A stretch of 64,000 bases of DNA from a virus. The translations under genes and the position numbers were made by a program. Position 1 is the first letter of the stretch. Each line of letters begins with the position of its first letter. The DNA lies in the IMG/VR virus record IMGVR_UViG_3300042937_000753, positions 23,483-87,482 of that record. One strand, given 5' to 3'. Below, in pieces: positions 1 to 64,000 of the stretch. Under the pieces are notes generated by a model. The model searched no databases. It saw only the letters and a list, made by a program, of their open reading frames with translations, and was not told the origin of the DNA.

Positions 1-2
1 GA

Positions 3-3000
3 GCTATTAAGGATAGACTTGAAACATATAATAAGATTTATCCTAATCCTATTGATCTTTCTAAAATGAACAAAGATGATGCTGATTATGAAGAAGCTTA
101 CATAATGCATCACTCTTGGAACTGGGGAATAAAATCTGCAGTATTTTATAATGAAGTTTTTGATGATGCTAGAGATAGAATGGTTAAAATAATGAATAAA
201 CATTATCAAGAAAGACCATTGCAATCAATGACAAAAAGACAATCAGATGTTATACTTCGTCCAGAGCAAATGAGAAATGAAATGGGTCTTTTAAAAAATG
301 AGGCTGATAGTCTTCTTGCTGTAGGGGATGCTGAATCTAAAAAAGTTGCAAAAGAAAAATTAAAACAGATTGAAGCATATGCAAAATATGTTGAAGCTTA
401 TGATGAATTTAGTGAATACTATCATAGAGATAGATATTTTAATAGAGCTAAATCAATTGTACAGTCAGAAAAAGCTGAAGGAGAACAAGTTACAGATGAA
501 GAAGTTGATCAATATTTAGAAGATAGATTTGGGCCAAAAAATGCAGAGACAGAGCAAGAGATTCTTTTAAACTTAGAAAAGCAATATAATAATTTATTAA
601 AATCAATTTCAGGAAAACCTGATGATTATCTATTTACAAATAAAGTAGATGAAGGATTTGAACTTGTACTTGATTTCTATAAGTTAAATGATGAGTCTAG
701 AGAAATGGTTGATGTAATAAATCTAATGAATGATCCAAAAGGATTCTTAGATGTGTATTACAAAAATGAAAAATGGATGACTGATCTTTGGTTAAAGAGA
801 GGTGACTATTATAGAGACATTGTAACTCAAGAATTATCTCAAATTGAAGATAATGGTTTGCTTAACTATTTAGCTAACCAGGGTATCTATATGAATGCTA
901 ATGACTTCATTCTCTACAGAGATCAAGACATTCCGCCAAAAGAATTCTATGATGAAAAAAAACAGTTAGTAATTCCTGAAGGAAGTTTAGCATATGATAG
1001 ATACTATGCAATACTTAATAGATACAAAGGTCTTAAAACAATTGAAGGTATGGCTAGAAAACAAGCTATGCAAGCAGAACTAGAAGTTAGAATTGCACAA
1101 CTTGCTGAAAGAAGAGATAAAGAGATTGAAAGATTAGGTACTCAGTTTGAAGAAAACTTAGTAGAAACAACAGGAGAAACAAGAGAAGCTTGGGAGAAAA
1201 AAGAACCTGCTACAACTCAAGGTAGAACACAAGAACAAATTGATGAAGACATAAAAGGTTTAAAAGCTAATTTACAACTTATTGAAGATGCTGAATCAAT
1301 AGATGAAATATATCAATTATATGAAGCCTTTGCTGAGCAAGAATTAATTCCTGAAAACTACTTTGCACTTATTGATGAGGCAATGGTAGCTAATGAAAAA
1401 GAAGCTAAAAAATTCTTTAAATCAACAAAAGATTCTGGAGCTGATGTAGAAACAAGACAGAAAGCAACTCAGCATAAAATTACATTGCCTCAAGTTTTAA
1501 AAGATAAGATTGCTGCAGTTACTTCTGAAGAAGCTGTTACTGAAGTAGATGATACACGTCCTATTGAAAATACAGAAGCATGGAAAGATTATCAGAAACA
1601 AGTTAAAACTACAACTGAAAGATACCAAACTTTAATTGATAAACTTAAAGCAGAAAGAATTGATTCTGAAGAAGAGGTTCCTAGACCACCATCTGCTCCA
1701 GCAAAAAGAGATAGTAAAAAAGATGTAGATTTAAATGCTCCTTGGAATGAACTTCCTGAAGATTTAAAAAATGAATTACAGGAAGCCTTTAATATTTTCT
1801 TGACATCTCCTGCACCAGAAGGATTAGGTAAACCAGCTGATTTACAAAGGATTAATCCTATGCAATATGAAATGTTGCGTAACAATTGGTTAGAACAACA
1901 AAAAGGTCTTATTGATGATTATAATAATAGAGCTGTAGATGAAAAATCAGCTCAACCCGTAATTAAATATTTGACTCTTAAGAAACCTATTGATAAATAT
2001 GGTCTTACTCAACTTAGAGCCATGACTGATGAACTTCAATCCATGTTGGATAGAAATTCTAATTATGATGGTACAGCCTTAACTAATTTGGAAAAGGCTG
2101 ATATGAAGAATGATGTAAAAGAACTTCAAAAATATATTGTTTACCGAAGAGCAAACTATATGCCTAAAGATAATACTGAAAGAGTATTTAGAATCTTTGA
2201 GGAAATGGTAGTTAACAAGCAGAATGGAGTCTCAAGAATTCTTGATGCTGCAGGAAACACAACGGGTTATGAATTTCCAGGACAAGATGGTAAACCATTA
2301 CGGGTTACTAAAGTTACTGAGGAGATTGAAATTAAAATGACTGGTAAAGAACCATACTTATATGATGGAGTTAAAGAAACATACATAGGTAAAGATGGTA
2401 AACCTAGAGGTGGTCAGTTATTAAATCTATTTAGAGAACTTAAAAATGATGACTCTATAAAGACAGATGCTGATAGACTGAATTTATTTATGTCCAGTCT
2501 TGAGACTACATTAAAAGATAATAAATTACCTCAGTTAAAAAGTCAAAAGAAAGTTGATGCAATAAGAAAAGCTCTTACAAATAATTTTACAGAACAGACT
2601 CTTATTGCTGTAGTTAAAGATGTTGCTCACAGTGAATCAACTACTGCTGGAAACACTTTAGATACAATGACAAGAGATTCATTTAAAACTAATTCTGATG
2701 GAGGGTTTGTTAAACCTGAAAAACCAGCAAGAATGGCTCAGGATGCATATGATAATTTATTTGGAGATTTTGGAGTAATCACTCAATTACAAGATTCTGT
2801 AATAGATGGTAAGTATGAGATTCTTTCATCTGATGTAATTATTTATGATCCTACTTTACTTGAGTCAGGTCTTGTAGGAGCAATGGACTTAATTGCTTTT
2901 GATAAAACTACAGGTGATATTAAGATTATTGATATCAAAACAGGTAAGCCAGAAAACTGGAAAAACTTTGATACTGAAAGTGAGTACAGTAAAAAACTAA

Positions 3001-4262
3001 ACTATAGATTACAGCAGTCAATTTATAGAGCCTTGTTATTCAACATGACAGGAATATTAGCTAAGAGTATATCAATACTTCCTATTGCTATTACTACTGA
3101 TATGGAAGGTAACATTCTTTCTGCAGAATCTGCAGCTAAAGTTGTAAATGGAAATGCTATTAGAGAACTTAAAACTAAAAAGCTTACATTAGAAAATGCA
3201 TCTAAACCTGATGTAGATAAAATTAATACTTTAGAAAAACAGATTAAAGAGCTAGAAAAAGCAACAACAGTTCCTCTTCTACCAGTAGAAGATAGTGTAT
3301 TAGCTGAGAATGGTATTGTAATGAAAGCACCAAACCTACCTGAAAACTTAAAACCTGAAGGGGTAGGTGAAAAAGCTTCTGAACCTAACTTAACTGAAGA
3401 ACAGAAAAAAACAGAAATTAAAAGATTAAAATCTGAAATTGCTAAAATAGATAAGAAGTTAGCTGGTCTTAAAGATGGTGGGATCATAAATGTTGGAGAC
3501 ATGGTAACAACATCTCCTGCTTATGACAAACTAATTAATAAAAGAAAACAGTTTGAAGATAAGTTATCTGAGTTTGAGACTAAAGAAAATAAAGAAAAAG
3601 ATGAAGATGAAATAAGTGATGAAATCAAAGCCATGAAAAAAGGTGTTAAGGAACTTTTCCCTCAACCTGAAACAATCACTTCTGAAATATTTAAAAGTCT
3701 TCTTGCTAAAATAAGAAATTCTCAAACATTGGCAGACCTTGAAAATGCTTACAATGATGCTATTGTAGAAATTATTGGTGAGTCAGATATTACATTTAAT
3801 GATATGGTTGAGAATGTTTATGAGATTAGAAAATTAGCTTTAAATGTAGATACTTCTCAAGAGGAAAACATTAATAAAGGTGATTATCTTATTAGTAAAA
3901 ATCCTATCTTTACAGGATCCGTAGATGAGATTGTAGTTGTTAAAAAAGTAGCTGATGGTAAGGTTACTATAAAAGAACTTGAGGGTACAAGACAAAAAAC
4001 TTTTACAATAGCTCAGATTGCTGCAGGCTTTAGCAAAACTACAGAAGATGCATTAAAAATTGAACAAGAAGAAACTATGGGCTCTACTCCAGATGAAAAA
4101 TTAAATTCTACTATATCTAAAAATAGTCTTGAAGAGTTTTCTAAAAATGCTGATCTTATAGATAAGGCAAAACAAAATATTGGAACATCAAGAAAAGATA
4201 GATTAGCTGCATTAAAAAATGCATCTAAAGATGATAACATTAATAATTGTAAACCTAAATAA
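3..4262 (+). CDS. Giant virion cargo protein with PD-(D/E)XK nuclease-like domain (5'-truncated)
   Basis: The frame is open to the left edge (first full codon at base 3), so the true start lies outside the window; at least 1,419 residues remain. Most of it is charged and helical, with long Glu/Lys-rich stretches likely to be coiled coil. Counting from the ATG at 66, a PD-(D/E)XK-like core is visible around 930-995: GAMD with Asp941, then IIDIKTGK with Asp956 and Lys958, then a QQSIY element near 986-990. The family cuts or processes DNA. The stop is 2 nt before the next giant gene, so the two are translationally linked. In crAss-like phages the equivalent block encodes proteins stored in the virion and ejected with DNA; a role in DNA ejection or host DNA attack is inference. 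The nuclease call rests on motif spacing only. Confidence 0.8.
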   Translation, partial: AIKDRLETYNKIYPNPIDLSKMNKDDADYEEAYIMHHSWNWGIKSAVFYNEVFDDARDRMVKIMNKHYQERPLQSMTKRQSDVILRPEQMRNEMGLLKNEADSLLAVGDAESKKVAKEKLKQIEAYAKYVEAYDEFSEYYHRDRYFNRAKSIVQSEKAEGEQVTDEEVDQYLEDRFGPKNAETEQEILLNLEKQYNNLLKSISGKPDDYLFTNKVDEGFELVLDFYKLNDESREMVDVINLMNDPKGFLDVYYKNEKWMTDLWLKRGDYYRDIVTQELSQIEDNGLLNYLANQGIYMNANDFILYRDQDIPPKEFYDEKKQLVIPEGSLAYDRYYAILNRYKGLKTIEGMARKQAMQAELEVRIAQLAERRDKEIERLGTQFEENLVETTGETREAWEKKEPATTQGRTQEQIDEDIKGLKANLQLIEDAESIDEIYQLYEAFAEQELIPENYFALIDEAMVANEKEAKKFFKSTKDSGADVETRQKATQHKITLPQVLKDKIAAVTSEEAVTEVDDTRPIENTEAWKDYQKQVKTTTERYQTLIDKLKAERIDSEEEVPRPPSAPAKRDSKKDVDLNAPWNELPEDLKNELQEAFNIFLTSPAPEGLGKPADLQRINPMQYEMLRNNWLEQQKGLIDDYNNRAVDEKSAQPVIKYLTLKKPIDKYGLTQLRAMTDELQSMLDRNSNYDGTALTNLEKADMKNDVKELQKYIVYRRANYMPKDNTERVFRIFEEMVVNKQNGVSRILDAAGNTTGYEFPGQDGKPLRVTKVTEEIEIKMTGKEPYLYDGVKETYIGKDGKPRGGQLLNLFRELKNDDSIKTDADRLNLFMSSLETTLKDNKLPQLKSQKKVDAIRKALTNNFTEQTLIAVVKDVAHSESTTAGNTLDTMTRDSFKTNSDGGFVKPEKPARMAQDAYDNLFGDFGVITQLQDSVIDGKYEILSSDVIIYDPTLLESGLVGAMDLIAFDKTTGDIKIIDIKTGKPENWKNFDTESEYSKKLNYRLQQSIYRALLFNMTGILAKSISILPIAITTDMEGNILSAESAAKVVNGNAIRELKTKKLTLENASKPDVDKINTLEKQIKELEKATTVPLLPVEDSVLAENGIVMKAPNLPENLKPEGVGEKASEPNLTEEQKKTEIKRLKSEIAKIDKKLAGLKDGGIINVGDMVTTSPAYDKLINKRKQFEDKLSEFETKENKEKDEDEISDEIKAMKKGVKELFPQPETITSEIFKSLLAKIRNSQTLADLENAYNDAIVEIIGESDITFNDMVENVYEIRKLALNVDTSQEENINKGDYLISKNPIFTGSVDEIVVVKKVADGKVTIKELEGTRQKTFTIAQIAAGFSKTTEDALKIEQEETMGSTPDEKLNSTISKNSLEEFSKNADLIDKAKQNIGTSRKDRLAALKNASKDDNINNCKPK

Positions 4263-4264
4263 AA

Positions 4265-7200
4265 ATGGCTTGTCAACTTTATACAGAAAATGATATAAGT
4301 GCATTATACTCTTTAGTGTATGGTGAGATTATGGATAGAATTCAGGATCCAAAACTTGGTAAGTTTGATAACAAAGCATTAGATAAGTTTATCAAAGATA
4401 TCTATAAAGAGTTTAAAGATGAGCCTAACGGTCTTCTTTATGTGCAGGCTATTCCTGACATGTTGGATATTGTTAAGAATGATCTTCAGATAAAGAAGTA
4501 TCTTCTAAATGATGCTAACTTGGATTTAAATAATGTTGCAAAACTATCTCTTGATTTTGAAGACTTAGATAATGTAATAAAGTTTATAACTCCAAAGACA
4601 GTTCAAAAGACTAAGAAAGAAGTTGACGGTGAAATAAAAAAAGCAAACAAAAATTCTAAGACTGTTGTACAAAATAATAATAACAATGAAATATGGTCTG
4701 CTGTAGAAGAAAAGGCTAAAGTTGATTATCCAGATAAAACAACAGGGAATATTGCCGTGGCAAAAAATCCTGAAGCAATGAGTGAATCAGAGAGAAATCT
4801 AATTGATCCACAAAAAGGGCTTTTCTATAAAGTTATCAAAACTGTTATATGGGCAGCAAGAAGAAGAGGTAAGAGTGATAATGCCATGCTTGGTGATATT
4901 CCAGTTATGCTTAAAGCTCAATCTATAAAAACTTTAGACCCTGCAGATTTGACTGATGATGATATTACTTTCCTTACTAAAAATAAAGGTTATGATATTA
5001 ATGTTGCTATTGTTTCAGATAGTAGTGGTGTCCCAATTAGATTTGATGAAGAAGGTAATGTAGTTGAAGAAGGTGGTAGAATTGTATATCAATATATTAG
5101 ACCTGTTATAAATAGAGCAGGTAAATTATATCTTGGTAACAGATCCGGTTTCTTATATAATCTTGTTCCTGCTGAAACTCTTCTTAAAAGACAATTAGCT
5201 AATGAAGCTAAGGATGGCAAACTATATGGTCAAGTTGAAAGAGAAGCTGAGTTAGCTAAAATTAAGAGAAAGCAAATTCAGAAAATGAATGATTTAGCTA
5301 AACTTAATGAAACTCTATCTCTTCAGGATGAACCAGTAATGCTTCCAATAACTGGTGGTAGTTACGGTATTGTTGAACATAAGTCAGAGTTATTATCTAA
5401 TACAGATTTTGTCAATGATTTAGAAATGATTTATACTCATGACTCAGGTGATCTTGAAGGAATGAGTTACTTTATGACTAATAGAGTAAGTGCTGGTGTA
5501 GCTGTAGATAATAGGATTTATTTACAGAGAATGGATATGCCTAAAGAACTTGCTGCAAATATAGCTAAAGTGTTAACAACTAAAGCATTACTTAATGGAG
5601 AAGCTTTAAGTCCACAAGCAAGACTTGCACATTATGATACTTTTCTTTCTAATAGAACAAAAGGTAATAATATTAAGGTTGAGATTAAACAAGAACTTGG
5701 ACAGAATGTACTTAAAGTTACCTTGATGGATCCACTTACTGGTGATGCCAGCGTTGTTGATTTAGAATCAGAAGATGCAGAAAAAATGATTGCTGATCAT
5801 TTAATGGAATCCAAAAAAATTAAAGATAAAGAAGGTAAAGTTGTAGCCGTGTATCCAGCAAATTTAAGTTATATGAAATCTTTTGCTGTTGATGGAGCTA
5901 TACAAAAAGGTGTAAAATATACTGACTATACTTTTGATATAAGCAAAACAGGAACTCAAGTAATTAAAGAAGTTCAAAAAGATTACTTTGATTTTATTAA
6001 ACCATTAGCTAAAGTAGATTATACTACTGATGGTGCAGCATACTTTGTAGCAATCAATGCTTATTTAGAATTTGCGGTTCCATTTAATTTTGAAACTGCA
6101 GAAGAAAACTTAATTGATATTGGTGTTCCTTCTGATGAACTTTTGACATCTAATGATGTAGATAATGGTAATAAGAAAGCAAAACCTGTTAAAGTTGAAA
6201 TAGAAGAAAAAGATGAAGAGACAGGTAAAGGTTTTACTATTGAAACTAAGGTAAGTACAATAGCAAACGACAGAGTTTTAGTTGCAAATTTAAATGAGGC
6301 TGATGCTGTTTTTGGATTAGGTACAACCTTTGATACAAAAGATGAAAAGATTTCTAGAGATAGATCTGGTAAAGAAAACAAATGGTATGGAGTAAAGCTT
6401 GGTACTAAAGCTAATGCACCTAAAAATTTAAAACCTCCAACAGATGCTATTAATCAAATGGTTAATAATCTATCTCAATTAAAAGGCGGAGTTGTAAATA
6501 TTATAGGTAATGATATTGCCCAACTAACTAAAGAGGGCTATAGTCAAAAAGATATAGATACTTATGTCTATAATATTTTAAGTGAGGTTGTTAAACAATT
6601 TCCTATTACCAAAATCATTAGTAATGGTCAGACTGGAGTAGCTGAAGCATCAATTAAAGCAGCTAAAAGACTTGGTATTCCAGTTAAAATTAGAGCTTTT
6701 CAAGGTTATCAATTAAGAAAAGCAGCTCCATATGCAGCAAGTGGTATTAAAACTACTAAAAATACTAGAGCAGACTTCTTAAGTAGATTCTTTAGTAAGT
6801 CATCTAAAACATATAAGAAAGCTGCCGCTAAGGTAGAAGAAACTAAAGAAGATAAAACTACTACTGTACCTAAAACAATTGAGGTTAAAGCAAGAGCTGT
6901 AGAAGTAACTAAGACTCCAGAACAACAAAAGGTATCTGATGCTAAGATAAATAGATTAGCTATTGATGATTTACTAGATGGTTCAGATATGATTCCAGAT
7001 GTTCCCCTTAATAGAAAGAAGCGGGTATCTGCAGTTATGGATCAACTTTATGGTAAACAAGGGTGGCAAGAAGTACAAAATTGGTGGAAGTCTTCTCCTT
7101 TAAAAAATGTTGTGGATGTTGAAAGACTAGGTTTAGTATTTAACTCTGATGCTTATGCAACATTTATGTCAGCGGGATCTATGCTTGCTGATGCTGCAGT

Positions 7201-10200
7201 TAAATTACGTGCACAAGGATTTGCTGCAAGAATTGAATTGTATGGAGATGCTTTACCAGTAACACTTTACCATGAGGCATGGCATGCATTCTCTCAGTTA
7301 GCACTTACTAAAGAAGAAAAAGCAAAACTCTATAATGAAATACGCACTTATGAAAAGTGGAAGAATATGGAGTATATTGACATTGAAGAAGAACTTGCTG
7401 AAGAGTTTATTGATTATGCTGCTAATGGCAAAAAACAAAAAGGTTTTATTCAGACTATATTTGAGAAACTTAAAAAGTTGATTGATTTCTTTTTTGGTAA
7501 TACAACTAAGAGAGATGTAACAAGACTTCAGGATATTCCTAATGTAAAAAAATATTATAATCAACTTTACACAGGTAAATTTAAAATAAGTACTGAGAAT
7601 GCTGAGCATAATTTAATGCCTGGATTTGAAAGACTTAACAGTGCAAAGAAAACTATCCAGCCTCTAGTAAATACCGCTAAAGATTTTGCAGAGATAACAG
7701 ATGTTCAATCTAATAAGATTGTAGATTTAGTAGACAGCTTAATGGCTAGAACATTCTATCAGTATAACAATAAGTTTAATACTACAGCAGGAGCAGTTAA
7801 ATTATTGGGTGATGTTAATAATAGAGAGAAGCTTTATTATAATTTAGAAAAACAATTAAAAGCTTTATTGGCTGCACAGCTAGAAAGAACTAGAGCTATT
7901 ACAGTTAAAAATATTGAAAGTGATAATCCAGATTATGTAACTGAACAAAAAGAAAGTGCCAAGTTAGATTTATTAATGAAAGCAGTAGAAAATTATGGTT
8001 CGGTTGCTGAAGCTTTAACTAAAAAAACTGATCGTGGTGTTGTAGCATTCCATATGCAAAGATCCAGATTTAATATCTTGAAAGATCTTTATATTGATGA
8101 TACAGAAGATGCTAGTATAGCATTATTCACATCAACTGAAGGTAATTCTATTTCTGCTAAACAGCTAGCAACTGATGATACAATGATGATGTTATCCGGT
8201 ATCTACAAACTAGAAAGGGATGAGAACGGAGACTATATAAAAGAAGAAGATGAGTATGGTGTGAAGGCTTACTCTATAGAGACAGATGACTTCGGGTTGC
8301 CCGTATTGGAACCAGTAGATGTTATGTGGAATAGAGTTGCTAGAACTCTTCAAGGTTCTATGGATTATCAAGATATGCATGATAGAATGACCGAGGCTAT
8401 TGAGAATTATCCAGAGTTTATCCAAGTTTTAGAAATGCTACCAAATCCATATACATTTGGACCTGGAGCATACAACAATAAAACTGAGTTTCAGTCAGAG
8501 ACAAATTTCTGGCAAGATCTTAAAAAACCAGTAATACCATATATCCAGTTGAACATTAATAAAACGGTTTTAGAGAAAGCTAAGAAAATTGATGGTAAGT
8601 GGATAGCTGAAAAATCAAAGTATGAATCTAGATTATCTGCAGCAAACTTTGACATTTATAGAATTGTTGCTGATTGGACAACTAACTTTAACATTGCAGA
8701 TCCTGCAACTAATAGATTTATCATTAAAGATGGTGTAAACAATTATTTGAATACAACAGAAATAATGAAAGAGTTTAGTCAGAATAAACAATTGATTCCT
8801 ACAAAAGCTGCTGAGTTTCTTGCTGCATTAGGTATTCAATTAGACATGACTAGTGCTGATATAAAGTCAATAGTAAATAGTACAAAGAAACCTTTTGCTA
8901 GTTCTTACAATATTGATTACATTTTTAATAATGTAAGACTTGTTCACTTGGCTGGTAAATCAGATGACATTGGTTTACAAGCTGCCGCAGCTCAATTTAA
9001 AAGAGATCCTTTACATTACTTAATGAATGGTCTTCCTGAAGCTATAGAGAAAGCTGCTGGTGGAAAAGCAAGTGATGTTAAAACTAAAGTAAGAGCTCTT
9101 GCTGAATTACAAAACAGATTCTCAGATGGTTATTCAAATTATGCTGTATTAACACCAGAGAAAAATAAAGTTTGGGAGCAATTTTTAGATAATACTGTTA
9201 CTAGAATTATTACTTCACTTAATAGAGCTGAAAACTGGCAACAGTTAACTACTGAAGATGCTGATCCTAATGGTAGATTCCAACACATGAGATGGTTAAG
9301 TGAAGCAAACAATCCTGCTTCAGAGTTCTCTGTAATATTAAAATCTATGTTTGATCTTGATCCAATGTCAGATACCTATGGTGAAAAGATTCCAGGTGCT
9401 AGTATTGTTCTTGAAAATATTGGAGGTACTCAAATTATCAATAGAGAAACAAATGAATCTTTAGGAACTTCAACAGCTAATACAGATGTTACAAGTAAGT
9501 TTCTACAAGAATTACATACAATGTTACAGTCAGGAGTTCAGGAATTTATGAGACATGCATCTAAGCAGACTGCAATGAACCTTAGAGCTAAGAAAGTAAA
9601 TACATATAGTGGTAAAGAATCTTCCAATCTTTATGTAGATATAATGGCATTTAGTCCTGCAAATACCGCAGGTAATAATAACTTGGGTGAATCTCAAGGG
9701 TTTAATATAATGCTTGGATATATTGCTGCTGAGGCGGGAAGAATTTTTAGATTTAAATCTAATGAAGAGTATTTTAAAAACTTCTCTGCATATAATAGAG
9801 ATGTAGTAAGAAAGGATAATGATGAAACTGTAAAAGCCGGTGAGGCCTTTACTGCATTTGATGATATCTTAACTGATACAGTACAAGGTGAATTGTATGA
9901 CATTATTAATAAAGCTATAGAAGATAAATTATCTTTTGATGAATTTAATTTACGTGACATTGTCAATGATAATCCAGCACTTAGAGTTAAAATAAAAAAT
10001 AATGTAATTGAATATTTTAATAAACTATCTCAAGCAAATTATGCAAGATTAGAAAGTGCAAGATTTGTAGACCCAAGCTTGTATGAAATGGTTTCTACTG
10101 ATGAGTTTAGTAAAGATCAAGTAGATAAAATGCTTATTAAAGCCTATACTTATAACTCTTGGATTCATAATTTTGAAACAACCATTCTAGCTTATGGAGA

Positions 10201-13200
10201 TGCGGTACAGTACAACCATGATAAAGAAGAGTTTCATAAGAGAAATGCTGGTTTAGGTTCTGGAGGTAAAAGTTTTAGATCCGATATGAGAGCAAGGATG
10301 TATATAAACAGTCCTATGTTTGAAAGATTATATGCTGATAAAGAAGGTTATAAACTTAATGCATACAACGGAACTTTAACAACAGCTATTATTAAAGAAC
10401 TTACTATTGATAAGTCTGTATATAAAGATGAATACTATGATGAGCATGTAAAAGAATATACGGCTAGATATATTAAGGCTGGTAAACCTAAAGCTGAAGC
10501 TGAAAGACTTGCTAAAGACTTGGCTGATACTGTATTAGCAGATTATTCTAATATGAAAATTGCTGATGGTCAAGGATGGTTAAATTTTGAAGCATACAGA
10601 ATGCTTAAAAACCTTGAAAGTTCTTGGTCAGCACAACAAGAAGACTTATATAAAAAGGTAATTGCAGGAGAAATATTAAATGCTTCTGATATAAAAGAGT
10701 TCTTTCCTCCTTATAAATTACAGTATTTTGGACCTATTAAAACTAAAGGTCTTCCAATGACATCCTTTCATAAGTTTTCATTAGCTCCTTTAATCCCAAC
10801 AGTCCATACTGCAAATATGCAACTTGGTCAAATACATGATATGATGCTTAATCAAAATGTTGATTATGTATTGATGGAAACTGGTGAGAAAATTGGACAC
10901 CTTGGAAACGGTGATGAGATACTTGATAAAAATGGTAATGTAGATGCCTCAGTAAACTTTACTAAAAATGTAATCTATGCTGAGTTCTTAAAAAATCAAA
11001 CTGAAGTTAACTCTAAGTTTAAAGGTAAGTCTATATTCTCTACTCAGTTAAGAAAATTAATTCTTGAAGGTTTATATGAACAAGGAGAAGTTAGTAAAGA
11101 TGTAAAACATCTAGTAGATAACTATGTAAACAGAGTAGGTGAGTATACTGAACTACTTAAGAATGAATTGATTGACCAACTTGGGTTTGCAGAAAATGAG
11201 AATGGTGAGTTTGTTCCTGTAAACAAAGACAGTATTGCAAAACTTGCATTAATGATCAGAGAAAATCTTACAAGAGATGATGTATATAGTGATAAACTAA
11301 TTGACATTATTGATGTAACTGAGGAAGGAGATTTAAGATTTGACTTATCTCTACATCCGGAGGCTGTGAAGATTGAAAAACTTTTGTTGTCATTGATTAA
11401 TAAAAGAATCATAAAACAAAAAGTTAAAGGAGAACCTCTAGTACAAAAGTCTTCAGGTTTCTATGATGGATTAATTGAATTTTCAGTTGATCTTGATAAG
11501 ATGAATCCGGAAGCAAGAGATGCTGCAGTTAAAAAATACATGGGGTCTAACTTTTTACCTACATATCATAAAGGTACAGATGGTACAACAACAGCAATGA
11601 AAGTTGCTATCTCACTTCAGGGAGATTATGAAAACCTTCTTAACCTAGAATATAAAGGAGAACCTATCTCTACTTTAGATAGACTAAATGAAGCTATCAA
11701 AGATGATGAATGGTTAGATGCTGATAATGAAGCTAACAGAAAAGCAACAACAAAAGATCCTATATATGATATAGCTTTTTCTGAATTAAAAAGTACAAAA
11801 GGAGACACTAAACTTTTTATTTTAGAATCTGATCTTACTTCAGAAATTAAAGCTAATCTTATACTAGATGATAAAAATGGAAAACGAGTTAAAGGAAGTA
11901 CTTATCAAGGAATTAAAATATTAGGAGACTATTATTCACATAAAACTTTAAAGTCTTCAGATGGTGATGCATTAGATATAATTGTTGTTAAATCTAAAGA
12001 AGATGCTCAAAAACAATATGATGCTTATATAAAAGGTGGAGCAAAACAATTTACAGGAATTGGAAATGTTATTTTTTCTAATATAGATACATCAGTTAAG
12101 AGTACTAATAGACAAGCAATAACTCTTGTAGGGGTTAGGATTCCGGTTCAGGGTCTAAACTCTATGGAGTTTATGGAAGTATATCACTTCTTACCACCTC
12201 AAGCTGGAAACATAATTATTCCACCTGCTGAGATAGTTGCTAAATCAGGAGCTGACTTTGATATTGATAAGTTATCAATCTTTATGAATAATATTGATGG
12301 AGATGGTAATGTTAGAATGCCAATGTTTGACAATGCTAAAGATTTCTATGAAGCTATTAAAGATCCATCTAAATATGAGATGAGTAAAGAACAAATGTAT
12401 AGCTTACAAAAATCTGGTCTTGAGAATCAATTAATTAATGATATTAGAAGTATTCTTGAGTTACCACAAAACTATGTGTCACTTACAACTCCAAATGGAA
12501 CTTACTTAGTTAAACCTACGGCAGATATGTTATCTGAATATGTATCAGATTATAATCCTTTTCAAAGTTTAATGTCTGATAAAAATAAACTAAGTGCTCC
12601 AGATAAAAATGGAAAACAAAAATCAGTAATCAGTCCTACTAGAATATTTGAAGCAGGTTATAACTTATATAAACATGAATCAAATGTGGTTGGTAAGAAG
12701 ACATTAGGGCTTGGTGCAATTGAAAATACCTTTAATGTAATATTTAATTCATTAGGTGCTTCAATGCCTGCAGTATATAGACATTCTGATGAAGAAGTAG
12801 ATAGAGTTTCATTCTTAGGTTTGAGACATAACACAATGAAAAAAGATGGTCAAGATGTTATTTCTCTTTCTCATCAATTTGATACAGATGGTAATAATAA
12901 AGTAGCAGATATTATCAACCAGTTAATAAACGGTTGGGTGGATGTTGAGAAGGATGCATGGGTATTCTTTGTACAAGGTAATTATGAAGTTGCTCCCACA
13001 TTACTTTACTTATTAAAGGCAGGTGTACCATTTAAAGAAGCAGTATATTTTGTTTCTCAACCTCTTGTAAGAGAGTATGTTAAAGAGAGAAGGCTTGCAA
13101 ATAGTACATTTGCTGAACCTTTAAGAAAAGATCCCGGCTTCCAAGGAGTTAACTTTAAAGCAGCAAGTAATATAATTGCTAAATACTTTAAAAACTTTAT

Positions 13201-15418
13201 TCCTGATGAGCAGTCAAGATATATGGTTGGTCAAGAAATGTATGATAACTATTTAAAGTCAAGAAAAAGAGATCATTTTAGTGAGCAAGAAATGCTTGCT
13301 TTAATTAAAAAAGCAAAAACAAATCCTGAAGTTGGGGCAAGTGATTTATCTAGAACAATGTTCTTACATTATCTCACAATTGAAAAACAAATTCAAGGAC
13401 TTACTGCATTAAAAATGGCATCTAATCCAGATACAGCTACTATGACAGATGTAGGGCAGGCAATTCAAGCTGAATCTGACATGGAAGCATTAGCAGAAGA
13501 AACTAAGATTGATCAAAATCTTAGATTAGCAATGTTAAATGACTCTGTTATTAGTTCTTTCTTTAATACTAAATTGGTACGTGGATTAGCAAAACCATTA
13601 TTTAAATTTAGATATGATGATGATATTCAAGAATATATTCAAAGCTATATGTCTGATTTTAGAAATAGTGGTATTCTTAAATCAAATTTTGGAAGAAACT
13701 ATAGAGACAGATTCCCTGTTGTATTTAGAAATGATGTATTAAGTTATTTATTCCAGAATGCATTAAGAAAATACAATCTTGGTAAAGAATATAGTTCTTA
13801 TGCTATGACAGATTCAATAGGATTAACTCCTGCTGCTGGTCTTAAATTTGGTGCACAAGTGATTGAAAAGGATGGAGTTCCAACTATGGTGGTAGATAGA
13901 GTTCAAATTGAAAAAGAATTCTTTGACAAAGCTTATTTACAAGGTAGTGAAGCTCAGAATAGTTATGAGTCTCGTAGTTTATACCCACTTCAACCAGGAC
14001 ATTTTGGTAATAATTCATCTTCTAATAAGGCAGAATATATCCGCTTTGTAATTGAGAGAGAATATTTAAGACATGTAATGCCTATAACTGAAGTTATTAA
14101 GACTAAAGAATTCCAAATGGAATTAGAAAATATTAATAAAACTAGTATTGAAACTAATGAGATTAAAAATAAAAGATATGCTTATGAAAAAATCATAGCA
14201 ACTAGAGCTTTGGACAATACATTAAATCCTTATAATCTATTTAATGATCAAAATAATGCCTATGCAGTTAGATTGGACAGAATTAAAACAGAATATAAAA
14301 ATGATTTTGTAAAAGATTATCCTGTTTTAGCTAGAATGGTTACTGAAAGTACTACAGATAGGTCAATGTACAGTCTTTATATTGATGACAAAGACATGAC
14401 AACATTTAAATCAAACATGTATAGTAGAAATTTAGAAGAGCTGAGTAATAGAAATGTGGAAAAAGTATCTGACAAAGCAGAAAATGATAGAATAAGTGAC
14501 TTCTTTTCTAAGATGACTTATGTTGCAATGATGCAGGCTGGTACAAACAAAAGCAAATATAATTTCTTAAGTTTAACAGACTTTGATAAATTCATTGATA
14601 TAATGAATGATGAAACTGCTAAATTTCTTACATCACCGCTTAAACTCAAAATGCTTATTGACTTTAAAAATAAGTTTGAGCAAGAGAATAGTCAGGCAAA
14701 TAGAACAAGAAGTAGATTTAAAAATTATCTTACGGCATTGGATGTAGAAAAATCAATTGCTACCCAAAATCTAATTGGAGAAACAGAAGAGGATGCAGTT
14801 ACTGGTGACATGATTACATCAGCAGAAAATTTAGTAGAAAGAAAAAATCTAATCCCTACTATTAATCCTAATGTGTTTGTATTTAATGATCTTTCTGGAA
14901 CTGACAAAGCATATAAATTTATTGTAGAAAATAATCCTGACATCACTTTTGTATATCAATTTAGTCTTGGTCAAAAACAAGCTATTGATAAAATGACTGA
15001 AGCTCAGTTCAACAATAAAAAAATGAAAGGTAACATACAAATTAGAAAGTATGCTAATAGTTCTTCTGTGGGTATAATTACTGGTCAAGATAGTGTTGCT
15101 GATGCATTCTCTAAATTAGATCCAAAACTATACTCAAAAAGAAAAGCGGACATAGAAAAAGCTATTGCTGAAATTAGTCAAGTAGTTGCAAATGGAGGTA
15201 AAATTGCATTCTCTATAAATGGATATGGAGATCCTACTATGATGCCTCAAGAATTATTTGTATATTTAAGCAGAAGGCTTTTTGAAGAGTTTCAGTATTT
15301 AAATCCTGGTTCTGAATTTACTAATGAAGTAAGTAAAGTGGTTGCAAAATACCAACCAGTTACTGATGCCGAAATATTAGCTAAATTTGACGGAGAAAAT
15401 AACCCATTAAAATGTTAA
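4265..15418 (+). CDS. Giant virion RNA polymerase polypeptide (DFDID) with zincin and SLOG-like domains
   Basis: A 3,717-residue protein. The RNA polymerase signature is ADFDID, with Asp2664, Asp2666 and Asp2668 as the expected Mg-binding triad. It is preceded by a GVRIPVQGLNS element resembling the RxP...S element before the catalytic loop of beta-prime double-psi beta-barrels. Single-polypeptide polymerases with DxDxD are known from YonO-like and crAss-like phage proteins, where the enzyme is packaged and transcribes early genes. Upstream lie a SLOG/Rossmann-like segment at about 784-806 (ISNGQTGVAEAS...) and a zincin motif HEAWH at 1003-1007 with Glu-rich EELAEEF at 1041-1048 as possible third ligand. 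The length well exceeds a minimal polymerase, so it is a multi-domain cargo protein. It abuts its neighbours by 2 and 3 nt. The polymerase call is strong; the extra domains are motif-level. Confidence 0.88.
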   Translation: MACQLYTENDISALYSLVYGEIMDRIQDPKLGKFDNKALDKFIKDIYKEFKDEPNGLLYVQAIPDMLDIVKNDLQIKKYLLNDANLDLNNVAKLSLDFEDLDNVIKFITPKTVQKTKKEVDGEIKKANKNSKTVVQNNNNNEIWSAVEEKAKVDYPDKTTGNIAVAKNPEAMSESERNLIDPQKGLFYKVIKTVIWAARRRGKSDNAMLGDIPVMLKAQSIKTLDPADLTDDDITFLTKNKGYDINVAIVSDSSGVPIRFDEEGNVVEEGGRIVYQYIRPVINRAGKLYLGNRSGFLYNLVPAETLLKRQLANEAKDGKLYGQVEREAELAKIKRKQIQKMNDLAKLNETLSLQDEPVMLPITGGSYGIVEHKSELLSNTDFVNDLEMIYTHDSGDLEGMSYFMTNRVSAGVAVDNRIYLQRMDMPKELAANIAKVLTTKALLNGEALSPQARLAHYDTFLSNRTKGNNIKVEIKQELGQNVLKVTLMDPLTGDASVVDLESEDAEKMIADHLMESKKIKDKEGKVVAVYPANLSYMKSFAVDGAIQKGVKYTDYTFDISKTGTQVIKEVQKDYFDFIKPLAKVDYTTDGAAYFVAINAYLEFAVPFNFETAEENLIDIGVPSDELLTSNDVDNGNKKAKPVKVEIEEKDEETGKGFTIETKVSTIANDRVLVANLNEADAVFGLGTTFDTKDEKISRDRSGKENKWYGVKLGTKANAPKNLKPPTDAINQMVNNLSQLKGGVVNIIGNDIAQLTKEGYSQKDIDTYVYNILSEVVKQFPITKIISNGQTGVAEASIKAAKRLGIPVKIRAFQGYQLRKAAPYAASGIKTTKNTRADFLSRFFSKSSKTYKKAAAKVEETKEDKTTTVPKTIEVKARAVEVTKTPEQQKVSDAKINRLAIDDLLDGSDMIPDVPLNRKKRVSAVMDQLYGKQGWQEVQNWWKSSPLKNVVDVERLGLVFNSDAYATFMSAGSMLADAAVKLRAQGFAARIELYGDALPVTLYHEAWHAFSQLALTKEEKAKLYNEIRTYEKWKNMEYIDIEEELAEEFIDYAANGKKQKGFIQTIFEKLKKLIDFFFGNTTKRDVTRLQDIPNVKKYYNQLYTGKFKISTENAEHNLMPGFERLNSAKKTIQPLVNTAKDFAEITDVQSNKIVDLVDSLMARTFYQYNNKFNTTAGAVKLLGDVNNREKLYYNLEKQLKALLAAQLERTRAITVKNIESDNPDYVTEQKESAKLDLLMKAVENYGSVAEALTKKTDRGVVAFHMQRSRFNILKDLYIDDTEDASIALFTSTEGNSISAKQLATDDTMMMLSGIYKLERDENGDYIKEEDEYGVKAYSIETDDFGLPVLEPVDVMWNRVARTLQGSMDYQDMHDRMTEAIENYPEFIQVLEMLPNPYTFGPGAYNNKTEFQSETNFWQDLKKPVIPYIQLNINKTVLEKAKKIDGKWIAEKSKYESRLSAANFDIYRIVADWTTNFNIADPATNRFIIKDGVNNYLNTTEIMKEFSQNKQLIPTKAAEFLAALGIQLDMTSADIKSIVNSTKKPFASSYNIDYIFNNVRLVHLAGKSDDIGLQAAAAQFKRDPLHYLMNGLPEAIEKAAGGKASDVKTKVRALAELQNRFSDGYSNYAVLTPEKNKVWEQFLDNTVTRIITSLNRAENWQQLTTEDADPNGRFQHMRWLSEANNPASEFSVILKSMFDLDPMSDTYGEKIPGASIVLENIGGTQIINRETNESLGTSTANTDVTSKFLQELHTMLQSGVQEFMRHASKQTAMNLRAKKVNTYSGKESSNLYVDIMAFSPANTAGNNNLGESQGFNIMLGYIAAEAGRIFRFKSNEEYFKNFSAYNRDVVRKDNDETVKAGEAFTAFDDILTDTVQGELYDIINKAIEDKLSFDEFNLRDIVNDNPALRVKIKNNVIEYFNKLSQANYARLESARFVDPSLYEMVSTDEFSKDQVDKMLIKAYTYNSWIHNFETTILAYGDAVQYNHDKEEFHKRNAGLGSGGKSFRSDMRARMYINSPMFERLYADKEGYKLNAYNGTLTTAIIKELTIDKSVYKDEYYDEHVKEYTARYIKAGKPKAEAERLAKDLADTVLADYSNMKIADGQGWLNFEAYRMLKNLESSWSAQQEDLYKKVIAGEILNASDIKEFFPPYKLQYFGPIKTKGLPMTSFHKFSLAPLIPTVHTANMQLGQIHDMMLNQNVDYVLMETGEKIGHLGNGDEILDKNGNVDASVNFTKNVIYAEFLKNQTEVNSKFKGKSIFSTQLRKLILEGLYEQGEVSKDVKHLVDNYVNRVGEYTELLKNELIDQLGFAENENGEFVPVNKDSIAKLALMIRENLTRDDVYSDKLIDIIDVTEEGDLRFDLSLHPEAVKIEKLLLSLINKRIIKQKVKGEPLVQKSSGFYDGLIEFSVDLDKMNPEARDAAVKKYMGSNFLPTYHKGTDGTTTAMKVAISLQGDYENLLNLEYKGEPISTLDRLNEAIKDDEWLDADNEANRKATTKDPIYDIAFSELKSTKGDTKLFILESDLTSEIKANLILDDKNGKRVKGSTYQGIKILGDYYSHKTLKSSDGDALDIIVVKSKEDAQKQYDAYIKGGAKQFTGIGNVIFSNIDTSVKSTNRQAITLVGVRIPVQGLNSMEFMEVYHFLPPQAGNIIIPPAEIVAKSGADFDIDKLSIFMNNIDGDGNVRMPMFDNAKDFYEAIKDPSKYEMSKEQMYSLQKSGLENQLINDIRSILELPQNYVSLTTPNGTYLVKPTADMLSEYVSDYNPFQSLMSDKNKLSAPDKNGKQKSVISPTRIFEAGYNLYKHESNVVGKKTLGLGAIENTFNVIFNSLGASMPAVYRHSDEEVDRVSFLGLRHNTMKKDGQDVISLSHQFDTDGNNKVADIINQLINGWVDVEKDAWVFFVQGNYEVAPTLLYLLKAGVPFKEAVYFVSQPLVREYVKERRLANSTFAEPLRKDPGFQGVNFKAASNIIAKYFKNFIPDEQSRYMVGQEMYDNYLKSRKRDHFSEQEMLALIKKAKTNPEVGASDLSRTMFLHYLTIEKQIQGLTALKMASNPDTATMTDVGQAIQAESDMEALAEETKIDQNLRLAMLNDSVISSFFNTKLVRGLAKPLFKFRYDDDIQEYIQSYMSDFRNSGILKSNFGRNYRDRFPVVFRNDVLSYLFQNALRKYNLGKEYSSYAMTDSIGLTPAAGLKFGAQVIEKDGVPTMVVDRVQIEKEFFDKAYLQGSEAQNSYESRSLYPLQPGHFGNNSSSNKAEYIRFVIEREYLRHVMPITEVIKTKEFQMELENINKTSIETNEIKNKRYAYEKIIATRALDNTLNPYNLFNDQNNAYAVRLDRIKTEYKNDFVKDYPVLARMVTESTTDRSMYSLYIDDKDMTTFKSNMYSRNLEELSNRNVEKVSDKAENDRISDFFSKMTYVAMMQAGTNKSKYNFLSLTDFDKFIDIMNDETAKFLTSPLKLKMLIDFKNKFEQENSQANRTRSRFKNYLTALDVEKSIATQNLIGETEEDAVTGDMITSAENLVERKNLIPTINPNVFVFNDLSGTDKAYKFIVENNPDITFVYQFSLGQKQAIDKMTEAQFNNKKMKGNIQIRKYANSSSVGIITGQDSVADAFSKLDPKLYSKRKADIEKAIAEISQVVANGGKIAFSINGYGDPTMMPQELFVYLSRRLFEEFQYLNPGSEFTNEVSKVVAKYQPVTDAEILAKFDGENNPLKC

Positions 15419-15421
15419 AAG

Positions 15422-18400
15422 ATGTTTTGTGAATCTAAATCTACAGTATTAAAAGATCTTAAGGAAAAAGGAATACTTGGTGAATACAATGATGTACTTA
15501 ATACAATTGAGTTTGAAAAATTTAATAAAGAATTTACCAGATTCATTGAGTTAAAATATAATCTAAACACTGGAGGTGAGCTTGCCTTTAGCACATATGA
15601 AACACAAACACGTTTTCCATATAGTTCTAGATACTATAGAGATGATATACAAACAACCATATATGCTCAAACTAATGAACCATTGTTTGAAGCTCTTGAT
15701 GAGGAAAGGATAAAAGCTGATATCAAAAATGAAGTAAAAGACCGTGATGTTTTAAATGAACCTGAAGCTGAATATCCAGAAGATGATTTAATGAACCCAA
15801 TGTTCATGAGAGAGCCTTCTTATCTTCAACATAGATTTAACAGTGAAACTAAAAAAGCAATGTTATCTTTTATAGAAGGTCTCAATATTAAAGTTGTAGA
15901 TGGTCTTGATGAAATTATCCCTAGTAGCAGAAGAACATGGATAGATAAAAATGGTAATATGCAAACTAGAGAGGATCCTTTAGCTGCATTTGATCTTCTA
16001 CAAAAGTTTTTGGCTTTGAAAGAAAATATATCTGATAAAAATGTTTCTATGCAGACAGCCAATATTATTTATAGTTTTCTTGGTAAAAAATCTAAATTAG
16101 GTATTGAACTTTGGAAAGGTATAAATAGTTGGAGTAAGTATCAAGAAGTCTATGATAAGTATAATAATAAAAAACTTAGAGGACAAGAAGAACAGGTTGT
16201 AGAACAACCTATGCAATATGGTGAGAATAGTTTAGCTGAAGATAAAATAAAAGAAGTCTATGAATATGATCCAGCTAGATTTAATGCATGGGCACATAAA
16301 CAAACTATAATTGAGTTTCTTTCTAGCATGCTTATTATTGGAATTGACAATAATTATATTGGTAAAAAAAGAACTAATCCTGATATTGCTAAAGAATATT
16401 TTGAAAGCCTTGGTTATAAAGATAAGTATGCAAAAGATTGGATTACCCGTATGTTTAATAGATTCATGAATTGGATTAAAGAACATATATTAAATAATAA
16501 AGCAATTACAATTTATAAAGAAGCTGAGTTGAGAGATACTGTACTTGATATTGTTGATGATGTTTATAAAAAGAACTATATCAAGTTTATTAGAAGTTAT
16601 TATGAAAACCCTACAACTGGAAAATTCTTTAATGCTAAGGGTCAGGAGTTTGAACAAAAATTTTATGATGAAAGTCTTAAAAGAGATCCCTTTGCAAAAG
16701 AAATAGTTGATAAATTATTCAATGCTCCATATGAATATTTTTTAAGTGGCTCATTAGTTCTTAGAAAATACGGTAGAGTTATAAGAGCTTTAAGTGAAGA
16801 CTTACATGATATTGATGGTGTAATAAGTCTACAACAATTTGAAAGTGAAAAAAATGCTACTCAGTTTTTAAAATGGATTGAAGAAAGAGGTGTTCCTTTA
16901 AGTAGAGAAAGAACTACTAAAAACTCTAAGCAGTTTATAAAAGAACTGATGCCTTATTTAGAAGGACAATCTTGGTATGAAGATTTGAAAAAACAATTTC
17001 CTACTTGGACTTTTAAAGCTGCTTTCATTGGAAAAGATCATAAGAAAGGTGAATCAGTTACTATTTCTGGATATGTTGAACATCCTACAGAAACAGTTCT
17101 AGTTCAGAATGCAGATGGAAGTGCTGCTACAGATTTCTTTAATGCTGAAGATAATGGTAAAACTCTTCCTAAGAGATATGTACTTGATTTCTTTTTGAGA
17201 ACACAAGAGGGTAATTACCCAGAGGTGTTTGATCATTATTATAAAGACTGGAAACAAATCTTTGAAGCTAAGATCAACATGGGCCGTGGAAAAGACTTGG
17301 CTGATTTAATATATTTTCAACCATTTAGAGAAGATAAATACAAGTATACTAATAAAGGTTTTAGATACTTTACATTTGCTGATGATGTAATTACAAATAT
17401 GCCTGACATAACTGAATTTAAAGTTGATGAGCAAGCTATAAAAAATCAAAGATCTAAAGAAGCAGCTAATGCATTAGGTCAAAAAATTGCACAAGCTTTA
17501 GGAGTACAATATATGTACATAACAGATGCTCAAGCAAAACAGATTCTGGAGTCTAGAAAAAAAACATACAATGGTGAACCAGCTTTTTTCTTTGGAGGAA
17601 CAGTTTATATTGTTGGTGATAATGTAAACTTTGACACTGTACTCCATGAATTATCACATCCTTTATTAAGAGCAATTTTTAAAGAAAATCCAAAACTCTT
17701 TAATAACTTGTATGAAGCATTAAAAGCTACTACAGAAGGGGATATAATAATCCAGCATGTTAAAGATAATTATCCAGAGCTTAAAGAAGAAAGCCCTCTA
17801 TTTAAAGAGGAAGCTCTTGCTTATGCACTACAAAGAAAAGCAGCAAATAAAGTAACTAATCAAATTGAGTCATTAGGTTTTGAAGGATTTATTGGAAAGT
17901 TACTTGATGCATTAAGAAATATGCTTAAAAAAATCTTTGGATCTAAAACTAGAGTATCTGAGATTGATGTAAATACCTCAATTGATAAGCTTGCAGATAT
18001 GCTCTTAGAAGATTCATTTGAATATGAAACTGATTTTGTTACCAATGATGATCTTGTTGCATATGCCAGGGAGATAAAAGAAATGGCTGAAAAGCTTACT
18101 AAAGATGTCAAAGCTGAAAAAATACAAGAGGGTATCAATGAAATGTATGCTACCACTCAATTAATATATGAGAAAGCTATAAACTTTAGAACTAGATCTC
18201 CGCAGTATCAAAGAATGTTAAAAGAAGCATTGTTTGTAAAAGGAGAAACAAATGAATTACTTCCTAAAATTAAAAGAATTTTGTTTGGATATCAGACAGT
18301 GTCGGGTCAAGAAAAATTTACTATTGATGATGCTATCAAAAATGCAGTAGAAGCAGAAAGAATGAGAAATGAAGATCTTATTAATAGAGCCCGCAGTTTT

Positions 18401-21400
18401 GTAAACACAGTTGGAATTGTAAATAATATTGCTAAAAATATCTATCAAGATCTTGATGCTATGGATAGAAGCAATTCATTTAATTCTAGAGATGCTATAG
18501 CCTTATTATTCTTATATAGAAGTTCAATTAGATCATACAATGATATGTTTAATTCATTTGATGAAATGATTGCTAATGAAGAAGGTTTTGATATAAATCA
18601 GACTAATGATATTATTGACCTTATTAATGAGGCTAAGAATAACTTAATGAGATCTGATAAAAAAATCCGTGACATATATAAAGCAAACAGTGTTGATTTC
18701 TATGTAGAGATAACAGGTTATATGAATGATTTCTTAAAGGAAGAGCTTGGTAAGAACTTAAGAAATGCATTAACAGATAAGCTTTCTGAAAAAGAAATAG
18801 ATGACTTGTACAATATTGCAATTACTCAAAAATTAGATGACCAAACTGCTGAAGAATTATATACCAATCTAGAAAAGAAAGGTGTTGAATCTAAATATAT
18901 CAAAAAATTTATTGATGATTATAATGCATTCTTGGTTAATCAAGATAAAATTACTGATGGTTTGTCAGGTAAACTAAGAGATGTAAGTTGGTTTAATAGA
19001 TTCTTTGAGTCATATACATCTAGTAATGATCCTATAGTAGGTGGATTAGCTATTTTTATCAATGATCAAAAAACAGAAGCTTCTCAAAGGGCCCTGGATA
19101 AGTCATATAAATTTAGAAAAGAACTTGAACCTCTCTTACAAAAAGTAGGTTATACAACTTTAAAAACCAGACAGTTAACTGATATGTTAATGTTTAAGGA
19201 TAAACTATTATATATAGATCCTAAAACAAAAAAACCTATTGAAAAAGAAGTATTTACATTCTTAAATGAGTTTGGTAATGGTTGGAGATATAAACAAGAT
19301 TTGCTTGAATATCAAGTTGATGAAGCTTTAGCATCAGAAGATGATGATAAAATTAGAACTGCTACTAATGCATTAAAACAGTTTAAAAAAGATTACATGT
19401 GGGATGATTACATTCCAGAATTTTATGAAAAAGATGCTGTCTTTGAAAAATATGGTGAACTTGGTAAAATGGCATGGCTTTCTAGGAAGATGGCTCTTGA
19501 CAAGTTTAATAATGAATCCAATGAGATTAGTGATGAGCTTGAAAGATTTCAAAAATATTCTACTCTTCAAGAGTTATGGAGAGAATATCAAATGCTTTCT
19601 TCATTAAAATATGCAGACGGAACTAGTAAAGTAGATGACCCTGCTACTGGTGTTTATGATTTGTCAATTGCAAAAATACTTCTTGAACATAAAGAATCTA
19701 CTAAAGATTACTATGAATTTGCTCCAAGACCTGGTTCATTACAAACATCATTTAATCAGTTTTTAAGTTTAGCTGAGTCAAATGGTGAAGATTTAGTTAA
19801 GGCTAAAGATGAATGGATCAAACAAAACATTAGAATTGCATATACTCAAGAGTTTTATGATTCTAGAAAAGAATTAACAGCTAAACTTAAACAAATTCAA
19901 GACAAGGTAAATTCTGTTATTGGTTCTGAGTTTGATATTAGTAATGCATACAATGAGATTTATAATTTAATGTTTGCATATAAAGATCAACAAGGGCAAC
20001 CAATTCCATCTGAATTAGGCGTAGATAAAATGAAGATGATTAAAGAACTTAATCAAAAAATCATTAACTATAAAGCTGCTTTTGATACTAAAACTGGTTT
20101 ATCAAATGAAGATGCTGAAGAACTTGAGCTATATATTGCAATCAATAAGAAAAATCCTGAAAGGTTAACTCCAGAGCAAAAACTAAGATATAGAGAGTTG
20201 TTAATGCAACAAACTAAAACAGGTTTGTCTCTTGCTGAAGTTGCTACTATGCAAAGTGTTTATGCTGAATTATCTTCTCTTACACAAAAAGTTTCTACTG
20301 AATACTATGTAGATTCAATAAATGAACATTTACAAAGATTGAATGTAGCCACACTTACTGTAGATCAAGTAGACAATTTTATTAATAGTGATGAGATGAA
20401 AAATCTTCTTGCTAGTGACGGTAAATTTGTAGATTGGTTTGTAACTAACCATGTATCTAGAAAAGTAAAAAATAGAAAAACCCGTAAAATGGAGCTTAAA
20501 TATGAAAGATCCATGGCAAACTCTATTTCTATTCCTAAGAATGAAAAGTATTATGAAAAAACCACCCTCTTTAATGAGTTAACTGGTAAAGATGAAACAT
20601 TCCGTGGTCTACCAAATGCAAGACACTCTACATATAAAGTAAAAGATAAATACAGAACAGGTTATGATCCTACTACAGGAGAAGTAAAACTAGAAGTGGG
20701 AGTTCATATTGATAATAAAGGACAACCCTTACCAAGAGCTTTTAAAGTAGGAGATAAGAACAGTGCTCTTAATGATGATTTCATCAATAAAGATTACATG
20801 AGATTAAAGGAACAACCAAACAGTCCTAGATTTCAGTTACTTGAATTAATGAAGAAAGCACACCTATCATTCCAAGAAGATAAATCTAATAAGTCTAAGC
20901 TTTATTTAGACATGCCTAGATATGTTCTTAGAGATAATTTATCTAGATTACAAGCTGGTAAATTTGGTGAAAGATACAATCAGATTAAAAAAGGTATAAC
21001 TCAGTCATTAAAAGATAGCTTTGGACAAGCCGTTGATGAGAATGAACTTGAGCATAACTATGAGAGAGATAATAATCTTGAAGAATATAGAATGGTTAAT
21101 ACTGATTTAAATTCTGAAGAAGTTTCTTATATTCCTGTTTCTGGTATGTATAATCTTGAGACAGATAATACTGATCCAGATGTTATTCGTGGAATGTTCA
21201 AATACTTACTTTCTCTTGAGACTCAAAGTAAACTTCATGAAACATTACCTCTTGTTAATTCAATCTTGGAAACATTAGCAGATCCTGCTAATGCACCTAA
21301 GACTCCAAATACCTATAGTAAAACCATTAAGAAAATAAAAGGTAAACTTCAGCATACTGTAAAACCAGGAGCAAGTAATAATAGACTTGGTCAAGTAAGA

Positions 21401-22999
21401 TCTCTTATTGAAAGAGAATACCATGGTAAACAATTCAGCGGGGAAGGAAGCTCTATCTATTTAGATAAATTCATGGGTCAATTACAAAAACTTTCTGCAA
21501 GAGCTTCATTAGCTGTTAATATTTCTTCGGATTTAAAAAATAGATACGGTCAGATTGTACAGAACATGCTTGAATCTGCTGGAGGTGAGTTTATTACACC
21601 AAAAGATTTAGCTCAAGCTAGACTATGGGCTGCAACAACAATGATAGAATGGACATCAAAAAGTGTTTACACTAAAGGAGTACCTGCATTATCATCTCAA
21701 ATCATAGAGATGTTTGACTCAGCATTTAAATTCAAAGATGACTTTGGTAGATCTGTTTCTAGAAACATGGGTAAAGATATGATGAATGGTGAGTGGATGT
21801 ATAACATCAGAAAGAATCTGGAGATGGAGGCTGCCTTACAATTATTTGGGGCATTTCTTAATGGACAAAAAGTAGAACAGAAACTTTCTAATGGTAAAAC
21901 AATCACTGTTAATTACAAAGATGCATGGCAAGTTAATAAAGATACTGGTATAGCTGAATTAAAACCCGGTATTGATCCAGCATGGAGTAATAGAACAATT
22001 ACACATGATTTTCAAAGAGGTCAAACTTTGGAGGATATAGCAGCAATGTATGGTGTTACTGTAGATGAAATTAAAGAAAGAAATAAAATTGTAAATGTTT
22101 TAGAATTTGAAGATAATCAAGAAATAATTATTGCTAAATCAGAAAAATTCAAACAATTTAGAAATAAATTTCAAGGTGTATCCCATAAATTATATGGTTC
22201 ATATGATGACTTTGCACAAGCAGAGGGTAATCTATACTTACCATATAGAATGTTTACTTTCATGAGAAAGTGGTTTGTCCCTATGCTTACAAATAGATGG
22301 GGTGCTCGTGTTGAAATTGAAGATGGTAAATTCTGGTCTCCCAAACTCAATAAAAGATATGATTGGATGACTGGTAAAACTAATCTTGGTTTCTATCTTA
22401 ATGCCTATATTGGAATGAAAGAGTTAATTAAGAGTAAAGGAAAGTATTGGTCTTATATGCCTGAAGATCAAAAGAGAGATCTAATGAAAACATTAGCTGA
22501 ATCATTATTTATTATTACATCAGCTCTCTTAGCTTCAATGTTATTTGGATATGATCCTGATGATAAAGAAAGATTTAAAAAATTAGAAGCTAGATCTGGA
22601 GCTCTTGGTACTGATGATTTTAAAACTTGGGGTTTCATACAAAATCATATGTTGATCTTATTATTAGGTACACAAATGGAATCTTCAGCTTTTGTTCCGC
22701 TTCCAACAATGTTTGGAGTAAATCTTGGAGCAGATGACTATATTAAAATTGCTACAACTACCACATCTTCATTTGGAAATACCGTAGGGTTATATGCAAA
22801 AATGATGGAGGATGTATTTAAATTAATGACTTTTAATGATAAAGCTTATTATAGTAGAAAAGAAGGTGAATATTGGTGGCAACAAAAGGATGTACCTAAA
22901 ATATATGGTAGATTACTTAAATCTGTTGGTATCACTGGTTCAACAGGAGATGTAACTCAATCACTTGAAGGTCTTGAAAATGCAGGTAAACTTAAATAA
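15422..22999 (+). CDS. Giant virion cargo protein with NTase-like, zincin and LysM-like motifs
   Basis: A 2,525-residue protein starting 3 nt after the polymerase gene. Visible elements in order: an LSGSLVLRKYG...LHDID segment at about 440-465 that fits the GS...DxD pattern of nucleotidyltransferase folds; a zincin motif HELSH at 742-746 with a following EEALAYA at about 796-802 that could give the third zinc ligand; long helical, coiled-coil-like stretches; a LysM-like repeat at about 2190-2240 (GQTLEDIAAMYGVTVDEI); and a hydrophobic segment near 2365-2380 (SLFIITSALLASMLFG). LysM repeats bind peptidoglycan-type glycans, so the C-terminus may contact the host wall during ejection (inference). 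Its position after the RNA polymerase gene suggests a companion virion cargo or ejection protein. Confidence 0.82.
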   Translation: MFCESKSTVLKDLKEKGILGEYNDVLNTIEFEKFNKEFTRFIELKYNLNTGGELAFSTYETQTRFPYSSRYYRDDIQTTIYAQTNEPLFEALDEERIKADIKNEVKDRDVLNEPEAEYPEDDLMNPMFMREPSYLQHRFNSETKKAMLSFIEGLNIKVVDGLDEIIPSSRRTWIDKNGNMQTREDPLAAFDLLQKFLALKENISDKNVSMQTANIIYSFLGKKSKLGIELWKGINSWSKYQEVYDKYNNKKLRGQEEQVVEQPMQYGENSLAEDKIKEVYEYDPARFNAWAHKQTIIEFLSSMLIIGIDNNYIGKKRTNPDIAKEYFESLGYKDKYAKDWITRMFNRFMNWIKEHILNNKAITIYKEAELRDTVLDIVDDVYKKNYIKFIRSYYENPTTGKFFNAKGQEFEQKFYDESLKRDPFAKEIVDKLFNAPYEYFLSGSLVLRKYGRVIRALSEDLHDIDGVISLQQFESEKNATQFLKWIEERGVPLSRERTTKNSKQFIKELMPYLEGQSWYEDLKKQFPTWTFKAAFIGKDHKKGESVTISGYVEHPTETVLVQNADGSAATDFFNAEDNGKTLPKRYVLDFFLRTQEGNYPEVFDHYYKDWKQIFEAKINMGRGKDLADLIYFQPFREDKYKYTNKGFRYFTFADDVITNMPDITEFKVDEQAIKNQRSKEAANALGQKIAQALGVQYMYITDAQAKQILESRKKTYNGEPAFFFGGTVYIVGDNVNFDTVLHELSHPLLRAIFKENPKLFNNLYEALKATTEGDIIIQHVKDNYPELKEESPLFKEEALAYALQRKAANKVTNQIESLGFEGFIGKLLDALRNMLKKIFGSKTRVSEIDVNTSIDKLADMLLEDSFEYETDFVTNDDLVAYAREIKEMAEKLTKDVKAEKIQEGINEMYATTQLIYEKAINFRTRSPQYQRMLKEALFVKGETNELLPKIKRILFGYQTVSGQEKFTIDDAIKNAVEAERMRNEDLINRARSFVNTVGIVNNIAKNIYQDLDAMDRSNSFNSRDAIALLFLYRSSIRSYNDMFNSFDEMIANEEGFDINQTNDIIDLINEAKNNLMRSDKKIRDIYKANSVDFYVEITGYMNDFLKEELGKNLRNALTDKLSEKEIDDLYNIAITQKLDDQTAEELYTNLEKKGVESKYIKKFIDDYNAFLVNQDKITDGLSGKLRDVSWFNRFFESYTSSNDPIVGGLAIFINDQKTEASQRALDKSYKFRKELEPLLQKVGYTTLKTRQLTDMLMFKDKLLYIDPKTKKPIEKEVFTFLNEFGNGWRYKQDLLEYQVDEALASEDDDKIRTATNALKQFKKDYMWDDYIPEFYEKDAVFEKYGELGKMAWLSRKMALDKFNNESNEISDELERFQKYSTLQELWREYQMLSSLKYADGTSKVDDPATGVYDLSIAKILLEHKESTKDYYEFAPRPGSLQTSFNQFLSLAESNGEDLVKAKDEWIKQNIRIAYTQEFYDSRKELTAKLKQIQDKVNSVIGSEFDISNAYNEIYNLMFAYKDQQGQPIPSELGVDKMKMIKELNQKIINYKAAFDTKTGLSNEDAEELELYIAINKKNPERLTPEQKLRYRELLMQQTKTGLSLAEVATMQSVYAELSSLTQKVSTEYYVDSINEHLQRLNVATLTVDQVDNFINSDEMKNLLASDGKFVDWFVTNHVSRKVKNRKTRKMELKYERSMANSISIPKNEKYYEKTTLFNELTGKDETFRGLPNARHSTYKVKDKYRTGYDPTTGEVKLEVGVHIDNKGQPLPRAFKVGDKNSALNDDFINKDYMRLKEQPNSPRFQLLELMKKAHLSFQEDKSNKSKLYLDMPRYVLRDNLSRLQAGKFGERYNQIKKGITQSLKDSFGQAVDENELEHNYERDNNLEEYRMVNTDLNSEEVSYIPVSGMYNLETDNTDPDVIRGMFKYLLSLETQSKLHETLPLVNSILETLADPANAPKTPNTYSKTIKKIKGKLQHTVKPGASNNRLGQVRSLIEREYHGKQFSGEGSSIYLDKFMGQLQKLSARASLAVNISSDLKNRYGQIVQNMLESAGGEFITPKDLAQARLWAATTMIEWTSKSVYTKGVPALSSQIIEMFDSAFKFKDDFGRSVSRNMGKDMMNGEWMYNIRKNLEMEAALQLFGAFLNGQKVEQKLSNGKTITVNYKDAWQVNKDTGIAELKPGIDPAWSNRTITHDFQRGQTLEDIAAMYGVTVDEIKERNKIVNVLEFEDNQEIIIAKSEKFKQFRNKFQGVSHKLYGSYDDFAQAEGNLYLPYRMFTFMRKWFVPMLTNRWGARVEIEDGKFWSPKLNKRYDWMTGKTNLGFYLNAYIGMKELIKSKGKYWSYMPEDQKRDLMKTLAESLFIITSALLASMLFGYDPDDKERFKKLEARSGALGTDDFKTWGFIQNHMLILLLGTQMESSAFVPLPTMFGVNLGADDYIKIATTTTSSFGNTVGLYAKMMEDVFKLMTFNDKAYYSRKEGEYWWQQKDVPKIYGRLLKSVGITGSTGDVTQSLEGLENAGKLK

Positions 23000-23005
23000 T
23001 AAATA

Positions 23006-23149
23006 ATGGCAAAAACAACAACAACAATTTCAACAAGAGCTTACTTTAAACCTAAAGTTTCCCGTCCCGGGGTACATGCTAAGACTAAAACTAGTAAGTC
23101 CAGAAAATCAAAAAACTATAAGAAATCTTATAGAGGACAAGGTAGGTAA
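23006..23149 (+). CDS. Small basic protein (47 aa), last gene of the giant-protein block
   Basis: ATG at 23006, 6 nt after the stop of the preceding giant gene, TAA at 23147-23149. The protein is rich in Lys, Arg, Ser and Thr, with an N-terminal Thr run, a central RPGVHAKTKTSKSRKSK stretch and a C-terminal YRGQGR. Short proteins with an RPGVHAKTK...YRGQGR pattern recur, to my recollection, in Bacteroidota phages; no function is known to me. The high positive charge suggests nucleic acid binding or a small virion component (inference). It is followed directly by the converging minus-strand terminator. Confidence 0.8.
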   Translation: MAKTTTTISTRAYFKPKVSRPGVHAKTKTSKSRKSKNYKKSYRGQGR

Positions 23150-23150
23150 G

Positions 23151-23184
23151 AAAAAAAAAGGGGAGAGCCATTACAGCCCTCCCC
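23151..23184 (-). terminator. Intrinsic terminator of the minus-strand block
   Basis: GGGGAG (23160-23165) pairs with CTCCCC (23179-23184). On the minus strand this is followed by nine T (23151-23159). The stop codon of the adjacent minus-strand gene (23171-23173) lies inside the hairpin loop. It separates the converging plus and minus blocks; there is no T tract on the plus side. Confidence 0.85.
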
Positions 23185-23527
23185 ATTCTAATTCAAATAA
23201 CTGCCAAAATAGATCTAGTGTTTCTTCTTCTACTTTTTCTTTTGGCCAAGTTTCTATATCATCCTGAAAATGATTAGTATCAAATCCAAATACCCACCAA
23301 TCTTCAGGTGCATTTTCACCATTTCCAAAATCTGAATAAGTCAATCCGCCATGAATACTTATTTGTTGAGCTTCATCCTCAAACATATAATAAACTTCAT
23401 CATAATGTTTTTTATACAAAATATGGCTAGGTGGTATTGCTACATAACCATTTCCCCAACCTTTTTTCATTACAGGAAATCCATCTCCCCGTTTCCAATG
23501 TTTATTTGGAAGTACATACCATATCAT
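23171..23527 (-). CDS. Conserved hypothetical phage protein (118 aa)
   Basis: A Trp- and Gly-rich soluble protein with the sequence marks GYVAIPPSH, HGGLTYS and PEDWWVFGFDTNH. This combination is familiar from an unassigned family in phages and mobile elements. No catalytic motif is convincing, although the His/Asp content could bind metal. Its start overlaps the stop of the upstream gene by 4 nt (ATGA). Its last codons form one arm of the block terminator. It is the most distal gene of the minus-strand block. Confidence 0.8.
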   Translation of the reverse strand: MIWYVLPNKHWKRGDGFPVMKKGWGNGYVAIPPSHILYKKHYDEVYYMFEDEAQQISIHGGLTYSDFGNGENAPEDWWVFGFDTNHFQDDIETWPKEKVEEETLDLFWQLFELEWGGL

Positions 23528-23703
23528 TCTTCATCATCTTCTTCACAACAATCACATTTTTCTGACTCTTGTTGTCCATATTCATTATCAAACCATTCTC
23601 TAGCTGTTGCTTTTGTTGGTCTTTCATAACAACCACAATACATACTCTCAGCTCCTGACATGTATGCTTCAATCAATGCTTTTTTAAATGCTACTGGATG
23701 CAT
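23524..23703 (-). CDS. Small conserved protein with Cys-rich acidic tail (59 aa)
   Basis: The start is the ATG at 23703 (MHPVAFKKALIEA); an in-frame TTG at 23712 is a less likely start. The middle has TKATAREWFDNEY, a motif seen in small phage proteins of unknown role. The C-terminus has CDCCEEDDEE, which together with earlier Cys residues could bind metal. It overlaps the upstream MazG-like gene by 20 nt and the downstream gene by 4 nt. Confidence 0.7.
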   Translation of the reverse strand: MHPVAFKKALIEAYMSGAESMYCGCYERPTKATAREWFDNEYGQQESEKCDCCEEDDEE

Positions 23704-24091
23704 CTGTCTCAACTTTAATAAACTTACTTAACTCTGGTCTGAAGTATCCAGGACCTTTAAGTATCTTTCCATCCTCTCTTAATAAAGGCTTACCATTCTC
23801 ACCTAATTTACTCATATTACTAGCTTGTATTTCATCAAATACATCTTCTATAATATTTTGCATACCATGCTTAAGAATAGTACCACAAAGAATGTATAGC
23901 TGATCACCTAAAGCATCTGCAACTTCTACTATAGATTTATTATAGCATGCCTCTAGATACTCATCATTTTCTTCTTTCATTAGACTATGTCTTAGATCAA
24001 ATTCTGATGTTGGTATTAATGTTGGCCATTTACCATCTTCTTGTCCAAAAGCTTTGTGGAACTTTGCCACTGATTTTAATTGTTTTTCCAT
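23684..24091 (-). CDS. MazG-like nucleotide pyrophosphohydrolase
   Basis: The 135-residue protein has the all-alpha NTP pyrophosphohydrolase pattern: KEENDEYLEA (EExxE-type metal site) followed by VEVADALGDQLYIL (second Asp cluster). The C-terminal part, with SNMSKLGENGKP and GPGYFRPEL, is typical of phage MazG-like proteins. The family hydrolyses (d)NTPs or related nucleotides to monophosphates and could clean the nucleotide pool or lower alarmone signalling during infection (inference). It starts just after the UUCG terminator that ends the upstream unit. Confidence 0.85.
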   Translation of the reverse strand: MEKQLKSVAKFHKAFGQEDGKWPTLIPTSEFDLRHSLMKEENDEYLEACYNKSIVEVADALGDQLYILCGTILKHGMQNIIEDVFDEIQASNMSKLGENGKPLLREDGKILKGPGYFRPELSKFIKVETDASSSI

Positions 24092-24102
24092 GTTGTAAAT
24101 TT

Positions 24103-24132
24103 AAAAAAAAAAGGGATAGCCGAAGCTACCCC
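24103..24132 (-). terminator. Intrinsic terminator with C(UUCG)G tetraloop
   Basis: In minus-strand RNA, GGGGUAGC pairs with GCUAUCCC around a UUCG loop closed by C-G, followed by ten U (24103-24112). One pair is G-U in the minus RNA but would be an A-C mismatch in plus RNA, so the hairpin is oriented for minus-strand transcription. It ends the unit containing 24175-25443. Confidence 0.88.
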
Positions 24133-24174
24133 TTATGTGATAAATCAATAAATCCTTATTGGCTAACAAGGATG

Positions 24175-25443
24175 TCAAAAGAAATCTGGAGTAGTATCTA
24201 CTTCAGATTCCGTGTCATTAAAATCTAAATCAAAATCAGATTCTGTACTGTCAGGTTGTTTTTCCACTATTAAATCTAAGCTAGCTTCATCATCATCTTC
24301 TGGATCTGGAATAACCGGAGCTTCAAATGTATTACCTGCAGGATCAGTATAAACTACAGTTTCATCTTGGGGAAAAATGGACGTTGATTTTTCAGGACTA
24401 ATTTCCCTTTCTATTGGAGTTAGTATTGAACCTAACACAGCATCATCATCCTCATCTATGTCAAATGGAACTTCCTCAGCTTCATCAAGACTTTCAAGTA
24501 TTTCTTCCACCTGGTGCACAATCTCTAACATTTCAGGGTCTTGTTGCACCACTTGATTATCAGCTAGTTCCGCTTCAGCATATTTAACATCTTCATCCAT
24601 TTGATCTGCTTCCAAGTCTGCAATCTGATCTAGTAAACTTAACTGATTAGGATCAACAAACTCTGACTCAGTTACAATTGGTGTTGCAGTATATAACGCA
24701 ACTGGTGCACTTAAAACGGGAACTGGTGCACTAAAATTACCAATGGTACCAATAAAATAATGCAACATCCGTTGATCTTCCATCCAAGTTTTAGGATGTG
24801 ATAACTGTAATGCATTAGTAACAAAGTTATAGAATGCCCATAAACTATCAGTATTAGCAAATACTTGTTGTGGTTTCTTCATTTGATCTCTAATCATACT
24901 AGCTTGCTCCGTAGTAAGAATCTCATACTCTGCAAACAATACTCCTAGAAGCTGAGACTGTTTTCTTCTATTAAGTGTTATAGTTTCCATTGTAACTTTA
25001 TCAGAACACAATTGAGTATAATACATATAAGCATTTGCAATGTATGTATCAATTGTATCTTTTGTTTCTGTATCTGCAGTTCCAGTATGCTTTCTAACCC
25101 ATGAACCAACTTCTCCAGAAATCATAACTGATCCTGTTTGGTTTATGTAAGCACCAACTACACATTTAAACTTTACTTGTTTATTATAACTGTTTGTCCA
25201 AGCAAACATCATTGACAACTCTGGGTCATTATTAAAGTTTAGTTTATAAATTCCCTGAGCAATTTGTCCGTCAGCAGTACATCTGTACTCCTCTTCTACA
25301 ATTCCAAACCCTGCAGTAGCAAGGGCTTGATAAGCATAATCAATAACAAACTGATGGCTAATTACAGTGTAAGTAGCAGCATGGTTTGGTAAAGGAACAC
25401 TAATTAAAGTGGCCTTTGTTGTGTTTTGTATTTTCTTTGGCAT
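24175..25443 (-). CDS. DUF932-like protein with long acidic C-terminus
   Basis: The 422-residue protein has an N-terminal alpha/beta region with AWTNSYNKQVKF and a conserved-looking MEDQRMLHYFIG, resembling the DUF932 phage/plasmid protein family, whose role is unknown to me. Residues from about 250 onward are low-complexity and strongly acidic (many Asp/Glu), ending DTTPDFF. Acidic tails often mediate protein contacts or mimic DNA (inference). It lies 1 nt from the DNA polymerase stop, so the two genes are co-transcribed and it may act in replication. Confidence 0.65.
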   Translation of the reverse strand: MPKKIQNTTKATLISVPLPNHAATYTVISHQFVIDYAYQALATAGFGIVEEEYRCTADGQIAQGIYKLNFNNDPELSMMFAWTNSYNKQVKFKCVVGAYINQTGSVMISGEVGSWVRKHTGTADTETKDTIDTYIANAYMYYTQLCSDKVTMETITLNRRKQSQLLGVLFAEYEILTTEQASMIRDQMKKPQQVFANTDSLWAFYNFVTNALQLSHPKTWMEDQRMLHYFIGTIGNFSAPVPVLSAPVALYTATPIVTESEFVDPNQLSLLDQIADLEADQMDEDVKYAEAELADNQVVQQDPEMLEIVHQVEEILESLDEAEEVPFDIDEDDDAVLGSILTPIEREISPEKSTSIFPQDETVVYTDPAGNTFEAPVIPDPEDDDEASLDLIVEKQPDSTESDFDLDFNDTESEVDTTPDFF

Positions 25444-27429
25444 TTAAAATAAACTTAATTGGTTTACTCTTGGATCAAAGTTTTCTATTTCTTTGTTTAC
25501 TTTGTCCAAATAGTAATCATAGTTAATATTATATTGTTCAATGGATTTTTCTTCATGGTCAATATACAATGTCTGCATCCATTTACCTGCTTCAATTTGT
25601 ATTTCTCTATTATCTGACCTATGTGTTTTTATAATTTTGGAGCCTTCTTTAGACATAAAATAACGGAGTGTATGCTGTAATTTTTCAGTTTTATACTCAC
25701 CCTTTACTACTTTATGTTCTATAAACTTCCAATCACCTTTTATCTTTACTCCACCACAAAAATCAAATATGTTATTATTTGATGTAATTGTAATCCAAGG
25801 TTCAATCCCATGTACAAAATAATAAAACAATGTTTTGGATACAACTAGAAAGCTTTTGTTTTTATGAAGAGCTAAATTATGAAATTCAAACCTGCCTTTA
25901 CACTTTGTATTGGCATAATAGAACTTACCATTTTCTTCTTTAAAAAGATCATGTGGATATTCTTTCTTTAATTTTTCATACACATCTTTATTTACATCAG
26001 CATATTCAGAAACTGCTATGTAGTTATTAACGTCACCAATAATAATCTTTTGGTAGGTTCCGTGTTCCAGTTGCAAGCTTGTAAGCTTTTCCCATTCAGC
26101 ACATATTTCCATATACTGATCTACATACTTCCTAGGAATAAGTGTTTCAAGACCATCTGTATTTTGCATTAGTGGAATTGCTCCGGGAATCTTTTCACAA
26201 ATCATCTCATACAATATACTAAGGCTAAGCTGACCATTGATTGTAATCTGCATACCAAACTGAGGATCATACAAAAAACTATTTTCATCTATACTCAAAC
26301 CAAATGTTGAATTTAAAATGATCTTATATACATAATTCTTTGGATCTTTCTTAGGTATCTTCTTTCTTTCTTCAAAGAACCATTCATACAGATTGCAAAA
26401 ATCTTTTTTAGGTAAATGAGCTGGAGACCAACCATTTCTAATAGCAAGATTAGGATAATAACTAACAACATCTGATGTCATTATTACCATATCCTCGTTA
26501 GATGTATAAACACCACTTTCTTTAGCACCATGAATACCACCTAATCCATAATCAGTTTTGATACCTTTATATTGTACAGAATATTTAAAACCTCCTTTGG
26601 TTTCCCCAGGATATATAACTACTTCATTGAACTTATTTAAAAGTCTTTGAAAAGTAGCAGTTTCAAACTTGATATAAGGAAGAATTATCTCTGATACATT
26701 TATTTGATTTCTTTTAGTTCTCATTTGTCTGAGTTCCCATTTCTTAATTCCAGTTTGCTTACTTAAAAAGTGTAAGAATAACTCTTTAGAAATTCTAGGC
26801 TCAGATGCTGAGAATAAATCAATATCATATTCTTCTGTTAAAGTTTTTCTTAAATCAATCTGACTTTTACTCAGATACATAATTTGTTTAGTAGACTTAA
26901 CATCATTAATACAATATTTTATAATTTCTGGAATCTGCTCTTTTGCAATATTTGTAGAATGGTGTATAGGCATATCAATGATATTCCTCCAATCCATACT
27001 AAATTGTATCCACTTAAGACTAGATCTTTTAGCTGGGTTATCCCAGTGATTTAATTTAAATACATCTATCTGTCTAATACTTAATTGCTTAGGAGAAAAT
27101 TCAGAAAATTCATTTCTATTTTGACCATTAATAATATCTTGAGCTTTTCCATATAAAAATTCAGCTATAGTTTCACCATTCTGAATTAACAAATGCTCAT
27201 GATTTCTTATAATATGCTCAGTAATTTGACTGTCAAAGCTTAGACCATTAAAACTAATGTGCCACTCATTTGCATCACGGTTCTTCTTTAGAAAGTTAAC
27301 TAAGTCTTCTATGTCATTTTTAGATTCATGACAGACAAAAACTTCTTGATGTTCAGATTTTACATCTTCAAAAACTGCTATAAAACAGTTTGATAAAGTT
27401 TCATAATCCATTACCCAATGTGTTCTCAT
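25444..27429 (-). CDS. DNA polymerase, family B, with 3'-5' exonuclease
   Basis: 661 residues. Exonuclease motifs: Exo I MDYETL (Asp8, Glu10), Exo II SFNGLSFDSQ, Exo III KYCINDVKST. Polymerase motifs: motif A DVVSYYPNLA with Asp320, motif B KIILNSTFGL with Lys369, motif C QNTDGLE with Asp425. Motif C reads NTDG rather than the common DTDS but keeps the catalytic Asp. This is the replicative polymerase of the phage. Helicase, primase, SSB-like protein and nuclease genes follow the same strand upstream. At 661 residues it is short for family B but has all motifs in order. Confidence 0.95.
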   Translation of the reverse strand: MRTHWVMDYETLSNCFIAVFEDVKSEHQEVFVCHESKNDIEDLVNFLKKNRDANEWHISFNGLSFDSQITEHIIRNHEHLLIQNGETIAEFLYGKAQDIINGQNRNEFSEFSPKQLSIRQIDVFKLNHWDNPAKRSSLKWIQFSMDWRNIIDMPIHHSTNIAKEQIPEIIKYCINDVKSTKQIMYLSKSQIDLRKTLTEEYDIDLFSASEPRISKELFLHFLSKQTGIKKWELRQMRTKRNQINVSEIILPYIKFETATFQRLLNKFNEVVIYPGETKGGFKYSVQYKGIKTDYGLGGIHGAKESGVYTSNEDMVIMTSDVVSYYPNLAIRNGWSPAHLPKKDFCNLYEWFFEERKKIPKKDPKNYVYKIILNSTFGLSIDENSFLYDPQFGMQITINGQLSLSILYEMICEKIPGAIPLMQNTDGLETLIPRKYVDQYMEICAEWEKLTSLQLEHGTYQKIIIGDVNNYIAVSEYADVNKDVYEKLKKEYPHDLFKEENGKFYYANTKCKGRFEFHNLALHKNKSFLVVSKTLFYYFVHGIEPWITITSNNNIFDFCGGVKIKGDWKFIEHKVVKGEYKTEKLQHTLRYFMSKEGSKIIKTHRSDNREIQIEAGKWMQTLYIDHEEKSIEQYNINYDYYLDKVNKEIENFDPRVNQLSLF

Positions 27430-27471
27430 AGGCTATATGTTCAGTTCAGCTGTTCCCCCTTTTAAGTTTAT

Positions 27472-27504
27472 AAAAAAAAGGAAGGTTACTATACTTCACC
27501 TTCC
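27472..27504 (-). terminator. Intrinsic terminator
   Basis: GGAAGGT (27480-27486) pairs with ACCTTCC (27498-27504), followed on the minus strand by eight T (27472-27479). It lies between the gene ending at 27555 and the DNA polymerase start at 27429, so the polymerase probably has its own promoter or relies on read-through. Confidence 0.82.
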
Positions 27505-27554
27505 TTTCCCCTTCTAAATCATGTCATCCATTATCCATGGCGGGCACAACAATA

Positions 27555-27914
27555 TTACGCTTCTTCTGGAGAAGCTATCATAAACTTCTTATAATCAAAT
27601 TTAGAATTAATACTCATTAGTTTAATCAACTCTTCAATTGCAGTATGATCCTCTACATAGAATTCTTGAAATACTTCAATTTTATGTCTTTCTTGCTTCA
27701 GGCCTTTGGTTCCAGTTACTGGTTGACCATAATCATCAAGTTTAGGTAACATATGTAAAGAAGTTTTCGTGATTTTGGAAATAACCACCAACACTTTGGT
27801 TTCTGGGTCCATTATACATTCTACATAGGGACATGATTCTGTAATTGGAATCATTCTAAAGGTTTGCTTTTCTTGCCATGTGGCTTGAACAAGCATCATT
27901 GATTTTTCACTCAT
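27555..27914 (-). CDS. Conserved hypothetical protein (119 aa)
   Basis: A soluble protein with an N-terminal beta-rich part (WQEKQTFRMIPIT, CPYVECIMDPETKVLVV) and a linker KLDDYGQPVTGTKGLKQER followed by a helical end. It resembles a protein commonly found beside DNA polymerase in crAss-like phages. No enzymatic motif is visible. Its position between nuclease and polymerase genes suggests a replication accessory role (inference). Confidence 0.75.
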   Translation of the reverse strand: MSEKSMMLVQATWQEKQTFRMIPITESCPYVECIMDPETKVLVVISKITKTSLHMLPKLDDYGQPVTGTKGLKQERHKIEVFQEFYVEDHTAIEELIKLMSINSKFDYKKFMIASPEEA

Positions 27915-27938
27915 AATTGTTGGTTTTTAACAAAGTTA

Positions 27939-28502
27939 TTAAATTATTTTTATGTTTTCTAAATCTGCTACCTCTATTAGTAAATTTTCTTTTTCTAAAT
28001 TAGGTTTATCACAGAGTTCACCAACAGACTTGAGCATTGCTATGTCTACTCCAAGAATTTTTGCATATGTTTCATAATGTTTTTCAGGAAACAAATAACT
28101 CTCTACATAGGCATAGTTGCCACTTTTTTTATCAAAGAAATCTAAAATCTTGCGCTTTGTATTTAGTTCCATTTGACTATATTTTCCATTCATAAAGTGT
28201 ACCCAATCAGTACTTAAATCAGAAAAATTAAATGTTACAACTAGAGTTTCATCATCTACTTTAACAAGATCAATCAATCTATTATGTTTAAGAATTATGT
28301 TTTTCTCAAACTGTAGATATTCTTGATCTGTCCTGCAATGATAAACACATACTAGTTTCATATCCTCAGAGTGTACAGTTTTATTCCAACAAACATAAGT
28401 TTCTTTTGGAACAACACTTGTACCCCTTTTTATGCCCAAGAGCGGATAAATAAATATCTTGGACTTTTGGAAATATTTCCTATAAAGCGCATCAATTACC
28501 AT
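27939..28502 (-). CDS. Conserved hypothetical protein near replication genes (187 aa)
   Basis: It begins MVIDALYRKYFQKSKIFIYPLLGIKRG and looks globular and alpha/beta. The YFQKSKIFIYPLLGI opening resembles a protein neighbouring the polymerase in Bacteroidota phages. I see no catalytic signature. The ATG directly follows the stop of the PD-(D/E)XK nuclease gene (4 nt gap), so both are probably translated from one message. Confidence 0.72.
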   Translation of the reverse strand: MVIDALYRKYFQKSKIFIYPLLGIKRGTSVVPKETYVCWNKTVHSEDMKLVCVYHCRTDQEYLQFEKNIILKHNRLIDLVKVDDETLVVTFNFSDLSTDWVHFMNGKYSQMELNTKRKILDFFDKKSGNYAYVESYLFPEKHYETYAKILGVDIAMLKSVGELCDKPNLEKENLLIEVADLENIKII

Positions 28503-28506
28503 AATT

Positions 28507-29526
28507 TTACAATTTTACATTACCAACTGCTAAGTCATATGGTAGATCATATTTTTTATTCTCATAATGCCATTGAGCAATATCAAGAATTTTTCTAAAA
28601 TCTTTTTTCCATAGTGACATAGATTCACTTGACACCTGGAATGGGTAAACTAAATTGTATTTGTCAATTACAATGAAAGTTACTTGAATATTCCATTGAT
28701 GCTTGTCTGGTACATCATTCAAAAACTTTTCTGCAGCTAGTACAAGATAGATAACAGCTTGTATCCAATACTTGTAGTATTCAACAGCTTCAGGAAAATC
28801 CTGAATTGATTTACCAGTTGTTTTTAAATCATTAACAAAGATTGTTTTAGATTCTTTGTCAACAACAACATTGTCAAGAAACCCGTGAAGTCCAAAAGGT
28901 AATTTATCATGATCTATTTTAATGTACAACTCATTAAAAACATCAATGTGATCATCTTCCTCAGTTTTGTCTAGCTGTAATAAAGCTCTTATATCTTTAT
29001 TACTTTTCAGTATTTCAACCTGTGCTTTGCAGCCGCTCAAAGTAGGTTCATCTACTACTGATCTGTCTAAACTATTTTTAAGGAATTCAAAATACTCTTT
29101 GTTCTCTTCAGTGAGAATCTTGTCTAATCTTTGAGCATCTGTTTTAAGATTCTGATAAAGATTTGTTGTAAGTAGTTGTGTGAGTATATCTGTTGAGTAA
29201 TCCTCCAAAAGTAATGAATTATTTCCAATACTACAATGTATACGGAAAATAGTATCAATAATTTTTCTTTGACTGTCTGTAGGAAGTTTACCGGGTAAAC
29301 TTATAAACTTTTTATCATAGTTATCTGGTTCAAACAAGAGACAATGCAGGACACTCCCTCCTACGAGGTGAGCATCCTTACTATCTTCTCTTTGGTTGAG
29401 CACATAATGATTGTAGAATAGTCCAGGTGAATAAAGTAATTTATTTAATCCACTATAACTGAAATAAAATTTGTTCTTATAGAACTTTTCTAGTTCATCA
29501 GAACCATTCAAAATTGTCTGTATCAT
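28507..29526 (-). CDS. PD-(D/E)XK exonuclease (RecB/RecE/Cas4-like fold)
   Basis: The 339-residue protein shows the full motif set: YSGLNKLLYSP at the N-terminus, GGSVLH with His61, Glu199 in FNELYI, GFLDNV with Asp218, NDLKTTGK with Asp233 and Lys235, then YKYWIQAVIY with Gln256 and Tyr260. This is the recombination-nuclease arrangement of RecB/lambda-exonuclease-like proteins. It likely acts with the Sak4-like and SSB-like proteins in phage recombination. The start overlaps the upstream gene by 29 nt; no alternative internal Met would shorten this sensibly. Confidence 0.9.
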   Translation of the reverse strand: MIQTILNGSDELEKFYKNKFYFSYSGLNKLLYSPGLFYNHYVLNQREDSKDAHLVGGSVLHCLLFEPDNYDKKFISLPGKLPTDSQRKIIDTIFRIHCSIGNNSLLLEDYSTDILTQLLTTNLYQNLKTDAQRLDKILTEENKEYFEFLKNSLDRSVVDEPTLSGCKAQVEILKSNKDIRALLQLDKTEEDDHIDVFNELYIKIDHDKLPFGLHGFLDNVVVDKESKTIFVNDLKTTGKSIQDFPEAVEYYKYWIQAVIYLVLAAEKFLNDVPDKHQWNIQVTFIVIDKYNLVYPFQVSSESMSLWKKDFRKILDIAQWHYENKKYDLPYDLAVGNVKL

Positions 29527-30838
29527 TTGTTTGTGTTATTTGATGGTTATTTGATTCTTCTAATTCTTTATTTAACTCAGATTCGGAAACCGGATTTGAT
29601 GCTTCTAATGCTATTAACTCTGACTTGAGTTCATTTCTCTCTATTCTAGTAAATGAATCTTCTATGTCTTCATCAGTTATTTCAATGTCATTAGCAACCC
29701 CCGCAACCCCTGACGTGCTAGAAATAAGGACCTCTAAATCATCAAGGTTTTCTGGTACTTCAGCTTCAATAACAGCTTCAGGAATAAAATCTGGAAAGGT
29801 TTCATGAACATAGTTAGTATTAAGAAGTTTTGCTGCTTCTTCATTAAGAGTTACACTTTTTACTTCAAAGTATTTAGTGCCTCCTTGATCAGCAATTTCT
29901 TGACCATAATGCTTCATGATAGCATCTACTTTTTCTAGATCAAAAACATCTTTTGCAATAAGAGATTCCACTATATCATCAATATTAGTGCCCATATAAC
30001 TCTTATCTTTATTTAGAAAACTAATTAAAGATTTAAAATTCACATGGTTTCTAGTACGGCAGTTACTCATGTGACCAGAATATTTCTCAAATAGCATTTC
30101 AATATAAAGCAAACTATCTATATAATTACAATTAGCCATAATTTCCATTGCAAGAATATGATTATCCTGATCTGAGCTATTAAACATGTCACTGATCTGT
30201 AAGAACATAGTATTATCTATAGTAGCTGCATCATCTCCATTGATATGTTTAAGTAACTTACTCTCATTAAAAAGATCAAGTGACATAAGTCCTGGAAATA
30301 GATCTTTATGCTCTTCATCAACAGTATAATAAACATTAGATGATCTTAGTATATCTCCTGCAATTTTATCAAGTATATCTAAAGTACTATTTCTCAATGT
30401 AGATGCAGAACTATACTCAACAACTACAATAGGTTCTGTGTAAAACTCTAAAGCTTGTCTTAAGTTTTCTCTATAATGATCATCCATTATACCCTCGGAA
30501 TTATCAACTATATCTCTTAAAACCTGAGTATCTAAATCATAATACCAATGATTATTTACTAACTTGTCTTTAGTATTCTTACCACAAAATACATGAGTAG
30601 CTTCATTAATATCTCTAACAGTTTTAATACCGTGTTGTAAAGTTAAATCTTTCAATTTTACTCTTGGGATATTTACACCAGGAAGAAAATAAAGCTTATC
30701 TCCTTTTGTAGGAGTATAATCTTTATCATTAACTGGTAAAAAACTCTCTCTTTCATCAGCACAAAATAAAGGTTCAACCTTCATTATTAGCTCATTTTCA
30801 TTTACATCCACATCATGAATAAACAAGTATGTTTTCAT
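29498..30838 (-). CDS. Conserved hypothetical replication-region protein (446 aa)
   Basis: The N-terminal part (THVFCGKNT and surrounding alpha/beta sequence) looks globular. A central helical segment carries SSDQDNHILAMEIM, a short motif shared in weaker form with the proteins at 33421-33816 and 43186-43590. The C-terminus is acidic and low-complexity. I do not recognise an enzyme. It is transcribed with the downstream nuclease gene (29 nt overlap). Confidence 0.68.
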   Translation of the reverse strand: MKTYLFIHDVDVNENELIMKVEPLFCADERESFLPVNDKDYTPTKGDKLYFLPGVNIPRVKLKDLTLQHGIKTVRDINEATHVFCGKNTKDKLVNNHWYYDLDTQVLRDIVDNSEGIMDDHYRENLRQALEFYTEPIVVVEYSSASTLRNSTLDILDKIAGDILRSSNVYYTVDEEHKDLFPGLMSLDLFNESKLLKHINGDDAATIDNTMFLQISDMFNSSDQDNHILAMEIMANCNYIDSLLYIEMLFEKYSGHMSNCRTRNHVNFKSLISFLNKDKSYMGTNIDDIVESLIAKDVFDLEKVDAIMKHYGQEIADQGGTKYFEVKSVTLNEEAAKLLNTNYVHETFPDFIPEAVIEAEVPENLDDLEVLISSTSGVAGVANDIEITDEDIEDSFTRIERNELKSELIALEASNPVSESELNKELEESNNHQITQTNDTDNFEWF

Positions 30839-30850
30839 TTTTTAAAGTTT

Positions 30851-30872
30851 AAAAAAGGGAGTTTTACCTCCC
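30851..30872 (-). terminator. Intrinsic terminator (second of a tandem pair)
   Basis: GGGAG (30857-30861) pairs with CTCCC (30868-30872), followed on the minus strand by six T. It is the downstream member of a pair after the AAA ATPase gene. Both hairpins are flanked by the shared sequence CCCTTTATGTTT, suggesting a short duplication. Confidence 0.75.
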
Positions 30873-30903
30873 TTTATGTTTGTTTTTAATTAAAATAGTG
30901 TAA

Positions 30904-30925
30904 AAATAAAAGGGGAAAACCCTTT
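30904..30925 (-). terminator. Intrinsic terminator (first of a tandem pair)
   Basis: AAAGGG (30909-30914) and CCCTTT (30920-30925) form a stem, followed on the minus strand by TATTTTTA. It lies just after the stop of the AAA ATPase gene at 30935. The stem is A+T-capped and weaker than the following hairpin. Confidence 0.6.
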
Positions 30926-30934
30926 ATGTTTCAT

Positions 30935-32104
30935 TTACTTGACAGCCATCTTCACCACCTCTTGATTCATCATTAGTTGTGAGAATTTAACTTTGTTTCC
31001 ATTAACAATCTCTTTGACCATATAATATCTTAAGTCATTGGTAAATGCATCACAGTCTGTAGTAAGCTTGGCAATTCTATCAATCATTGGTTTACCTACA
31101 GAACCTTTATCAGCAACAGTAAGAGAATAATTTATTATTCTTGTTGCAATAATACTTGAAATATCTGCACGGAACTCGTTATCTTTTCCTACTGCATTAG
31201 TAAGAGAGTTCATGACATACTGCTCATCTTTAGTTAGGATGTCCGCAGGACTAATAATTCTGTCAAGTTTGTTATTAATAAACATAGTAAACATTGAACT
31301 AAAATCAGGACCTACTGAACCCTCACCAATCATTTGTATCATAGGTAAGTTATCTTCAAATTTAGGAATAGAACTAATAGCATTAAAAAATGTAGTAATA
31401 GCTCTAGGATTAATTCTTTGAGTTACCAATTCCGGGTGCATCAACATAAAGTTAATACATCTGCCATCTATTCCTGATTTCTCTGCCCACTTAGCCCATA
31501 CATCAGAATCATACTTTAACTCTACAGAGATAAATCTAGTCTTCTGAGCAACATCTAAAGAAGTTACATTGTAATCACCATTGTCCGGATTAGTAGTCAA
31601 GATAACATGCCAGTTCTTTGGTAATTTCCAAGAAACATATTCTTGTCTATCCAAGATCTCCATCGTAGCTTGCATGAATCTTTGATCAGCTCTAGTATAG
31701 TCATCTAAGATTAAGAAACCACCTTCTCCTTTACCCTGAATCCATTCAGGAGCAGCATGTGACATTCTTTTTCCAACAACTTTATAACCTTTTGCACTTG
31801 CTGCAGGTATCTGAGATTCATTAATCCAAGTAGATTTACCCTCTGCATTCTGGATCTGAAATTCTTTAACAGGAAAACCAACCAAGTCACCTAATTCTTC
31901 TAACTGAGATAAATTAAGTTTTACAACTTCCATAGCCATCTCTTTACCTAATTGCATTAATGCTGAAGTCTTACCAAGACCAGCATCACCTTCTATATTA
32001 ATTGCTACAGGAACTTTACCGTCCTTTTGAATGTGTTGGTTATTACCAACCATATGCTTAATAAAATTCTTTAACTCTTCAACATTTAATTGTACTTGAC
32101 TCAT
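30935..32104 (-). CDS. MoxR-type AAA+ ATPase
   Basis: The 389-residue protein has Walker A GDAGLGKTS (39-47), Walker B LILDDYTR (131-138) and a sensor-1-like TTNPDNGDYN (170-179). This is the MoxR/CbbQ class, which usually partners with a VWA-domain protein to remodel client proteins. The upstream gene encodes exactly such a VWA protein and is separated by only 12 nt. The client in the phage is unknown. Confidence 0.92.
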   Translation of the reverse strand: MSQVQLNVEELKNFIKHMVGNNQHIQKDGKVPVAINIEGDAGLGKTSALMQLGKEMAMEVVKLNLSQLEELGDLVGFPVKEFQIQNAEGKSTWINESQIPAASAKGYKVVGKRMSHAAPEWIQGKGEGGFLILDDYTRADQRFMQATMEILDRQEYVSWKLPKNWHVILTTNPDNGDYNVTSLDVAQKTRFISVELKYDSDVWAKWAEKSGIDGRCINFMLMHPELVTQRINPRAITTFFNAISSIPKFEDNLPMIQMIGEGSVGPDFSSMFTMFINNKLDRIISPADILTKDEQYVMNSLTNAVGKDNEFRADISSIIATRIINYSLTVADKGSVGKPMIDRIAKLTTDCDAFTNDLRYYMVKEIVNGNKVKFSQLMMNQEVVKMAVK

Positions 32105-32116
32105 AATTTTTCTTTT

Positions 32117-33421
32117 TTATAGTTCTAATTTAATCACTTTTCCTGGTAAACTTTCATTCATATAAGATTGTTCTGACAAAACCCATAGAACATTTCCTCT
32201 AGGTTTTACATCTGCTCTACATTCACCATCTGTAAAATACACCAGGCTTGTATATTTATTTAGGTTTACATTAAAATACTCTAGGACGGGATCAAATTCA
32301 GTCCCACCTCTACCTTGTATTGCCATTTCAAATTTACCTTTATAAGGTTCAATTGATCTGATACTTGTATCACATTGTATAACGGTAATATCAACACCAC
32401 ATTTAAAAATATGATGCATCTCTCCCATAAATTCTCTAAGTTCGTTATCACTTACAGATCCAGAAGTATCAATAGCCAACAACATGTGTTGTCTCATCTT
32501 TACTTTAAGACCAGGATTAGCATCAAATCTCTTGTTTTCCTTCCTTCTAATTTTCTTAGTGAATACTTTAGTACTTATACCAGTAAATCTTCTAATGTAT
32601 CCTCTCCAATCAAATTTAGGTTTAACAATTTCTTCAATAATAATAACTCCATCAATTTCTCCAGGAACAGTGCCTCTTTTCTTAACAGTTTGCTCTTTAG
32701 CATCTGAAAGTACTTTTTGTAATTGTCTATCAATTAACTTTTGCTCTGCTTCAGTAAGATCTTCAAACTCATCCCATGTACCGTGATCAGGAATATTACC
32801 AGATTCTATATTATCTAGTAATTCATCCATTGCATCACATCCACAAGTTCCATTCTCCTGTTTTTCCTGTTTTGCTTCTCTAAGCTTATCATAGTAATAT
32901 CTACAACCAGCTCTAGTATCAAGATTCATCTCATCATAATCTTCAATCATGATACCTCTAGACGGAAGTTTACTTGCAATAACTTGCAATTCTTCCTGAG
33001 TAGCATTATTTTCCTTAGCACTCTTTAATTCAGATACTATACTTGCTTTAAGAGTATCAAACTCTTCTTTAGTATAATCTCCACCTGGAAGCCAAGAATT
33101 ATCAATATACTGATTAATTTCCATATCCATTGCAACATTAGCAAGTTTTCTATCAGAAAACTTAAAAAATGTGGTTAAGTGACCAAAAGCAATGTGTAAT
33201 AATTCATGCTTTAACAAACCAAGTTTGTTTAATTCAGATAAACTTTCCCAAAATGTAGGATTAATTGCAAGTTGGTAATTAATACCATTCTTACTTACTC
33301 CTGCAGTAGGAACACGTTTACCGTCCCAAACTTTGTTTAGCATAAGAAGAAAGAATCCATAATAGGGCTCTTTCAACATAAGCTCTTTTGCAATTTTGCT
33401 AAGACTTTCTTGTTTGTCCAT
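32117..33421 (-). CDS. VWA-domain protein with HEXXH metallopeptidase-like domain (DUF2201 type)
   Basis: The start is the ATG at 33421 (MDKQESLS), overlapping the upstream stop as TGATG. The N-terminal half contains KHELLHIAFGH (HELLH at about 72-76) and NVAMDMEINQYI, the putative metallopeptidase part of DUF2201-type proteins. The C-terminal half is a VWA domain with MIDAS motif DTSGS (about 318-322), then GGTEFDP and FTDGE. Partner of the adjacent MoxR ATPase. MoxR-VWA pairs act as chaperone or metal-insertion machines in bacteria; here the target is unknown. Confidence 0.9.
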   Translation of the reverse strand: MDKQESLSKIAKELMLKEPYYGFFLLMLNKVWDGKRVPTAGVSKNGINYQLAINPTFWESLSELNKLGLLKHELLHIAFGHLTTFFKFSDRKLANVAMDMEINQYIDNSWLPGGDYTKEEFDTLKASIVSELKSAKENNATQEELQVIASKLPSRGIMIEDYDEMNLDTRAGCRYYYDKLREAKQEKQENGTCGCDAMDELLDNIESGNIPDHGTWDEFEDLTEAEQKLIDRQLQKVLSDAKEQTVKKRGTVPGEIDGVIIIEEIVKPKFDWRGYIRRFTGISTKVFTKKIRRKENKRFDANPGLKVKMRQHMLLAIDTSGSVSDNELREFMGEMHHIFKCGVDITVIQCDTSIRSIEPYKGKFEMAIQGRGGTEFDPVLEYFNVNLNKYTSLVYFTDGECRADVKPRGNVLWVLSEQSYMNESLPGKVIKLEL

Positions 33422-33816
33422 CAATCTTTTAATTTAATTTGTATTTCAAATTTGTCTGTAGGATAGCCAATAGATTCTAACATCCTTGACATATCCCTAA
33501 TAAAGAATTCCATAAATAGCTCAACCGAAGCTTTAGAACCTTTGTTTTGTGTAATCCAACACAGAGTTTTAGGACTTGTAAGAGGAGTTTTGTCTGTAAT
33601 ATCTAACAACTTAGTTGCTATCTTCTTACAATTTAACATCCAGTTTTCCATAGTGTGTCCACCAAACTTATAGAGAACTAATAGTTCTCCTACATACTTT
33701 TTAAAATCAACATTCTTTAAAGTCTCAAATGCTATGATGTGATTATCTGCATCTTCAGATTTCAACATCATAATTAGATTTCTTGTTTCTTCTTTGTCAA
33801 AAATCATTTTTGCCAT
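33421..33816 (-). CDS. Hypothetical protein with DNHI(I/L)A motif (131 aa)
   Basis: A mostly helical protein containing SEDADNHIIAFETLKNVDF near the N-terminus, resembling SSDQDNHILAMEIM in the 446-aa protein at 29498-30838. The rest has several Cys, Trp and Lys but no clear active site. The stop overlaps the VWA start by one base and the start overlaps the next upstream stop by one base, so it is part of a tightly coupled operon. Function unknown. Confidence 0.72.
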   Translation of the reverse strand: MAKMIFDKEETRNLIMMLKSEDADNHIIAFETLKNVDFKKYVGELLVLYKFGGHTMENWMLNCKKIATKLLDITDKTPLTSPKTLCWITQNKGSKASVELFMEFFIRDMSRMLESIGYPTDKFEIQIKLKD

Positions 33817-34007
33817 TATACTTCAGTTTTTAAGTATTCATCATCTAAACAATCTAATTCCATTAAGGAATTGTTTAAATCTATCATAGTCATGTATGCA
33901 GGATTATTTAACCTAGCATTATCCATATCATAATTAGCCTCTAACAGCTCTATAGCTTCATTAACTAAAGCTTCTACTTTTTCTTTAATTTGTTCTACTC
34001 TATCCAT
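33816..34007 (-). CDS. Small acidic helical protein (63 aa)
   Basis: A Glu/Leu-rich sequence with heptad-like spacing (EQIKEKVEALVNEAIELLEANY) that suggests a coiled coil. It has one-base TAATG-type overlaps with genes on both sides, which supports it being translated. No family recognised. Confidence 0.7.
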   Translation of the reverse strand: MDRVEQIKEKVEALVNEAIELLEANYDMDNARLNNPAYMTMIDLNNSLMELDCLDDEYLKTEV

Positions 34008-34438
34008 TACTTTTCTGTTTTAGATTCAACTATTTTAATTAACTTTTCTAGACAAGCAAGTTCTGCTTCTTCGTAAGAATTATAAGGACTTGTTCCACCT
34101 GTTTTCCAAGTATAATAGCCCCAAAAATCAGCACCTGCTACATTTTTATAGACATAATTATGTAACCCATACTTCTCTCTAAACCATCTAAATGCTTGTG
34201 AGAATGTTGCTGCTAAAATAACATCATCTTCAATTGTCCAGCAGTTAGGTTGATCTGACTCAGTATCATTAAAGATTATATCTTCACCTTCAAAATTTAA
34301 TTTAATAGTTGGATATATTAATGTCCTTAAATCATCATCATTTACTGGATTTGTATTATAACCAGCAAAACAAGATTCATCAAATCCAAGTTCTTTTAAA
34401 GCTAATGCTTCTGTATAAGGTATAAATTCTTTTTCCAT
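34007..34438 (-). CDS. Conserved phage protein of the FRWFREKYGL type (143 aa)
   Basis: It opens FIPYTEALALKELGFDESC and carries SQAFRWFREKYGL and YNSYEEAELACLEKLI. This combination is recurrent in Bacteroidota phages and prophages but has no assigned function that I know. It is globular and aromatic-rich. It is translationally coupled to both neighbours through 1-nt overlaps. Confidence 0.82.
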   Translation of the reverse strand: MEKEFIPYTEALALKELGFDESCFAGYNTNPVNDDDLRTLIYPTIKLNFEGEDIIFNDTESDQPNCWTIEDDVILAATFSQAFRWFREKYGLHNYVYKNVAGADFWGYYTWKTGGTSPYNSYEEAELACLEKLIKIVESKTEK

Positions 34439-34785
34439 CAGTCTTCAATTTTTAAAGTTTTAATTGCCCATTTCTCAGGCTTACCACTTGCAATCATATC
34501 CACCCATTCCTTTGCTGTTGGAATGTAATTGTTGCAGTCTTCTTTGATATGCTGTTCAGCAACATATCTAGTGTATACAGTTTTACCAGCAGAGTTAAGA
34601 AAAGATACACCAAAAACTTTTTCACATTCAAAGATACCTTCACTATGGTGACGGAACATTCTATGCATGCTATGACCTATCCATGATTTTGTAGCATCAA
34701 ACCACTCATGAATATGATGATAATTTTCAGGTATTCCTCCAAACTTTTTAGCTGATGATTTTGAATGTTGATAAGGATGTGCCAT
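34438..34785 (-). CDS. DUF6915-like protein (115 aa)
   Basis: His-rich protein with HSKSSAKKFGG, HHIHEWFDATK, HRMFRHHSEGIF and AEQHIKED. The pattern matches the DUF6915 phage/plasmid family as I remember it. The many conserved His/Asp/Glu residues suggest metal binding, but no activity is established. Operon member with 1-nt overlaps. Confidence 0.78.
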   Translation of the reverse strand: MAHPYQHSKSSAKKFGGIPENYHHIHEWFDATKSWIGHSMHRMFRHHSEGIFECEKVFGVSFLNSAGKTVYTRYVAEQHIKEDCNNYIPTAKEWVDMIASGKPEKWAIKTLKIED

Positions 34786-34952
34786 TACATTTTGTATGTT
34801 ATATGATCAATAATCTCATGTTTTGCTTCAGCATAACCTAAACCATAAGAATCTTCATATAAAATTTCTACTTTTTCAAGTATTTCTCTTTTTAATTCAT
34901 CTGTTAATGTTTGAGTCTCTAAGTCCTCTAACCAATCTTGAAAATCTTCCAT
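34785..34952 (-). CDS. Small acidic protein (55 aa)
   Basis: ATG at 34952-34950 overlaps the upstream stop by one base; the TAA at 34787-34785 overlaps the downstream ATG by one base. The product starts MEDFQDWLEDLETQTL and is acidic and helical. The tight overlaps on both sides support it as a real gene. No family recognised. Confidence 0.75.
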   Translation of the reverse strand: MEDFQDWLEDLETQTLTDELKREILEKVEILYEDSYGLGYAEAKHEIIDHITYKM

Positions 34953-35137
34953 TATTTCTTTTTTAAATATTCAATAACTCTTTCCCAGTAACTTTTAGCT
35001 TTCATTCTTCCATCTCTAAATGGTGCTAAGGCATGTGTTGCTTTAGCTGTATTTAAAGCTTCTTCTTTAGCTTTTTCAGTTCCATGTAGAACACGTGCAT
35101 AATTATACAGTTCATCAGCTTTTTTTTCTTCAGTCAT
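34952..35137 (-). CDS. Small hypothetical protein (61 aa)
   Basis: Charged helical protein (MTEEKKADELYNYARVLHG...) with a basic C-terminal end (IEYLKKK). It overlaps the upstream DUF6878-like gene by 8 nt and the downstream gene by 1 nt. No known domain. Confidence 0.68.
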   Translation of the reverse strand: MTEEKKADELYNYARVLHGTEKAKEEALNTAKATHALAPFRDGRMKAKSYWERVIEYLKKK

Positions 35138-35537
35138 TTTCTGCTTTTTCTAGTAAACTACCATCATGAAAATAATCTTCTGTCTCAGTAACTCTTACAT
35201 GATTATTAACAAAATATTTTCCTGAAGGAATACATATACATAAATCTCCAAAGCCACCTTCATTATTCCACCAGTCTTCTATATCATTAAGAATAGTTTC
35301 TTGTGCAAATTCTTCAATTAAAGAATAAGCACTTGAATCCAACTCTGCTAAATTTGAATCATTTTCCCAATCATCTATATTATCATTTACATCTCCTGGA
35401 GTATCACACTTTTCTGTTGTATATCCAATCCATTCTATGGCACCGGAGTCTCCTCCACCATCATATTTTACTTTAATACCTGTAATACCAAGGTCAGCCA
35501 ACTTAAATAGAAGGCCTGTCATTTCATTTTCTGTCAT
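35130..35537 (-). CDS. DUF6878-like protein (135 aa)
   Basis: It contains KYDGGGDSGAIEWI and DWWNNEGGFGDLCI, marks I associate with the DUF6878 family of phage proteins. Overall it is acidic and alpha/beta. No reaction is known. Overlaps with both neighbours (8 and 4 nt) place it in the same operon as the DUF6915-like and FRWF-type proteins. Confidence 0.75.
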   Translation of the reverse strand: MTENEMTGLLFKLADLGITGIKVKYDGGGDSGAIEWIGYTTEKCDTPGDVNDNIDDWENDSNLAELDSSAYSLIEEFAQETILNDIEDWWNNEGGFGDLCICIPSGKYFVNNHVRVTETEDYFHDGSLLEKAEND

Positions 35538-35725
35538 ACTTTTGCTTTTTGAATAAAATATTTTGCTACTTCAGGAATGTGTTTCTTGTAGTAAGGCTGT
35601 TCAGACTTACACCATTGTTTCACTTCATCCTTTGTATTAAACTTTTGGTACGGAAATGTTATTTCCAACTCTTTGATAAAATCATTTACAGTCCAACCTT
35701 CCCAGATGTGTCTGTCATTACTCAT
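35534..35725 (-). CDS. Small conserved phage protein (63 aa)
   Basis: It opens MSNDRHIWEGWTVNDFI, followed by FNTKDEVKQWCKSEQPYYKKHIPEV. The pattern resembles short proteins of unknown role in Bacteroidota phages. It is translationally coupled to 35130-35537 (4-nt overlap) and 1 nt from the GIY-YIG-like gene upstream. Confidence 0.7.
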   Translation of the reverse strand: MSNDRHIWEGWTVNDFIKELEITFPYQKFNTKDEVKQWCKSEQPYYKKHIPEVAKYFIQKAKV

Positions 35726-35726
35726 A

Positions 35727-36152
35727 TTATTTTATTTTAAAGAATCTTCCAAGTATGTTTCCATTTAAGAATTCTTCTTTCTCAAGAACTTCTCTTGTGA
35801 ATTGATACTTAGTTTCATAATATGTAAGTTCCATTTTGGAAAAACATATTTTAACCATAAATCTTTTAATCTTTAAACCAGCTTTATGAGCTTCTTTAAG
35901 AGTTATATTACTGCTATAGTAATTTTCATAACTAGGTTTTGTCACGGTGCTGTACTTTTTAGTTCTTTTATCAGTTATGTTTTCTAAAGCTTTTTTACCA
36001 AACTTCTTTTTAGTTACTGAGTAAAAGTTCTTCTTGCCCACATATCTTACAGACTTTCCATCAATAATAACTTCCATCTCATACACAAAGCCTATAGCTC
36101 CTTCTGGAATCATGCTATCATTAAAAGGTCTTCCTTCATATAACCAACTCAT
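35727..36152 (-). CDS. GIY-YIG / SegE-like endonuclease
   Basis: 141 residues with IGFVYEMEV (the GIY strand) and VRYVGKKNF (the YIG strand), then a Lys-rich helix, ENYYSSN and ELTYYETKYQF, which could place the catalytic Glu. The arrangement fits SegE-like phage homing or repair endonucleases. It overlaps the upstream primase by 4 nt, so it is a resident operon member and not an obvious free-standing insertion. Substrate not predictable. Confidence 0.68.
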   Translation of the reverse strand: MSWLYEGRPFNDSMIPEGAIGFVYEMEVIIDGKSVRYVGKKNFYSVTKKKFGKKALENITDKRTKKYSTVTKPSYENYYSSNITLKEAHKAGLKIKRFMVKICFSKMELTYYETKYQFTREVLEKEEFLNGNILGRFFKIK

Positions 36153-37129
36153 AATGCTTGTTTTAATAGTGGAATCAATACACTTCTTACAGCATCAATA
36201 CCATGAACTTTTACTGAATCAGATATATCTTTCTCCATAGGAAGATTAATTGTAATTACTCCAAACATTTTCTGATATTTTTGAGCAGCTTTCTGTCCTG
36301 CCTCATCATTATCAAATAACACAAAAACACTTTTATAGTGCTTAATTACATTAACCATGTAATTTGTAGGAATCATTGAATTCTCACTGTCTGGAGAAAT
36401 AGACTCGGCATCTGTAAGTTTTAATTTATTAAATGCCATCAAATCTTTCAAAGAAGATGTAATAACAAGAAACTTTTTATCACCTCTGAGTTGTTCACTA
36501 CCTTGGATATAATCCCGGACTTTTATGAATTTACTATCCTTTACTTTAGGTTGATAAATCTTATACAAAGTTCCATCCTTTTTAAAGTAACCATAAATAT
36601 AGTTTGCACTAATATTCATCTTTGTAGTAATACCTAAGTTATCTTCTTTGGTCATTGTATAAAATCCTAAAGGAGCTACATTATAGTGCTCTAACATTTT
36701 TGATCCAATTCCAAAAGCTGTCCAATAGTTTTGATCTAGGTTATTCCAGTGTCTTATTTCATAATCAGATACACTAAACTTACTATGAGCTTTTAATTCA
36801 ATCACTGGTGCCGGTTCATGAGTTTTAATATACTCACAGTAGTCATCAATAATTTTAAATGAAGCTCTAGCTCTACTTGGTAAATTAAATAGTGTTTGCA
36901 CAAGATTTAATGCATCACCACCATTACCTGTAGAAAAGTCTTTAAACTTATAGGTATTATTGTTATCCATATAAATATACATGGATGCTGTCTTTTCTCT
37001 ACTATTGAAAATAGATTTAATTTTTACACTTTGACCAGATAGTTTTTCTGCTATCTGTAAATAAAATTCAAAGACCCACTCTTTAGGTATGTCTTCTAAT
37101 TTTGCAATTAGATTTTTAGTAGAAATCAT
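36149..37129 (-). CDS. DnaG-type primase with TOPRIM domain
   Basis: 326 residues. The N-terminal part (KTASMYIYMDNNNTYKFKDF, GGDALNLVQTLF) matches the primase zinc-ribbon fold region but without the Cys/His zinc ligands. The TOPRIM part has FLVITSSLKDLMAFN, where the usual catalytic Glu position is Ser, and VFVLFDNDEAGQKAA with the expected acidic DxD. This SSLKD variant is, to my knowledge, common in Bacteroidota phage primases. It makes primers for the family B polymerase. Confidence 0.85.
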   Translation of the reverse strand: MISTKNLIAKLEDIPKEWVFEFYLQIAEKLSGQSVKIKSIFNSREKTASMYIYMDNNNTYKFKDFSTGNGGDALNLVQTLFNLPSRARASFKIIDDYCEYIKTHEPAPVIELKAHSKFSVSDYEIRHWNNLDQNYWTAFGIGSKMLEHYNVAPLGFYTMTKEDNLGITTKMNISANYIYGYFKKDGTLYKIYQPKVKDSKFIKVRDYIQGSEQLRGDKKFLVITSSLKDLMAFNKLKLTDAESISPDSENSMIPTNYMVNVIKHYKSVFVLFDNDEAGQKAAQKYQKMFGVITINLPMEKDISDSVKVHGIDAVRSVLIPLLKQAL

Positions 37130-37146
37130 AAGAATAAAATAAAAAA

Positions 37147-37166
37147 GGGGGAAACTGATTTCCCCC
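37147..37166 (-). terminator. Intrinsic terminator, perfect 8-bp stem
   Basis: GGGGGAAA (37147-37154) pairs with TTTCCCCC (37159-37166) around CTGA. On the minus strand T6 (37141-37146) follows directly. It ends the unit that includes the SSB-like gene. Confidence 0.9.
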
Positions 37167-37182
37167 TATTAATTATTAATAA

Positions 37183-37869
37183 TTAATCTAGACTGAAATC
37201 AGAAGAAGTAGCAGTTGGTGTTGTGAAATCATCATCTCCACCAAAATTATTTACATCTCTTACTTCCAACTTTTTAAGATGTTTGCTTTCATCATAAGGA
37301 ATTATTTTTCCTCCTTCAATTTCACCATAAGCATATTTTCTATTTTCTGCCTTTGGAAGCCACATATCATAAGTTGTATAACCACTTTTGTTTAGATATT
37401 CTTTACCCGCAACACAAAACTCAAGATATAGATCTTTAATTGGTGCTGTAGCATTAAATGCATCAACAAAAGTTTCAATAGTATCATGTTTACCATCTTG
37501 TCCAACAAACCAATCATTAATCCCTAGAGTTTTAGATAAACTCTGTAAAAAGATTAAAACTGATCTGTCTCTTTGAATTTTAATGCCGGATTTTGTTTCT
37601 CCATCTGCATAAGCATATTGACTTGCTTTCACTCTACCAATTTGACCTTCAAAACGGCCTTTGCTTTCATCATCCTTGTCAAGCATAAAACCTTCAAAAC
37701 CTTCAATAGGTGCGGTTTCTACATGTAGAATTAAATGTTTAGCTCCATCAATGAATCTAAAATCTTCTAGATCAATACTGTTAATTTTTAAAACATGATT
37801 ACCTGGAGCAATTGTTTTTGCTAATGATGAGCCACCACCTGAGCCCAAATCTGTTGTACTTAAAGCCAT
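37183..37869 (-). CDS. Single-stranded DNA-binding protein (crAss-type SSB-like)
   Basis: 228 residues with a Gly/Ser-rich start (MALSTTDLGSGGGSSLAK), a KTIAPGNHVLKINSIDL strand that resembles DUF669/SSB-like phage proteins, and an acidic tail ending SSDFSLD typical of SSB C-termini that recruit partners. It is flanked by Sak4-like ATPase and primase genes and has its own strong terminator, consistent with high expression. Confidence 0.8.
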   Translation of the reverse strand: MALSTTDLGSGGGSSLAKTIAPGNHVLKINSIDLEDFRFIDGAKHLILHVETAPIEGFEGFMLDKDDESKGRFEGQIGRVKASQYAYADGETKSGIKIQRDRSVLIFLQSLSKTLGINDWFVGQDGKHDTIETFVDAFNATAPIKDLYLEFCVAGKEYLNKSGYTTYDMWLPKAENRKYAYGEIEGGKIIPYDESKHLKKLEVRDVNNFGGDDDFTTPTATSSDFSLD

Positions 37870-37891
37870 AATTTACTTTTTTTATTTATTA

Positions 37892-37999
37892 TTACATTAG
37901 TATTGATACCAAATATCCTATTACTATAACGGATATTATAACTGAAATTACTTGTAATGTTGAATCAACACCATCTGGTTTCTTTTCTTCTTGTTTCAT
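37892..37999 (-). CDS. Single-pass membrane microprotein (35 aa)
   Basis: ATG at 37999. A charged N-terminus (MKQEEKKPDG) is followed by one hydrophobic helix (VISVIISVIVIGYLVSI). It lies between the Sak4-like and SSB-like genes on the same strand. The length and composition suggest a membrane-inserted peptide; function unknown. Confidence 0.6.
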   Translation of the reverse strand: MKQEEKKPDGVDSTLQVISVIISVIVIGYLVSILM

Positions 38000-38017
38000 T
38001 TTTTTGTTTTTAAATTG

Positions 38018-38740
38018 TTATACATAAATCTTATCCCAGTGAAACTCAAGTTCACCTTTGTCATTCATTTCAGAAACTACTATTTCTTCATTTCTTAAGT
38101 GTTCAGGTCTTGCACCGCAAGTTACTTCTTCACTAGTCTTAAAACTTAAAATAGTTTTATTTCCTTTTCTATACATGTAACCAATAGCATCTGCATTAGC
38201 ACAAATCAAAGATTTGATTTTACCAGTTAAATCTATATTAGCAGACATAACCATCTCACCCTTATCATCAACTACCTTGTCCTTAATGTGACCAGATAAA
38301 ATAATGTGGGGAGCTAAGGTATCAATAAAATCTAAAACTTGAAAGAATGCTTCTCTAATATATAAATATCCTGCACCATTTGGTAAAGTAACTACAGTAT
38401 CACCATCAAAGTTTTTACCCATAGAAGTTTTTCTATAAAGTTTTACAGCTAAAGGCATTATCATAGTTTCTAAAGCAGTTACAGTATCTATAGTAATATA
38501 CTTATAGGGCTTACCTGCTTCAATAATTGAATTACCGGTATCAATTAATTCTTTAAAAGTATTAGCTTTAATTTTAAGAGCTTCTACATAATCAGAACCA
38601 TTTTCTAGATCAATAATTAAATTATTTTCTAGTCCAGCATAAGCAGTTGTTTTACCAGTTTTAGGTTTAGAATAAACAAGTAATCTTTTTGGATTAACTT
38701 GAGTTGCTTTTACTTTATTTGTTGGAAGTACTATACTCAT
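38018..38740 (-). CDS. Sak4-like RecA-fold ATPase
   Basis: 240 residues with Walker A SKPKTGKT (about 24-31), Walker B ITIDTV and IILSGHIKDK. This is the phage nucleotide-binding/AAA_24 type related to Sak4 single-strand annealing proteins. It is placed next to the SSB-like gene and with the PD-(D/E)XK nuclease in the same block, as expected for phage recombination. It overlaps the upstream gene by 4 nt. Confidence 0.88.
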   Translation of the reverse strand: MSIVLPTNKVKATQVNPKRLLVYSKPKTGKTTAYAGLENNLIIDLENGSDYVEALKIKANTFKELIDTGNSIIEAGKPYKYITIDTVTALETMIMPLAVKLYRKTSMGKNFDGDTVVTLPNGAGYLYIREAFFQVLDFIDTLAPHIILSGHIKDKVVDDKGEMVMSANIDLTGKIKSLICANADAIGYMYRKGNKTILSFKTSEEVTCGARPEHLRNEEIVVSEMNDKGELEFHWDKIYV

Positions 38741-39408
38741 ATTTCACTTTTTGATTTTCTAATTAAATCATTTAACCATGTTTTATCACTGACAGGTGTT
38801 ACAAGCATAATAGCAGCAAAATCTTTAAGAGAAATATTTGCTAATGTTGTTGTAGTACTTTCTGCTACAACTTTGTCAATGTCAAAATCAGATCCTGCTA
38901 AATCTAATGTAGTTTCTTTCTTAGGAAACTCTTCTTCAAAATCAGGAAAAGGAGCTAAAGACTTTTGAAGTTTTGGTAAACCATCCTGAGCTTTTTTAGC
39001 TTCTTCTTTTCTCTTCTCATAAAGAGAATAAGAAATTTCACTACCATCTGGTTGAATCATTATTAATTCACTAGATGAAATAATATAAACAGAATAACCA
39101 GGTCTTTCTCTTAATTCATACTCTTCCGCATAGAATGGATTTGCTTTGAATTTAAACAAAGGTCTATCCTCTAGCATTGGACTATAATCCTTCTCTGCTC
39201 CTGCATCATCTCTAATTACATCAATAAACTCCATATAAAGGTCTTCACCTTTCTTAAGCTCACTTTCATAAAGTTGAATGTTTCTTCCAAAACGGCCTTT
39301 CTCATAAAATGCCATTTTCAATGTAAAGCTTGGACTTGCCAACTTTAACTTTTTAAAAGTTTCTGCATGGTGTGCAAAATACTCTCTTTCTTTTTGTTTT
39401 CTATCCAT
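38737..39408 (-). CDS. Conserved hypothetical protein of the replication block (223 aa)
   Basis: Charged N-terminal half with FKFKANPFYAEEYELRERPGY, then a helical linker and a Thr/Ala-rich C-terminus. It lies between the DnaB-type helicase and the Sak4-like ATPase and overlaps the latter by 4 nt. No enzyme motif. A helicase-loader or recombination-mediator role is only inferred from position. Confidence 0.68.
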   Translation of the reverse strand: MDRKQKEREYFAHHAETFKKLKLASPSFTLKMAFYEKGRFGRNIQLYESELKKGEDLYMEFIDVIRDDAGAEKDYSPMLEDRPLFKFKANPFYAEEYELRERPGYSVYIISSSELIMIQPDGSEISYSLYEKRKEEAKKAQDGLPKLQKSLAPFPDFEEEFPKKETTLDLAGSDFDIDKVVAESTTTTLANISLKDFAAIMLVTPVSDKTWLNDLIRKSKSEI

Positions 39409-39419
39409 AATTTAAATTT

Positions 39420-40451
39420 TTACTTTTTTGTACTTAATGAATTTACTGCTTGTGCTGGAGGATTAACTTCAATTATCCTCATGTTAGTTCTATCTAGCTT
39501 AAAAAAGCTCATCTTTGTAAGGCCATTTCTGGATTTCAAAAAGTGAAAAACAAGAAGATCATCATCATCAATGATATACTTGTCTGGTCCATAATGCCTA
39601 ATTTTTCTAATAGAAGGTTTATTGATACCTAATACTACATCAGCATGTTGCAATAAAGCATCTGCCCCAAATAAATCAGAATCTAATACATAGTTTCCAT
39701 ATTCTCCATCTCTTTGTCTGTCAGGGGAATCTATGTTTCTATTGAGTTGACTTAACACTACAAAGGCTATAGGATAATGTTTTTTCATATAAGTAAGGGC
39801 TTCTCCAAGAGCATATAGCATCTCAAACTTATCTTTTTCTTGTCCTTTAGCTACTTTGAATAGTGCGGAGTGGTCAATAGTAACAAGCATGTTCTTGTAT
39901 TTTTTAACCATTTTACCATTTTTATCTTGTAACATTACTGCCCTCTTTTCCATTTCATTATGGATAGTAGCACACATTACATCAACTGTACATGGGTCAT
40001 AAATAACTTCAACAATATCTCTGTCTTTAGAGTTTTTATAAAGTTCAACACACTTATCAAATACTGCTTCATCTAAAGGTTCTGCCTTACTCATTAAAGA
40101 ATTATAATCATACCCTGTATTCAAACTCAGCTTTCTGATACCATTGGTTTCATCAAGCATTTCAAACTGAAACTTTAGCACTGTAAATTCATGGTCTTTA
40201 TTAAGCTTGATGATATCATCAATCAATTGTTCCATAAATAAAGTTTTACCAGTTCCCGGTCTAGCACCTACTACAGTGATAGTTCTCCATTCTAACCCAT
40301 CACAAAATGCATCATTAAATTTAGGCCAAGCACTTTTTAATGATTTCAATAGTCCTTTTCTTCTAGCATCTATCTTGTAGATTGCTTTTTTGAGAGCTTC
40401 TCTCTCACTGACTGGAACCAGAGGTGCTGCTCCATTAAATAAATTTGCCAT
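39420..40451 (-). CDS. Replicative DNA helicase, DnaB type (SF4)
   Basis: 343 residues with Walker A GARPGTGKT (62-70), Walker B-like LVTIDHSALF, and the sensor LSQLNRN typical of DnaB/RecA-like replicative helicases. It contains the C-terminal motor only; the N-terminal collar is reduced to about 50 residues. It works with the primase and DNA polymerase encoded on the same strand. Confidence 0.93.
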   Translation of the reverse strand: MANLFNGAAPLVPVSEREALKKAIYKIDARRKGLLKSLKSAWPKFNDAFCDGLEWRTITVVGARPGTGKTLFMEQLIDDIIKLNKDHEFTVLKFQFEMLDETNGIRKLSLNTGYDYNSLMSKAEPLDEAVFDKCVELYKNSKDRDIVEVIYDPCTVDVMCATIHNEMEKRAVMLQDKNGKMVKKYKNMLVTIDHSALFKVAKGQEKDKFEMLYALGEALTYMKKHYPIAFVVLSQLNRNIDSPDRQRDGEYGNYVLDSDLFGADALLQHADVVLGINKPSIRKIRHYGPDKYIIDDDDLLVFHFLKSRNGLTKMSFFKLDRTNMRIIEVNPPAQAVNSLSTKK

Positions 40452-40452
40452 T

Positions 40453-40632
40453 TTATGATTTTTTAATTATTTCTACTTTTGCTAGGTTATACATTTCATG
40501 AAATAAAGTAATTATCAACTCTATAAAAAGAAATTGACAAAACCCTATTGTAATTATGAATGTGTCTGTGGCCAACCAACCTAATACAGTTCCTACAACT
40601 GCTAATGCAATTAAACCTAATTTGTCTTTCAT
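40453..40632 (-). CDS. Small two-helix membrane protein (59 aa)
   Basis: ATG at 40632-40630 overlaps the upstream TAA by one base (TAATG), stop at 40455-40453. Two hydrophobic stretches (LGLIALAVVGTVLGWLA and FIITIGFCQFLFIELIITLF) predict two membrane helices with a Lys-rich tail. Missed by a 60-residue cutoff. No family recognised; holin-like size but wrong context for a lysis gene. Confidence 0.72.
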   Translation of the reverse strand: MKDKLGLIALAVVGTVLGWLATDTFIITIGFCQFLFIELIITLFHEMYNLAKVEIIKKS

Positions 40633-41219
40633 TAGTCTACTCTATCTTTAAAATAATTGTTTACTTCATCTATACCACTAATAATAAGCTCACAATAAGT
40701 TGCTAAATCTGAATCCCATGTTTTATCACTATTCTGTTTTCTTACAAAATATTGAGAAGTTCTCATGTAGTCATATCTTTGAACACTGTATTCAGTAACA
40801 TATTTATGTGTAGCTTTTAAAATAGTGTCCCAGGAAAAATCATAAGTTTCAAAAAACCATCTAAATGAATTCTCAAGAGTTTTTGGATTTACTCTTGCAT
40901 ATTTACCACTAGACAATTTTTTATTAGGAAATATTTCATTGTATTTCTTAATGTTTTCAAGAAAATTAACACCCAGTAAATCTGTTGCAGTTTTCTTTTT
41001 AGATTTTCTAAAATAACCATCTATTTCAGTTATAAAGATAATACTTTTGGATGTTAACTGCAACTTTTCATCAAGCCAGCCCTCACTTTGCAGCTTTTTG
41101 CACTCTATTGCTTTGTTAACAAAATTTCCTACAACTATTTTTTCTTTAATACAGTATAGTACATAAAAAGTATTAGGAGATAGACTCTCTTTCATACACT
41201 TACTAAATATTTCTGTCAT
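40632..41219 (-). CDS. Putative replication accessory protein (DnaD/helicase-loader-like context, 195 aa)
   Basis: An N-terminal winged-helix-like segment (SPNTFYVLYCIKEK...KLQSEGWL...LTSKS) is followed by NEIFPNKKLSSGKYARVNPKTLENSFRWFFE and a C-terminal YMRTSQYFVRKQ...DLATYCE. The pattern resembles proteins next to DnaB-type helicases in Bacteroidota phages. A helicase-loader role is inference. It is 1 nt from the UDG gene stop region and overlaps the membrane gene. Confidence 0.65.
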   Translation of the reverse strand: MTEIFSKCMKESLSPNTFYVLYCIKEKIVVGNFVNKAIECKKLQSEGWLDEKLQLTSKSIIFITEIDGYFRKSKKKTATDLLGVNFLENIKKYNEIFPNKKLSSGKYARVNPKTLENSFRWFFETYDFSWDTILKATHKYVTEYSVQRYDYMRTSQYFVRKQNSDKTWDSDLATYCELIISGIDEVNNYFKDRVD

Positions 41220-41220
41220 C

Positions 41221-41919
41221 TTACCATACTATTACATTATTACTTGTATTCTTTACTAATTTAGATACCTTAATAAAAATATCATTACTGTCCCATTTAG
41301 AACCGTTATAAGCAGCTGAGGCAGGATGTTTAACACTAAACTTATACTCTGTATTTGTAGTAAGTTCAGACCATTCTTCAGCTTTTTTCCCCATGTAAAC
41401 ATAAATTAATCCGGGATTATAATTATTTAACCAATCTAATAAATAAGCAGTAAAGGGTTTCCATATATCATAATGGCTACCAATCTTACCAACTTCAACT
41501 GTAAGAGCTGTATTAAGCATTAGTATACCTTGATTAGACCATCTTTTAAGATCTAAATCTTCACTTATAACGTGATTGCCATATACAGTTCTATCAACTT
41601 CCTGTAGAATAAACTTAAGACTTGGTTGTAATTTATCTGTATTACTACAGCTAAATGCAATACCATCTGCAACTCCTAATTGAGGATAAGGATCTTGACC
41701 AACTATTACAACTTGTAAGTTGTTATAAGGACATTCTTCAAAGGCTCTAAATACTTGTTTTAATGGAGGAGTAAATCTCTTGTCTTCTTTACTTAGTGTG
41801 TATAGTTTAGTGATAATATCATCAAACTCACTGCTAAATATAAAAGATTTAAAAACCCTATCCCAACCATTATGCTCAAGTTTAGCAAACATTTTTTGTT
41901 TAATTTCTTTTAAATCCAT
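41221..41919 (-). CDS. ung: Uracil-DNA glycosylase, family 1
   Basis: Start chosen at the ATG 41919 (MDLKEIKQ); a longer frame would add a hydrophobic leader that overlaps the promoter of the opposite gene. Motif A is GQDPYP (74-79) with Pro where His is usual; LNTALTVE and HPASAAY (198-204) give the uracil pocket and catalytic His. It removes uracil from DNA, protecting the A+T-rich phage genome from cytosine deamination or dUTP incorporation. Confidence 0.93.
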   Translation of the reverse strand: MDLKEIKQKMFAKLEHNGWDRVFKSFIFSSEFDDIITKLYTLSKEDKRFTPPLKQVFRAFEECPYNNLQVVIVGQDPYPQLGVADGIAFSCSNTDKLQPSLKFILQEVDRTVYGNHVISEDLDLKRWSNQGILMLNTALTVEVGKIGSHYDIWKPFTAYLLDWLNNYNPGLIYVYMGKKAEEWSELTTNTEYKFSVKHPASAAYNGSKWDSNDIFIKVSKLVKNTSNNVIVW

Positions 41920-41927
41920 TTTTTTCT

Positions 41928-41935
41928 TATTTTTG
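41928..41935 (+). promoter_or_regulatory. Candidate Bacteroidota -7 box for the lone plus-strand gene
   Basis: TATTTTTG fits the TAnnTTTG -7 element of Bacteroidota housekeeping promoters and sits 16 nt before the ATG at 41951. No convincing -33 element is seen at the right spacing and the surroundings are T-rich, so this is tentative. Confidence 0.35.
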
Positions 41936-41950
41936 ATAAAAATTAATATT

Positions 41951-42274
41951 ATGAGTACAATAAAAGTCAAAGAAATTAAAGATGATGTGATCATTCAAAT
42001 TCCCGTTAATAAGCACTATTATGCTATGTGTAAAGCTCTGCTTCATAATCTTTTTATAATAATTAATGAAAAAGGTGTATCTGAAGAAAGTTTAAAAAAC
42101 ATATTAAGTAAAAAGTATGAAGAAATGACTGCATTAGAACAATCATTTTATACAGTTACAATTTTACTTGCTGAAATTGAAAGACAGGCTTCTATAAATA
42201 ATTTTATTGAAGAAAAAGAAATTGATACAGCAAATATTAATAAAGCATTAGATAACCTTGATGCTAAAGATTAA
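41951..42274 (+). CDS. Lone plus-strand gene in the minus block: conserved phage protein (107 aa)
   Basis: ATG at 41951 (MSTIKVKEIKDDVIIQIPVN). The protein is helical and acidic, with YYAMCKALLHNLF and EQSFYTVTILLAEIERQA, a pattern I associate with a widespread unassigned Bacteroidota phage protein. It is the only plausible plus-strand gene between 23.2 and 61.3 kb. It starts 31 bp from the divergent UDG start and converges with the next minus gene (11-nt overlap at the 3' ends). A TATTTTTG box lies 16 nt upstream. Its orientation implies independent regulation. Confidence 0.82.
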   Translation: MSTIKVKEIKDDVIIQIPVNKHYYAMCKALLHNLFIIINEKGVSEESLKNILSKKYEEMTALEQSFYTVTILLAEIERQASINNFIEEKEIDTANINKALDNLDAKD

Positions 42275-42614
42275 TATTATAATTTTCTCTTCCTATTTGT
42301 AAACAAGCTTCAATAGCTAACATAAGATCATCTTTACTACACTCTCCAAAAGACTTGCCGGCTAGCCCGGCTTGTTCTTTTATTACCAGTTTCATTTCTT
42401 CAAATGTATAACCGGATTCTTTTGCTAATTCTCTAATACAAGCATGTACTTTTGCAAGTTGTGCTTTACTGTGATCAGGACCATGTAATTCAACAAACAT
42501 ATCTACCTTATCACCTTCTTGTAGTTTATCTACAAAGATTTCATATGCTAATTTGTCTTGAGGAGTAGCATATGTTAGTTTTCCATTTCTTTTGATAAAT
42601 TTTCCACTTAACAT
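42264..42614 (-). CDS. Hypothetical protein, possibly NinB/Orf-like recombination factor (116 aa)
   Basis: Start at the ATG 42614 (MLSGKFIKRNGKL); the in-frame TTG at 42623 would overlap the upstream gene. It contains QLAKVHACIRELAKESGYTF and KSFGECSKDDLMLAIEAC, loosely like NinB-type phage recombination proteins. The similarity is by feel only. It overlaps the convergent lone plus-strand gene by 11 nt. Confidence 0.6.
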   Translation of the reverse strand: MLSGKFIKRNGKLTYATPQDKLAYEIFVDKLQEGDKVDMFVELHGPDHSKAQLAKVHACIRELAKESGYTFEEMKLVIKEQAGLAGKSFGECSKDDLMLAIEACLQIGRENYNINL

Positions 42615-42616
42615 GC

Positions 42617-42868
42617 TCAACAAGTTATATTATTCATAATTTCTAGAAACTGAACATAATGTTCTCTTTCTTTAATATTTAATGCTGGTATATCAAATGA
42701 TTTTAATGACCAGTTATTGTCTATAACATCAATATTATCTGTACTATGTAAAAGTAAACCTAAACATAATTCTTTATGGTAATAGTAATAATCATATCCG
42801 TTTTGGCTATCAGAATTAAGTACATCTACTTTCTCAAACCCAAGTTCTATTAATTCTTGTTCACTCAT
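42617..42868 (-). CDS. Small conserved phage protein (83 aa)
   Basis: It opens MSEQELIELGFEKVDV and has GYDYYYYHKELCLGLLL. This LGFE...YYY pattern is familiar from short unassigned phage proteins. Soluble and acidic. Co-directional with its neighbours. Confidence 0.7.
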   Translation of the reverse strand: MSEQELIELGFEKVDVLNSDSQNGYDYYYYHKELCLGLLLHSTDNIDVIDNNWSLKSFDIPALNIKEREHYVQFLEIMNNITC

Positions 42869-42918
42869 TTTAATCTAAATTTTTATAAAATACAATGATG
42901 ATGGCTACACATATGCAA

Positions 42919-43008
42919 TCAATCATCCCAGTTAGTATGTTCTTCATCACTTAAAGAATAAATTATTAATACTATAATGATAAGAAATATTATTACGCTA
43001 ATTATCAT
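42919..43008 (-). CDS. Membrane microprotein (29 aa)
   Basis: ATG at 43008, TGA at 42921-42919. One N-terminal hydrophobic helix (IISVIIFLIIIVLIIYSL) followed by an acidic tail EEHTNWDD. It overlaps the upstream gene's 3' end by 11 nt. Very short, so the call depends on operon position and the clear membrane segment. Confidence 0.5.
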   Translation of the reverse strand: MIISVIIFLIIIVLIIYSLSDEEHTNWDD

Positions 43009-43189
43009 TATTTCTTTTTTTAGGTAAATACTTTTTTTCAAACTTTTCCCAACCTTTAGGATCAAACTGTGTAATTAATAAGTTAAGCTTTATTTCTTCC
43101 TCATGTTCATCACACATTCCAATTCCTTTAATATCTAAATCAGGACTATACCTCTTGGTAGCCGGAGCTCCACATTTAACACATGTCAT
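42998..43189 (-). CDS. Small zinc-finger-like protein (63 aa)
   Basis: CVKCGAPATKRY gives a CxxC knuckle and IGMCDEHEE a C/H pair, together a possible zinc site. The CGAPATKRYSPDLDIKGIG opening is typical of small phage proteins. The C-terminus is basic. It overlaps the upstream gene by 4 nt. Confidence 0.72.
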   Translation of the reverse strand: MTCVKCGAPATKRYSPDLDIKGIGMCDEHEEEIKLNLLITQFDPKGWEKFEKKYLPKKRNNDN

Positions 43190-43590
43190 AACTTATTACT
43201 TAAAAATGTTTCAGGACTAATTATATCTCTTGTATAATTTATATCCTTATAATTTATATCATCAAGGGTCCATAATCCCATTTCTTCTATCCTCTTAGTT
43301 CTTAAAGTAAGTATAGAATATCCAGTAAGATGAGCATTATCATCATCATCACTAAGTAACATACCTAGCATGTTCTGCTTCTCATCTTCTGTAATATATT
43401 TTGTCTTTACTAATAAGTTTAACTCAGATAGAAAGATAAATGGTCTGAAGTCTCCTTTTTTGTTACCATGGGTATACATATACCATAGGTATCCCATATT
43501 ACTATCTTCTACTTTACATACACCATGGTGCTCATGGCATATTTGTTCTATTAAAGTTTTGATTTTTTGATCTTTAAATACTTTTATCAT
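43186..43590 (-). CDS. Hypothetical protein (134 aa)
   Basis: Mixed alpha/beta protein with HEHHGVCKVEDSNMGYLWYMY and a SDDDDNAHLTGYSILT segment that is a weak relative of the DNHI-A motif in two other proteins of this window. No enzyme motif. It has 4-nt overlaps with both neighbours. Confidence 0.66.
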   Translation of the reverse strand: MIKVFKDQKIKTLIEQICHEHHGVCKVEDSNMGYLWYMYTHGNKKGDFRPFIFLSELNLLVKTKYITEDEKQNMLGMLLSDDDDNAHLTGYSILTLRTKRIEEMGLWTLDDINYKDINYTRDIISPETFLSNKL

Positions 43591-44054
43591 GATCTTTTTG
43601 AATATTGAATAACTGTAACTTCACAGTCTTTGAAACCATCAATTATCATCTGTTTAATAACTAACCAATCTCCACCAGCAAGACCAGCACCAATTTTAGG
43701 CAGGCCAATATGCTTACCTTTAAAGAGCGTGTTCATTTCTGAAACAATTTTTTCAAAAGCCTCATAATCAAATGGTTTTCCTCCAAGTCCATATTGAGTA
43801 TATGCATTAACTACAGTAAGTTCTTTTCCATTAACATCTAGTGTTTTATAGTCAATCTTACCAAGTTTACTGTGCACACCACTATATTTTATATCTTCAA
43901 GTGGAAAATCATCACAACCAAAAGCATCAGCCATTTGAGGTGCTATACCAGCACCCATAGTACAAAAGCAATTGCAACCATGTGCAATTACATCAAAATT
44001 TCCTTGTTTAGCAAGATCAATAAGATCTCCTTTAACTTCATTATAATTAGTCAT
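43587..44054 (-). CDS. Macro-domain protein (ADP-ribose binding/processing)
   Basis: 155 residues with EVKGDLIDLAKQGNFDVIAHGCNC at the N-terminus, MGAGIAPQMA and the phosphate-binding loop IGAGLAGGDW near 121. This is the Poa1/YmdB-like macrodomain that binds or hydrolyses ADP-ribose or ADP-ribose-1''-phosphate. In a phage it could reverse host ADP-ribosylation or act on NAD-derived defence signals (inference). Overlaps the downstream gene by 4 nt. Confidence 0.92.
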   Translation of the reverse strand: MTNYNEVKGDLIDLAKQGNFDVIAHGCNCFCTMGAGIAPQMADAFGCDDFPLEDIKYSGVHSKLGKIDYKTLDVNGKELTVVNAYTQYGLGGKPFDYEAFEKIVSEMNTLFKGKHIGLPKIGAGLAGGDWLVIKQMIIDGFKDCEVTVIQYSKRS

Positions 44055-44070
44055 TTTTTCTCTTTCTTTG

Positions 44071-44349
44071 TCATGATCTTAAAAATTTAAACATTGCTTG
44101 TAATTTCTCATGTTCTTCTATTACCCATTCTGGAGTAAATACAGTTTCATAACCATCACATTTAACTATGGTGTGTGAATCTATATCATGAACTATTAAT
44201 GCATACCAAACATTTCCTGATAGTCTAAACTGTATTGATATAGCTCCTCCAGATGTATGAATTCTATAATGTTGATGATCAGTACTAGATCTATAAAACC
44301 CATGCTTTACAAGCTTCTTACCTATTAGTTCTGTGTCTCTAAGTAGCAT
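44071..44349 (-). CDS. Hypothetical protein (92 aa)
   Basis: A beta-rich protein (GGAISIQFRLSGNVWYALIVHDI) with a helical C-terminus ending EKLQAMFKFLRS. No recognised family. It lies between the macro-domain gene and a VEWL/AKEMEK-family gene on the same strand. Confidence 0.65.
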   Translation of the reverse strand: MLLRDTELIGKKLVKHGFYRSSTDHQHYRIHTSGGAISIQFRLSGNVWYALIVHDIDSHTIVKCDGYETVFTPEWVIEEHEKLQAMFKFLRS

Positions 44350-44354
44350 ACATC

Positions 44355-44606
44355 CTATTCTGATTTAAAGGTTTCGTTGTAGTATTGTTCTGTTTCAATT
44401 TCTTTATTTGCTAAAAGATTCAAATATTCTTTCCCATAAGGTAAGTTATGGTCTTTCATAGCACAAGTTAAATATCCACTCATCCAGTTTGACTTTTGTT
44501 CTTGTTTCTCCATTTCTTTGGCTCTTTCTTTCAACTCCTCAATGTCATTGATATAATTGCCTTCAATTAACATTTGCCATAACCATTCTACTGCTGTTTG
44601 TTCCAT
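44355..44606 (-). CDS. VEWL/AKEMEK-family small phage protein (83 aa)
   Basis: It begins MEQTAVEWLWQML and has ELKERAKEMEKQEQ, then ends YYNETFKSE. A second copy of this architecture is at 45590-45811, and the ending TFKSE also closes 45813-46046. Proteins with AVEWL...AKEMEK are widespread in Bacteroidota phages; their role is unknown to me. Probably helical. Confidence 0.78.
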   Translation of the reverse strand: MEQTAVEWLWQMLIEGNYINDIEELKERAKEMEKQEQKSNWMSGYLTCAMKDHNLPYGKEYLNLLANKEIETEQYYNETFKSE

Positions 44607-44851
44607 AAGTCTTCTTCCATTGATTTTTTAATATCTCCAATTGTAAAAATACCTTGTTGACTATTATCTAAAGCATACACTCTAGTATCATCAGGTAATA
44701 ATTTAGCTGAATCACTTAGCCACCTACTATTTTTCATAGTTCTGAACCATACTTTTTTAAATATTTCTGTATTAATATGTTCATATACTCCATCTTCATC
44801 ACCTAACTCTATATTGATAGGTTTTTTTGGTATTCCAAAGGTTGTACTCAT
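44588..44851 (-). CDS. MSTTFG-type conserved phage protein (87 aa)
   Basis: Start at the ATG 44851 (MSTTFGIPKK); a TTG further upstream would overlap the previous gene. It contains FKKVWFRTMKNSRWLSDSA and VYALDNSQQGIFTIGDIK, marks of an unassigned Bacteroidota phage family. It overlaps the downstream gene by 19 nt. Confidence 0.74.
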   Translation of the reverse strand: MSTTFGIPKKPINIELGDEDGVYEHINTEIFKKVWFRTMKNSRWLSDSAKLLPDDTRVYALDNSQQGIFTIGDIKKSMEEDLWNKQQ

Positions 44852-44852
44852 A

Positions 44853-45434
44853 TTATTCAATTTCAAGGTTATAATCTGATAAATATTCTCTTATCAAATC
44901 TCTTACTTTTTCTGCAACATCTTGTTCTTCTGCACTAGCACCTGGTTTTGTACCAATTAAACTAGCTCCATACTTAGTGGTCTCTCTTAATTTTTGGTCT
45001 AAATCCCATACAGCTAATTTCCACTTGTACCCATCCAAAGCATCTCTTATATCTTGTGCTTCTTCTACGGTATCAAATTCTATTGTTACTTTTCCCATAC
45101 TATTTTTTTTATTTTCTTCAAACCATTCTAAATCTTGTTTAAGAAGTAATTCCCTAAAAGGTGTCATAGTAGTACCAAAATGTTTACATCTTGCTGTTAA
45201 TAATTCTATTACTTCTTCCTCACTATACATTCTTTCAGTTTGCCATTTAGCACCTTTAACAATTCCAACTGATTCATTACCTGATTTAGATTCTTTTTTA
45301 ATAAAATCTCCAATTGTTTCAATTTCTTCAACTGTTTCTTGTTTAGGTTCTCTATCACATCCTTTACAATCAATATACCTTTTAATTTGACCTTCAGGAG
45401 TGCAACAATTTTCTTTAAGTTTTTCTTTATTCAT
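44853..45434 (-). CDS. Hypothetical modular phage protein (193 aa)
   Basis: Start at ATG 45434 (MNKEKLKENC) in preference to a TTG 24 nt upstream. Two Cys pairs near the N-terminus (ENCCTPEGQ, DCKGCDREPKQETVEEI) are followed by GIVKGAKWQTERMYSEEEV and a helical C-terminus. The EPKQET and GAKW segments recur in the protein at 45813-46046, so both belong to a shuffled family. Confidence 0.7.
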   Translation of the reverse strand: MNKEKLKENCCTPEGQIKRYIDCKGCDREPKQETVEEIETIGDFIKKESKSGNESVGIVKGAKWQTERMYSEEEVIELLTARCKHFGTTMTPFRELLLKQDLEWFEENKKNSMGKVTIEFDTVEEAQDIRDALDGYKWKLAVWDLDQKLRETTKYGASLIGTKPGASAEEQDVAEKVRDLIREYLSDYNLEIE

Positions 45435-45473
45435 CTTATTTCTTTTTAAATTTTTCAAACCATTTTATTAAAA

Positions 45474-45593
45474 TTAATCAAACAATCCTCCGTTATTTTG
45501 ATTTTTATCATTTTTATCAAACAAAAAATCAAATTCTGTAACTATTGCAATTATAAAAAACAACAACAGCAAAAATAAAGGTATAAATCTCAT
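45474..45593 (-). CDS. Membrane microprotein (39 aa)
   Basis: ATG at 45593-45591 overlaps the upstream TGA as ATGA; stop at 45476-45474. The N-terminus is strongly hydrophobic (RFIPLFLLLLFFIIAIV), followed by a polar Asp/Asn tail. The coupled start supports expression. Function unknown. Confidence 0.65.
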   Translation of the reverse strand: MRFIPLFLLLLFFIIAIVTEFDFLFDKNDKNQNNGGLFD

Positions 45594-45811
45594 TTTTCAA
45601 AAGTGTATATATAGTATTTCTCTCCGCTTTCATCGTAATTGTGTGAAAATAAATCACCTTCATTAAAAGCTTGTTCAATATGCTCCTTCTCCATTTCTTT
45701 GGCTTGTTCAACCAATTCAGTAATATCTTTATGATGTGTAATTATTGTACCGTAACTTGTTAAATAACTAATTTGTTTAACTAACCATTCTACTGCGCTA
45801 ATTTGTTTCAT
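45590..45811 (-). CDS. VEWL/AKEMEK-family small phage protein, second copy (73 aa)
   Basis: It begins MKQISAVEWLVKQI and has ELVEQAKEMEKEHIEQAF, matching the copy at 44355-44606 in architecture. The C-terminus differs (GEKYYIYTFEK). It is coupled to the microprotein gene by ATGA and lies 1 nt from 45813-46046. Confidence 0.78.
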   Translation of the reverse strand: MKQISAVEWLVKQISYLTSYGTIITHHKDITELVEQAKEMEKEHIEQAFNEGDLFSHNYDESGEKYYIYTFEK

Positions 45812-45812
45812 T

Positions 45813-46046
45813 CTATTCTGATTTAAAGGTTATATCTTTCCACTCTTTCCAGGTGTCAAAGTCTTGTAACTCTTCTAACATCCATTTAGCACCTGCAATC
45901 CAATTATCTGTTTTACATAAATTAGGATCTGCAAGGTTAGCTGTAATTTCTTCAAGTGTTTCTTGTTTAGGTTCTTCTGAACCAAATTCTTCTTCTAAAG
46001 CATCATCAAGTTCTTTGTTGAGTTTATCCCATTTATTTTGTTTCAT
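45813..46046 (-). CDS. Small acidic phage protein with EPKQET/GAKW segments (77 aa)
   Basis: Acidic N-terminus (KELDDALEEEFGSEE), then EPKQETLEEI and WIAGAKWMLEEL, ending DITFKSE. Segments are shared with 44853-45434 and 44355-44606, pointing to module exchange inside this gene cluster. No known biochemical role. Confidence 0.72.
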   Translation of the reverse strand: MKQNKWDKLNKELDDALEEEFGSEEPKQETLEEITANLADPNLCKTDNWIAGAKWMLEELQDFDTWKEWKDITFKSE

Positions 46047-46528
46047 AATTTTCTAAGTATTAAATTTCCGTTTGAGTCAAGTTTTTTTATTTTGTTACCA
46101 CAACATATAGATTTATCTCCATTGAAAATAAAATTATCACATCCTATTTTACATTCCATCTCAATCTCAACTTCAATTTCTGTTGGTTGTTGGAGTAATT
46201 GAAATTTGATAATAGCATCTTCAAAAGAAATATCATGTATTGACATTATGTTCATAATATAAGCCATATCTTCTTTACTAAACACCTTATCTTTATTTAA
46301 CTCCATTGCTTTGTTGAAGCCCTGTTCATACCCAAATGTAAAAATTGGTGATTCAATTGGTTTTATTAAATATTCTTGTGAGGAATCATAAGCCAACTTC
46401 TCAACATCAACTACTCCAAATATCTCATCACAGTTTTGTTTGGATAGTTTGTCATTATCAGTAGCATACATAATATTATCTACTAATAAGACATATCCAT
46501 TGTCTACTTTATTTAGTTTTGCTTTCAT
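46043..46528 (-). CDS. Hypothetical phage protein with C-terminal Cys cluster (161 aa)
   Basis: The middle has FGYEQGFNKAMELNKDKVFSKEDM, frequent in Bacteroidota phage proteins of unknown role, and the C-terminus has ECKIGCDNF and SICCGNK, a possible metal site. It has 4-nt overlaps on both sides. Confidence 0.72.
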   Translation of the reverse strand: MKAKLNKVDNGYVLLVDNIMYATDNDKLSKQNCDEIFGVVDVEKLAYDSSQEYLIKPIESPIFTFGYEQGFNKAMELNKDKVFSKEDMAYIMNIMSIHDISFEDAIIKFQLLQQPTEIEVEIEMECKIGCDNFIFNGDKSICCGNKIKKLDSNGNLILRKL

Positions 46529-46719
46529 AATTTCTTTTTTTGTTCTAAGTAATCAATAATAAATCCTGCAGCAACAATTAAGTTCATACCACAGGATGCT
46601 ATTATTTCATGAATATCTTTATATACATTAACAGATAAGTGAACATGTCCTACCATCCAAAATGGTACAGATAAGTTTTGACTTATCCATACCACTAAGT
46701 ATTTTAAAAAATGTTTCAC
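46525..46719 (-). CDS. Small membrane-associated protein (64 aa, GTG start)
   Basis: The reading frame begins at a GTG (46719-46717), 1 nt after the upstream stop, and overlaps the next gene by 4 nt. Moderately hydrophobic throughout (HFLKYLVVWI..., GMNLIVAAGFIIDYL) with a Lys-rich end. A start at an internal Met is possible. Function unknown. Confidence 0.58.
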   Translation of the reverse strand: MKHFLKYLVVWISQNLSVPFWMVGHVHLSVNVYKDIHEIIASCGMNLIVAAGFIIDYLEQKKKL

Positions 46720-46720
46720 T

Positions 46721-46978
46721 TTACCAAGTTCCTACATTACTTACACACATATTATCTCCTACAGCATACTCATACCAAGTACTAGCAGAAAAACACCAGG
46801 TTTTTGAATTACCTGAACAATCATTTCTAACTGTTAGTGAATAACATGTAGAACCATCTGTGTTAGTAGTGAGAGCATCATTAGTTACTACACCACAAGT
46901 ACAGTCTTTTTCAGATTCATACTTTTTACAGCTTAAAAGAGTAATTGTTAAAGCTGTTAAATAAATTAATTTTTTCAT
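46721..46978 (-). CDS. Cys-rich lipoprotein (85 aa)
   Basis: Signal peptide MKKLIYLTALTITLLSC with lipobox LLSC, so Cys17 is likely lipidated and exported. The mature part is Cys-, Thr- and Trp-rich (CTCGVV, CYSLTVRNDC), suggesting disulfides. Phage-encoded lipoproteins are known to block superinfection by masking receptors; this role is an inference here. Confidence 0.82.
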   Translation of the reverse strand: MKKLIYLTALTITLLSCKKYESEKDCTCGVVTNDALTTNTDGSTCYSLTVRNDCSGNSKTWCFSASTWYEYAVGDNMCVSNVGTW

Positions 46979-46983
46979 ATTTT

Positions 46984-47208
46984 TTAAAATTTTAGTTTTT
47001 TTCTTCTGATAATTCTCTTTATATAAGAAAACAGGCAGTCAAAAATAAAATAGTTTACAAAAGCTAATACTATAAGCATTAACCAACTCCAAAGACATGG
47101 ATAACAAGCTGGCAAATACATTAACACAAATCCAGTTGTAGTTAACACTGCAAGTATGTGCACTATAACCATATAGTACAACATCCAGGTTCTAGTCTCC
47201 TTCTTCAT
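46984..47208 (-). CDS. Two-helix membrane protein (74 aa)
   Basis: Two hydrophobic segments (MLYYMVIVHILAVLTTTGFV and LWSWLMLIVLAFVNYFIF) and a basic tail IKRIIRRKKLKF that should stay in the cytoplasm. It lies beside the lipoprotein gene, forming a small envelope-directed group. Size fits a holin or exclusion protein, neither supported beyond topology. Confidence 0.75.
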   Translation of the reverse strand: MKKETRTWMLYYMVIVHILAVLTTTGFVLMYLPACYPCLWSWLMLIVLAFVNYFIFDCLFSYIKRIIRRKKLKF

Positions 47209-47465
47209 TGTTCACTCCCTTTTTCTTCTCTTGCTTCTCCATATTTTGAGGAGAACTTTTTTTGGACTTGTTCAATCTTTCCAATTTCTCCTGAATTTTC
47301 TGATTGATACTGTTCTGATCTAAAGTTGTTTTGTCTTTTTTCATATTCTTTCCATTCAAAAATTTCTAAATCTTTCATTCTAGCAACATCTGCTATAGTC
47401 ATACCTTCTGGTATTCCTCCATTTGCTTCAATAATGTCCATACATACTTCTTTCATTCTTCCCAT
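47205..47465 (-). CDS. Hypothetical charged protein (86 aa)
   Basis: An N-terminal globular-looking part (CMDIIEANGGIPEGMTIADVARMKDLEIFEWKE) leads into a charged, probably disordered Gln/Glu/Lys tail. It overlaps both neighbours (4 and 13 nt). No family recognised. Confidence 0.65.
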   Translation of the reverse strand: MGRMKEVCMDIIEANGGIPEGMTIADVARMKDLEIFEWKEYEKRQNNFRSEQYQSENSGEIGKIEQVQKKFSSKYGEAREEKGSEQ

Positions 47466-47890
47466 AATTTCATACTTTTTTCTAAAAGAAACTTAATTGT
47501 TGTTCTAATATCATTATGCCCCAGAACAGAACCTGTTGCTTTTAGTTTATTAAAAAACTTTTTATCAAGAACTAATTCAACTGTTTTTAATCTATGTACA
47601 GAAGATGTAGCTTCAATTACACTAAAATCAAATGGAAACATTTGTGCATAAACATAAACATTTTGCATATAAGATTTATCTGTACATAATTGCAAGGCTA
47701 ATTTTTTGTTATAATGAACCTTATCTCTTTTAATACCTACAATATTTGCTATTGCATGTTCTGTCATCATAAACCTATATACAAGTAATCCCATTAAATA
47801 ACTTCTCTGATCAACCAATACTCTTTTTCTAGAGTTAACTGGAATTTGTGAAAGAGCCTTGATTACATCATCTTTAGTGTAATCTTCCAT
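47453..47890 (-). CDS. Putative DNA-binding regulator with HTH (145 aa)
   Basis: Residues about 22-66 (KRVLVDQRSYLMGLLVY, TEHAIANIVGIKRDKVHY) look like a DnaA domain IV or similar helix-turn-helix, with RSYL and a second recognition-like helix. The C-terminus (KTVELVLDKKFFNKL...TTIKFLLEKSMKLWEE) could mediate dimerisation. A transcription or replication regulator of the phage is inferred. Confidence 0.65.
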   Translation of the reverse strand: MEDYTKDDVIKALSQIPVNSRKRVLVDQRSYLMGLLVYRFMMTEHAIANIVGIKRDKVHYNKKLALQLCTDKSYMQNVYVYAQMFPFDFSVIEATSSVHRLKTVELVLDKKFFNKLKATGSVLGHNDIRTTIKFLLEKSMKLWEE

Positions 47891-47891
47891 A

Positions 47892-48161
47892 TTAAATTAG
47901 ATCTAATTCTACTTCTTTTTCCTCAACTTTTTCTTCTTCAGCAAATAAACCTTCAATAGGAAGAAATCTAGTTGCATCATAATATTCATAAGGAAAAGAT
48001 TTTTTAGTTAACTCTACTTCTTTGAGTTTTAAACCAATTCTGCCAGGTTGTAGACCCATATTTACAGATTCAATTACAGTGTAAACTACACCTTCTTGAA
48101 TCCATTCATATGACAATATTTTATTTGGTTTTTTACTTGAATCAATACATATAACTTTCAT
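47892..48161 (-). CDS. Conserved phage protein, MKVICIDSS type (89 aa)
   Basis: Start at ATG 48161 (MKVICIDSSKKP); the longer TTG start is less likely. The beta-rich body (EGVVYTVIESVNMGLQPGRIGLKLKEV, YEYYDATRFLPIEG) matches an unassigned family common in Bacteroidota phages, followed by an acidic tail. It overlaps the ClpS-like gene by 20 nt. Confidence 0.76.
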   Translation of the reverse strand: MKVICIDSSKKPNKILSYEWIQEGVVYTVIESVNMGLQPGRIGLKLKEVELTKKSFPYEYYDATRFLPIEGLFAEEEKVEEKEVELDLI

Positions 48162-48396
48162 AAGCTTCAATTTCTGTTTTTAATTCTAGGTCTTCTAAAT
48201 CAGTTTTTAATTCAAACAATTCAAGAAAATCACCGGATTTAACAGAACATTTCCCCTTATTATGGGCTATAACTGCACATTGTTCAGCTTGTAATGGTTC
48301 ATGCCTACAAAATTTAATAAGACATGCTACTATATAAAGAAAGTCATGTTCATTATCATTATACAATACTAATTTATGTGTTTTTGTATCTTCCAT
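48142..48396 (-). CDS. ClpS-like adaptor protein
   Basis: Start at ATG 48396 (MEDTKTHKLVLY). The 84-residue protein fits the ClpS core: LYNDNEHDF (Asn13, Asp14, Asn15, compare NDD in bacterial ClpS), a helix IVACLIKFC, and AVIAHNKGKC with His45 at the ClpS substrate-pocket His. ClpS hands N-degron substrates to ClpAP. A phage copy could redirect host proteolysis (inference). It sits between the HTH/MKVICIDSS genes and an SF2 helicase. Confidence 0.75.
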   Translation of the reverse strand: MEDTKTHKLVLYNDNEHDFLYIVACLIKFCRHEPLQAEQCAVIAHNKGKCSVKSGDFLELFELKTDLEDLELKTEIEAYESYMY

Positions 48397-48425
48397 CTGT
48401 ATATAATATAATAAAAATCTCGGGG

Positions 48426-49520
48426 TTAATCTAATATAATCCCAAAATCTCTCCACATAATTTTATTTTGATCAAAGTTTTCCAATGCTTCTTTAACCCA
48501 TTTCTCATCTACCGTATCTACATAACATAGTATGTGTACAATAGCTTTATCATCTGGATTTAATCTTAATAATCTTCCAATTCTTTGACTTGCTTTTCTT
48601 TCATTACCATATGCATGCATAATTATACCTTGCTTTAAGTTTGAAATATTGACACCTTCACTTAATTGAAGCACTGTAGATAATTTGGTAATTTCCCCAT
48701 TCTTAAACTTTTGAAGATTATCTTCTGAATTAGAATTATTGCTATGATAACTATGTTCACATAATTTATCAGCTTGATTTTGAGTATTAGCAAACAGGAT
48801 ACACTTACTTTCTATAGAGTTAAATAGAATCTTTGCATACTGCTCTTTACTAGGATATTCCATCATAGCTTTCATCCTCATTACACGAAGTATATGTGCT
48901 GCACCAGAGCCTGTATCAATACGGTTGCTCCAATAATTATAGTTCTTGTCTTCAGAAGTAGGAAACTTCTTTCCTTTTGATTCTACAATGTAATTGTTTC
49001 TATTACTTAATCTTAATTGATGTACTATGATTTGATAATCATTTAGTATTTTATTTGCTATGGCATCATCTGCACCAAATGTAAATACAATAGGACAAAA
49101 CTCAGCTACCAAACGGCCCTTTTCAGAATTCCCATACTTAGGAGGAGTACCGGTTAAACCCAGTATCTTTCCTTTGTAATTTGAAAGAAAACTTCTGTGA
49201 CTGTCTAGCAAGCTGTGAGCTTCATCCAGATAAACCAACTCATAATCATTAGGATTATGCTTGCGGAGACTTAAGTATGTTGTGAATGTCATTCTCTGTA
49301 AAAGAGAACCCATTCCAAACTTTTCTGCATCATCAATCCAAGAAGTAAAAATAGATTTCTTTGGTGCTACAATTAAAACTCTCATTAATTCTGTAGAGTT
49401 TTCATTAATATGAGTCAGGCCGACCAGGGTCTTACCAACCCCGGTCCCTAACACCACACCACACCTAATTTTATTCTTAGTATGTTCTATTGCTTTTGCT
49501 TGAATTTCATCTTTTGTCAT
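48426..49520 (-). CDS. SF2 DEAH-box helicase
   Basis: 364 residues with Walker A GTGVGKT (25-31), DEAH (99-102), motif III TGTPP (123-127) and motif VI QRIGRLLR (312-319). Similar compact SF2 helicases in phages (for example T4 UvsW-type) unwind recombination or replication intermediates. It overlaps the ParB-like gene by 4 nt. Confidence 0.93.
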   Translation of the reverse strand: MTKDEIQAKAIEHTKNKIRCGVVLGTGVGKTLVGLTHINENSTELMRVLIVAPKKSIFTSWIDDAEKFGMGSLLQRMTFTTYLSLRKHNPNDYELVYLDEAHSLLDSHRSFLSNYKGKILGLTGTPPKYGNSEKGRLVAEFCPIVFTFGADDAIANKILNDYQIIVHQLRLSNRNNYIVESKGKKFPTSEDKNYNYWSNRIDTGSGAAHILRVMRMKAMMEYPSKEQYAKILFNSIESKCILFANTQNQADKLCEHSYHSNNSNSEDNLQKFKNGEITKLSTVLQLSEGVNISNLKQGIIMHAYGNERKASQRIGRLLRLNPDDKAIVHILCYVDTVDEKWVKEALENFDQNKIMWRDFGIILD

Positions 49521-50254
49521 TTTGGTAAATTAAAGATTTGTTTTCTAATATAAACACCTGTTTCATCACCATTAGCCATAAGCTTAACAGTTTTTAGATG
49601 TTTATCAATATTTGCTAATACTTTTGTATGATTATATGTCCCGTAGGCAACCATAAAAGCATTTAGGAACTGAAATTTAACTCCTCTATCAGCCATACCA
49701 ATTTTTAAGAAAATATCATTAAATGCTTTACACATATCTTCTGCTTTTGAATTGCTGATAGTAAATGATCCATTCTTGATAGGTTGAGTACCATATCTAA
49801 TTGAAGGCATGTTGGTAGCAATACATGCTAACATAGAAACTTCTATGTCATACATATTCTTCCATTTAAATAACTTCATATAATCTGGACGGATCATTTT
49901 CCAAGCATTGATATAATTCATTAAATCCCATGATTTACTTGAGTTATTTAAGTAAGCCATTTTTTCAATCAATTCTTCTTCAGAAGTAATATCTATCTCA
50001 ATATAAGGAATAGGAGCACCTTCTCTTTCAAGAGCAGTTGCTAAATGTTGTCCATCAATTATGTAAGTTTTCTTATCACCCTCAATAATGTTTGTTGTTG
50101 TTGTTATAACAGCTCTAATTACACCTATTTTTCTAACAGAGGTGATCATTTTCTGAACATGTTTGCTGTCTATTCCTCTATTCATAGGAAGAATAGCAAA
50201 TTTACTATATTCTATTGTATGTTTTACTTTTAATTCTTTTCCAATTGTTTTCAT
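49517..50254 (-). CDS. ParB/Srx-fold domain protein
   Basis: Start at ATG 50254 (MKTIGKELK); a second ATG lies 6 nt upstream. The central TYIIDGQHLATALEREGAPIPYI matches the ParB/sulfiredoxin nucleotide-binding motif (xIDGxHR type with Gln-His here). ParB-fold proteins bind CTP/ATP or act as nucleases; the exact role is not predictable. The C-terminus is helical. Adjacent to an SF2 helicase, suggesting DNA transactions. Confidence 0.82.
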   Translation of the reverse strand: MKTIGKELKVKHTIEYSKFAILPMNRGIDSKHVQKMITSVRKIGVIRAVITTTTNIIEGDKKTYIIDGQHLATALEREGAPIPYIEIDITSEEELIEKMAYLNNSSKSWDLMNYINAWKMIRPDYMKLFKWKNMYDIEVSMLACIATNMPSIRYGTQPIKNGSFTISNSKAEDMCKAFNDIFLKIGMADRGVKFQFLNAFMVAYGTYNHTKVLANIDKHLKTVKLMANGDETGVYIRKQIFNLPK

Positions 50255-50275
50255 AATCATAAGTTTTAAATCATA

Positions 50276-50689
50276 TTATTTTAAATGTTTGAGTATTCTA
50301 GCCTCTGCTGGATTTAAATGAATCCAGTTATGGCAATTTCTACAAACAGATAACCAAGTACTTTGAACTAAATAAAAAGCATCTCTGTTAACTCCAGAGT
50401 GTGTATGGTGAACATCAGTGGCACCATGACCACATCCGTTCACCTTCACCACACATAATGGATTCTCAGTAAGAAATCTTTGTCTTAATTTAAGATACTC
50501 AGCATCTTTCTTCTTTCTTTTAGCAGAAACCTGGGGGATCTTATAATCAGTTGGTTTCTGTATATTATCTTTATTCTTGGGATTCTGGCAACTCCAACAA
50601 TATTTGCAATACTTAAATCCCCCGGTTCCACTACTTTTCCAGATGGGTTTTTCAAGACCACATCCATCGCAGATCTTAGTCTTGATCAA
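50276..50689 (-). CDS. HNH-type zinc nuclease-like protein (137 aa)
   Basis: Two N-terminal CxxC knuckles (CDGCG, CKYCWSC) precede LTENPLCVVK, TDVHHTHSGVNRD and VCRNCHNWIHLNP, an HNH arrangement similar to NinG-like and other phage nucleases. The frame opens with TTG at 50689 because there is no ATG before the zinc knuckles; it overlaps the upstream gene by 14 nt. Likely a structure-specific or nicking nuclease (inference). Confidence 0.78.
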   Translation of the reverse strand: MIKTKICDGCGLEKPIWKSSGTGGFKYCKYCWSCQNPKNKDNIQKPTDYKIPQVSAKRKKKDAEYLKLRQRFLTENPLCVVKVNGCGHGATDVHHTHSGVNRDAFYLVQSTWLSVCRNCHNWIHLNPAEARILKHLK

Positions 50690-50879
50690 AATATTTATCT
50701 GAAAGATTATCTGTTGAAAGTACTAAACCAAATATTTCTGATTCTAAAACAGCTTTACTTTCATCCCACTCTTCTTTAATACTTTCTTCTAGTTCAGGAA
50801 TAGAAGGTAATTCATTTACTAGATCTTCTAACTGTCTAGTTAAGTCTTCAAATTTGTTTAAAAATTCATTTCTTGTCAT
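50676..50879 (-). CDS. Small acidic helical protein (67 aa)
   Basis: Glu/Leu-rich sequence (FLNKFEDLTRQLEDLVNELPSIPELEESIKEEWDE) likely coiled coil. Unassigned. Directly upstream of the HNH gene with 14-nt overlap. Confidence 0.65.
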   Translation of the reverse strand: MTRNEFLNKFEDLTRQLEDLVNELPSIPELEESIKEEWDESKAVLESEIFGLVLSTDNLSDKYFDQD

Positions 50880-50901
50880 AATCTTAGTTTTTAGTTTTTA
50901 A

Positions 50902-51234
50902 TCATAATAATTCTTCTGGAAATTCACCTTTTGATTTAGTTACTGCTGGTGTGTTACCACTTCTAAACAAAGCTTTAAGACCATCCCAGAAACCAGTAGC
51001 TAAATAACAACTATGAATTCTTACACCTTTTGGAATAACAATGTATCCAATTAGTGTTGTATGATACCTGTCTTCATTATGCATCCAACTCATACCAGCA
51101 TTGTAGTAGTCATCTTTAGATACATAAACAAGCCAATGAGTTTTTGTTTTCCAAATAACTCTTCCTTGTACAGTGTCCATAGTAGATTTATAGCCAGGTT
51201 CTACACCACCTCTCATGTCATAAAATGTTTTCAT
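50902..51234 (-). CDS. Hypothetical protein (110 aa)
   Basis: Aromatic-rich beta protein (GRVIWKTKTHWLVYVSKDDYYNAGMSWMHNEDRYHTTLIGYIVIP) with GFWDGLKALFRSG near the end. No family recognised. Coupled to 51231-51710 by a 4-nt overlap. Confidence 0.68.
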   Translation of the reverse strand: MKTFYDMRGGVEPGYKSTMDTVQGRVIWKTKTHWLVYVSKDDYYNAGMSWMHNEDRYHTTLIGYIVIPKGVRIHSCYLATGFWDGLKALFRSGNTPAVTKSKGEFPEELL

Positions 51235-51710
51235 AATTTTTCATTTTTAAGTCTTGGTAATTGATTTGGGTCCTTATCTAAACTTAAAAAGTTTTTAGGT
51301 AAGACACCTTCTGTTATAAAGATATTAATAATATCATCTTTTGAAATATTTAAATCTTTAAAAGTTAAAGTGTTTTTAAACTTTTCATCAGTTTCAGTTT
51401 CTCCAAGTAAAAGTTGAGTAAACGGGCTTTTTGGAAAAAAAGTTTTAAAAAGCAAGTTGGTATAATGAATTGTTGCTTTTTGTTTTGCAATATTCAAAAT
51501 ACTTTGTGCTCTCTTATAAACATTAATAATTCTTTGTTTCTTTTTGCTACACATAGTAACTAATTCTTTTTGTTCAATTGCATCTAAACCATATAGTGCT
51601 CTTTTATACAAATAGTTTTGATAAGCTGAATACTTATCTTGTTCATATTCTATGTAGGTTTTACCTGCATATAATTGATAATCTTTAATCTGTTGTTTTA
51701 ACTTTTCCAT
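51231..51710 (-). CDS. Hypothetical helical protein (159 aa)
   Basis: Start at ATG 51710 (MEKLKQQIKDY), with an alternative ATG 9 nt upstream. Mostly basic helices (KKKQRIINVYKRAQSILNIAKQKA), then a C-terminal TFKDLNISKDDIINIFI. No known domain. A terminator separates it from 51791-52267 upstream, so it begins a new unit. Confidence 0.68.
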   Translation of the reverse strand: MEKLKQQIKDYQLYAGKTYIEYEQDKYSAYQNYLYKRALYGLDAIEQKELVTMCSKKKQRIINVYKRAQSILNIAKQKATIHYTNLLFKTFFPKSPFTQLLLGETETDEKFKNTLTFKDLNISKDDIINIFITEGVLPKNFLSLDKDPNQLPRLKNEKL

Positions 51711-51746
51711 TTTAATCATACATTTTTAAATTCATAAATAATAAAA

Positions 51747-51766
51747 GGGAGCCATTTCTGACCCCC
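51747..51766 (-). terminator. Intrinsic terminator with GAAA loop
   Basis: In minus RNA GGGGGUCA pairs with UGGCUCCC around GAAA, using two G-U pairs that would be mismatches on the plus strand. UUUUAUUAUU follows. It ends the unit with 51791-52267. Confidence 0.82.
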
Positions 51767-51790
51767 TCTTACCCGCTACACTAATGTTTA

Positions 51791-52267
51791 CTATCCTTCA
51801 ATTGAAAAATCTTCTTCATCAGCTGAAATAGCTACTTTTGCTGACTGAGCAGCATATGCAGCTTTTAATTCATTAACATTATCATGATCAACAGTTGTAT
51901 CAACTGCAGATTCATTAAAGCTAAATTTAGTTCTACGGTAAATAGGTAATCCACCTAATGTACATATAATACCAGTTTCACCCGCAACTTTTAAGTCACG
52001 TTCTGGATTCTTTTTGTTAAAAGGATTTAATGCCTCTTCAATAATAATTTTACCATCAAGCAATTGACCACCATAAAGGTTCATGGCTTTTAAATCTTCA
52101 ATGGCACCAGGCATTAATGCACTGATTGATTTTCTACGGACAAATCCATTGTCATCAATCATGGTTCTTGTTTGTTGTACACGCACATAACCATACTCAG
52201 AATTGTTTTCTGACATAGTAATTACTGCACCTGTCTCGTCTGCTAATACAAATACTTTTGAGTTCAT
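51791..52267 (-). CDS. Conserved hypothetical protein, independently transcribed (158 aa)
   Basis: Beta-rich protein (MNSKVFVLADETGAVITMSENNSEYGYVRVQ) with RRKSISALMPG, NPFNKKNPERDLKVAGETG and TLGGLPIYRRTKF. The acidic C-terminus (ADEEDFSIEG) resembles SSB tails. It is bracketed by its own terminator and a leader hairpin, suggesting a strongly expressed single-gene unit. A DNA-binding role is inference. Confidence 0.72.
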   Translation of the reverse strand: MNSKVFVLADETGAVITMSENNSEYGYVRVQQTRTMIDDNGFVRRKSISALMPGAIEDLKAMNLYGGQLLDGKIIIEEALNPFNKKNPERDLKVAGETGIICTLGGLPIYRRTKFSFNESAVDTTVDHDNVNELKAAYAAQSAKVAISADEEDFSIEG

Positions 52268-52321
52268 CTTTAAAAGTTTAAATAATTAATAAATAAATTG
52301 TTGTTTTGAGTAGATACTGTT

Positions 52322-52344
52322 CCTCTAAATACTCACTTTAGAGG
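52322..52344 (-). promoter_or_regulatory. Perfect 8-bp hairpin between transcription units
   Basis: CCTCTAAA (52322-52329) pairs with TTTAGAGG (52337-52344), loop 7 nt. No T tract follows on either strand, so it may be a leader/processing hairpin for 51791-52267 and not a classical terminator. A further GTAGTT...AACTAC hairpin straddles the stop of 52362-52643. Confidence 0.5.
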
Positions 52345-52361
52345 TAGTGTGTAGTTTAAAA

Positions 52362-52643
52362 CTACAAATCCAAATTATCTGATAGATCAATGATATCATC
52401 AAATGGTAAATCATCTGAACATATATCATTTAAAATTTCATCATCCTGTGAAAGGAATTCAAAATCATAATATTTCTCTTTGCTGTTATTTTCAACAGCG
52501 GAACCAGTAAAAGGATCCCTAACGTGTTCACCATAGTCAATTGACATGAGATATTGTACATCTTCATCTGTAAGATCAAGATACTCCTCTATAGAGAGGT
52601 GAACTACTTTCCCATTAGGGAGTTGATATTGCATCACCGGCAT
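52362..52643 (-). CDS. Small acidic conserved protein (93 aa)
   Basis: It begins MPVMQYQLPNGKVVHLSIEEYLDLTDEDVQYLMS, a pattern I recall from crAss-like and related phages, and ends in an Asp/Leu-rich acidic tail. No function known. It has an A+T-rich leader carrying TTTACTTAGTTATAAATG, a relative of leaders of other early units. Confidence 0.75.
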   Translation of the reverse strand: MPVMQYQLPNGKVVHLSIEEYLDLTDEDVQYLMSIDYGEHVRDPFTGSAVENNSKEKYYDFEFLSQDDEILNDICSDDLPFDDIIDLSDNLDL

Positions 52644-52734
52644 ATATAAATATGCAGATAAATATATAGCATTTATAACTAAGTAAATGGTTTAAACCAA
52701 TAATATTTAGCAATATATAGCTAAACAATGAAAA
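52644..52734 (-). promoter_or_regulatory. A+T-rich leader with palindromes upstream of 52362-52643
   Basis: On the minus strand it contains GGTTTAAACC (perfect palindrome), a TAGC...GCTA repeat and TTTACTTAGTTATAAATG close to the leader repeat consensus. Probably promoter plus 5' UTR; no open frame is evident. Confidence 0.4.
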
Positions 52735-52752
52735 GGGGAGATTACTCTCCCC
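52735..52752 (-). terminator. Intrinsic terminator
   Basis: GGGGAGA (52735-52741) pairs with TCTCCCC (52746-52752) around TTAC; TTTTC follows on the minus strand. It ends the 52795-53214 unit. The T tract is short (4), so termination may be partial. Confidence 0.72.
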
Positions 52753-52794
52753 CTACCATTTGGTCTGGAAAAGCATATTCACAGAATACACTTC

Positions 52795-53214
52795 TTAAAA
52801 CTCTTCAATCACTTCTAAGTCTTTGTGCTGAACATAAGTAGTGTCTTTTTTTGTAACACCGTTATCTAAAACAGATGTGTACTCAATATGATACTGACTA
52901 TACTCATGATAACCTCTAAATTCTTTTACAATAACTACTACTTTATCATCTTCATCAGCAAATTTCTGTCTGATAGCATCTTTATTACTACCATAACCAA
53001 GATTATTTACAGGTATTTTGCACAATGTACCATTAGGTATTACATTAAATAGTTTATTACCCAACATAAGCTTGAAAAAATATTCAGTTGCATAACTACT
53101 AGTACAAATCATAGGAGTAATCAACTTGATAAACTCCTCAGCATTTGGATCCTTGATAATTTTACCCAATGCTTTTGCTACATCAGTATCATCATATGTT
53201 ACAGATATATTCAT
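52795..53214 (-). CDS. Hypothetical protein (139 aa)
   Basis: Globular alpha/beta protein: NISVTYDDTDVAKALGKIIKDPNAEEFIKLI, then VIPNGTLCKIPVNNLGYG and FRGYHEYSQYHIEYTSVL. No family recognised. Two nt from the upstream gene's stop, in an operon with 53217-53435 and 53428-53754. Confidence 0.68.
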   Translation of the reverse strand: MNISVTYDDTDVAKALGKIIKDPNAEEFIKLITPMICTSSYATEYFFKLMLGNKLFNVIPNGTLCKIPVNNLGYGSNKDAIRQKFADEDDKVVVIVKEFRGYHEYSQYHIEYTSVLDNGVTKKDTTYVQHKDLEVIEEF

Positions 53215-53216
53215 AC

Positions 53217-53435
53217 TTAACTGTTTAAATTTCTATAATCTCTAATTTTATTTAAGAGAGCTTCATTAAATGATGTAAAGAATCTTCTATCAAACAATCT
53301 AGTGTTTACTTTTTCTGCATATACAATAGGTATTACAGTTTTTCTTACACCCTTAGCTACTAAATTACCTTCTATGTCTCTGATTTCAGCTTTAAGATTA
53401 AATCCTAAAACTGATGTAATTAAATTTTTATCCAT
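53217..53435 (-). CDS. Small basic protein (72 aa)
   Basis: It reads MDKNLITSVLGFNLKAEIRDIEGNLVAKGVRK and then a basic, aromatic C-terminus (RLFDRRFFTSFNEALL). Beta-barrel-like amino acid pattern but no recognised family. It overlaps the upstream gene by 8 nt. Confidence 0.66.
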   Translation of the reverse strand: MDKNLITSVLGFNLKAEIRDIEGNLVAKGVRKTVIPIVYAEKVNTRLFDRRFFTSFNEALLNKIRDYRNLNS

Positions 53436-53754
53436 GTCCTAACATTGATTTTAAATGATTTAATAATTCATTTTTTGAATTTTCTCTGTCAATGACTTTT
53501 TGAAAAATCATACTTGAAAATACTAACTCATTAGTGTGATTGCATTTATCAACAATATTTTCTAATGCTGTATAAAGCACCTGATTTTCTTTATATGCTG
53601 TTAAACATATATGTAAAAGTTCATCAGCTCTTTTATCATTAATACCTAAATTTAGATGAATAAGCTCAGCTTTCTCATCAATTACCAATAATTTATATTT
53701 ATTATTGGTATTATAATCTTTTTTCTTTTTAAATAGTTTTCCAAACAAATTCAT
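53428..53754 (-). CDS. Hypothetical protein (108 aa)
   Basis: Start at ATG 53754 (MNLFGKLFKKKKDY); another ATG is 6 nt upstream. A short amphipathic/basic N-terminus may touch membrane or nucleic acid, followed by a helical body (ADELLHICLTAYKENQVLYTALENIV). First gene after the tRNA. Confidence 0.66.
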   Translation of the reverse strand: MNLFGKLFKKKKDYNTNNKYKLLVIDEKAELIHLNLGINDKRADELLHICLTAYKENQVLYTALENIVDKCNHTNELVFSSMIFQKVIDRENSKNELLNHLKSMLGHG

Positions 53755-53780
53755 AATCATATATTTTAATTAAACAATAG

Positions 53781-53854
53781 TGATCCCAACAGGAGTCGAA
53801 CCTATAACCCCTACCTTAGAAGGGTAGTGCTCTATCCAATTGAGCTATGGGACC
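53781..53854 (-). tRNA. tRNA-Arg (anticodon UCU)
   Basis: Full cloverleaf on the minus strand: acceptor GGTCCCA with TGGGATC, D-arm AGCTC...GAGC, anticodon stem CTACC/GGTAG with loop CTTCTAA giving anticodon TCT, T-arm ATAGG/CCTGT with loop TTCGACT. The 3' CCA is not encoded. It decodes AGA, a dominant Arg codon in these genes. It lies between two hypothetical genes and is probably transcribed with them. Confidence 0.97.
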
Positions 53855-53860
53855 TAGTAA

Positions 53861-54286
53861 TTACATAATTACTACTTTCTCTTCATACTTATTCTTAAGT
53901 ACTCTAGATATTAAGTTTAAATGATACATAATATCTTCACTTTCAATTGAACCTGCTTCTCTTTTAAGTTGAGTTAATGCTTGTGGAAATAAAGCAATCC
54001 ATTTATCTAATTCAGCAAAAATCTGATCTTTTTGAATTGCAGCTTCAGCTCTTAAATACTCAGGATGATCCTCTGGATCATTGTAAACTGGTTCAAATTG
54101 TTTATGTAGTTCTTCATGTTTCAAGATTTCTTCTTGTCTTGGAGTTAAATGTTTTCTCCAATTATAAGCAACCTTAGCTTCTTTCGGAACTCTTGCTTCT
54201 TTTCTTTGTTTGTAAGAGGTTCTTACTTTCTTTTCTTTAACTACTTTTTCAGTAGTTGGGTTCACTGTTTTTGCTATTCTAGCCAT
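53861..54286 (-). CDS. Hypothetical protein with basic N-terminus (141 aa)
   Basis: Lys/Arg-rich N-terminus (TEKVVKEKKVRTSYKQRKEARV) suggests nucleic acid binding, followed by NWRKHLTPRQEEILKHEELHKQF and an acidic helical C-terminal half. No family recognised. Its stop is 7 nt before the tRNA. Confidence 0.66.
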   Translation of the reverse strand: MARIAKTVNPTTEKVVKEKKVRTSYKQRKEARVPKEAKVAYNWRKHLTPRQEEILKHEELHKQFEPVYNDPEDHPEYLRAEAAIQKDQIFAELDKWIALFPQALTQLKREAGSIESEDIMYHLNLISRVLKNKYEEKVVIM

Positions 54287-54302
54287 CTTTATTTGTTTTT
54301 AA

Positions 54303-54587
54303 TTAATACGCTTCTTCTGCTGTTCCAAGACTCAGCCAGTCACCATCTTCTAGGATCCATGTTTCACCAATGAATCCATCTGGTTTTAATACAACCATAG
54401 TAGAATTAAATTCTATTACAATATGGTTGTCCTTTCTTTTTGTTATCTCTACAACTTTTTCATTATGTACTTTGATAACATTCTTTACAAACTTTCTTTC
54501 TACTCTAGAAAGCCCTTTCATCTTTTGTGAATGTAAATCACTACTTATAAAGCCAATAAGGCTTAATACTAAAATCATATTTTTCAT
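54303..54587 (-). CDS. Exported hypothetical protein (94 aa)
   Basis: Start at ATG 54587 (MKNMILVLSLIGFISSDLHSQ), a typical signal peptide with probable cleavage near HSQ. The mature part is basic and beta-rich (FVKNVIKVHNEKVVEITKRKDNHIVIEF...). The longer frame would put a non-signal segment in front. Likely periplasmic; possible envelope modification or exclusion role (inference). Confidence 0.7.
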   Translation of the reverse strand: MKNMILVLSLIGFISSDLHSQKMKGLSRVERKFVKNVIKVHNEKVVEITKRKDNHIVIEFNSTMVVLKPDGFIGETWILEDGDWLSLGTAEEAY

Positions 54588-54589
54588 AC

Positions 54590-54841
54590 TTAAATAATTG
54601 TTGTGTATGCACAAATCAATAATCCTATTGCTATGACAATAAAGCCATACAACATTATTTTAAATGGTAACATTCTTGTTTCAAAATCTAATACATCTTC
54701 TAATGCTGCAATCTTATATTCAATATCTGATAGAGCAAGGGCTGCATACTCTGCATCTTTCCCTTTATGGTCTCTATGAAGAATTTGTTGTCTGTGATCA
54801 TAAAGTTGATCAATTTTCTGTTTTAATTGTTTTCTTCCCAT
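54590..54841 (-). CDS. Small protein with C-terminal membrane helix (83 aa)
   Basis: Start at ATG 54841 (MGRKQLKQKIDQLYDHRQQIL). A coiled-coil-like N-terminal half is followed by a hydrophobic C-terminal helix (FKIMLYGFIVIAIGLLICAYTTI), i.e. tail-anchored topology. Function unknown. It precedes the exported protein by 2 nt. Confidence 0.7.
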   Translation of the reverse strand: MGRKQLKQKIDQLYDHRQQILHRDHKGKDAEYAALALSDIEYKIAALEDVLDFETRMLPFKIMLYGFIVIAIGLLICAYTTII

Positions 54842-55130
54842 TGTGTTATTTTTAAGGTAAATAGTTACCAGGTGACAGAAATATATAGCTAAAAGTAAAT
54901 TCAAATACAAATACAAAGACCTTCTCTTCTACAAAGGCAAATACAAATACCAAGTCTCTTTCACTAGCCAGTTATCTCAATAGAGTAACCTGTCTAATTA
55001 TGGAGTTCTATCTCAGTTTTTTATAATTTGAAGAGAAGCGGTTATTTTAGTTTATGTATATTAAACATTTCTTAGTATGTGGTAATTAGCCACGAAGTTT
55101 ATATAAAATTTCTGTCACTAGGCATAAAGA
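54842..55130 (-). other. Non-coding gap with a 13-bp direct repeat
   Basis: No open frame of note on either strand. It contains two copies of CAAATACAAATAC (54902-54914 and 54938-54950, 36 bp apart) and a GTGG...CCAC hairpin. It probably carries the promoter/leader of the 54841 unit; the repeats could be regulator or initiator sites. Confidence 0.5.
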
Positions 55131-55161
55131 GTAAGGGAATCAGCTTGTGCCTATCCCTTAC
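55131..55161 (-). terminator. Hairpin terminator after 55179-56090
   Basis: GTAAGGGA (55131-55138) pairs perfectly with TCCCTTAC (55154-55161). The minus strand continues TCTTTATG, so only a weak T tract. A terminator or 3' stabiliser of the upstream gene. Confidence 0.6.
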
Positions 55162-55178
55162 CCACCTAATTTAAATTA

Positions 55179-56090
55179 CTAGTTTTCAAGATTAATAAAC
55201 ATGTTTACTATATCTTGGAATCTAGGATCAACATTAATTCTTAATGCTGCGGCATCTTTAATCAACAACTCACGGTTGCTATTAAATTCCATAGTAAGTC
55301 TAAGTAATTCACCTTGATATGCATCCATTGCAATTTGGTATTTACTCATAGCTTCTTTTTCAAGACTTAAGAATACTGCTGCTTTATTAGCATTATCCTT
55401 CTGAATACGTGCATTTTCATCACTTACTAAGTTCTTAACCTTAGCTTTGTAATAGTTTACACGCTGTTCATAGACTCTATGTTGATCAGCAATATTTTCA
55501 TGAATTATCATTAATCCTTGAGATATATGGTGCTTAGTAACTTTAACAGGAGTTTTCTCACCGTCTTTTACCTCAAACCACTCAATACTAGGAGTATTTG
55601 GTAATTCTTTTCTCAATTGAGTAAGCTTACCATTTTTATGGATAAACTGACCTAAATGAGAAGCAATTGCTTCTGCTTGAAGATATTCTGAATACTCTGC
55701 ATCTGTCAATTTAGTCCAACCCCATGAATCTGATACATCATAAAGAATATCATAATCAGGAAGTGAAGGTCTCTCAGGTGCTATAAGATGAGAGAAATCA
55801 GGTCTTGTATCTCTTAATCTATCCATCTCAGTTTCTTTACCTTTGACAGTTTCCATAAGGAAAGCTTGACAAGCATGAAGATTACCTTTGATTTTCAACT
55901 TATCAAGTATATCACCTGGTACAGGAATACCTGTTTGTAGATCATATGCTTGACTACCTACTGTAATAGATTTACCACAGTTGTTGTAAGAGTTTAATTC
56001 TCTTTCAATCTCCTGTGCATTCTGATTGCATAGGTTACTAATACTTTGTGCTTGTGACATAGACAAGCCTTTGTTTGCTAAATTTCTCAT
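55179..56090 (-). CDS. Conserved hypothetical protein (303 aa)
   Basis: Start at ATG 56090 (MRNLANKGLSMSQAQSISNLCNQ) because the leader AACTTAAAACAGAAATT precedes it, as in neighbouring genes. Contains GKSITVGSQAYDLQTGIPVPGD, NLHACQAFLMETVKGKE and a coiled-coil C-terminal half. No known family. Single-gene unit with its own terminator. Confidence 0.68.
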   Translation of the reverse strand: MRNLANKGLSMSQAQSISNLCNQNAQEIERELNSYNNCGKSITVGSQAYDLQTGIPVPGDILDKLKIKGNLHACQAFLMETVKGKETEMDRLRDTRPDFSHLIAPERPSLPDYDILYDVSDSWGWTKLTDAEYSEYLQAEAIASHLGQFIHKNGKLTQLRKELPNTPSIEWFEVKDGEKTPVKVTKHHISQGLMIIHENIADQHRVYEQRVNYYKAKVKNLVSDENARIQKDNANKAAVFLSLEKEAMSKYQIAMDAYQGELLRLTMEFNSNRELLIKDAAALRINVDPRFQDIVNMFINLEN

Positions 56091-56152
56091 AATTTCTGTT
56101 TTAAGTTTATTTTTAAATTGATTTAAATGCAGGACTTTCACCTGCTAGTTTT

Positions 56153-56620
56153 TTAATATTCTGGACTTGAATTTTCTAATGCATTCAAGTCACTTTCATT
56201 CTGCCTATCTTCTGCTGTATATCCTGCTGAATCTGTATAAGGTCCATTATCTATGATAATTTCAGTAACAATTTTACCATCAATTAGTCTTGATACAGAA
56301 CAATATTCTATCTCCACATCAACTTCATTAGCTGTTTTAAAGTTATTATATTGTTCTTCATTTTCTAATGAACCACATTGAGTCCCAATACTATGATATA
56401 CTTTTAATCTATAAGCACCATAAGGATTCTTAAGTTCTTCAATTTTCCAATCTTCCTGTAGTAATTCAGATAAATCTTTATCTCTATTAACAATAGTTAC
56501 TGATTTATGATAACCACAATTGTGACAGTTAATATATTCTTCACCTGTTTTATAGTAAAAGTCACACCATGCTTCTGAGCTGCAATTTGGACATTCAATA
56601 TAATCTATTACACTTGCCAT
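56153..56620 (-). CDS. Zinc-ribbon protein (155 aa)
   Basis: N-terminal CPNC (about 10-13) and CHNCGYHK (about 32-37) form a CxxC/CxxC ribbon, typical of nucleic-acid or protein-binding zinc ribbons. The rest is acidic alpha/beta (YGAYRLKVYHSIGTQCGSL). Leader AACTTAAAAATAAACTTAAAAC precedes the start. Regulatory role is inferred. Confidence 0.76.
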   Translation of the reverse strand: MASVIDYIECPNCSSEAWCDFYYKTGEEYINCHNCGYHKSVTIVNRDKDLSELLQEDWKIEELKNPYGAYRLKVYHSIGTQCGSLENEEQYNNFKTANEVDVEIEYCSVSRLIDGKIVTEIIIDNGPYTDSAGYTAEDRQNESDLNALENSSPEY

Positions 56621-56651
56621 AATTTCTAGGTTTTAAGTTTATTTTTAAGTT

Positions 56652-56680
56652 AAAAAATGAGCAGTTTGTCTACATGCTCA
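56652..56680 (-). terminator. Intrinsic terminator
   Basis: TGAGCA (56658-56663) pairs with TGCTCA (56675-56680); ATTTTTTAAC follows on the minus strand. It ends the 56717-57529 unit directly upstream of the leader of 56153-56620. Confidence 0.75.
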
Positions 56681-56716
56681 GGTATACGTAGAATATCACT
56701 ACCTTTCTATTGTATC

Positions 56717-57529
56717 TTAGAATGGTAATGGAAAGAATTTATCTTCTAGTCCATCATTCCATTGTCTTCCAGCAAATGAATGTATTTTCTTTGTAGGAAA
56801 TATTTTCTTTGCACACTCTATGGCAATAGCATCATCATATACACCATAATCACCTGATTTAGCATATAAAATCACATTATCATCTATGATCTTGATCCAA
56901 CCACCATTCTTTGTACCCCAATCACCATCACGATAAATACTACTGATATCACTGTGACCATTAGATACAAAGCCATAAGGATCCCAACAAAATCTGTTGA
57001 TTTTATCATCATAATGATCCTGTTGTATAATAAATTTAATACCCTTGTGATTTTGAAAATGAGTAAAGTCAAGATTCTGAGAATACACTTGACGTGCAAT
57101 ATTTCTCATCTTATTGTTCAATTCATAATTCTTATCAGATTCTTGTCTCCACCACTTTTCATATTCTTCTTTGGTAGGTTCTTCTGGATCACCATCAGGA
57201 TAATCATCTTCATAAGCTTCTGGTTCTTCTTCAACAACAACTGATTGTTGTGCTTTAACAGCAGCTTGAATGATATCTAATCTAGCAGCAAGAGTAAGTA
57301 TTTGATTCTCTTGTTCTACTTGGATTTTATATTTATCAGGTTGAACAACAGATAGAAATGTATCCATCTGATCTTTGGTAACACTAAAATTCCAATTACC
57401 ACCAGCAAATGACTTGAAGTCATCAGTAGGTACTTGGAATGTGGTATGCTTGGTAGAACAAGTAATACTGTTTCTACCATAGGTAACTACTTCATAGAGA
57501 CCTTGTTTTGAGTTTAAGTGAATTTTCAT
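56717..57529 (-). CDS. Hypothetical early protein (270 aa)
   Basis: Globular N- and C-terminal parts (HLNSKQGLYEVVTYGRNSITC; HSFAGRQWNDGLEDKFFPLPF) with a central Glu/Asp/Pro linker (EEEPEAYEDDYPDGDPEEPT). Repeated FAG motifs (FAGGNWNF, FAGRQW) suggest an internal duplication. Leader carries two AAAATAAACTC repeats. Unassigned family. Confidence 0.7.
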   Translation of the reverse strand: MKIHLNSKQGLYEVVTYGRNSITCSTKHTTFQVPTDDFKSFAGGNWNFSVTKDQMDTFLSVVQPDKYKIQVEQENQILTLAARLDIIQAAVKAQQSVVVEEEPEAYEDDYPDGDPEEPTKEEYEKWWRQESDKNYELNNKMRNIARQVYSQNLDFTHFQNHKGIKFIIQQDHYDDKINRFCWDPYGFVSNGHSDISSIYRDGDWGTKNGGWIKIIDDNVILYAKSGDYGVYDDAIAIECAKKIFPTKKIHSFAGRQWNDGLEDKFFPLPF

Positions 57530-57978
57530 TTTGAGTTTATTTTTTGAGTTTATATTTAAGTTAAAAATCCCTCTGCACTCAGTTGTAATAGCTCTGTTTC
57601 TGATGCTATTTAAACCATCCCTCCTGTATTACTACAGCTAATGGTACTATTACAACTGCTCACCCTTGGGAAGTGAGTTGTGGTGCATTAATAAATAAGT
57701 AGTAGTACTCTGTAAAAAGGTTGCGATCCTTTACAATTACATTTCCTTAAATTGCTGCATTTGCAACACAAACCTACTTATTAGTACTCTCACAAGGTTG
57801 CAACCCTTGGTCATCGGTTTGTATTATCAGGAATCTAAACCCAATACCTAAGTATTATTAGTTTATCTATCTGTCTGTACCTGCTTGGATGAGAGTAATA
57901 AAAAAACCACAAGTCAACCCCTGCTTTACAGGATGAGAGGTTATGCCTGAAACCTTGTGGTAATGAAGCTAGGAGAGA
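57530..57978 (-). ncRNA. Candidate structured non-coding RNA region
   Basis: About 450 nt with no convincing gene. Helices: CAGTTGTAATAG/CTATTACAACTG (57580-57591 with 57647-57658, 12 bp); AATAAGTAG/CTACTTATT (57694-57702 with 57774-57782) enclosing hairpins at 57712-57734 and 57752-57766; a hairpin at 57793-57809 around palindrome GGTTGCAACC; and CCACAAG/CTTGTGG (57907-57913 with 57954-57960) closing a three-way junction and followed on the minus strand by T7. The last element looks like a small RNA with its own terminator. Strand inferred from that T tract. Confidence 0.5.
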
Positions 57979-57991
57979 TTAATCTCCTAGC
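57968..57991 (-). terminator. Stop-codon-in-loop hairpin of the 49-aa membrane gene
   Basis: GCTAGGAGA (57968-57976) pairs with TCTCCTAGC (57983-57991). The stop codon TAA (57979-57981) is in the 6-nt loop. No T tract follows, so it may stabilise the 3' end and not terminate. Confidence 0.6.
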
Positions 57992-58128
57992 ATTGGTGTT
58001 AGCATACATGCCCAAAATAGACAAGATATACCAATAGCTGGAAGTATATTATGTCCAAAAGACATTAATACACCCATGAATGTGCCTAGTAATAAGACAC
58101 CAAACAAGTAATGACTTATATTCTTCAT
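57979..58128 (-). CDS. Small membrane protein (49 aa)
   Basis: ATG at 58128-58126 overlaps the upstream TGA as ATGA; TAA at 57981-57979. Two hydrophobic stretches (YLFGVLLLGTFMGVLM and ILPAIGISCLFWACML) suggest two membrane helices. The coupled start and clean membrane pattern support a real gene. Function unknown. Confidence 0.75.
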   Translation of the reverse strand: MKNISHYLFGVLLLGTFMGVLMSFGHNILPAIGISCLFWACMLTPMLGD

Positions 58129-58259
58129 AATTCTATAATCATTTCGGGAATATTATCTTTACCTAGTATTCTTTTTATTATCTTACCATTAGAATACTTT
58201 ACATATTGTACTGTAGTTAACTTACCAGAGAACAATTCAATCATAGTTTTAAAAATCAT
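58125..58259 (-). CDS. Small hypothetical protein (44 aa)
   Basis: ATG at 58259-58257, TGA at 58127-58125 overlapping the next start. Basic/amphipathic sequence MIFKTMIELFSGKLTTVQYVKYSNGKIIKRI. Forms a two-gene operon with the membrane protein. No family recognised. Confidence 0.65.
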   Translation of the reverse strand: MIFKTMIELFSGKLTTVQYVKYSNGKIIKRILGKDNIPEMIIEL

Positions 58260-58857
58260 AACTTAATATTTTTTAGTGTGAGGACTGCCTATGCTAGGAA
58301 CATAGGACTTGATTAGTTTTAGTTAAATAATATTGATTGTGCTCAATATAAAAATTAGACAAGAGTATAACAATATCCTACATTGTTACTAGACCGCTGA
58401 GTCATCACTTGAATAAACTGAATTCCACTTCAGTCAGCTGTATTCTCCCAAGTGGAATCTTGTGGAGGAGAATAGATAATTAACATACAACATGCCGGCA
58501 AATCATAATTGCTCCATGAAATGTATGGTAGTTTAAATTAAACTCACATAGCTTTATCAATACTATGTGTAAAATACCTGATTTTTAAGTCTGCACTAAC
58601 TTTGGATTATAAATGACTGCATCAAACAAGGATCATATCTTGTCTTCATTTACTTAGTACTATATACACATTTGCAGAGTGTAAATAGAACCCAATAGTA
58701 GCCCCACAGGTTTGTCACTGTTTACTAACAGTAAAGAGGTACAGCATTATTGGTTAGCTGTACAAGTTGCGGAGAGGATTACTGCCTCACACAATTTAGT
58801 TGTTACATGTTTAATCTGTTCCTATCATTAGTTCAAGGATACTGATTAGTAAATAGA
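58260..58857 (-). ncRNA. Candidate structured leader/non-coding RNA with pseudoknot
   Basis: About 600 nt without a frame over 20 codons on the minus strand. It contains hairpins CCTATG/CATAGG (58288-58306), CACATAG/CTATGTG (58545-58569), GTACAGC/GCTGTAC and ACTGTT/AACAGT, plus an H-type pseudoknot at 58422-58474. It could be the long 5' leader of the 44/49-aa operon, an independent RNA, or a replication origin region. Confidence 0.45.
58422..58474. other. H-type pseudoknot candidate
   Basis: ATTCCACTT (58422-58430) pairs with AAGTGGAAT (58450-58458), 9 bp; TATTCTCC (58441-58448) pairs with GGAGAATA (58467-58474), 8 bp. The order a-b-a'-b' with loops of 10, 1 and 8 nt is a classical H-type fold. 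The helices are perfect Watson-Crick, so either strand could form it. Confidence 0.6.
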
Positions 58858-59025
58858 CTACCCTGCAAGAGAGTAGTCTGGAGTCATAACTACTACCAAT
58901 CCTACTGCAGGATGTTGGTATTTATGTAGTACTTTATAACCTTCTTTACACTTCATGTGTATAAGGTCATTAATCTCTATGCCCATAGACATAGCTTGAT
59001 CTTCGGTGATTGTAATATCTATCAT
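58858..59025 (-). CDS. Small hypothetical protein (55 aa)
   Basis: ATG at 59025, TAG at 58860-58858. Sequence MIDITITEDQAMSMGIEINDL...KCKEGYKVLHKY and a hydrophobic VGLVVVMTPDY near the end: a compact alpha/beta pattern. It starts 11 nt after the stop of the membrane-anchored gene upstream. Unassigned. Confidence 0.68.
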   Translation of the reverse strand: MIDITITEDQAMSMGIEINDLIHMKCKEGYKVLHKYQHPAVGLVVVMTPDYSLAG

Positions 59026-59036
59026 TGGTTTTATAT

Positions 59037-59306
59037 TTACAAGTTATCAGCAATAATAAGACTATCAAGGTCTGAGTATTTACCAGAATATACTTTTTTA
59101 GATTGAACTCCCTCAACCCATATACTATCTTCTGATACTTCCAAGTAATATTCTATGTCTATATTACCGCCTACATCAGTGTAGTTCCCCGGAGTCTTTG
59201 TTTCTCCATTTGAAACACCAACTACATGTATAAGTAGATAACTTAATAGTAAGAATACTAAGGAACCTGTAATAACTCCAATGATAAATGAATCATTAAT
59301 CTTCAT
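59037..59306 (-). CDS. Membrane-anchored small protein (89 aa)
   Basis: N-terminal transmembrane helix (FIIGVITGSLVFLLLSYLLIHVV) after a short charged start, then an acidic beta-rich domain (NIDIEYYLEVSEDSIWVEGVQSKKVY). Probably N-in with the domain outside the membrane. A superinfection or envelope role is inference. It is preceded by a 490-nt non-coding stretch. Confidence 0.75.
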   Translation of the reverse strand: MKINDSFIIGVITGSLVFLLLSYLLIHVVGVSNGETKTPGNYTDVGGNIDIEYYLEVSEDSIWVEGVQSKKVYSGKYSDLDSLIIADNL

Positions 59307-59712
59307 ATGTTTGTTTTAATTGGTTACTAGTCTAGGTTTAGCTATATAAAATCTATATAATACTAAAGTATTATAGTAGTAATTACTAACTAGATACAAG
59401 GTATAAAAGAGGTATAAGTGGGTGTATACATAATAAACACATACATATACTCATCTTTCCGGTTTTTATAACTACTTGATACTCAGTATCAAAGTCACAA
59501 AGCTACACACGGTGGAGACAAGATACTATCAAGTAATAATAAAGAAATATGATACCTGATACCTACAAGTAGCAAGTACATTTCTTTATATAGTTAGCCT
59601 AATGAGCCTGTGTCAGATACATTTCCATACATAAGGTTTTATATATATCCTTAATGATTTCATATTTGTGCTAATAATACTCTATAAAGAGTATAATTGC
59701 ATACTATGTTAG
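59307..59712 (-). other. Non-coding leader region with alternative hairpins
   Basis: No gene seen. TACTTGATA (59473-59481) can pair with TATCAAGTA (59527-59535), while TTGATAC (59476-59482) can pair with GTATCAA (59486-59492); the two are mutually exclusive. Other hairpins include ATACTCT/AGAGTAT and ATAATACT/AGTATTAT. A CTAGCCC element lies at the right end, so this looks like a long 5' leader or RNA transcribed toward 59306. Confidence 0.45.
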
Positions 59713-59719
59713 GGGCTAG
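59713..59719 (-). promoter_or_regulatory. Early CTAGCCC element, copy 1
   Basis: Minus strand TTTCCCTTTCTTTTCTAGCCCCTAACATAG; core CTAGCCC preceded by a pyrimidine tract. It lies just after the terminator of 59798-60337 and 407 nt before the next start, unlike the other copies. Confidence 0.55.
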
Positions 59720-59744
59720 AAAAGAAAGGGAAATATTTCAGGTA

Positions 59745-59781
59745 TGAAAAAATAAAGAGTAACCACGCTAGTGGCTACTCT
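59745..59781 (-). terminator. Strong intrinsic terminator (11-bp stem)
   Basis: In minus RNA AGAGUAGCCAC pairs with GUGGUUACUCU (59756-59781, loop UAGC, one G-U pair), then UUUAUUUUUUC. A second small hairpin GACTAC/GTAGTC overlaps the stop codon of the 179-aa gene. Confidence 0.9.
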
Positions 59782-59797
59782 TATATTTTTGCTATGA

Positions 59798-60337
59798 CTA
59801 CTTAGTAGTCTTAGCCTTTGGTGTTGAAGTTTCTTCAACATCCATAGTGGCATCTTCAGATGCAACTAATGCTTCTTCAGAAGCTTCTGCTGTGAAGTCC
59901 TCTTCATCAGCATCATCTTCATCATCCGAAAGCATAGCTGAGGTTGAGGAAGAGACAGGTGTGCTATCAGCATACCTCTTTGCAGCTTCAGCTGCATAGG
60001 CCTGACCAAAGTCAGCGCCCATACTCTTGGATACAAGAGTTTCAAATTGCAGGTCGGACTTGTCTAAAGTCCAAGACCCTGCATTGTCACCCATTTGTAT
60101 TTGATACAAAGGGTGCCACATATTCTTTCCCGGTAACGGGTAAGAAGTGAAATACAACGGAGTTTTATTTCCACTAGTCAAGATGAGCTTGCCATCAGGA
60201 CTAGATTTAAAGATAGGTTCCCTATCTTTATAGTTGTTGCTAATGAAATTAGCCAACTCATTAGAAGTGCCACGCACTTCATAGATTGCTAAGGTTCCAC
60301 CTTTGCCAATCTTAAGAAATTTTGCTTGTAAAGCCAT
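59798..60337 (-). CDS. Early acidic-tailed protein (179 aa)
   Basis: N-terminal globular part (FLKIGKGGTLAIYEVRGTSNELANFI, NKTPLYFTSYPLPGKNMWHPLYQI) and, from about residue 128, a low-complexity Ser/Ala/Asp/Glu tail (SDDEDDADEEDFTAEASEEA). Acidic tails of this kind occur in SSBs and DNA mimics. It has its own CTAGCCC element and strong terminator, so it is probably abundant early. Function unknown. Confidence 0.8.
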   Translation of the reverse strand: MALQAKFLKIGKGGTLAIYEVRGTSNELANFISNNYKDREPIFKSSPDGKLILTSGNKTPLYFTSYPLPGKNMWHPLYQIQMGDNAGSWTLDKSDLQFETLVSKSMGADFGQAYAAEAAKRYADSTPVSSSTSAMLSDDEDDADEEDFTAEASEEALVASEDATMDVEETSTPKAKTTK

Positions 60338-60374
60338 AATTTATAAATTTAATTGATTTATCAATTTAAGTTAA

Positions 60375-60381
60375 GGGCTAG
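60375..60381 (-). promoter_or_regulatory. Early CTAGCCC element, copy 2
   Basis: Minus strand TTTTTCCCTCTTTTTTCTAGCCCTTAACTTAA, ending 38 nt before the ATG of 59798-60337. Contains the same pyrimidine tract-CTAGCCCTT-ACTTAA order as copy 3. Confidence 0.6.
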
Positions 60382-60392
60382 AAAAAAGAGGG

Positions 60393-60430
60393 AAAAAACA
60401 GTTAAAGGACCTTAGTCCTTTAAACCTGTT
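60393..60430 (-). terminator. Intrinsic terminator with stop codon in the loop
   Basis: TTAAAGGAC (60402-60410) pairs with GTCCTTTAA (60415-60423), extended by AACAG/CTGTT. The TAA stop of 60412-60639 lies in the 4-nt loop (60411-60414). T6 follows on the minus strand. Confidence 0.9.
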
Positions 60431-60639
60431 TTATCTTCTGATGAGACTTTGTCATCCAAAGTGTCATCATATTGGAATGAGCCTGTCTCAATCCAATTAT
60501 AGACTTCTGCCTTATAGGCATAGTCTATACATTTGCCATCTTCAAAGAAGATTGCATATGTCTTTCTTCCCTCATGTTCATCTTGAGGGACTACTGTACC
60601 TGTCCACAGGTATAGTACAAAAATTAATTTTGTTAGCAT
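60412..60639 (-). CDS. Early small protein with hydrophobic N-terminus (75 aa)
   Basis: MLTKLIFVLYLWTGTVV could be a signal or anchor; the rest is acidic (DEHEGRKTYAIFFEDGKCIDY...). It forms a monocistronic cassette with copy 3 of the CTAGCCC element and a stop-in-loop terminator. Unassigned. Confidence 0.76.
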   Translation of the reverse strand: MLTKLIFVLYLWTGTVVPQDEHEGRKTYAIFFEDGKCIDYAYKAEVYNWIETGSFQYDDTLDDKVSSEDKTGLKD

Positions 60640-60684
60640 AACTAAATTGATTTACTTAAAATGGGTTTATACATTTTAAGTCAA

Positions 60685-60691
60685 GGGCTAG
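60685..60691 (-). promoter_or_regulatory. Early CTAGCCC element, copy 3
   Basis: Minus strand TTTTTCCCTCTCTTACTAGCCCTTGACTTAA, 46 nt before the ATG of 60412-60639. TTGAC resembles a -35 hexamer, but no -10 lies at 17-nt spacing, so the whole motif may be a phage-polymerase promoter. Confidence 0.6.
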
Positions 60692-60701
60692 TAAGAGAGG
60701 G

Positions 60702-60732
60702 AAAAAGAAAGAAGAACTATTTGTTCTTCTTT
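60702..60732 (-). terminator. Intrinsic terminator around the stop codon
   Basis: AAAGAAGAAC (60708-60717) pairs with GTTCTTCTTT (60723-60732). The TAG stop (60717-60719) starts in the stem and runs into the 5-nt loop. CTTTTTC follows on the minus strand. Confidence 0.85.
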
Positions 60733-60935
60733 ATTGTTAGCTCACCATGGACTTTGACTGCATAGACAAAGCCATTGGTGGCATTAGCCTTAAGATCTAC
60801 AAGGTAGGTCTTACCAGGCTTCAAAGCTTTAGCTTTGGATTTGCTAATCACAAATGGTTTCATGCCATTTGGATAGCAGATCACACTAGTGTTAGAATGA
60901 GGGTTAGCAATAACCCGAGTTATAATACTATTCAT
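60717..60935 (-). CDS. First early gene: small basic protein (72 aa)
   Basis: Lys-rich protein (FVISKSKAKALKPGKTYLVDLKANA) ending in ELTIKKNK. It is the promoter-proximal gene of the whole minus-strand block and has its own terminator, so it may be made immediately after infection. No known domain; a nucleic-acid- or host-target-binding role is plausible. Confidence 0.75.
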   Translation of the reverse strand: MNSIITRVIANPHSNTSVICYPNGMKPFVISKSKAKALKPGKTYLVDLKANATNGFVYAVKVHGELTIKKNK

Positions 60936-60966
60936 AAGATAAAATTTAGATTTTAGATTATGACAA

Positions 60967-60973
60967 GGGCTAG
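60967..60973 (-). promoter_or_regulatory. Early CTAGCCC element, copy 4
   Basis: Minus strand GCTAGCCCTTGTCATAA, 32 nt before the ATG of 60717-60935. It keeps the core but lacks the pyrimidine tract of copies 1-3. Confidence 0.5.
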
Positions 60974-61232
60974 CAGCACAGCTGTCCTATGTCAGAACTT
61001 GTGATGACTAGACAGCTAGTGTGACATGCTCTGCATGGAACAGTCAGTAGAAACATTTCCTGCCAGGGAAATTTTCTTGCAAAAGATGGACAAATTTATT
61101 TGGACAGCTTGCAGCACCAGGGGGTACCCCTGCCGAGCGGAAGGGCCGGGGGGCCATGAAGGGAGGCCCCATCACTTTCTCTAACATACTACAAAAATTC
61201 TATAGAAAAATTTTTTTTTTAAAATTTATTTA

Positions 61233-61240
61233 TATATTTG
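61233..61240 (+). promoter_or_regulatory. Candidate -7 box TATATTTG (1)
   Basis: Exact match to the Bacteroidota -7 consensus TAnnTTTG, in the A/T-rich part of the divergent region. No clear -33 element. Confidence 0.45.
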
Positions 61241-61277
61241 TACATGTTCATATCATAATGTTTAAAAGGTTATGCTG

Positions 61278-61305
61278 GAAGCCCTGGAAATTTTTCCGGG
61301 GTTTC
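61278..61305 (+). other. 12-bp hairpin in plus-strand leader
   Basis: GAAGCCCUGGAA pairs with UUCCGGGGUUUC around AUUU. Two U-G pairs make it better in plus RNA. It lies between the two TATATTTG boxes, so a transcript from box 1 would carry it; attenuation or leader function is possible. Confidence 0.55.
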
Positions 61306-61327
61306 TGGTTTAAATAAAAAAAGTTTT

Positions 61328-61335
61328 TATATTTG
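61328..61335 (+). promoter_or_regulatory. Candidate -7 box TATATTTG (2)
   Basis: Exact TAnnTTTG match 22 nt before the ATG of the first plus-strand gene. Probable promoter of the late/plus block if host sigma factor is used. Confidence 0.55.
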
Positions 61336-61357
61336 TAGCACCAACAAACTAAGTAAC

Positions 61358-61561
61358 ATGGCAGATAAAATATTAATCTCTATTGTAGAGAAAGAACAAG
61401 GACTAGAAATAATGCTAGGAGATGGGTGTTATGATAACCTAGCTCTTATAGGTTTATTAGAAAAGATTAAGTTAAATCTTTTATCACAACTACCTGAGCA
61501 GGATGGTCCCTTGGAAGAAAAAAAATCAAAAAAAATTACTAATAAAAATTACGATGCCTAG
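61358..61561 (+). CDS. Small hypothetical protein (67 aa)
   Basis: MADKILISIVEKEQGLEIMLGDGCYDNL... with a Lys-rich C-terminus. First gene of the plus block after the divergent region; overlaps the next start by 8 nt. No family recognised. Confidence 0.7.
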   Translation: MADKILISIVEKEQGLEIMLGDGCYDNLALIGLLEKIKLNLLSQLPEQDGPLEEKKSKKITNKNYDA

Positions 61562-61808
61562 GTATGTAAAGAAACCTATTGAGATAGATGCTATCCAATG
61601 GACTGGTGAAAACACAACTGAGATTTTGAACTTTTGTTCTGACTGTTACAGCTATGTGAGAGATGATACTCCGGTATTAGCTATCAATACTCTAGAAGGT
61701 AACATGAAAGCTTCATTAGGAGATTATGTTATTAAGGGTCTTATTGGTGAATTCTATGCATGCAAACCTGAAGTTTTTACAAAGACTTATGAAGAAGTAA
61801 CAATTTAA
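61554..61808 (+). CDS. Conserved phage protein (PGDYVIKG type, 84 aa)
   Basis: Start at ATG 61554 (MPRYVKKPIEIDAIQWTGEN), which overlaps the previous stop; an upstream ATG at 61503 would read through the earlier gene in another frame. It has INTLEGNMKASLGDYVIKGLIGEFYACKP, a signature of a very widespread small phage protein without known function. Confidence 0.85.
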   Translation: MPRYVKKPIEIDAIQWTGENTTEILNFCSDCYSYVRDDTPVLAINTLEGNMKASLGDYVIKGLIGEFYACKPEVFTKTYEEVTI

Positions 61809-61817
61809 ATTATATAT

Positions 61818-62105
61818 ATGAAACCGTTTAGTTTATTAAGAGGAAGAAGAATTATTATCAGTGTTCCTGAAAAGAAAGAGTCAGTAATTAAGTTGAGTGA
61901 GAAAGATGAAGATGCTGTAATGTATGAAGCAATGAAGGCTTGGTTAAAGTTGACAGTATATGCGGTAGGTGATAAATGTGAAGATATAAAAGAAGGAGAT
62001 GTAGTTTATATCCCTTATGCTGCACTAGAACATTCTGAAAAAATTGATCTTGACGGTACTGTAAGATTGATCTTGAATGAAGGTGATGTTGCTATTATAT
62101 GGTAA
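61818..62105 (+). CDS. GroES-like co-chaperonin (putative)
   Basis: The 95-residue protein opens RGRRIIISVPEKKESVIKLSEKDED, then LTVYAVGDKCEDIKEGDVVYIPY and ends LILNEGDVAIIW. The spacing of VPEKKES, AVGD...GDVV and a final xEGDV-I strand fits the GroES beta-barrel. Phages such as T4 (gp31) encode their own GroES to fold capsid protein. Here it sits at the head of structural genes, consistent with capsid folding. Call by pattern only. Confidence 0.55.
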   Translation: MKPFSLLRGRRIIISVPEKKESVIKLSEKDEDAVMYEAMKAWLKLTVYAVGDKCEDIKEGDVVYIPYAALEHSEKIDLDGTVRLILNEGDVAIIW

Positions 62106-62164
62106 CATATTCCTCTATCTAGTTAGAAAGATATTTATTATATTTACAATAAGAATTAATTATT

Positions 62165-62359
62165 ATGTTTAAGGCAGTTATATTTATTACAGGTCTTGCT
62201 ATTCTAGGATTTTTATTTCTAGTACATAATGCAATGAACAAACCAATTTATAATAAAATGTCCAATGTATGGGAAGATGACCCCATTGGCAGACATTATT
62301 CCAATGTAACAATTGTTGCTATGTTATTCATAGCTTTTATTATGGGGTTGATGTTCTAA
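62165..62359 (+). CDS. Two-helix small membrane protein (64 aa)
   Basis: Two hydrophobic segments (VIFITGLAILGFLFLVHNAM, TIVAMLFIAFIMGLMF) flank a short polar loop. Holin-like topology, but no lysin is visible nearby. It is followed by a strong plus-strand terminator. Confidence 0.72.
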   Translation: MFKAVIFITGLAILGFLFLVHNAMNKPIYNKMSNVWEDDPIGRHYSNVTIVAMLFIAFIMGLMF

Positions 62360-62385
62360 AGAGTTTTCTCTAGTCAAATGAAAAG

Positions 62386-62419
62386 ATCCTTAGAAACTTT
62401 TTTTCTGAGGATTTTTTTT
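62386..62419 (+). terminator. Intrinsic terminator (plus strand)
   Basis: ATCCTTAGAAA (62386-62396) pairs with TTTCTGAGGAT (62402-62412), one U-G pair, then T8. It closes the small-gene unit before the structural gene at 62474. Confidence 0.9.
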
Positions 62420-62473
62420 ATTCAATTATTTTTTGTATATTATAGTGTATATATTTATTAAAACAAAACAATC

Positions 62474-63103
62474 ATGGATATTCTAAATTTTATTTCCTGG
62501 ATTAAGGGAAAAAGACTGGTTACTACAGTAGACCCAGCTAAGGCATTATTACCTGTTGCACTTAAAGACGGCAGGAGAGATGATGATTACAAAACAGGTG
62601 CAATCACAGTAGAAGACTTTGCTGCTGTAGTGGCAGATCCTTCTGTAACTTTTGTGCAGGGTTCATTAGAACCAAAAGTTCAAGCTACAATGACTCCAAT
62701 AGGAGGTACAATAACTAGGAGTAATGGTACTGTACTTAAAAGATACAGAATACAAGGTATTGCTGACCTTGCAGGTTCAAATTTATATGCTCTTTTTATT
62801 GGAGTTGTATCAGGTTCTAATACTTCTCTTAGAGTAAGAGAAGATTCAGTAATCTTAGCACAAAATACTACTGCATATGACACTGTTGCTTCTGCAATGA
62901 ACTTTAATGCTTTAGTAGCTGATACGGCAGGTAATTTAATTTCAACAACAACTGCTTTTATAGTAGATGATAATACAGTTGGTCCTATACAAGATCATTA
63001 TTATACTTTGGTAATGACAGCAGGTGTTACATTTAAAGCTCAAGTACATATTGACTTTACAATAGCAATACCTGAAACAGAAACAGTAGAATTCTTTAAT
63101 TAA
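62474..63103 (+). CDS. Putative structural protein (209 aa)
   Basis: It opens MDILNFISWIKGKRLVTTVDPAKALLPVALKD and has RRDDDYKTGAITVEDF and a Ser/Thr/Ala-rich beta C-terminal half (LFIGVVSGSNTSLRV...), typical of minor tail or fibre proteins. I recall a similar opening from Bacteroidota phage structural proteins. Leader AATCATG is shared with later genes. Confidence 0.72.
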   Translation: MDILNFISWIKGKRLVTTVDPAKALLPVALKDGRRDDDYKTGAITVEDFAAVVADPSVTFVQGSLEPKVQATMTPIGGTITRSNGTVLKRYRIQGIADLAGSNLYALFIGVVSGSNTSLRVREDSVILAQNTTAYDTVASAMNFNALVADTAGNLISTTTAFIVDDNTVGPIQDHYYTLVMTAGVTFKAQVHIDFTIAIPETETVEFFN

Positions 63104-63117
63104 TAAACTTAGAAATC

Positions 63118-63240
63118 ATGGAAAAAGAAAATAGATTGTATGCTTTTTTAGTAAGCAAATACGGTGTTGCAGTTGCAGACAAAGCAATGATTAACTTTGC
63201 AGACAAACAAAAAAAGTATGTTGAAAAACCTAAACAATAA
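63118..63240 (+). CDS. Small hypothetical protein (40 aa)
   Basis: ATG at 63118 with leader AAATCATGG, TAA at 63238-63240. Sequence MEKENRLYAFLVSKYGVAVADKAMINFADKQKKY: short charged helical protein. Position between structural genes and the shared leader support it. Function unknown. Confidence 0.68.
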   Translation: MEKENRLYAFLVSKYGVAVADKAMINFADKQKKYVEKPKQ

Positions 63241-63288
63241 ATAACATGACTATTTAGTAAAAATTGTTCAATAATTAAAACTTAAATC

Positions 63289-63546
63289 ATGGCTAAAGAA
63301 AAATATAATGTTAACACGGTTAACATTAGAAACGTGTCAAGTTATGTCAATATAATATCTCAGATATTTTTAGACAATCCGGGTGCTAAAGAAGCAGAAT
63401 TAACAACATTGTTTAAATGTCTTTTAAGTGCCGGTATTTATGAATCAATAAATGCTGCGGTGTTAGCAGGTGTACCTGTTGGAACATTTGTAATTATTGA
63501 TGATCCTGAAACTCCAGAGCTTGACTTTGATATTAAGGTAGTATAA
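63289..63546 (+). CDS. Hypothetical structural-region protein (85 aa)
   Basis: MAKEKYNVNTVNIRNVSSYVNIISQIFL, then an Ala/Gly-rich AGIYESINAAVLAGVPVGTFVIIDDP. Leader AAATCATGG. Followed by a terminator. No known family; context suggests a virion or assembly protein. Confidence 0.68.
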   Translation: MAKEKYNVNTVNIRNVSSYVNIISQIFLDNPGAKEAELTTLFKCLLSAGIYESINAAVLAGVPVGTFVIIDDPETPELDFDIKVV

Positions 63547-63556
63547 TACTAACATT

Positions 63557-63581
63557 ACAGCCTCTATAAGGGGCTGTTTTT
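63557..63581 (+). terminator. Intrinsic terminator (plus strand)
   Basis: ACAGCCTCT pairs with AGGGGCTGT (63557-63577), one U-G pair, 3-nt loop, then TTTTT. Lies between 63289-63546 and 63595. Confidence 0.8.
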
Positions 63582-63594
63582 AAATTTTAAAACT

Positions 63595-64000
63595 ATGTCA
63601 AATAGTATAGGAGACTTAAAAAATAGTGGACTACAAGGCAATAATTGGCCTTGGCAGTACAAAGTATTACTAGGTCTAGATAAAATTGTAAGTGCAATTG
63701 GTGATACTGAGTATGAAGCTCAGATAATACTAGCTACTTGTCCCGGACCAGTTCCTGCATCTGGATATTATCTAGAAGTACGTATATATAATACAACTAC
63801 AGGAACCTTTGGTGCACCTGTATATTACCTTCCAGGTAGTACAACACCAGTTAATCTTTCAACATGTACAAAGGAATATGCAAATGATTCATTAGTACTT
63901 ACACAGATTTTAACTGAGTTACTTGACCAAGGTGTTACATTAGATGCAATTGAAACTAGCGTTCAACTTATAGATAATTGTGTAGGAACAGATGGGGTTA
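63595..64000 (+). CDS. Structural/tail-region protein, 3'-truncated by window edge
   Basis: ATG at 63595; the frame stays open to 64000 (at least 135 codons). The opening NSGLQGNNWPWQYKVLLGLDKI and the beta-rich GYYLEVRIYNTTTGTFGAPVYYLPG resemble Bacteroidota phage tail or neck proteins that carry a QGNN-PWQ motif (recollection). The end lies outside the window. Confidence 0.7.
   Translation, partial: MSNSIGDLKNSGLQGNNWPWQYKVLLGLDKIVSAIGDTEYEAQIILATCPGPVPASGYYLEVRIYNTTTGTFGAPVYYLPGSTTPVNLSTCTKEYANDSLVLTQILTELLDQGVTLDAIETSVQLIDNCVGTDGV

Follow-up and report, generated by a model that had tools for sequence, protein, structure and literature searches.

What does the tract at 57530–57978 of a phage genome encode, and do its 449 nt form one RNA or several? 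The window, the whole 64,000-nt stretch that was analysed, forms the right end of an 87,482-base IMG/VR record. The phage is regarded as crAss-like because the start of the same record encodes a protein with a crassvirus muzzle domain (PF25731, 58 bits, cut-off 27) and several giant ORFs lie within the window; one of these (15422–22999) was without a match in annotated phages. No gene explains the tract, as a preliminary description had stated, with ORFs 57979–58128 and 56717–57529, both on the minus strand, only flanking it. A sequence check showed that the four structures described there are all present on the minus strand. The same strand was densely folded (z=−2.69, one of 100 dinucleotide shuffles equally good), while the plus strand folded no better than its shuffles (z=−0.25). 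Paired positions were conserved in relatives, and, judged from this covariation, the pairing of the tract is under selection. The proposal of a structured, non-coding minus-strand RNA region that includes a three-way junction therefore holds, and its pairing is conserved. The description had also raised a large ornate phage RNA, as a possible unrelated example beside GOLLD and ROOL, and a terminator. Neither was borne out, and the tract consists of small, separate RNA modules in a row, not one large RNA. An Rfam search found nothing in the tract itself and a hatchet upstream on the same strand. The features, in minus-strand order, are as follows.

58576–58738, minus strand: hatchet self-cleaving ribozyme (Rfam RF02678, 81.1 bits, gathering score 51, E 3.4e-15)
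About 57961–57906, minus strand: module C, 8-bp closed element CCACAAG...CUUGUGG with helix ACCACAAG/CUUGUGGU, then a T-run (near-identical core in 18 loci)
57900–57906, minus strand: T-run following module C; not conserved as a terminator
57785–57897, minus strand: module A (CM R2 76.8 bits; double changes in 8 of 13 pairs; P1 variants)
57897–57890 with 57792–57785, minus strand: P1 of module A
57889–57880, minus strand: invariant strand UCCAAGCAGG of module A
57809–57793, minus strand: hairpin CAAGG-GUUGCAA-CCUUG of module A, containing the 10-bp palindrome GGUUGCAACC
57694–57782, minus strand: module D, 9-bp helix enclosing two hairpins (from sequence)
57782–57774 with 57702–57694, minus strand: 9-bp helix of module D, AAUAAGUAG with CUACUUAUU
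57566–57693, minus strand: module B, putative twister-like ribozyme variant, predicted cleavage U57690^A57689 (CM R1 90.7 bits, covariation, P1 register, T1 variants)
57687–57683 with 57578–57574, minus strand: helix P2 of B, UGCAC with GUGCA (complementary versions among relatives)
57677–57673 with 57663–57659, minus strand: hairpin P4 of B, CUCAC/GUGAG (all five pairs change on both sides)
57672–57664, minus strand: loop L4 of B, UUCCCAAGG, closed by P4
57658–57647 with 57591–57580, minus strand: helix P5 of B, CAGUUGUAAUAG with CUAUUACAACUG, the 12-bp helix of the preliminary description (sequence, pair counts)
57646–57592, minus strand: variable insert of B, closed by P5 (insert diversity)
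57573–57569, minus strand: GAGGG strand of internal loop L1 of B (T1 variants)
57571–57569 with 57670–57668, minus strand: T1 pseudoknot of B, GGG with CCC (complementary tail in non-CCC copies)

In ten relatives of the downstream protein, the upstream non-coding DNA contained the same modules in other combinations. Pattern scans located module A in approximately 90 viral contigs and module B in more than 100, counts that are inflated by relatedness among the contigs. These searches fix part of the core letters, so that loop conservation partly reflects collection, and CM E-values are rough. Among 24 large related contigs, 16 of which have a DNA polymerase like that of the window (main matches 33–78 % identity), B was present in 21 and A in 16, mostly as one copy each. 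Where both occurred in these 24 contigs they were near each other, and A and B were on the same strand in each locus. Their positions relative to genes and to other modules varied among contigs, indicating that the modules are separate units.

These distributions bear on two other readings. The whole tract could be a single large, ornate phage RNA that resembles GOLLD or ROOL and is made up of the domains A, B, C and D, as the dense folding of the minus strand and the adjoining order A-D-B, common to the window and a few relatives, might suggest. This is very improbable, since the modules occur alone, reordered or separated by genes, A is missing from eight of the 24 contigs and B from three, and the GOLLD and ROOL models were without a match. 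The sole Rfam hint of GOLLD (14 bits, plus strand, E 0.16) was rejected as noise. The modules could also be DNA-level elements, for example mobile hairpin repeats or recombination sites, for which their shifting positions and the palindrome in A might speak. This is the least probable reading considered, given that there is mostly one copy per contig, that A and B share a strand per locus and are co-oriented with genes, and that there are compensatory changes that include the T1 pseudoknot. The gene downstream of B was co-oriented in 103 of 106 cases. Intergenic copies of B numbered 129 of 137 and overlapped no ORF of at least 110 aa, which argues against a coding explanation of this module.

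A and B were not found in annotated phage records, where a csAssE-Sib match fell in a coding region and was discarded. Ten matches to B in bacterial genomes included one real copy (L238), on a 4.6-kb contig of an alphaproteobacterial MAG (GTDB contig RFNS01000086.1), the sole B in the bacterial genome collection. This contig is probably misbinned phage DNA.

The supposed terminator follows the module C element. Relatives show TATATATAC or TTTTATAC where the window has its T-run, and the terminator is unsupported because the T-run is not conserved. In module D, one hairpin bears an A-like motif (AAGGAUCGCAACCUU), and weak CM R2 matches were obtained at this module and in one relative (L252). 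Other conserved elements lie nearby on the minus strand. Downstream of the hatchet, which in the window has a long insert and whose conserved core recurs in approximately 18 of the fetched loci, an element at 58473–58418 is conserved in at least seven loci; its UUCUCC/GGAGAA and AUUCCACUU/AAGUGGAAU pairings overlap in a manner resembling an H-type pseudoknot. Another shuffled conserved module, CAATAGAAAGGC...CCTGAGCATG...AAACTGCTC, lies at about 56712–56655 and is found between A and B in other phages.

Module B has the layout U-AA-[P2]-CA..-[P4]-UUCCCAAGG-[P4']-CA-[P5 with insert]-GA-[P2']-GAGGG. U precedes AA in 127 of 137 copies, and GAGGG is present in approximately 96 % of 103 distinct cores, which is partly an effect of the collection method. 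In a pair-count test of 47 elements, 95.3 % of cells were paired and 17 of 22 pairs changed on both sides; none of 500 shuffles was as good and the signal collapsed at a one-column slide. P4 occurred in more than 12 complementary versions with compensatory changes in all five pairs, and reached E≤0.01–0.02 under a tree-based null (an in-house test modelled on R-scape, in which substitutions were redistributed over a FastTree tree). P2 had four versions (TGCAC/GTGCA, TGTAC/GTACA, TGTGT/ACACA and TGCGT/ACGCA), with compensatory changes in three of five pairs; position 8 (C/U) covaried perfectly with the G/A opposite and forms the fifth P2 pair. P5 covaried as well. Its insert ranged from a few to more than 200 nt, gave 98 sequence clusters among 127 inserts and differs in nearly every phage. 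An exchange of inserts between A and B was considered and rejected (six shared 11-mers, 5.2 expected). Decayed copies of B in three loci (L252 2097–2213, L260 377–489 and L255 2576–2684) have kept the three-helix junction and lost the L4 loop, with GAGGG also gone in two of them; these copies are probably inactive.

Twister ribozymes are marked by the letters U^AA, GAGGG in L1 and UCCCAAG in L4. The letters of B recall these and so led to two predictions, an outer P1 and compensation within T1, neither of which had been used to define B. The outer P1, with one strand directly before the cleavage U and the other directly after GAGGG, was found in register 0 only. Its mean length was 2.37 bp, compared with 1.29±0.10 bp for shuffled mates (maximum of 5000 shuffles 1.70), and 41 copies had a P1 of at least 4 bp against 10.7 with shuffled mates. 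P1 was weak or absent in some copies and comprised 2 bp in the window copy. For T1, compared with the tail letters left free, the triplets were CCC/GGG (77), CAC/GUG (three) and CCA/UGG (one), and each of the four loops that departed from CCC had a complementary tail. In two related phages, the twister-P1 matches had a UAAUGCA start and alternative T1 triplets, as in B. Stems and pseudoknots follow the description of twister in PMC5408937, with P1, P2 and P4 as the essential stems.

The Rfam twister-P1 and Twister-P5 models gave no match at B, and CM R1 failed to match the canonical twister in L250. The Rfam models miss B because its T2 nucleotides differ, its P5 insert is large and variable and P3 is absent. 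Canonical T2, in which GC of L2 pairs with GC of L4, is absent, with L2 of B reading C/U-C-A and L4 having GG. Positions 8 and 9 might instead form a different T2 with the final two L4 bases; U8 stands with A in one copy, but position 8 also covaries perfectly with the P2 base opposite. Judged from sequence, the three-way junction forms a twister-like ribozyme core, and module B is probably a twister-like variant that works like twister. It is not filed as a member of the Rfam twister families.

Alternatively, B may be a twister-derived RNA that is not catalytic, such as a 5' leader with a protective or regulatory effect on the downstream mRNA, kept for its fold and its variable P5 domain rather than for cutting. 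Such a role would suit a T2 unlike that of canonical twister, a P1 missing or short in part of the copies, an insert that is always present and decayed copies that retain the junction without L4 and GAGGG. We consider it unlikely, however, as the catalytic-loop letters (U-AA, GAGGG and UCCCAAG) and T1 pairing are kept and other self-cleaving ribozymes abound at the locus.

Whole-record searches of the 24 contigs identified four hatchets, one pistol and two canonical twisters, the latter at 48.5 and 52.1 bits (E 3e-11 and 3e-12), below the Rfam gathering score of 67.2. All seven lay 113–1603 nt from A or B and on the same strand. Pistol and twister-P1 matches at A/B loci of relatives were at L249 1603–1671, L250 1405–1473 and L273 about 1938–1996, and in the window the hatchet precedes module A, on the same strand, by approximately 0.7 kb. 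The rough chance of such clustering, as the product of contig fractions within that distance, is approximately 1e-10, with contigs taken as independent though not fully so and the distance limit set by the data. Clusters of different self-cleaving ribozymes are known and were the route to pistol, hatchet and twister-sister (PMC10085705).

Module A consists, in order, of P1, the invariant UCCAAGCAGG strand, a variable insert and a hairpin, CAAGG-RUUGCAA-CCUUG, abutting P1; the search pattern accounts for part of the invariance of its single strands. Double changes were seen in seven of the 8 bp of P1, whose variants UACUCUUA, UACUCUUG, UACUCCUA and UGUUCUUG each have a matching partner. P1 was below significance in an unbiased covariation scan and varies in few of the collected copies, too little for that scan; the pair-count test behind the 8 of 13 pairs listed above was therefore used for A. 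An extra hairpin separates the 3' hairpin from the 3' strand of P1 in L023, L031, L034, L052, L027 and L058, a module nested in a module. A had no Rfam family match at E≤10 in the window tract. Twister-sister was rejected as its identity: CUCAU and CAAG are alike, but CUCA lies inside the covarying P1 and changes freely. Widespread and adjoining B, module A may be a self-cutter. That it represents a further undescribed self-cleaving class, with phages using interchangeable classes and inserts serving as separate domains, is a tentative and rather doubtful proposal; the features put forward for it are the invariant strand and the RUUGCAA loop around the covarying P1.

We consider it likely that the tract belongs to a ribozyme island, in which B is a type-P1 twister-like variant and a polycistronic minus-strand RNA is segmented. 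L4 would bend back and form T1 by pairing its CCC with the internal-loop GGG, and cleavage would fall at the U-A step immediately upstream of P2, in the window copy between U57690 and A57689. The upstream product would end in a 2',3'-cyclic phosphate and the downstream product would start 5'-HO-AAUGCACC, the ribozyme fold being its 5' end, such that the product with the downstream gene (56717–57529) would begin with a ribozyme fold and a 5'-OH. Twister is able to cleave without a full P1 (PMC5660989), and the predicted cleavage of the window copy may be slow because its P1 is so short. With B and the upstream hatchet, a minus-strand transcript would be cut at least twice, possibly also by module A, and each segment would have a structured 5' end in front of the next gene. 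Plausible benefits to the phage are 5'-OH ends that are structured and protected, and an uncoupling of neighbouring genes.

If B cleaves, current models have missed a sizeable twister-like branch (more than 100 viral contigs) whose second pseudoknot differs and whose insertion site is nearly free. The presence of several ribozyme classes at one locus type makes the role of phage self-cleaving ribozymes directly testable. The clustering logic that revealed pistol, hatchet and twister-sister readily puts module A forward as a candidate for a new class; if A cleaves, hatchet, pistol, twister, the twister variant and A would be interchangeable transcript-cutting sites, and the hypervariable inserts of A and B would be separate functional domains.

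Among known systems, GOLLD and ROOL are likewise structured non-coding RNAs known from phages, but they are single large homo-oligomer-forming RNAs (PMC12286853), whereas the modules here are independent and roughly 70–200 nt. The theta ribozymes of gut phages, mostly with predicted Bacteroidota hosts, are also small self-cleaving phage RNAs. They have an HDV-like double-pseudoknot fold and lie at tRNA 3' ends, and their role in other phages is tRNA end processing (PMC10879173); neither A nor B showed a link to a tRNA. Hatchet (RF02678) and pistol (RF02679) share loci and strand with A and B, but their cores are unrelated and neither is matched by A or B. Unlike twister (RF03160 twister-P1, RF02684 Twister-P5), B has an L4 that ends in GG rather than GC with one extra U, an L2 without the conserved GC for T2, a fifth covarying pair in P2, no P3 and always a P5 with a large insert. 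P5 occurs in approximately 1 % of twisters (PMC6154101). With twister, B shares P1, P2, P4, the U^AA and GAGGG internal loop, the UCCCAAG terminal loop and a T1 pseudoknot with compensatory changes.
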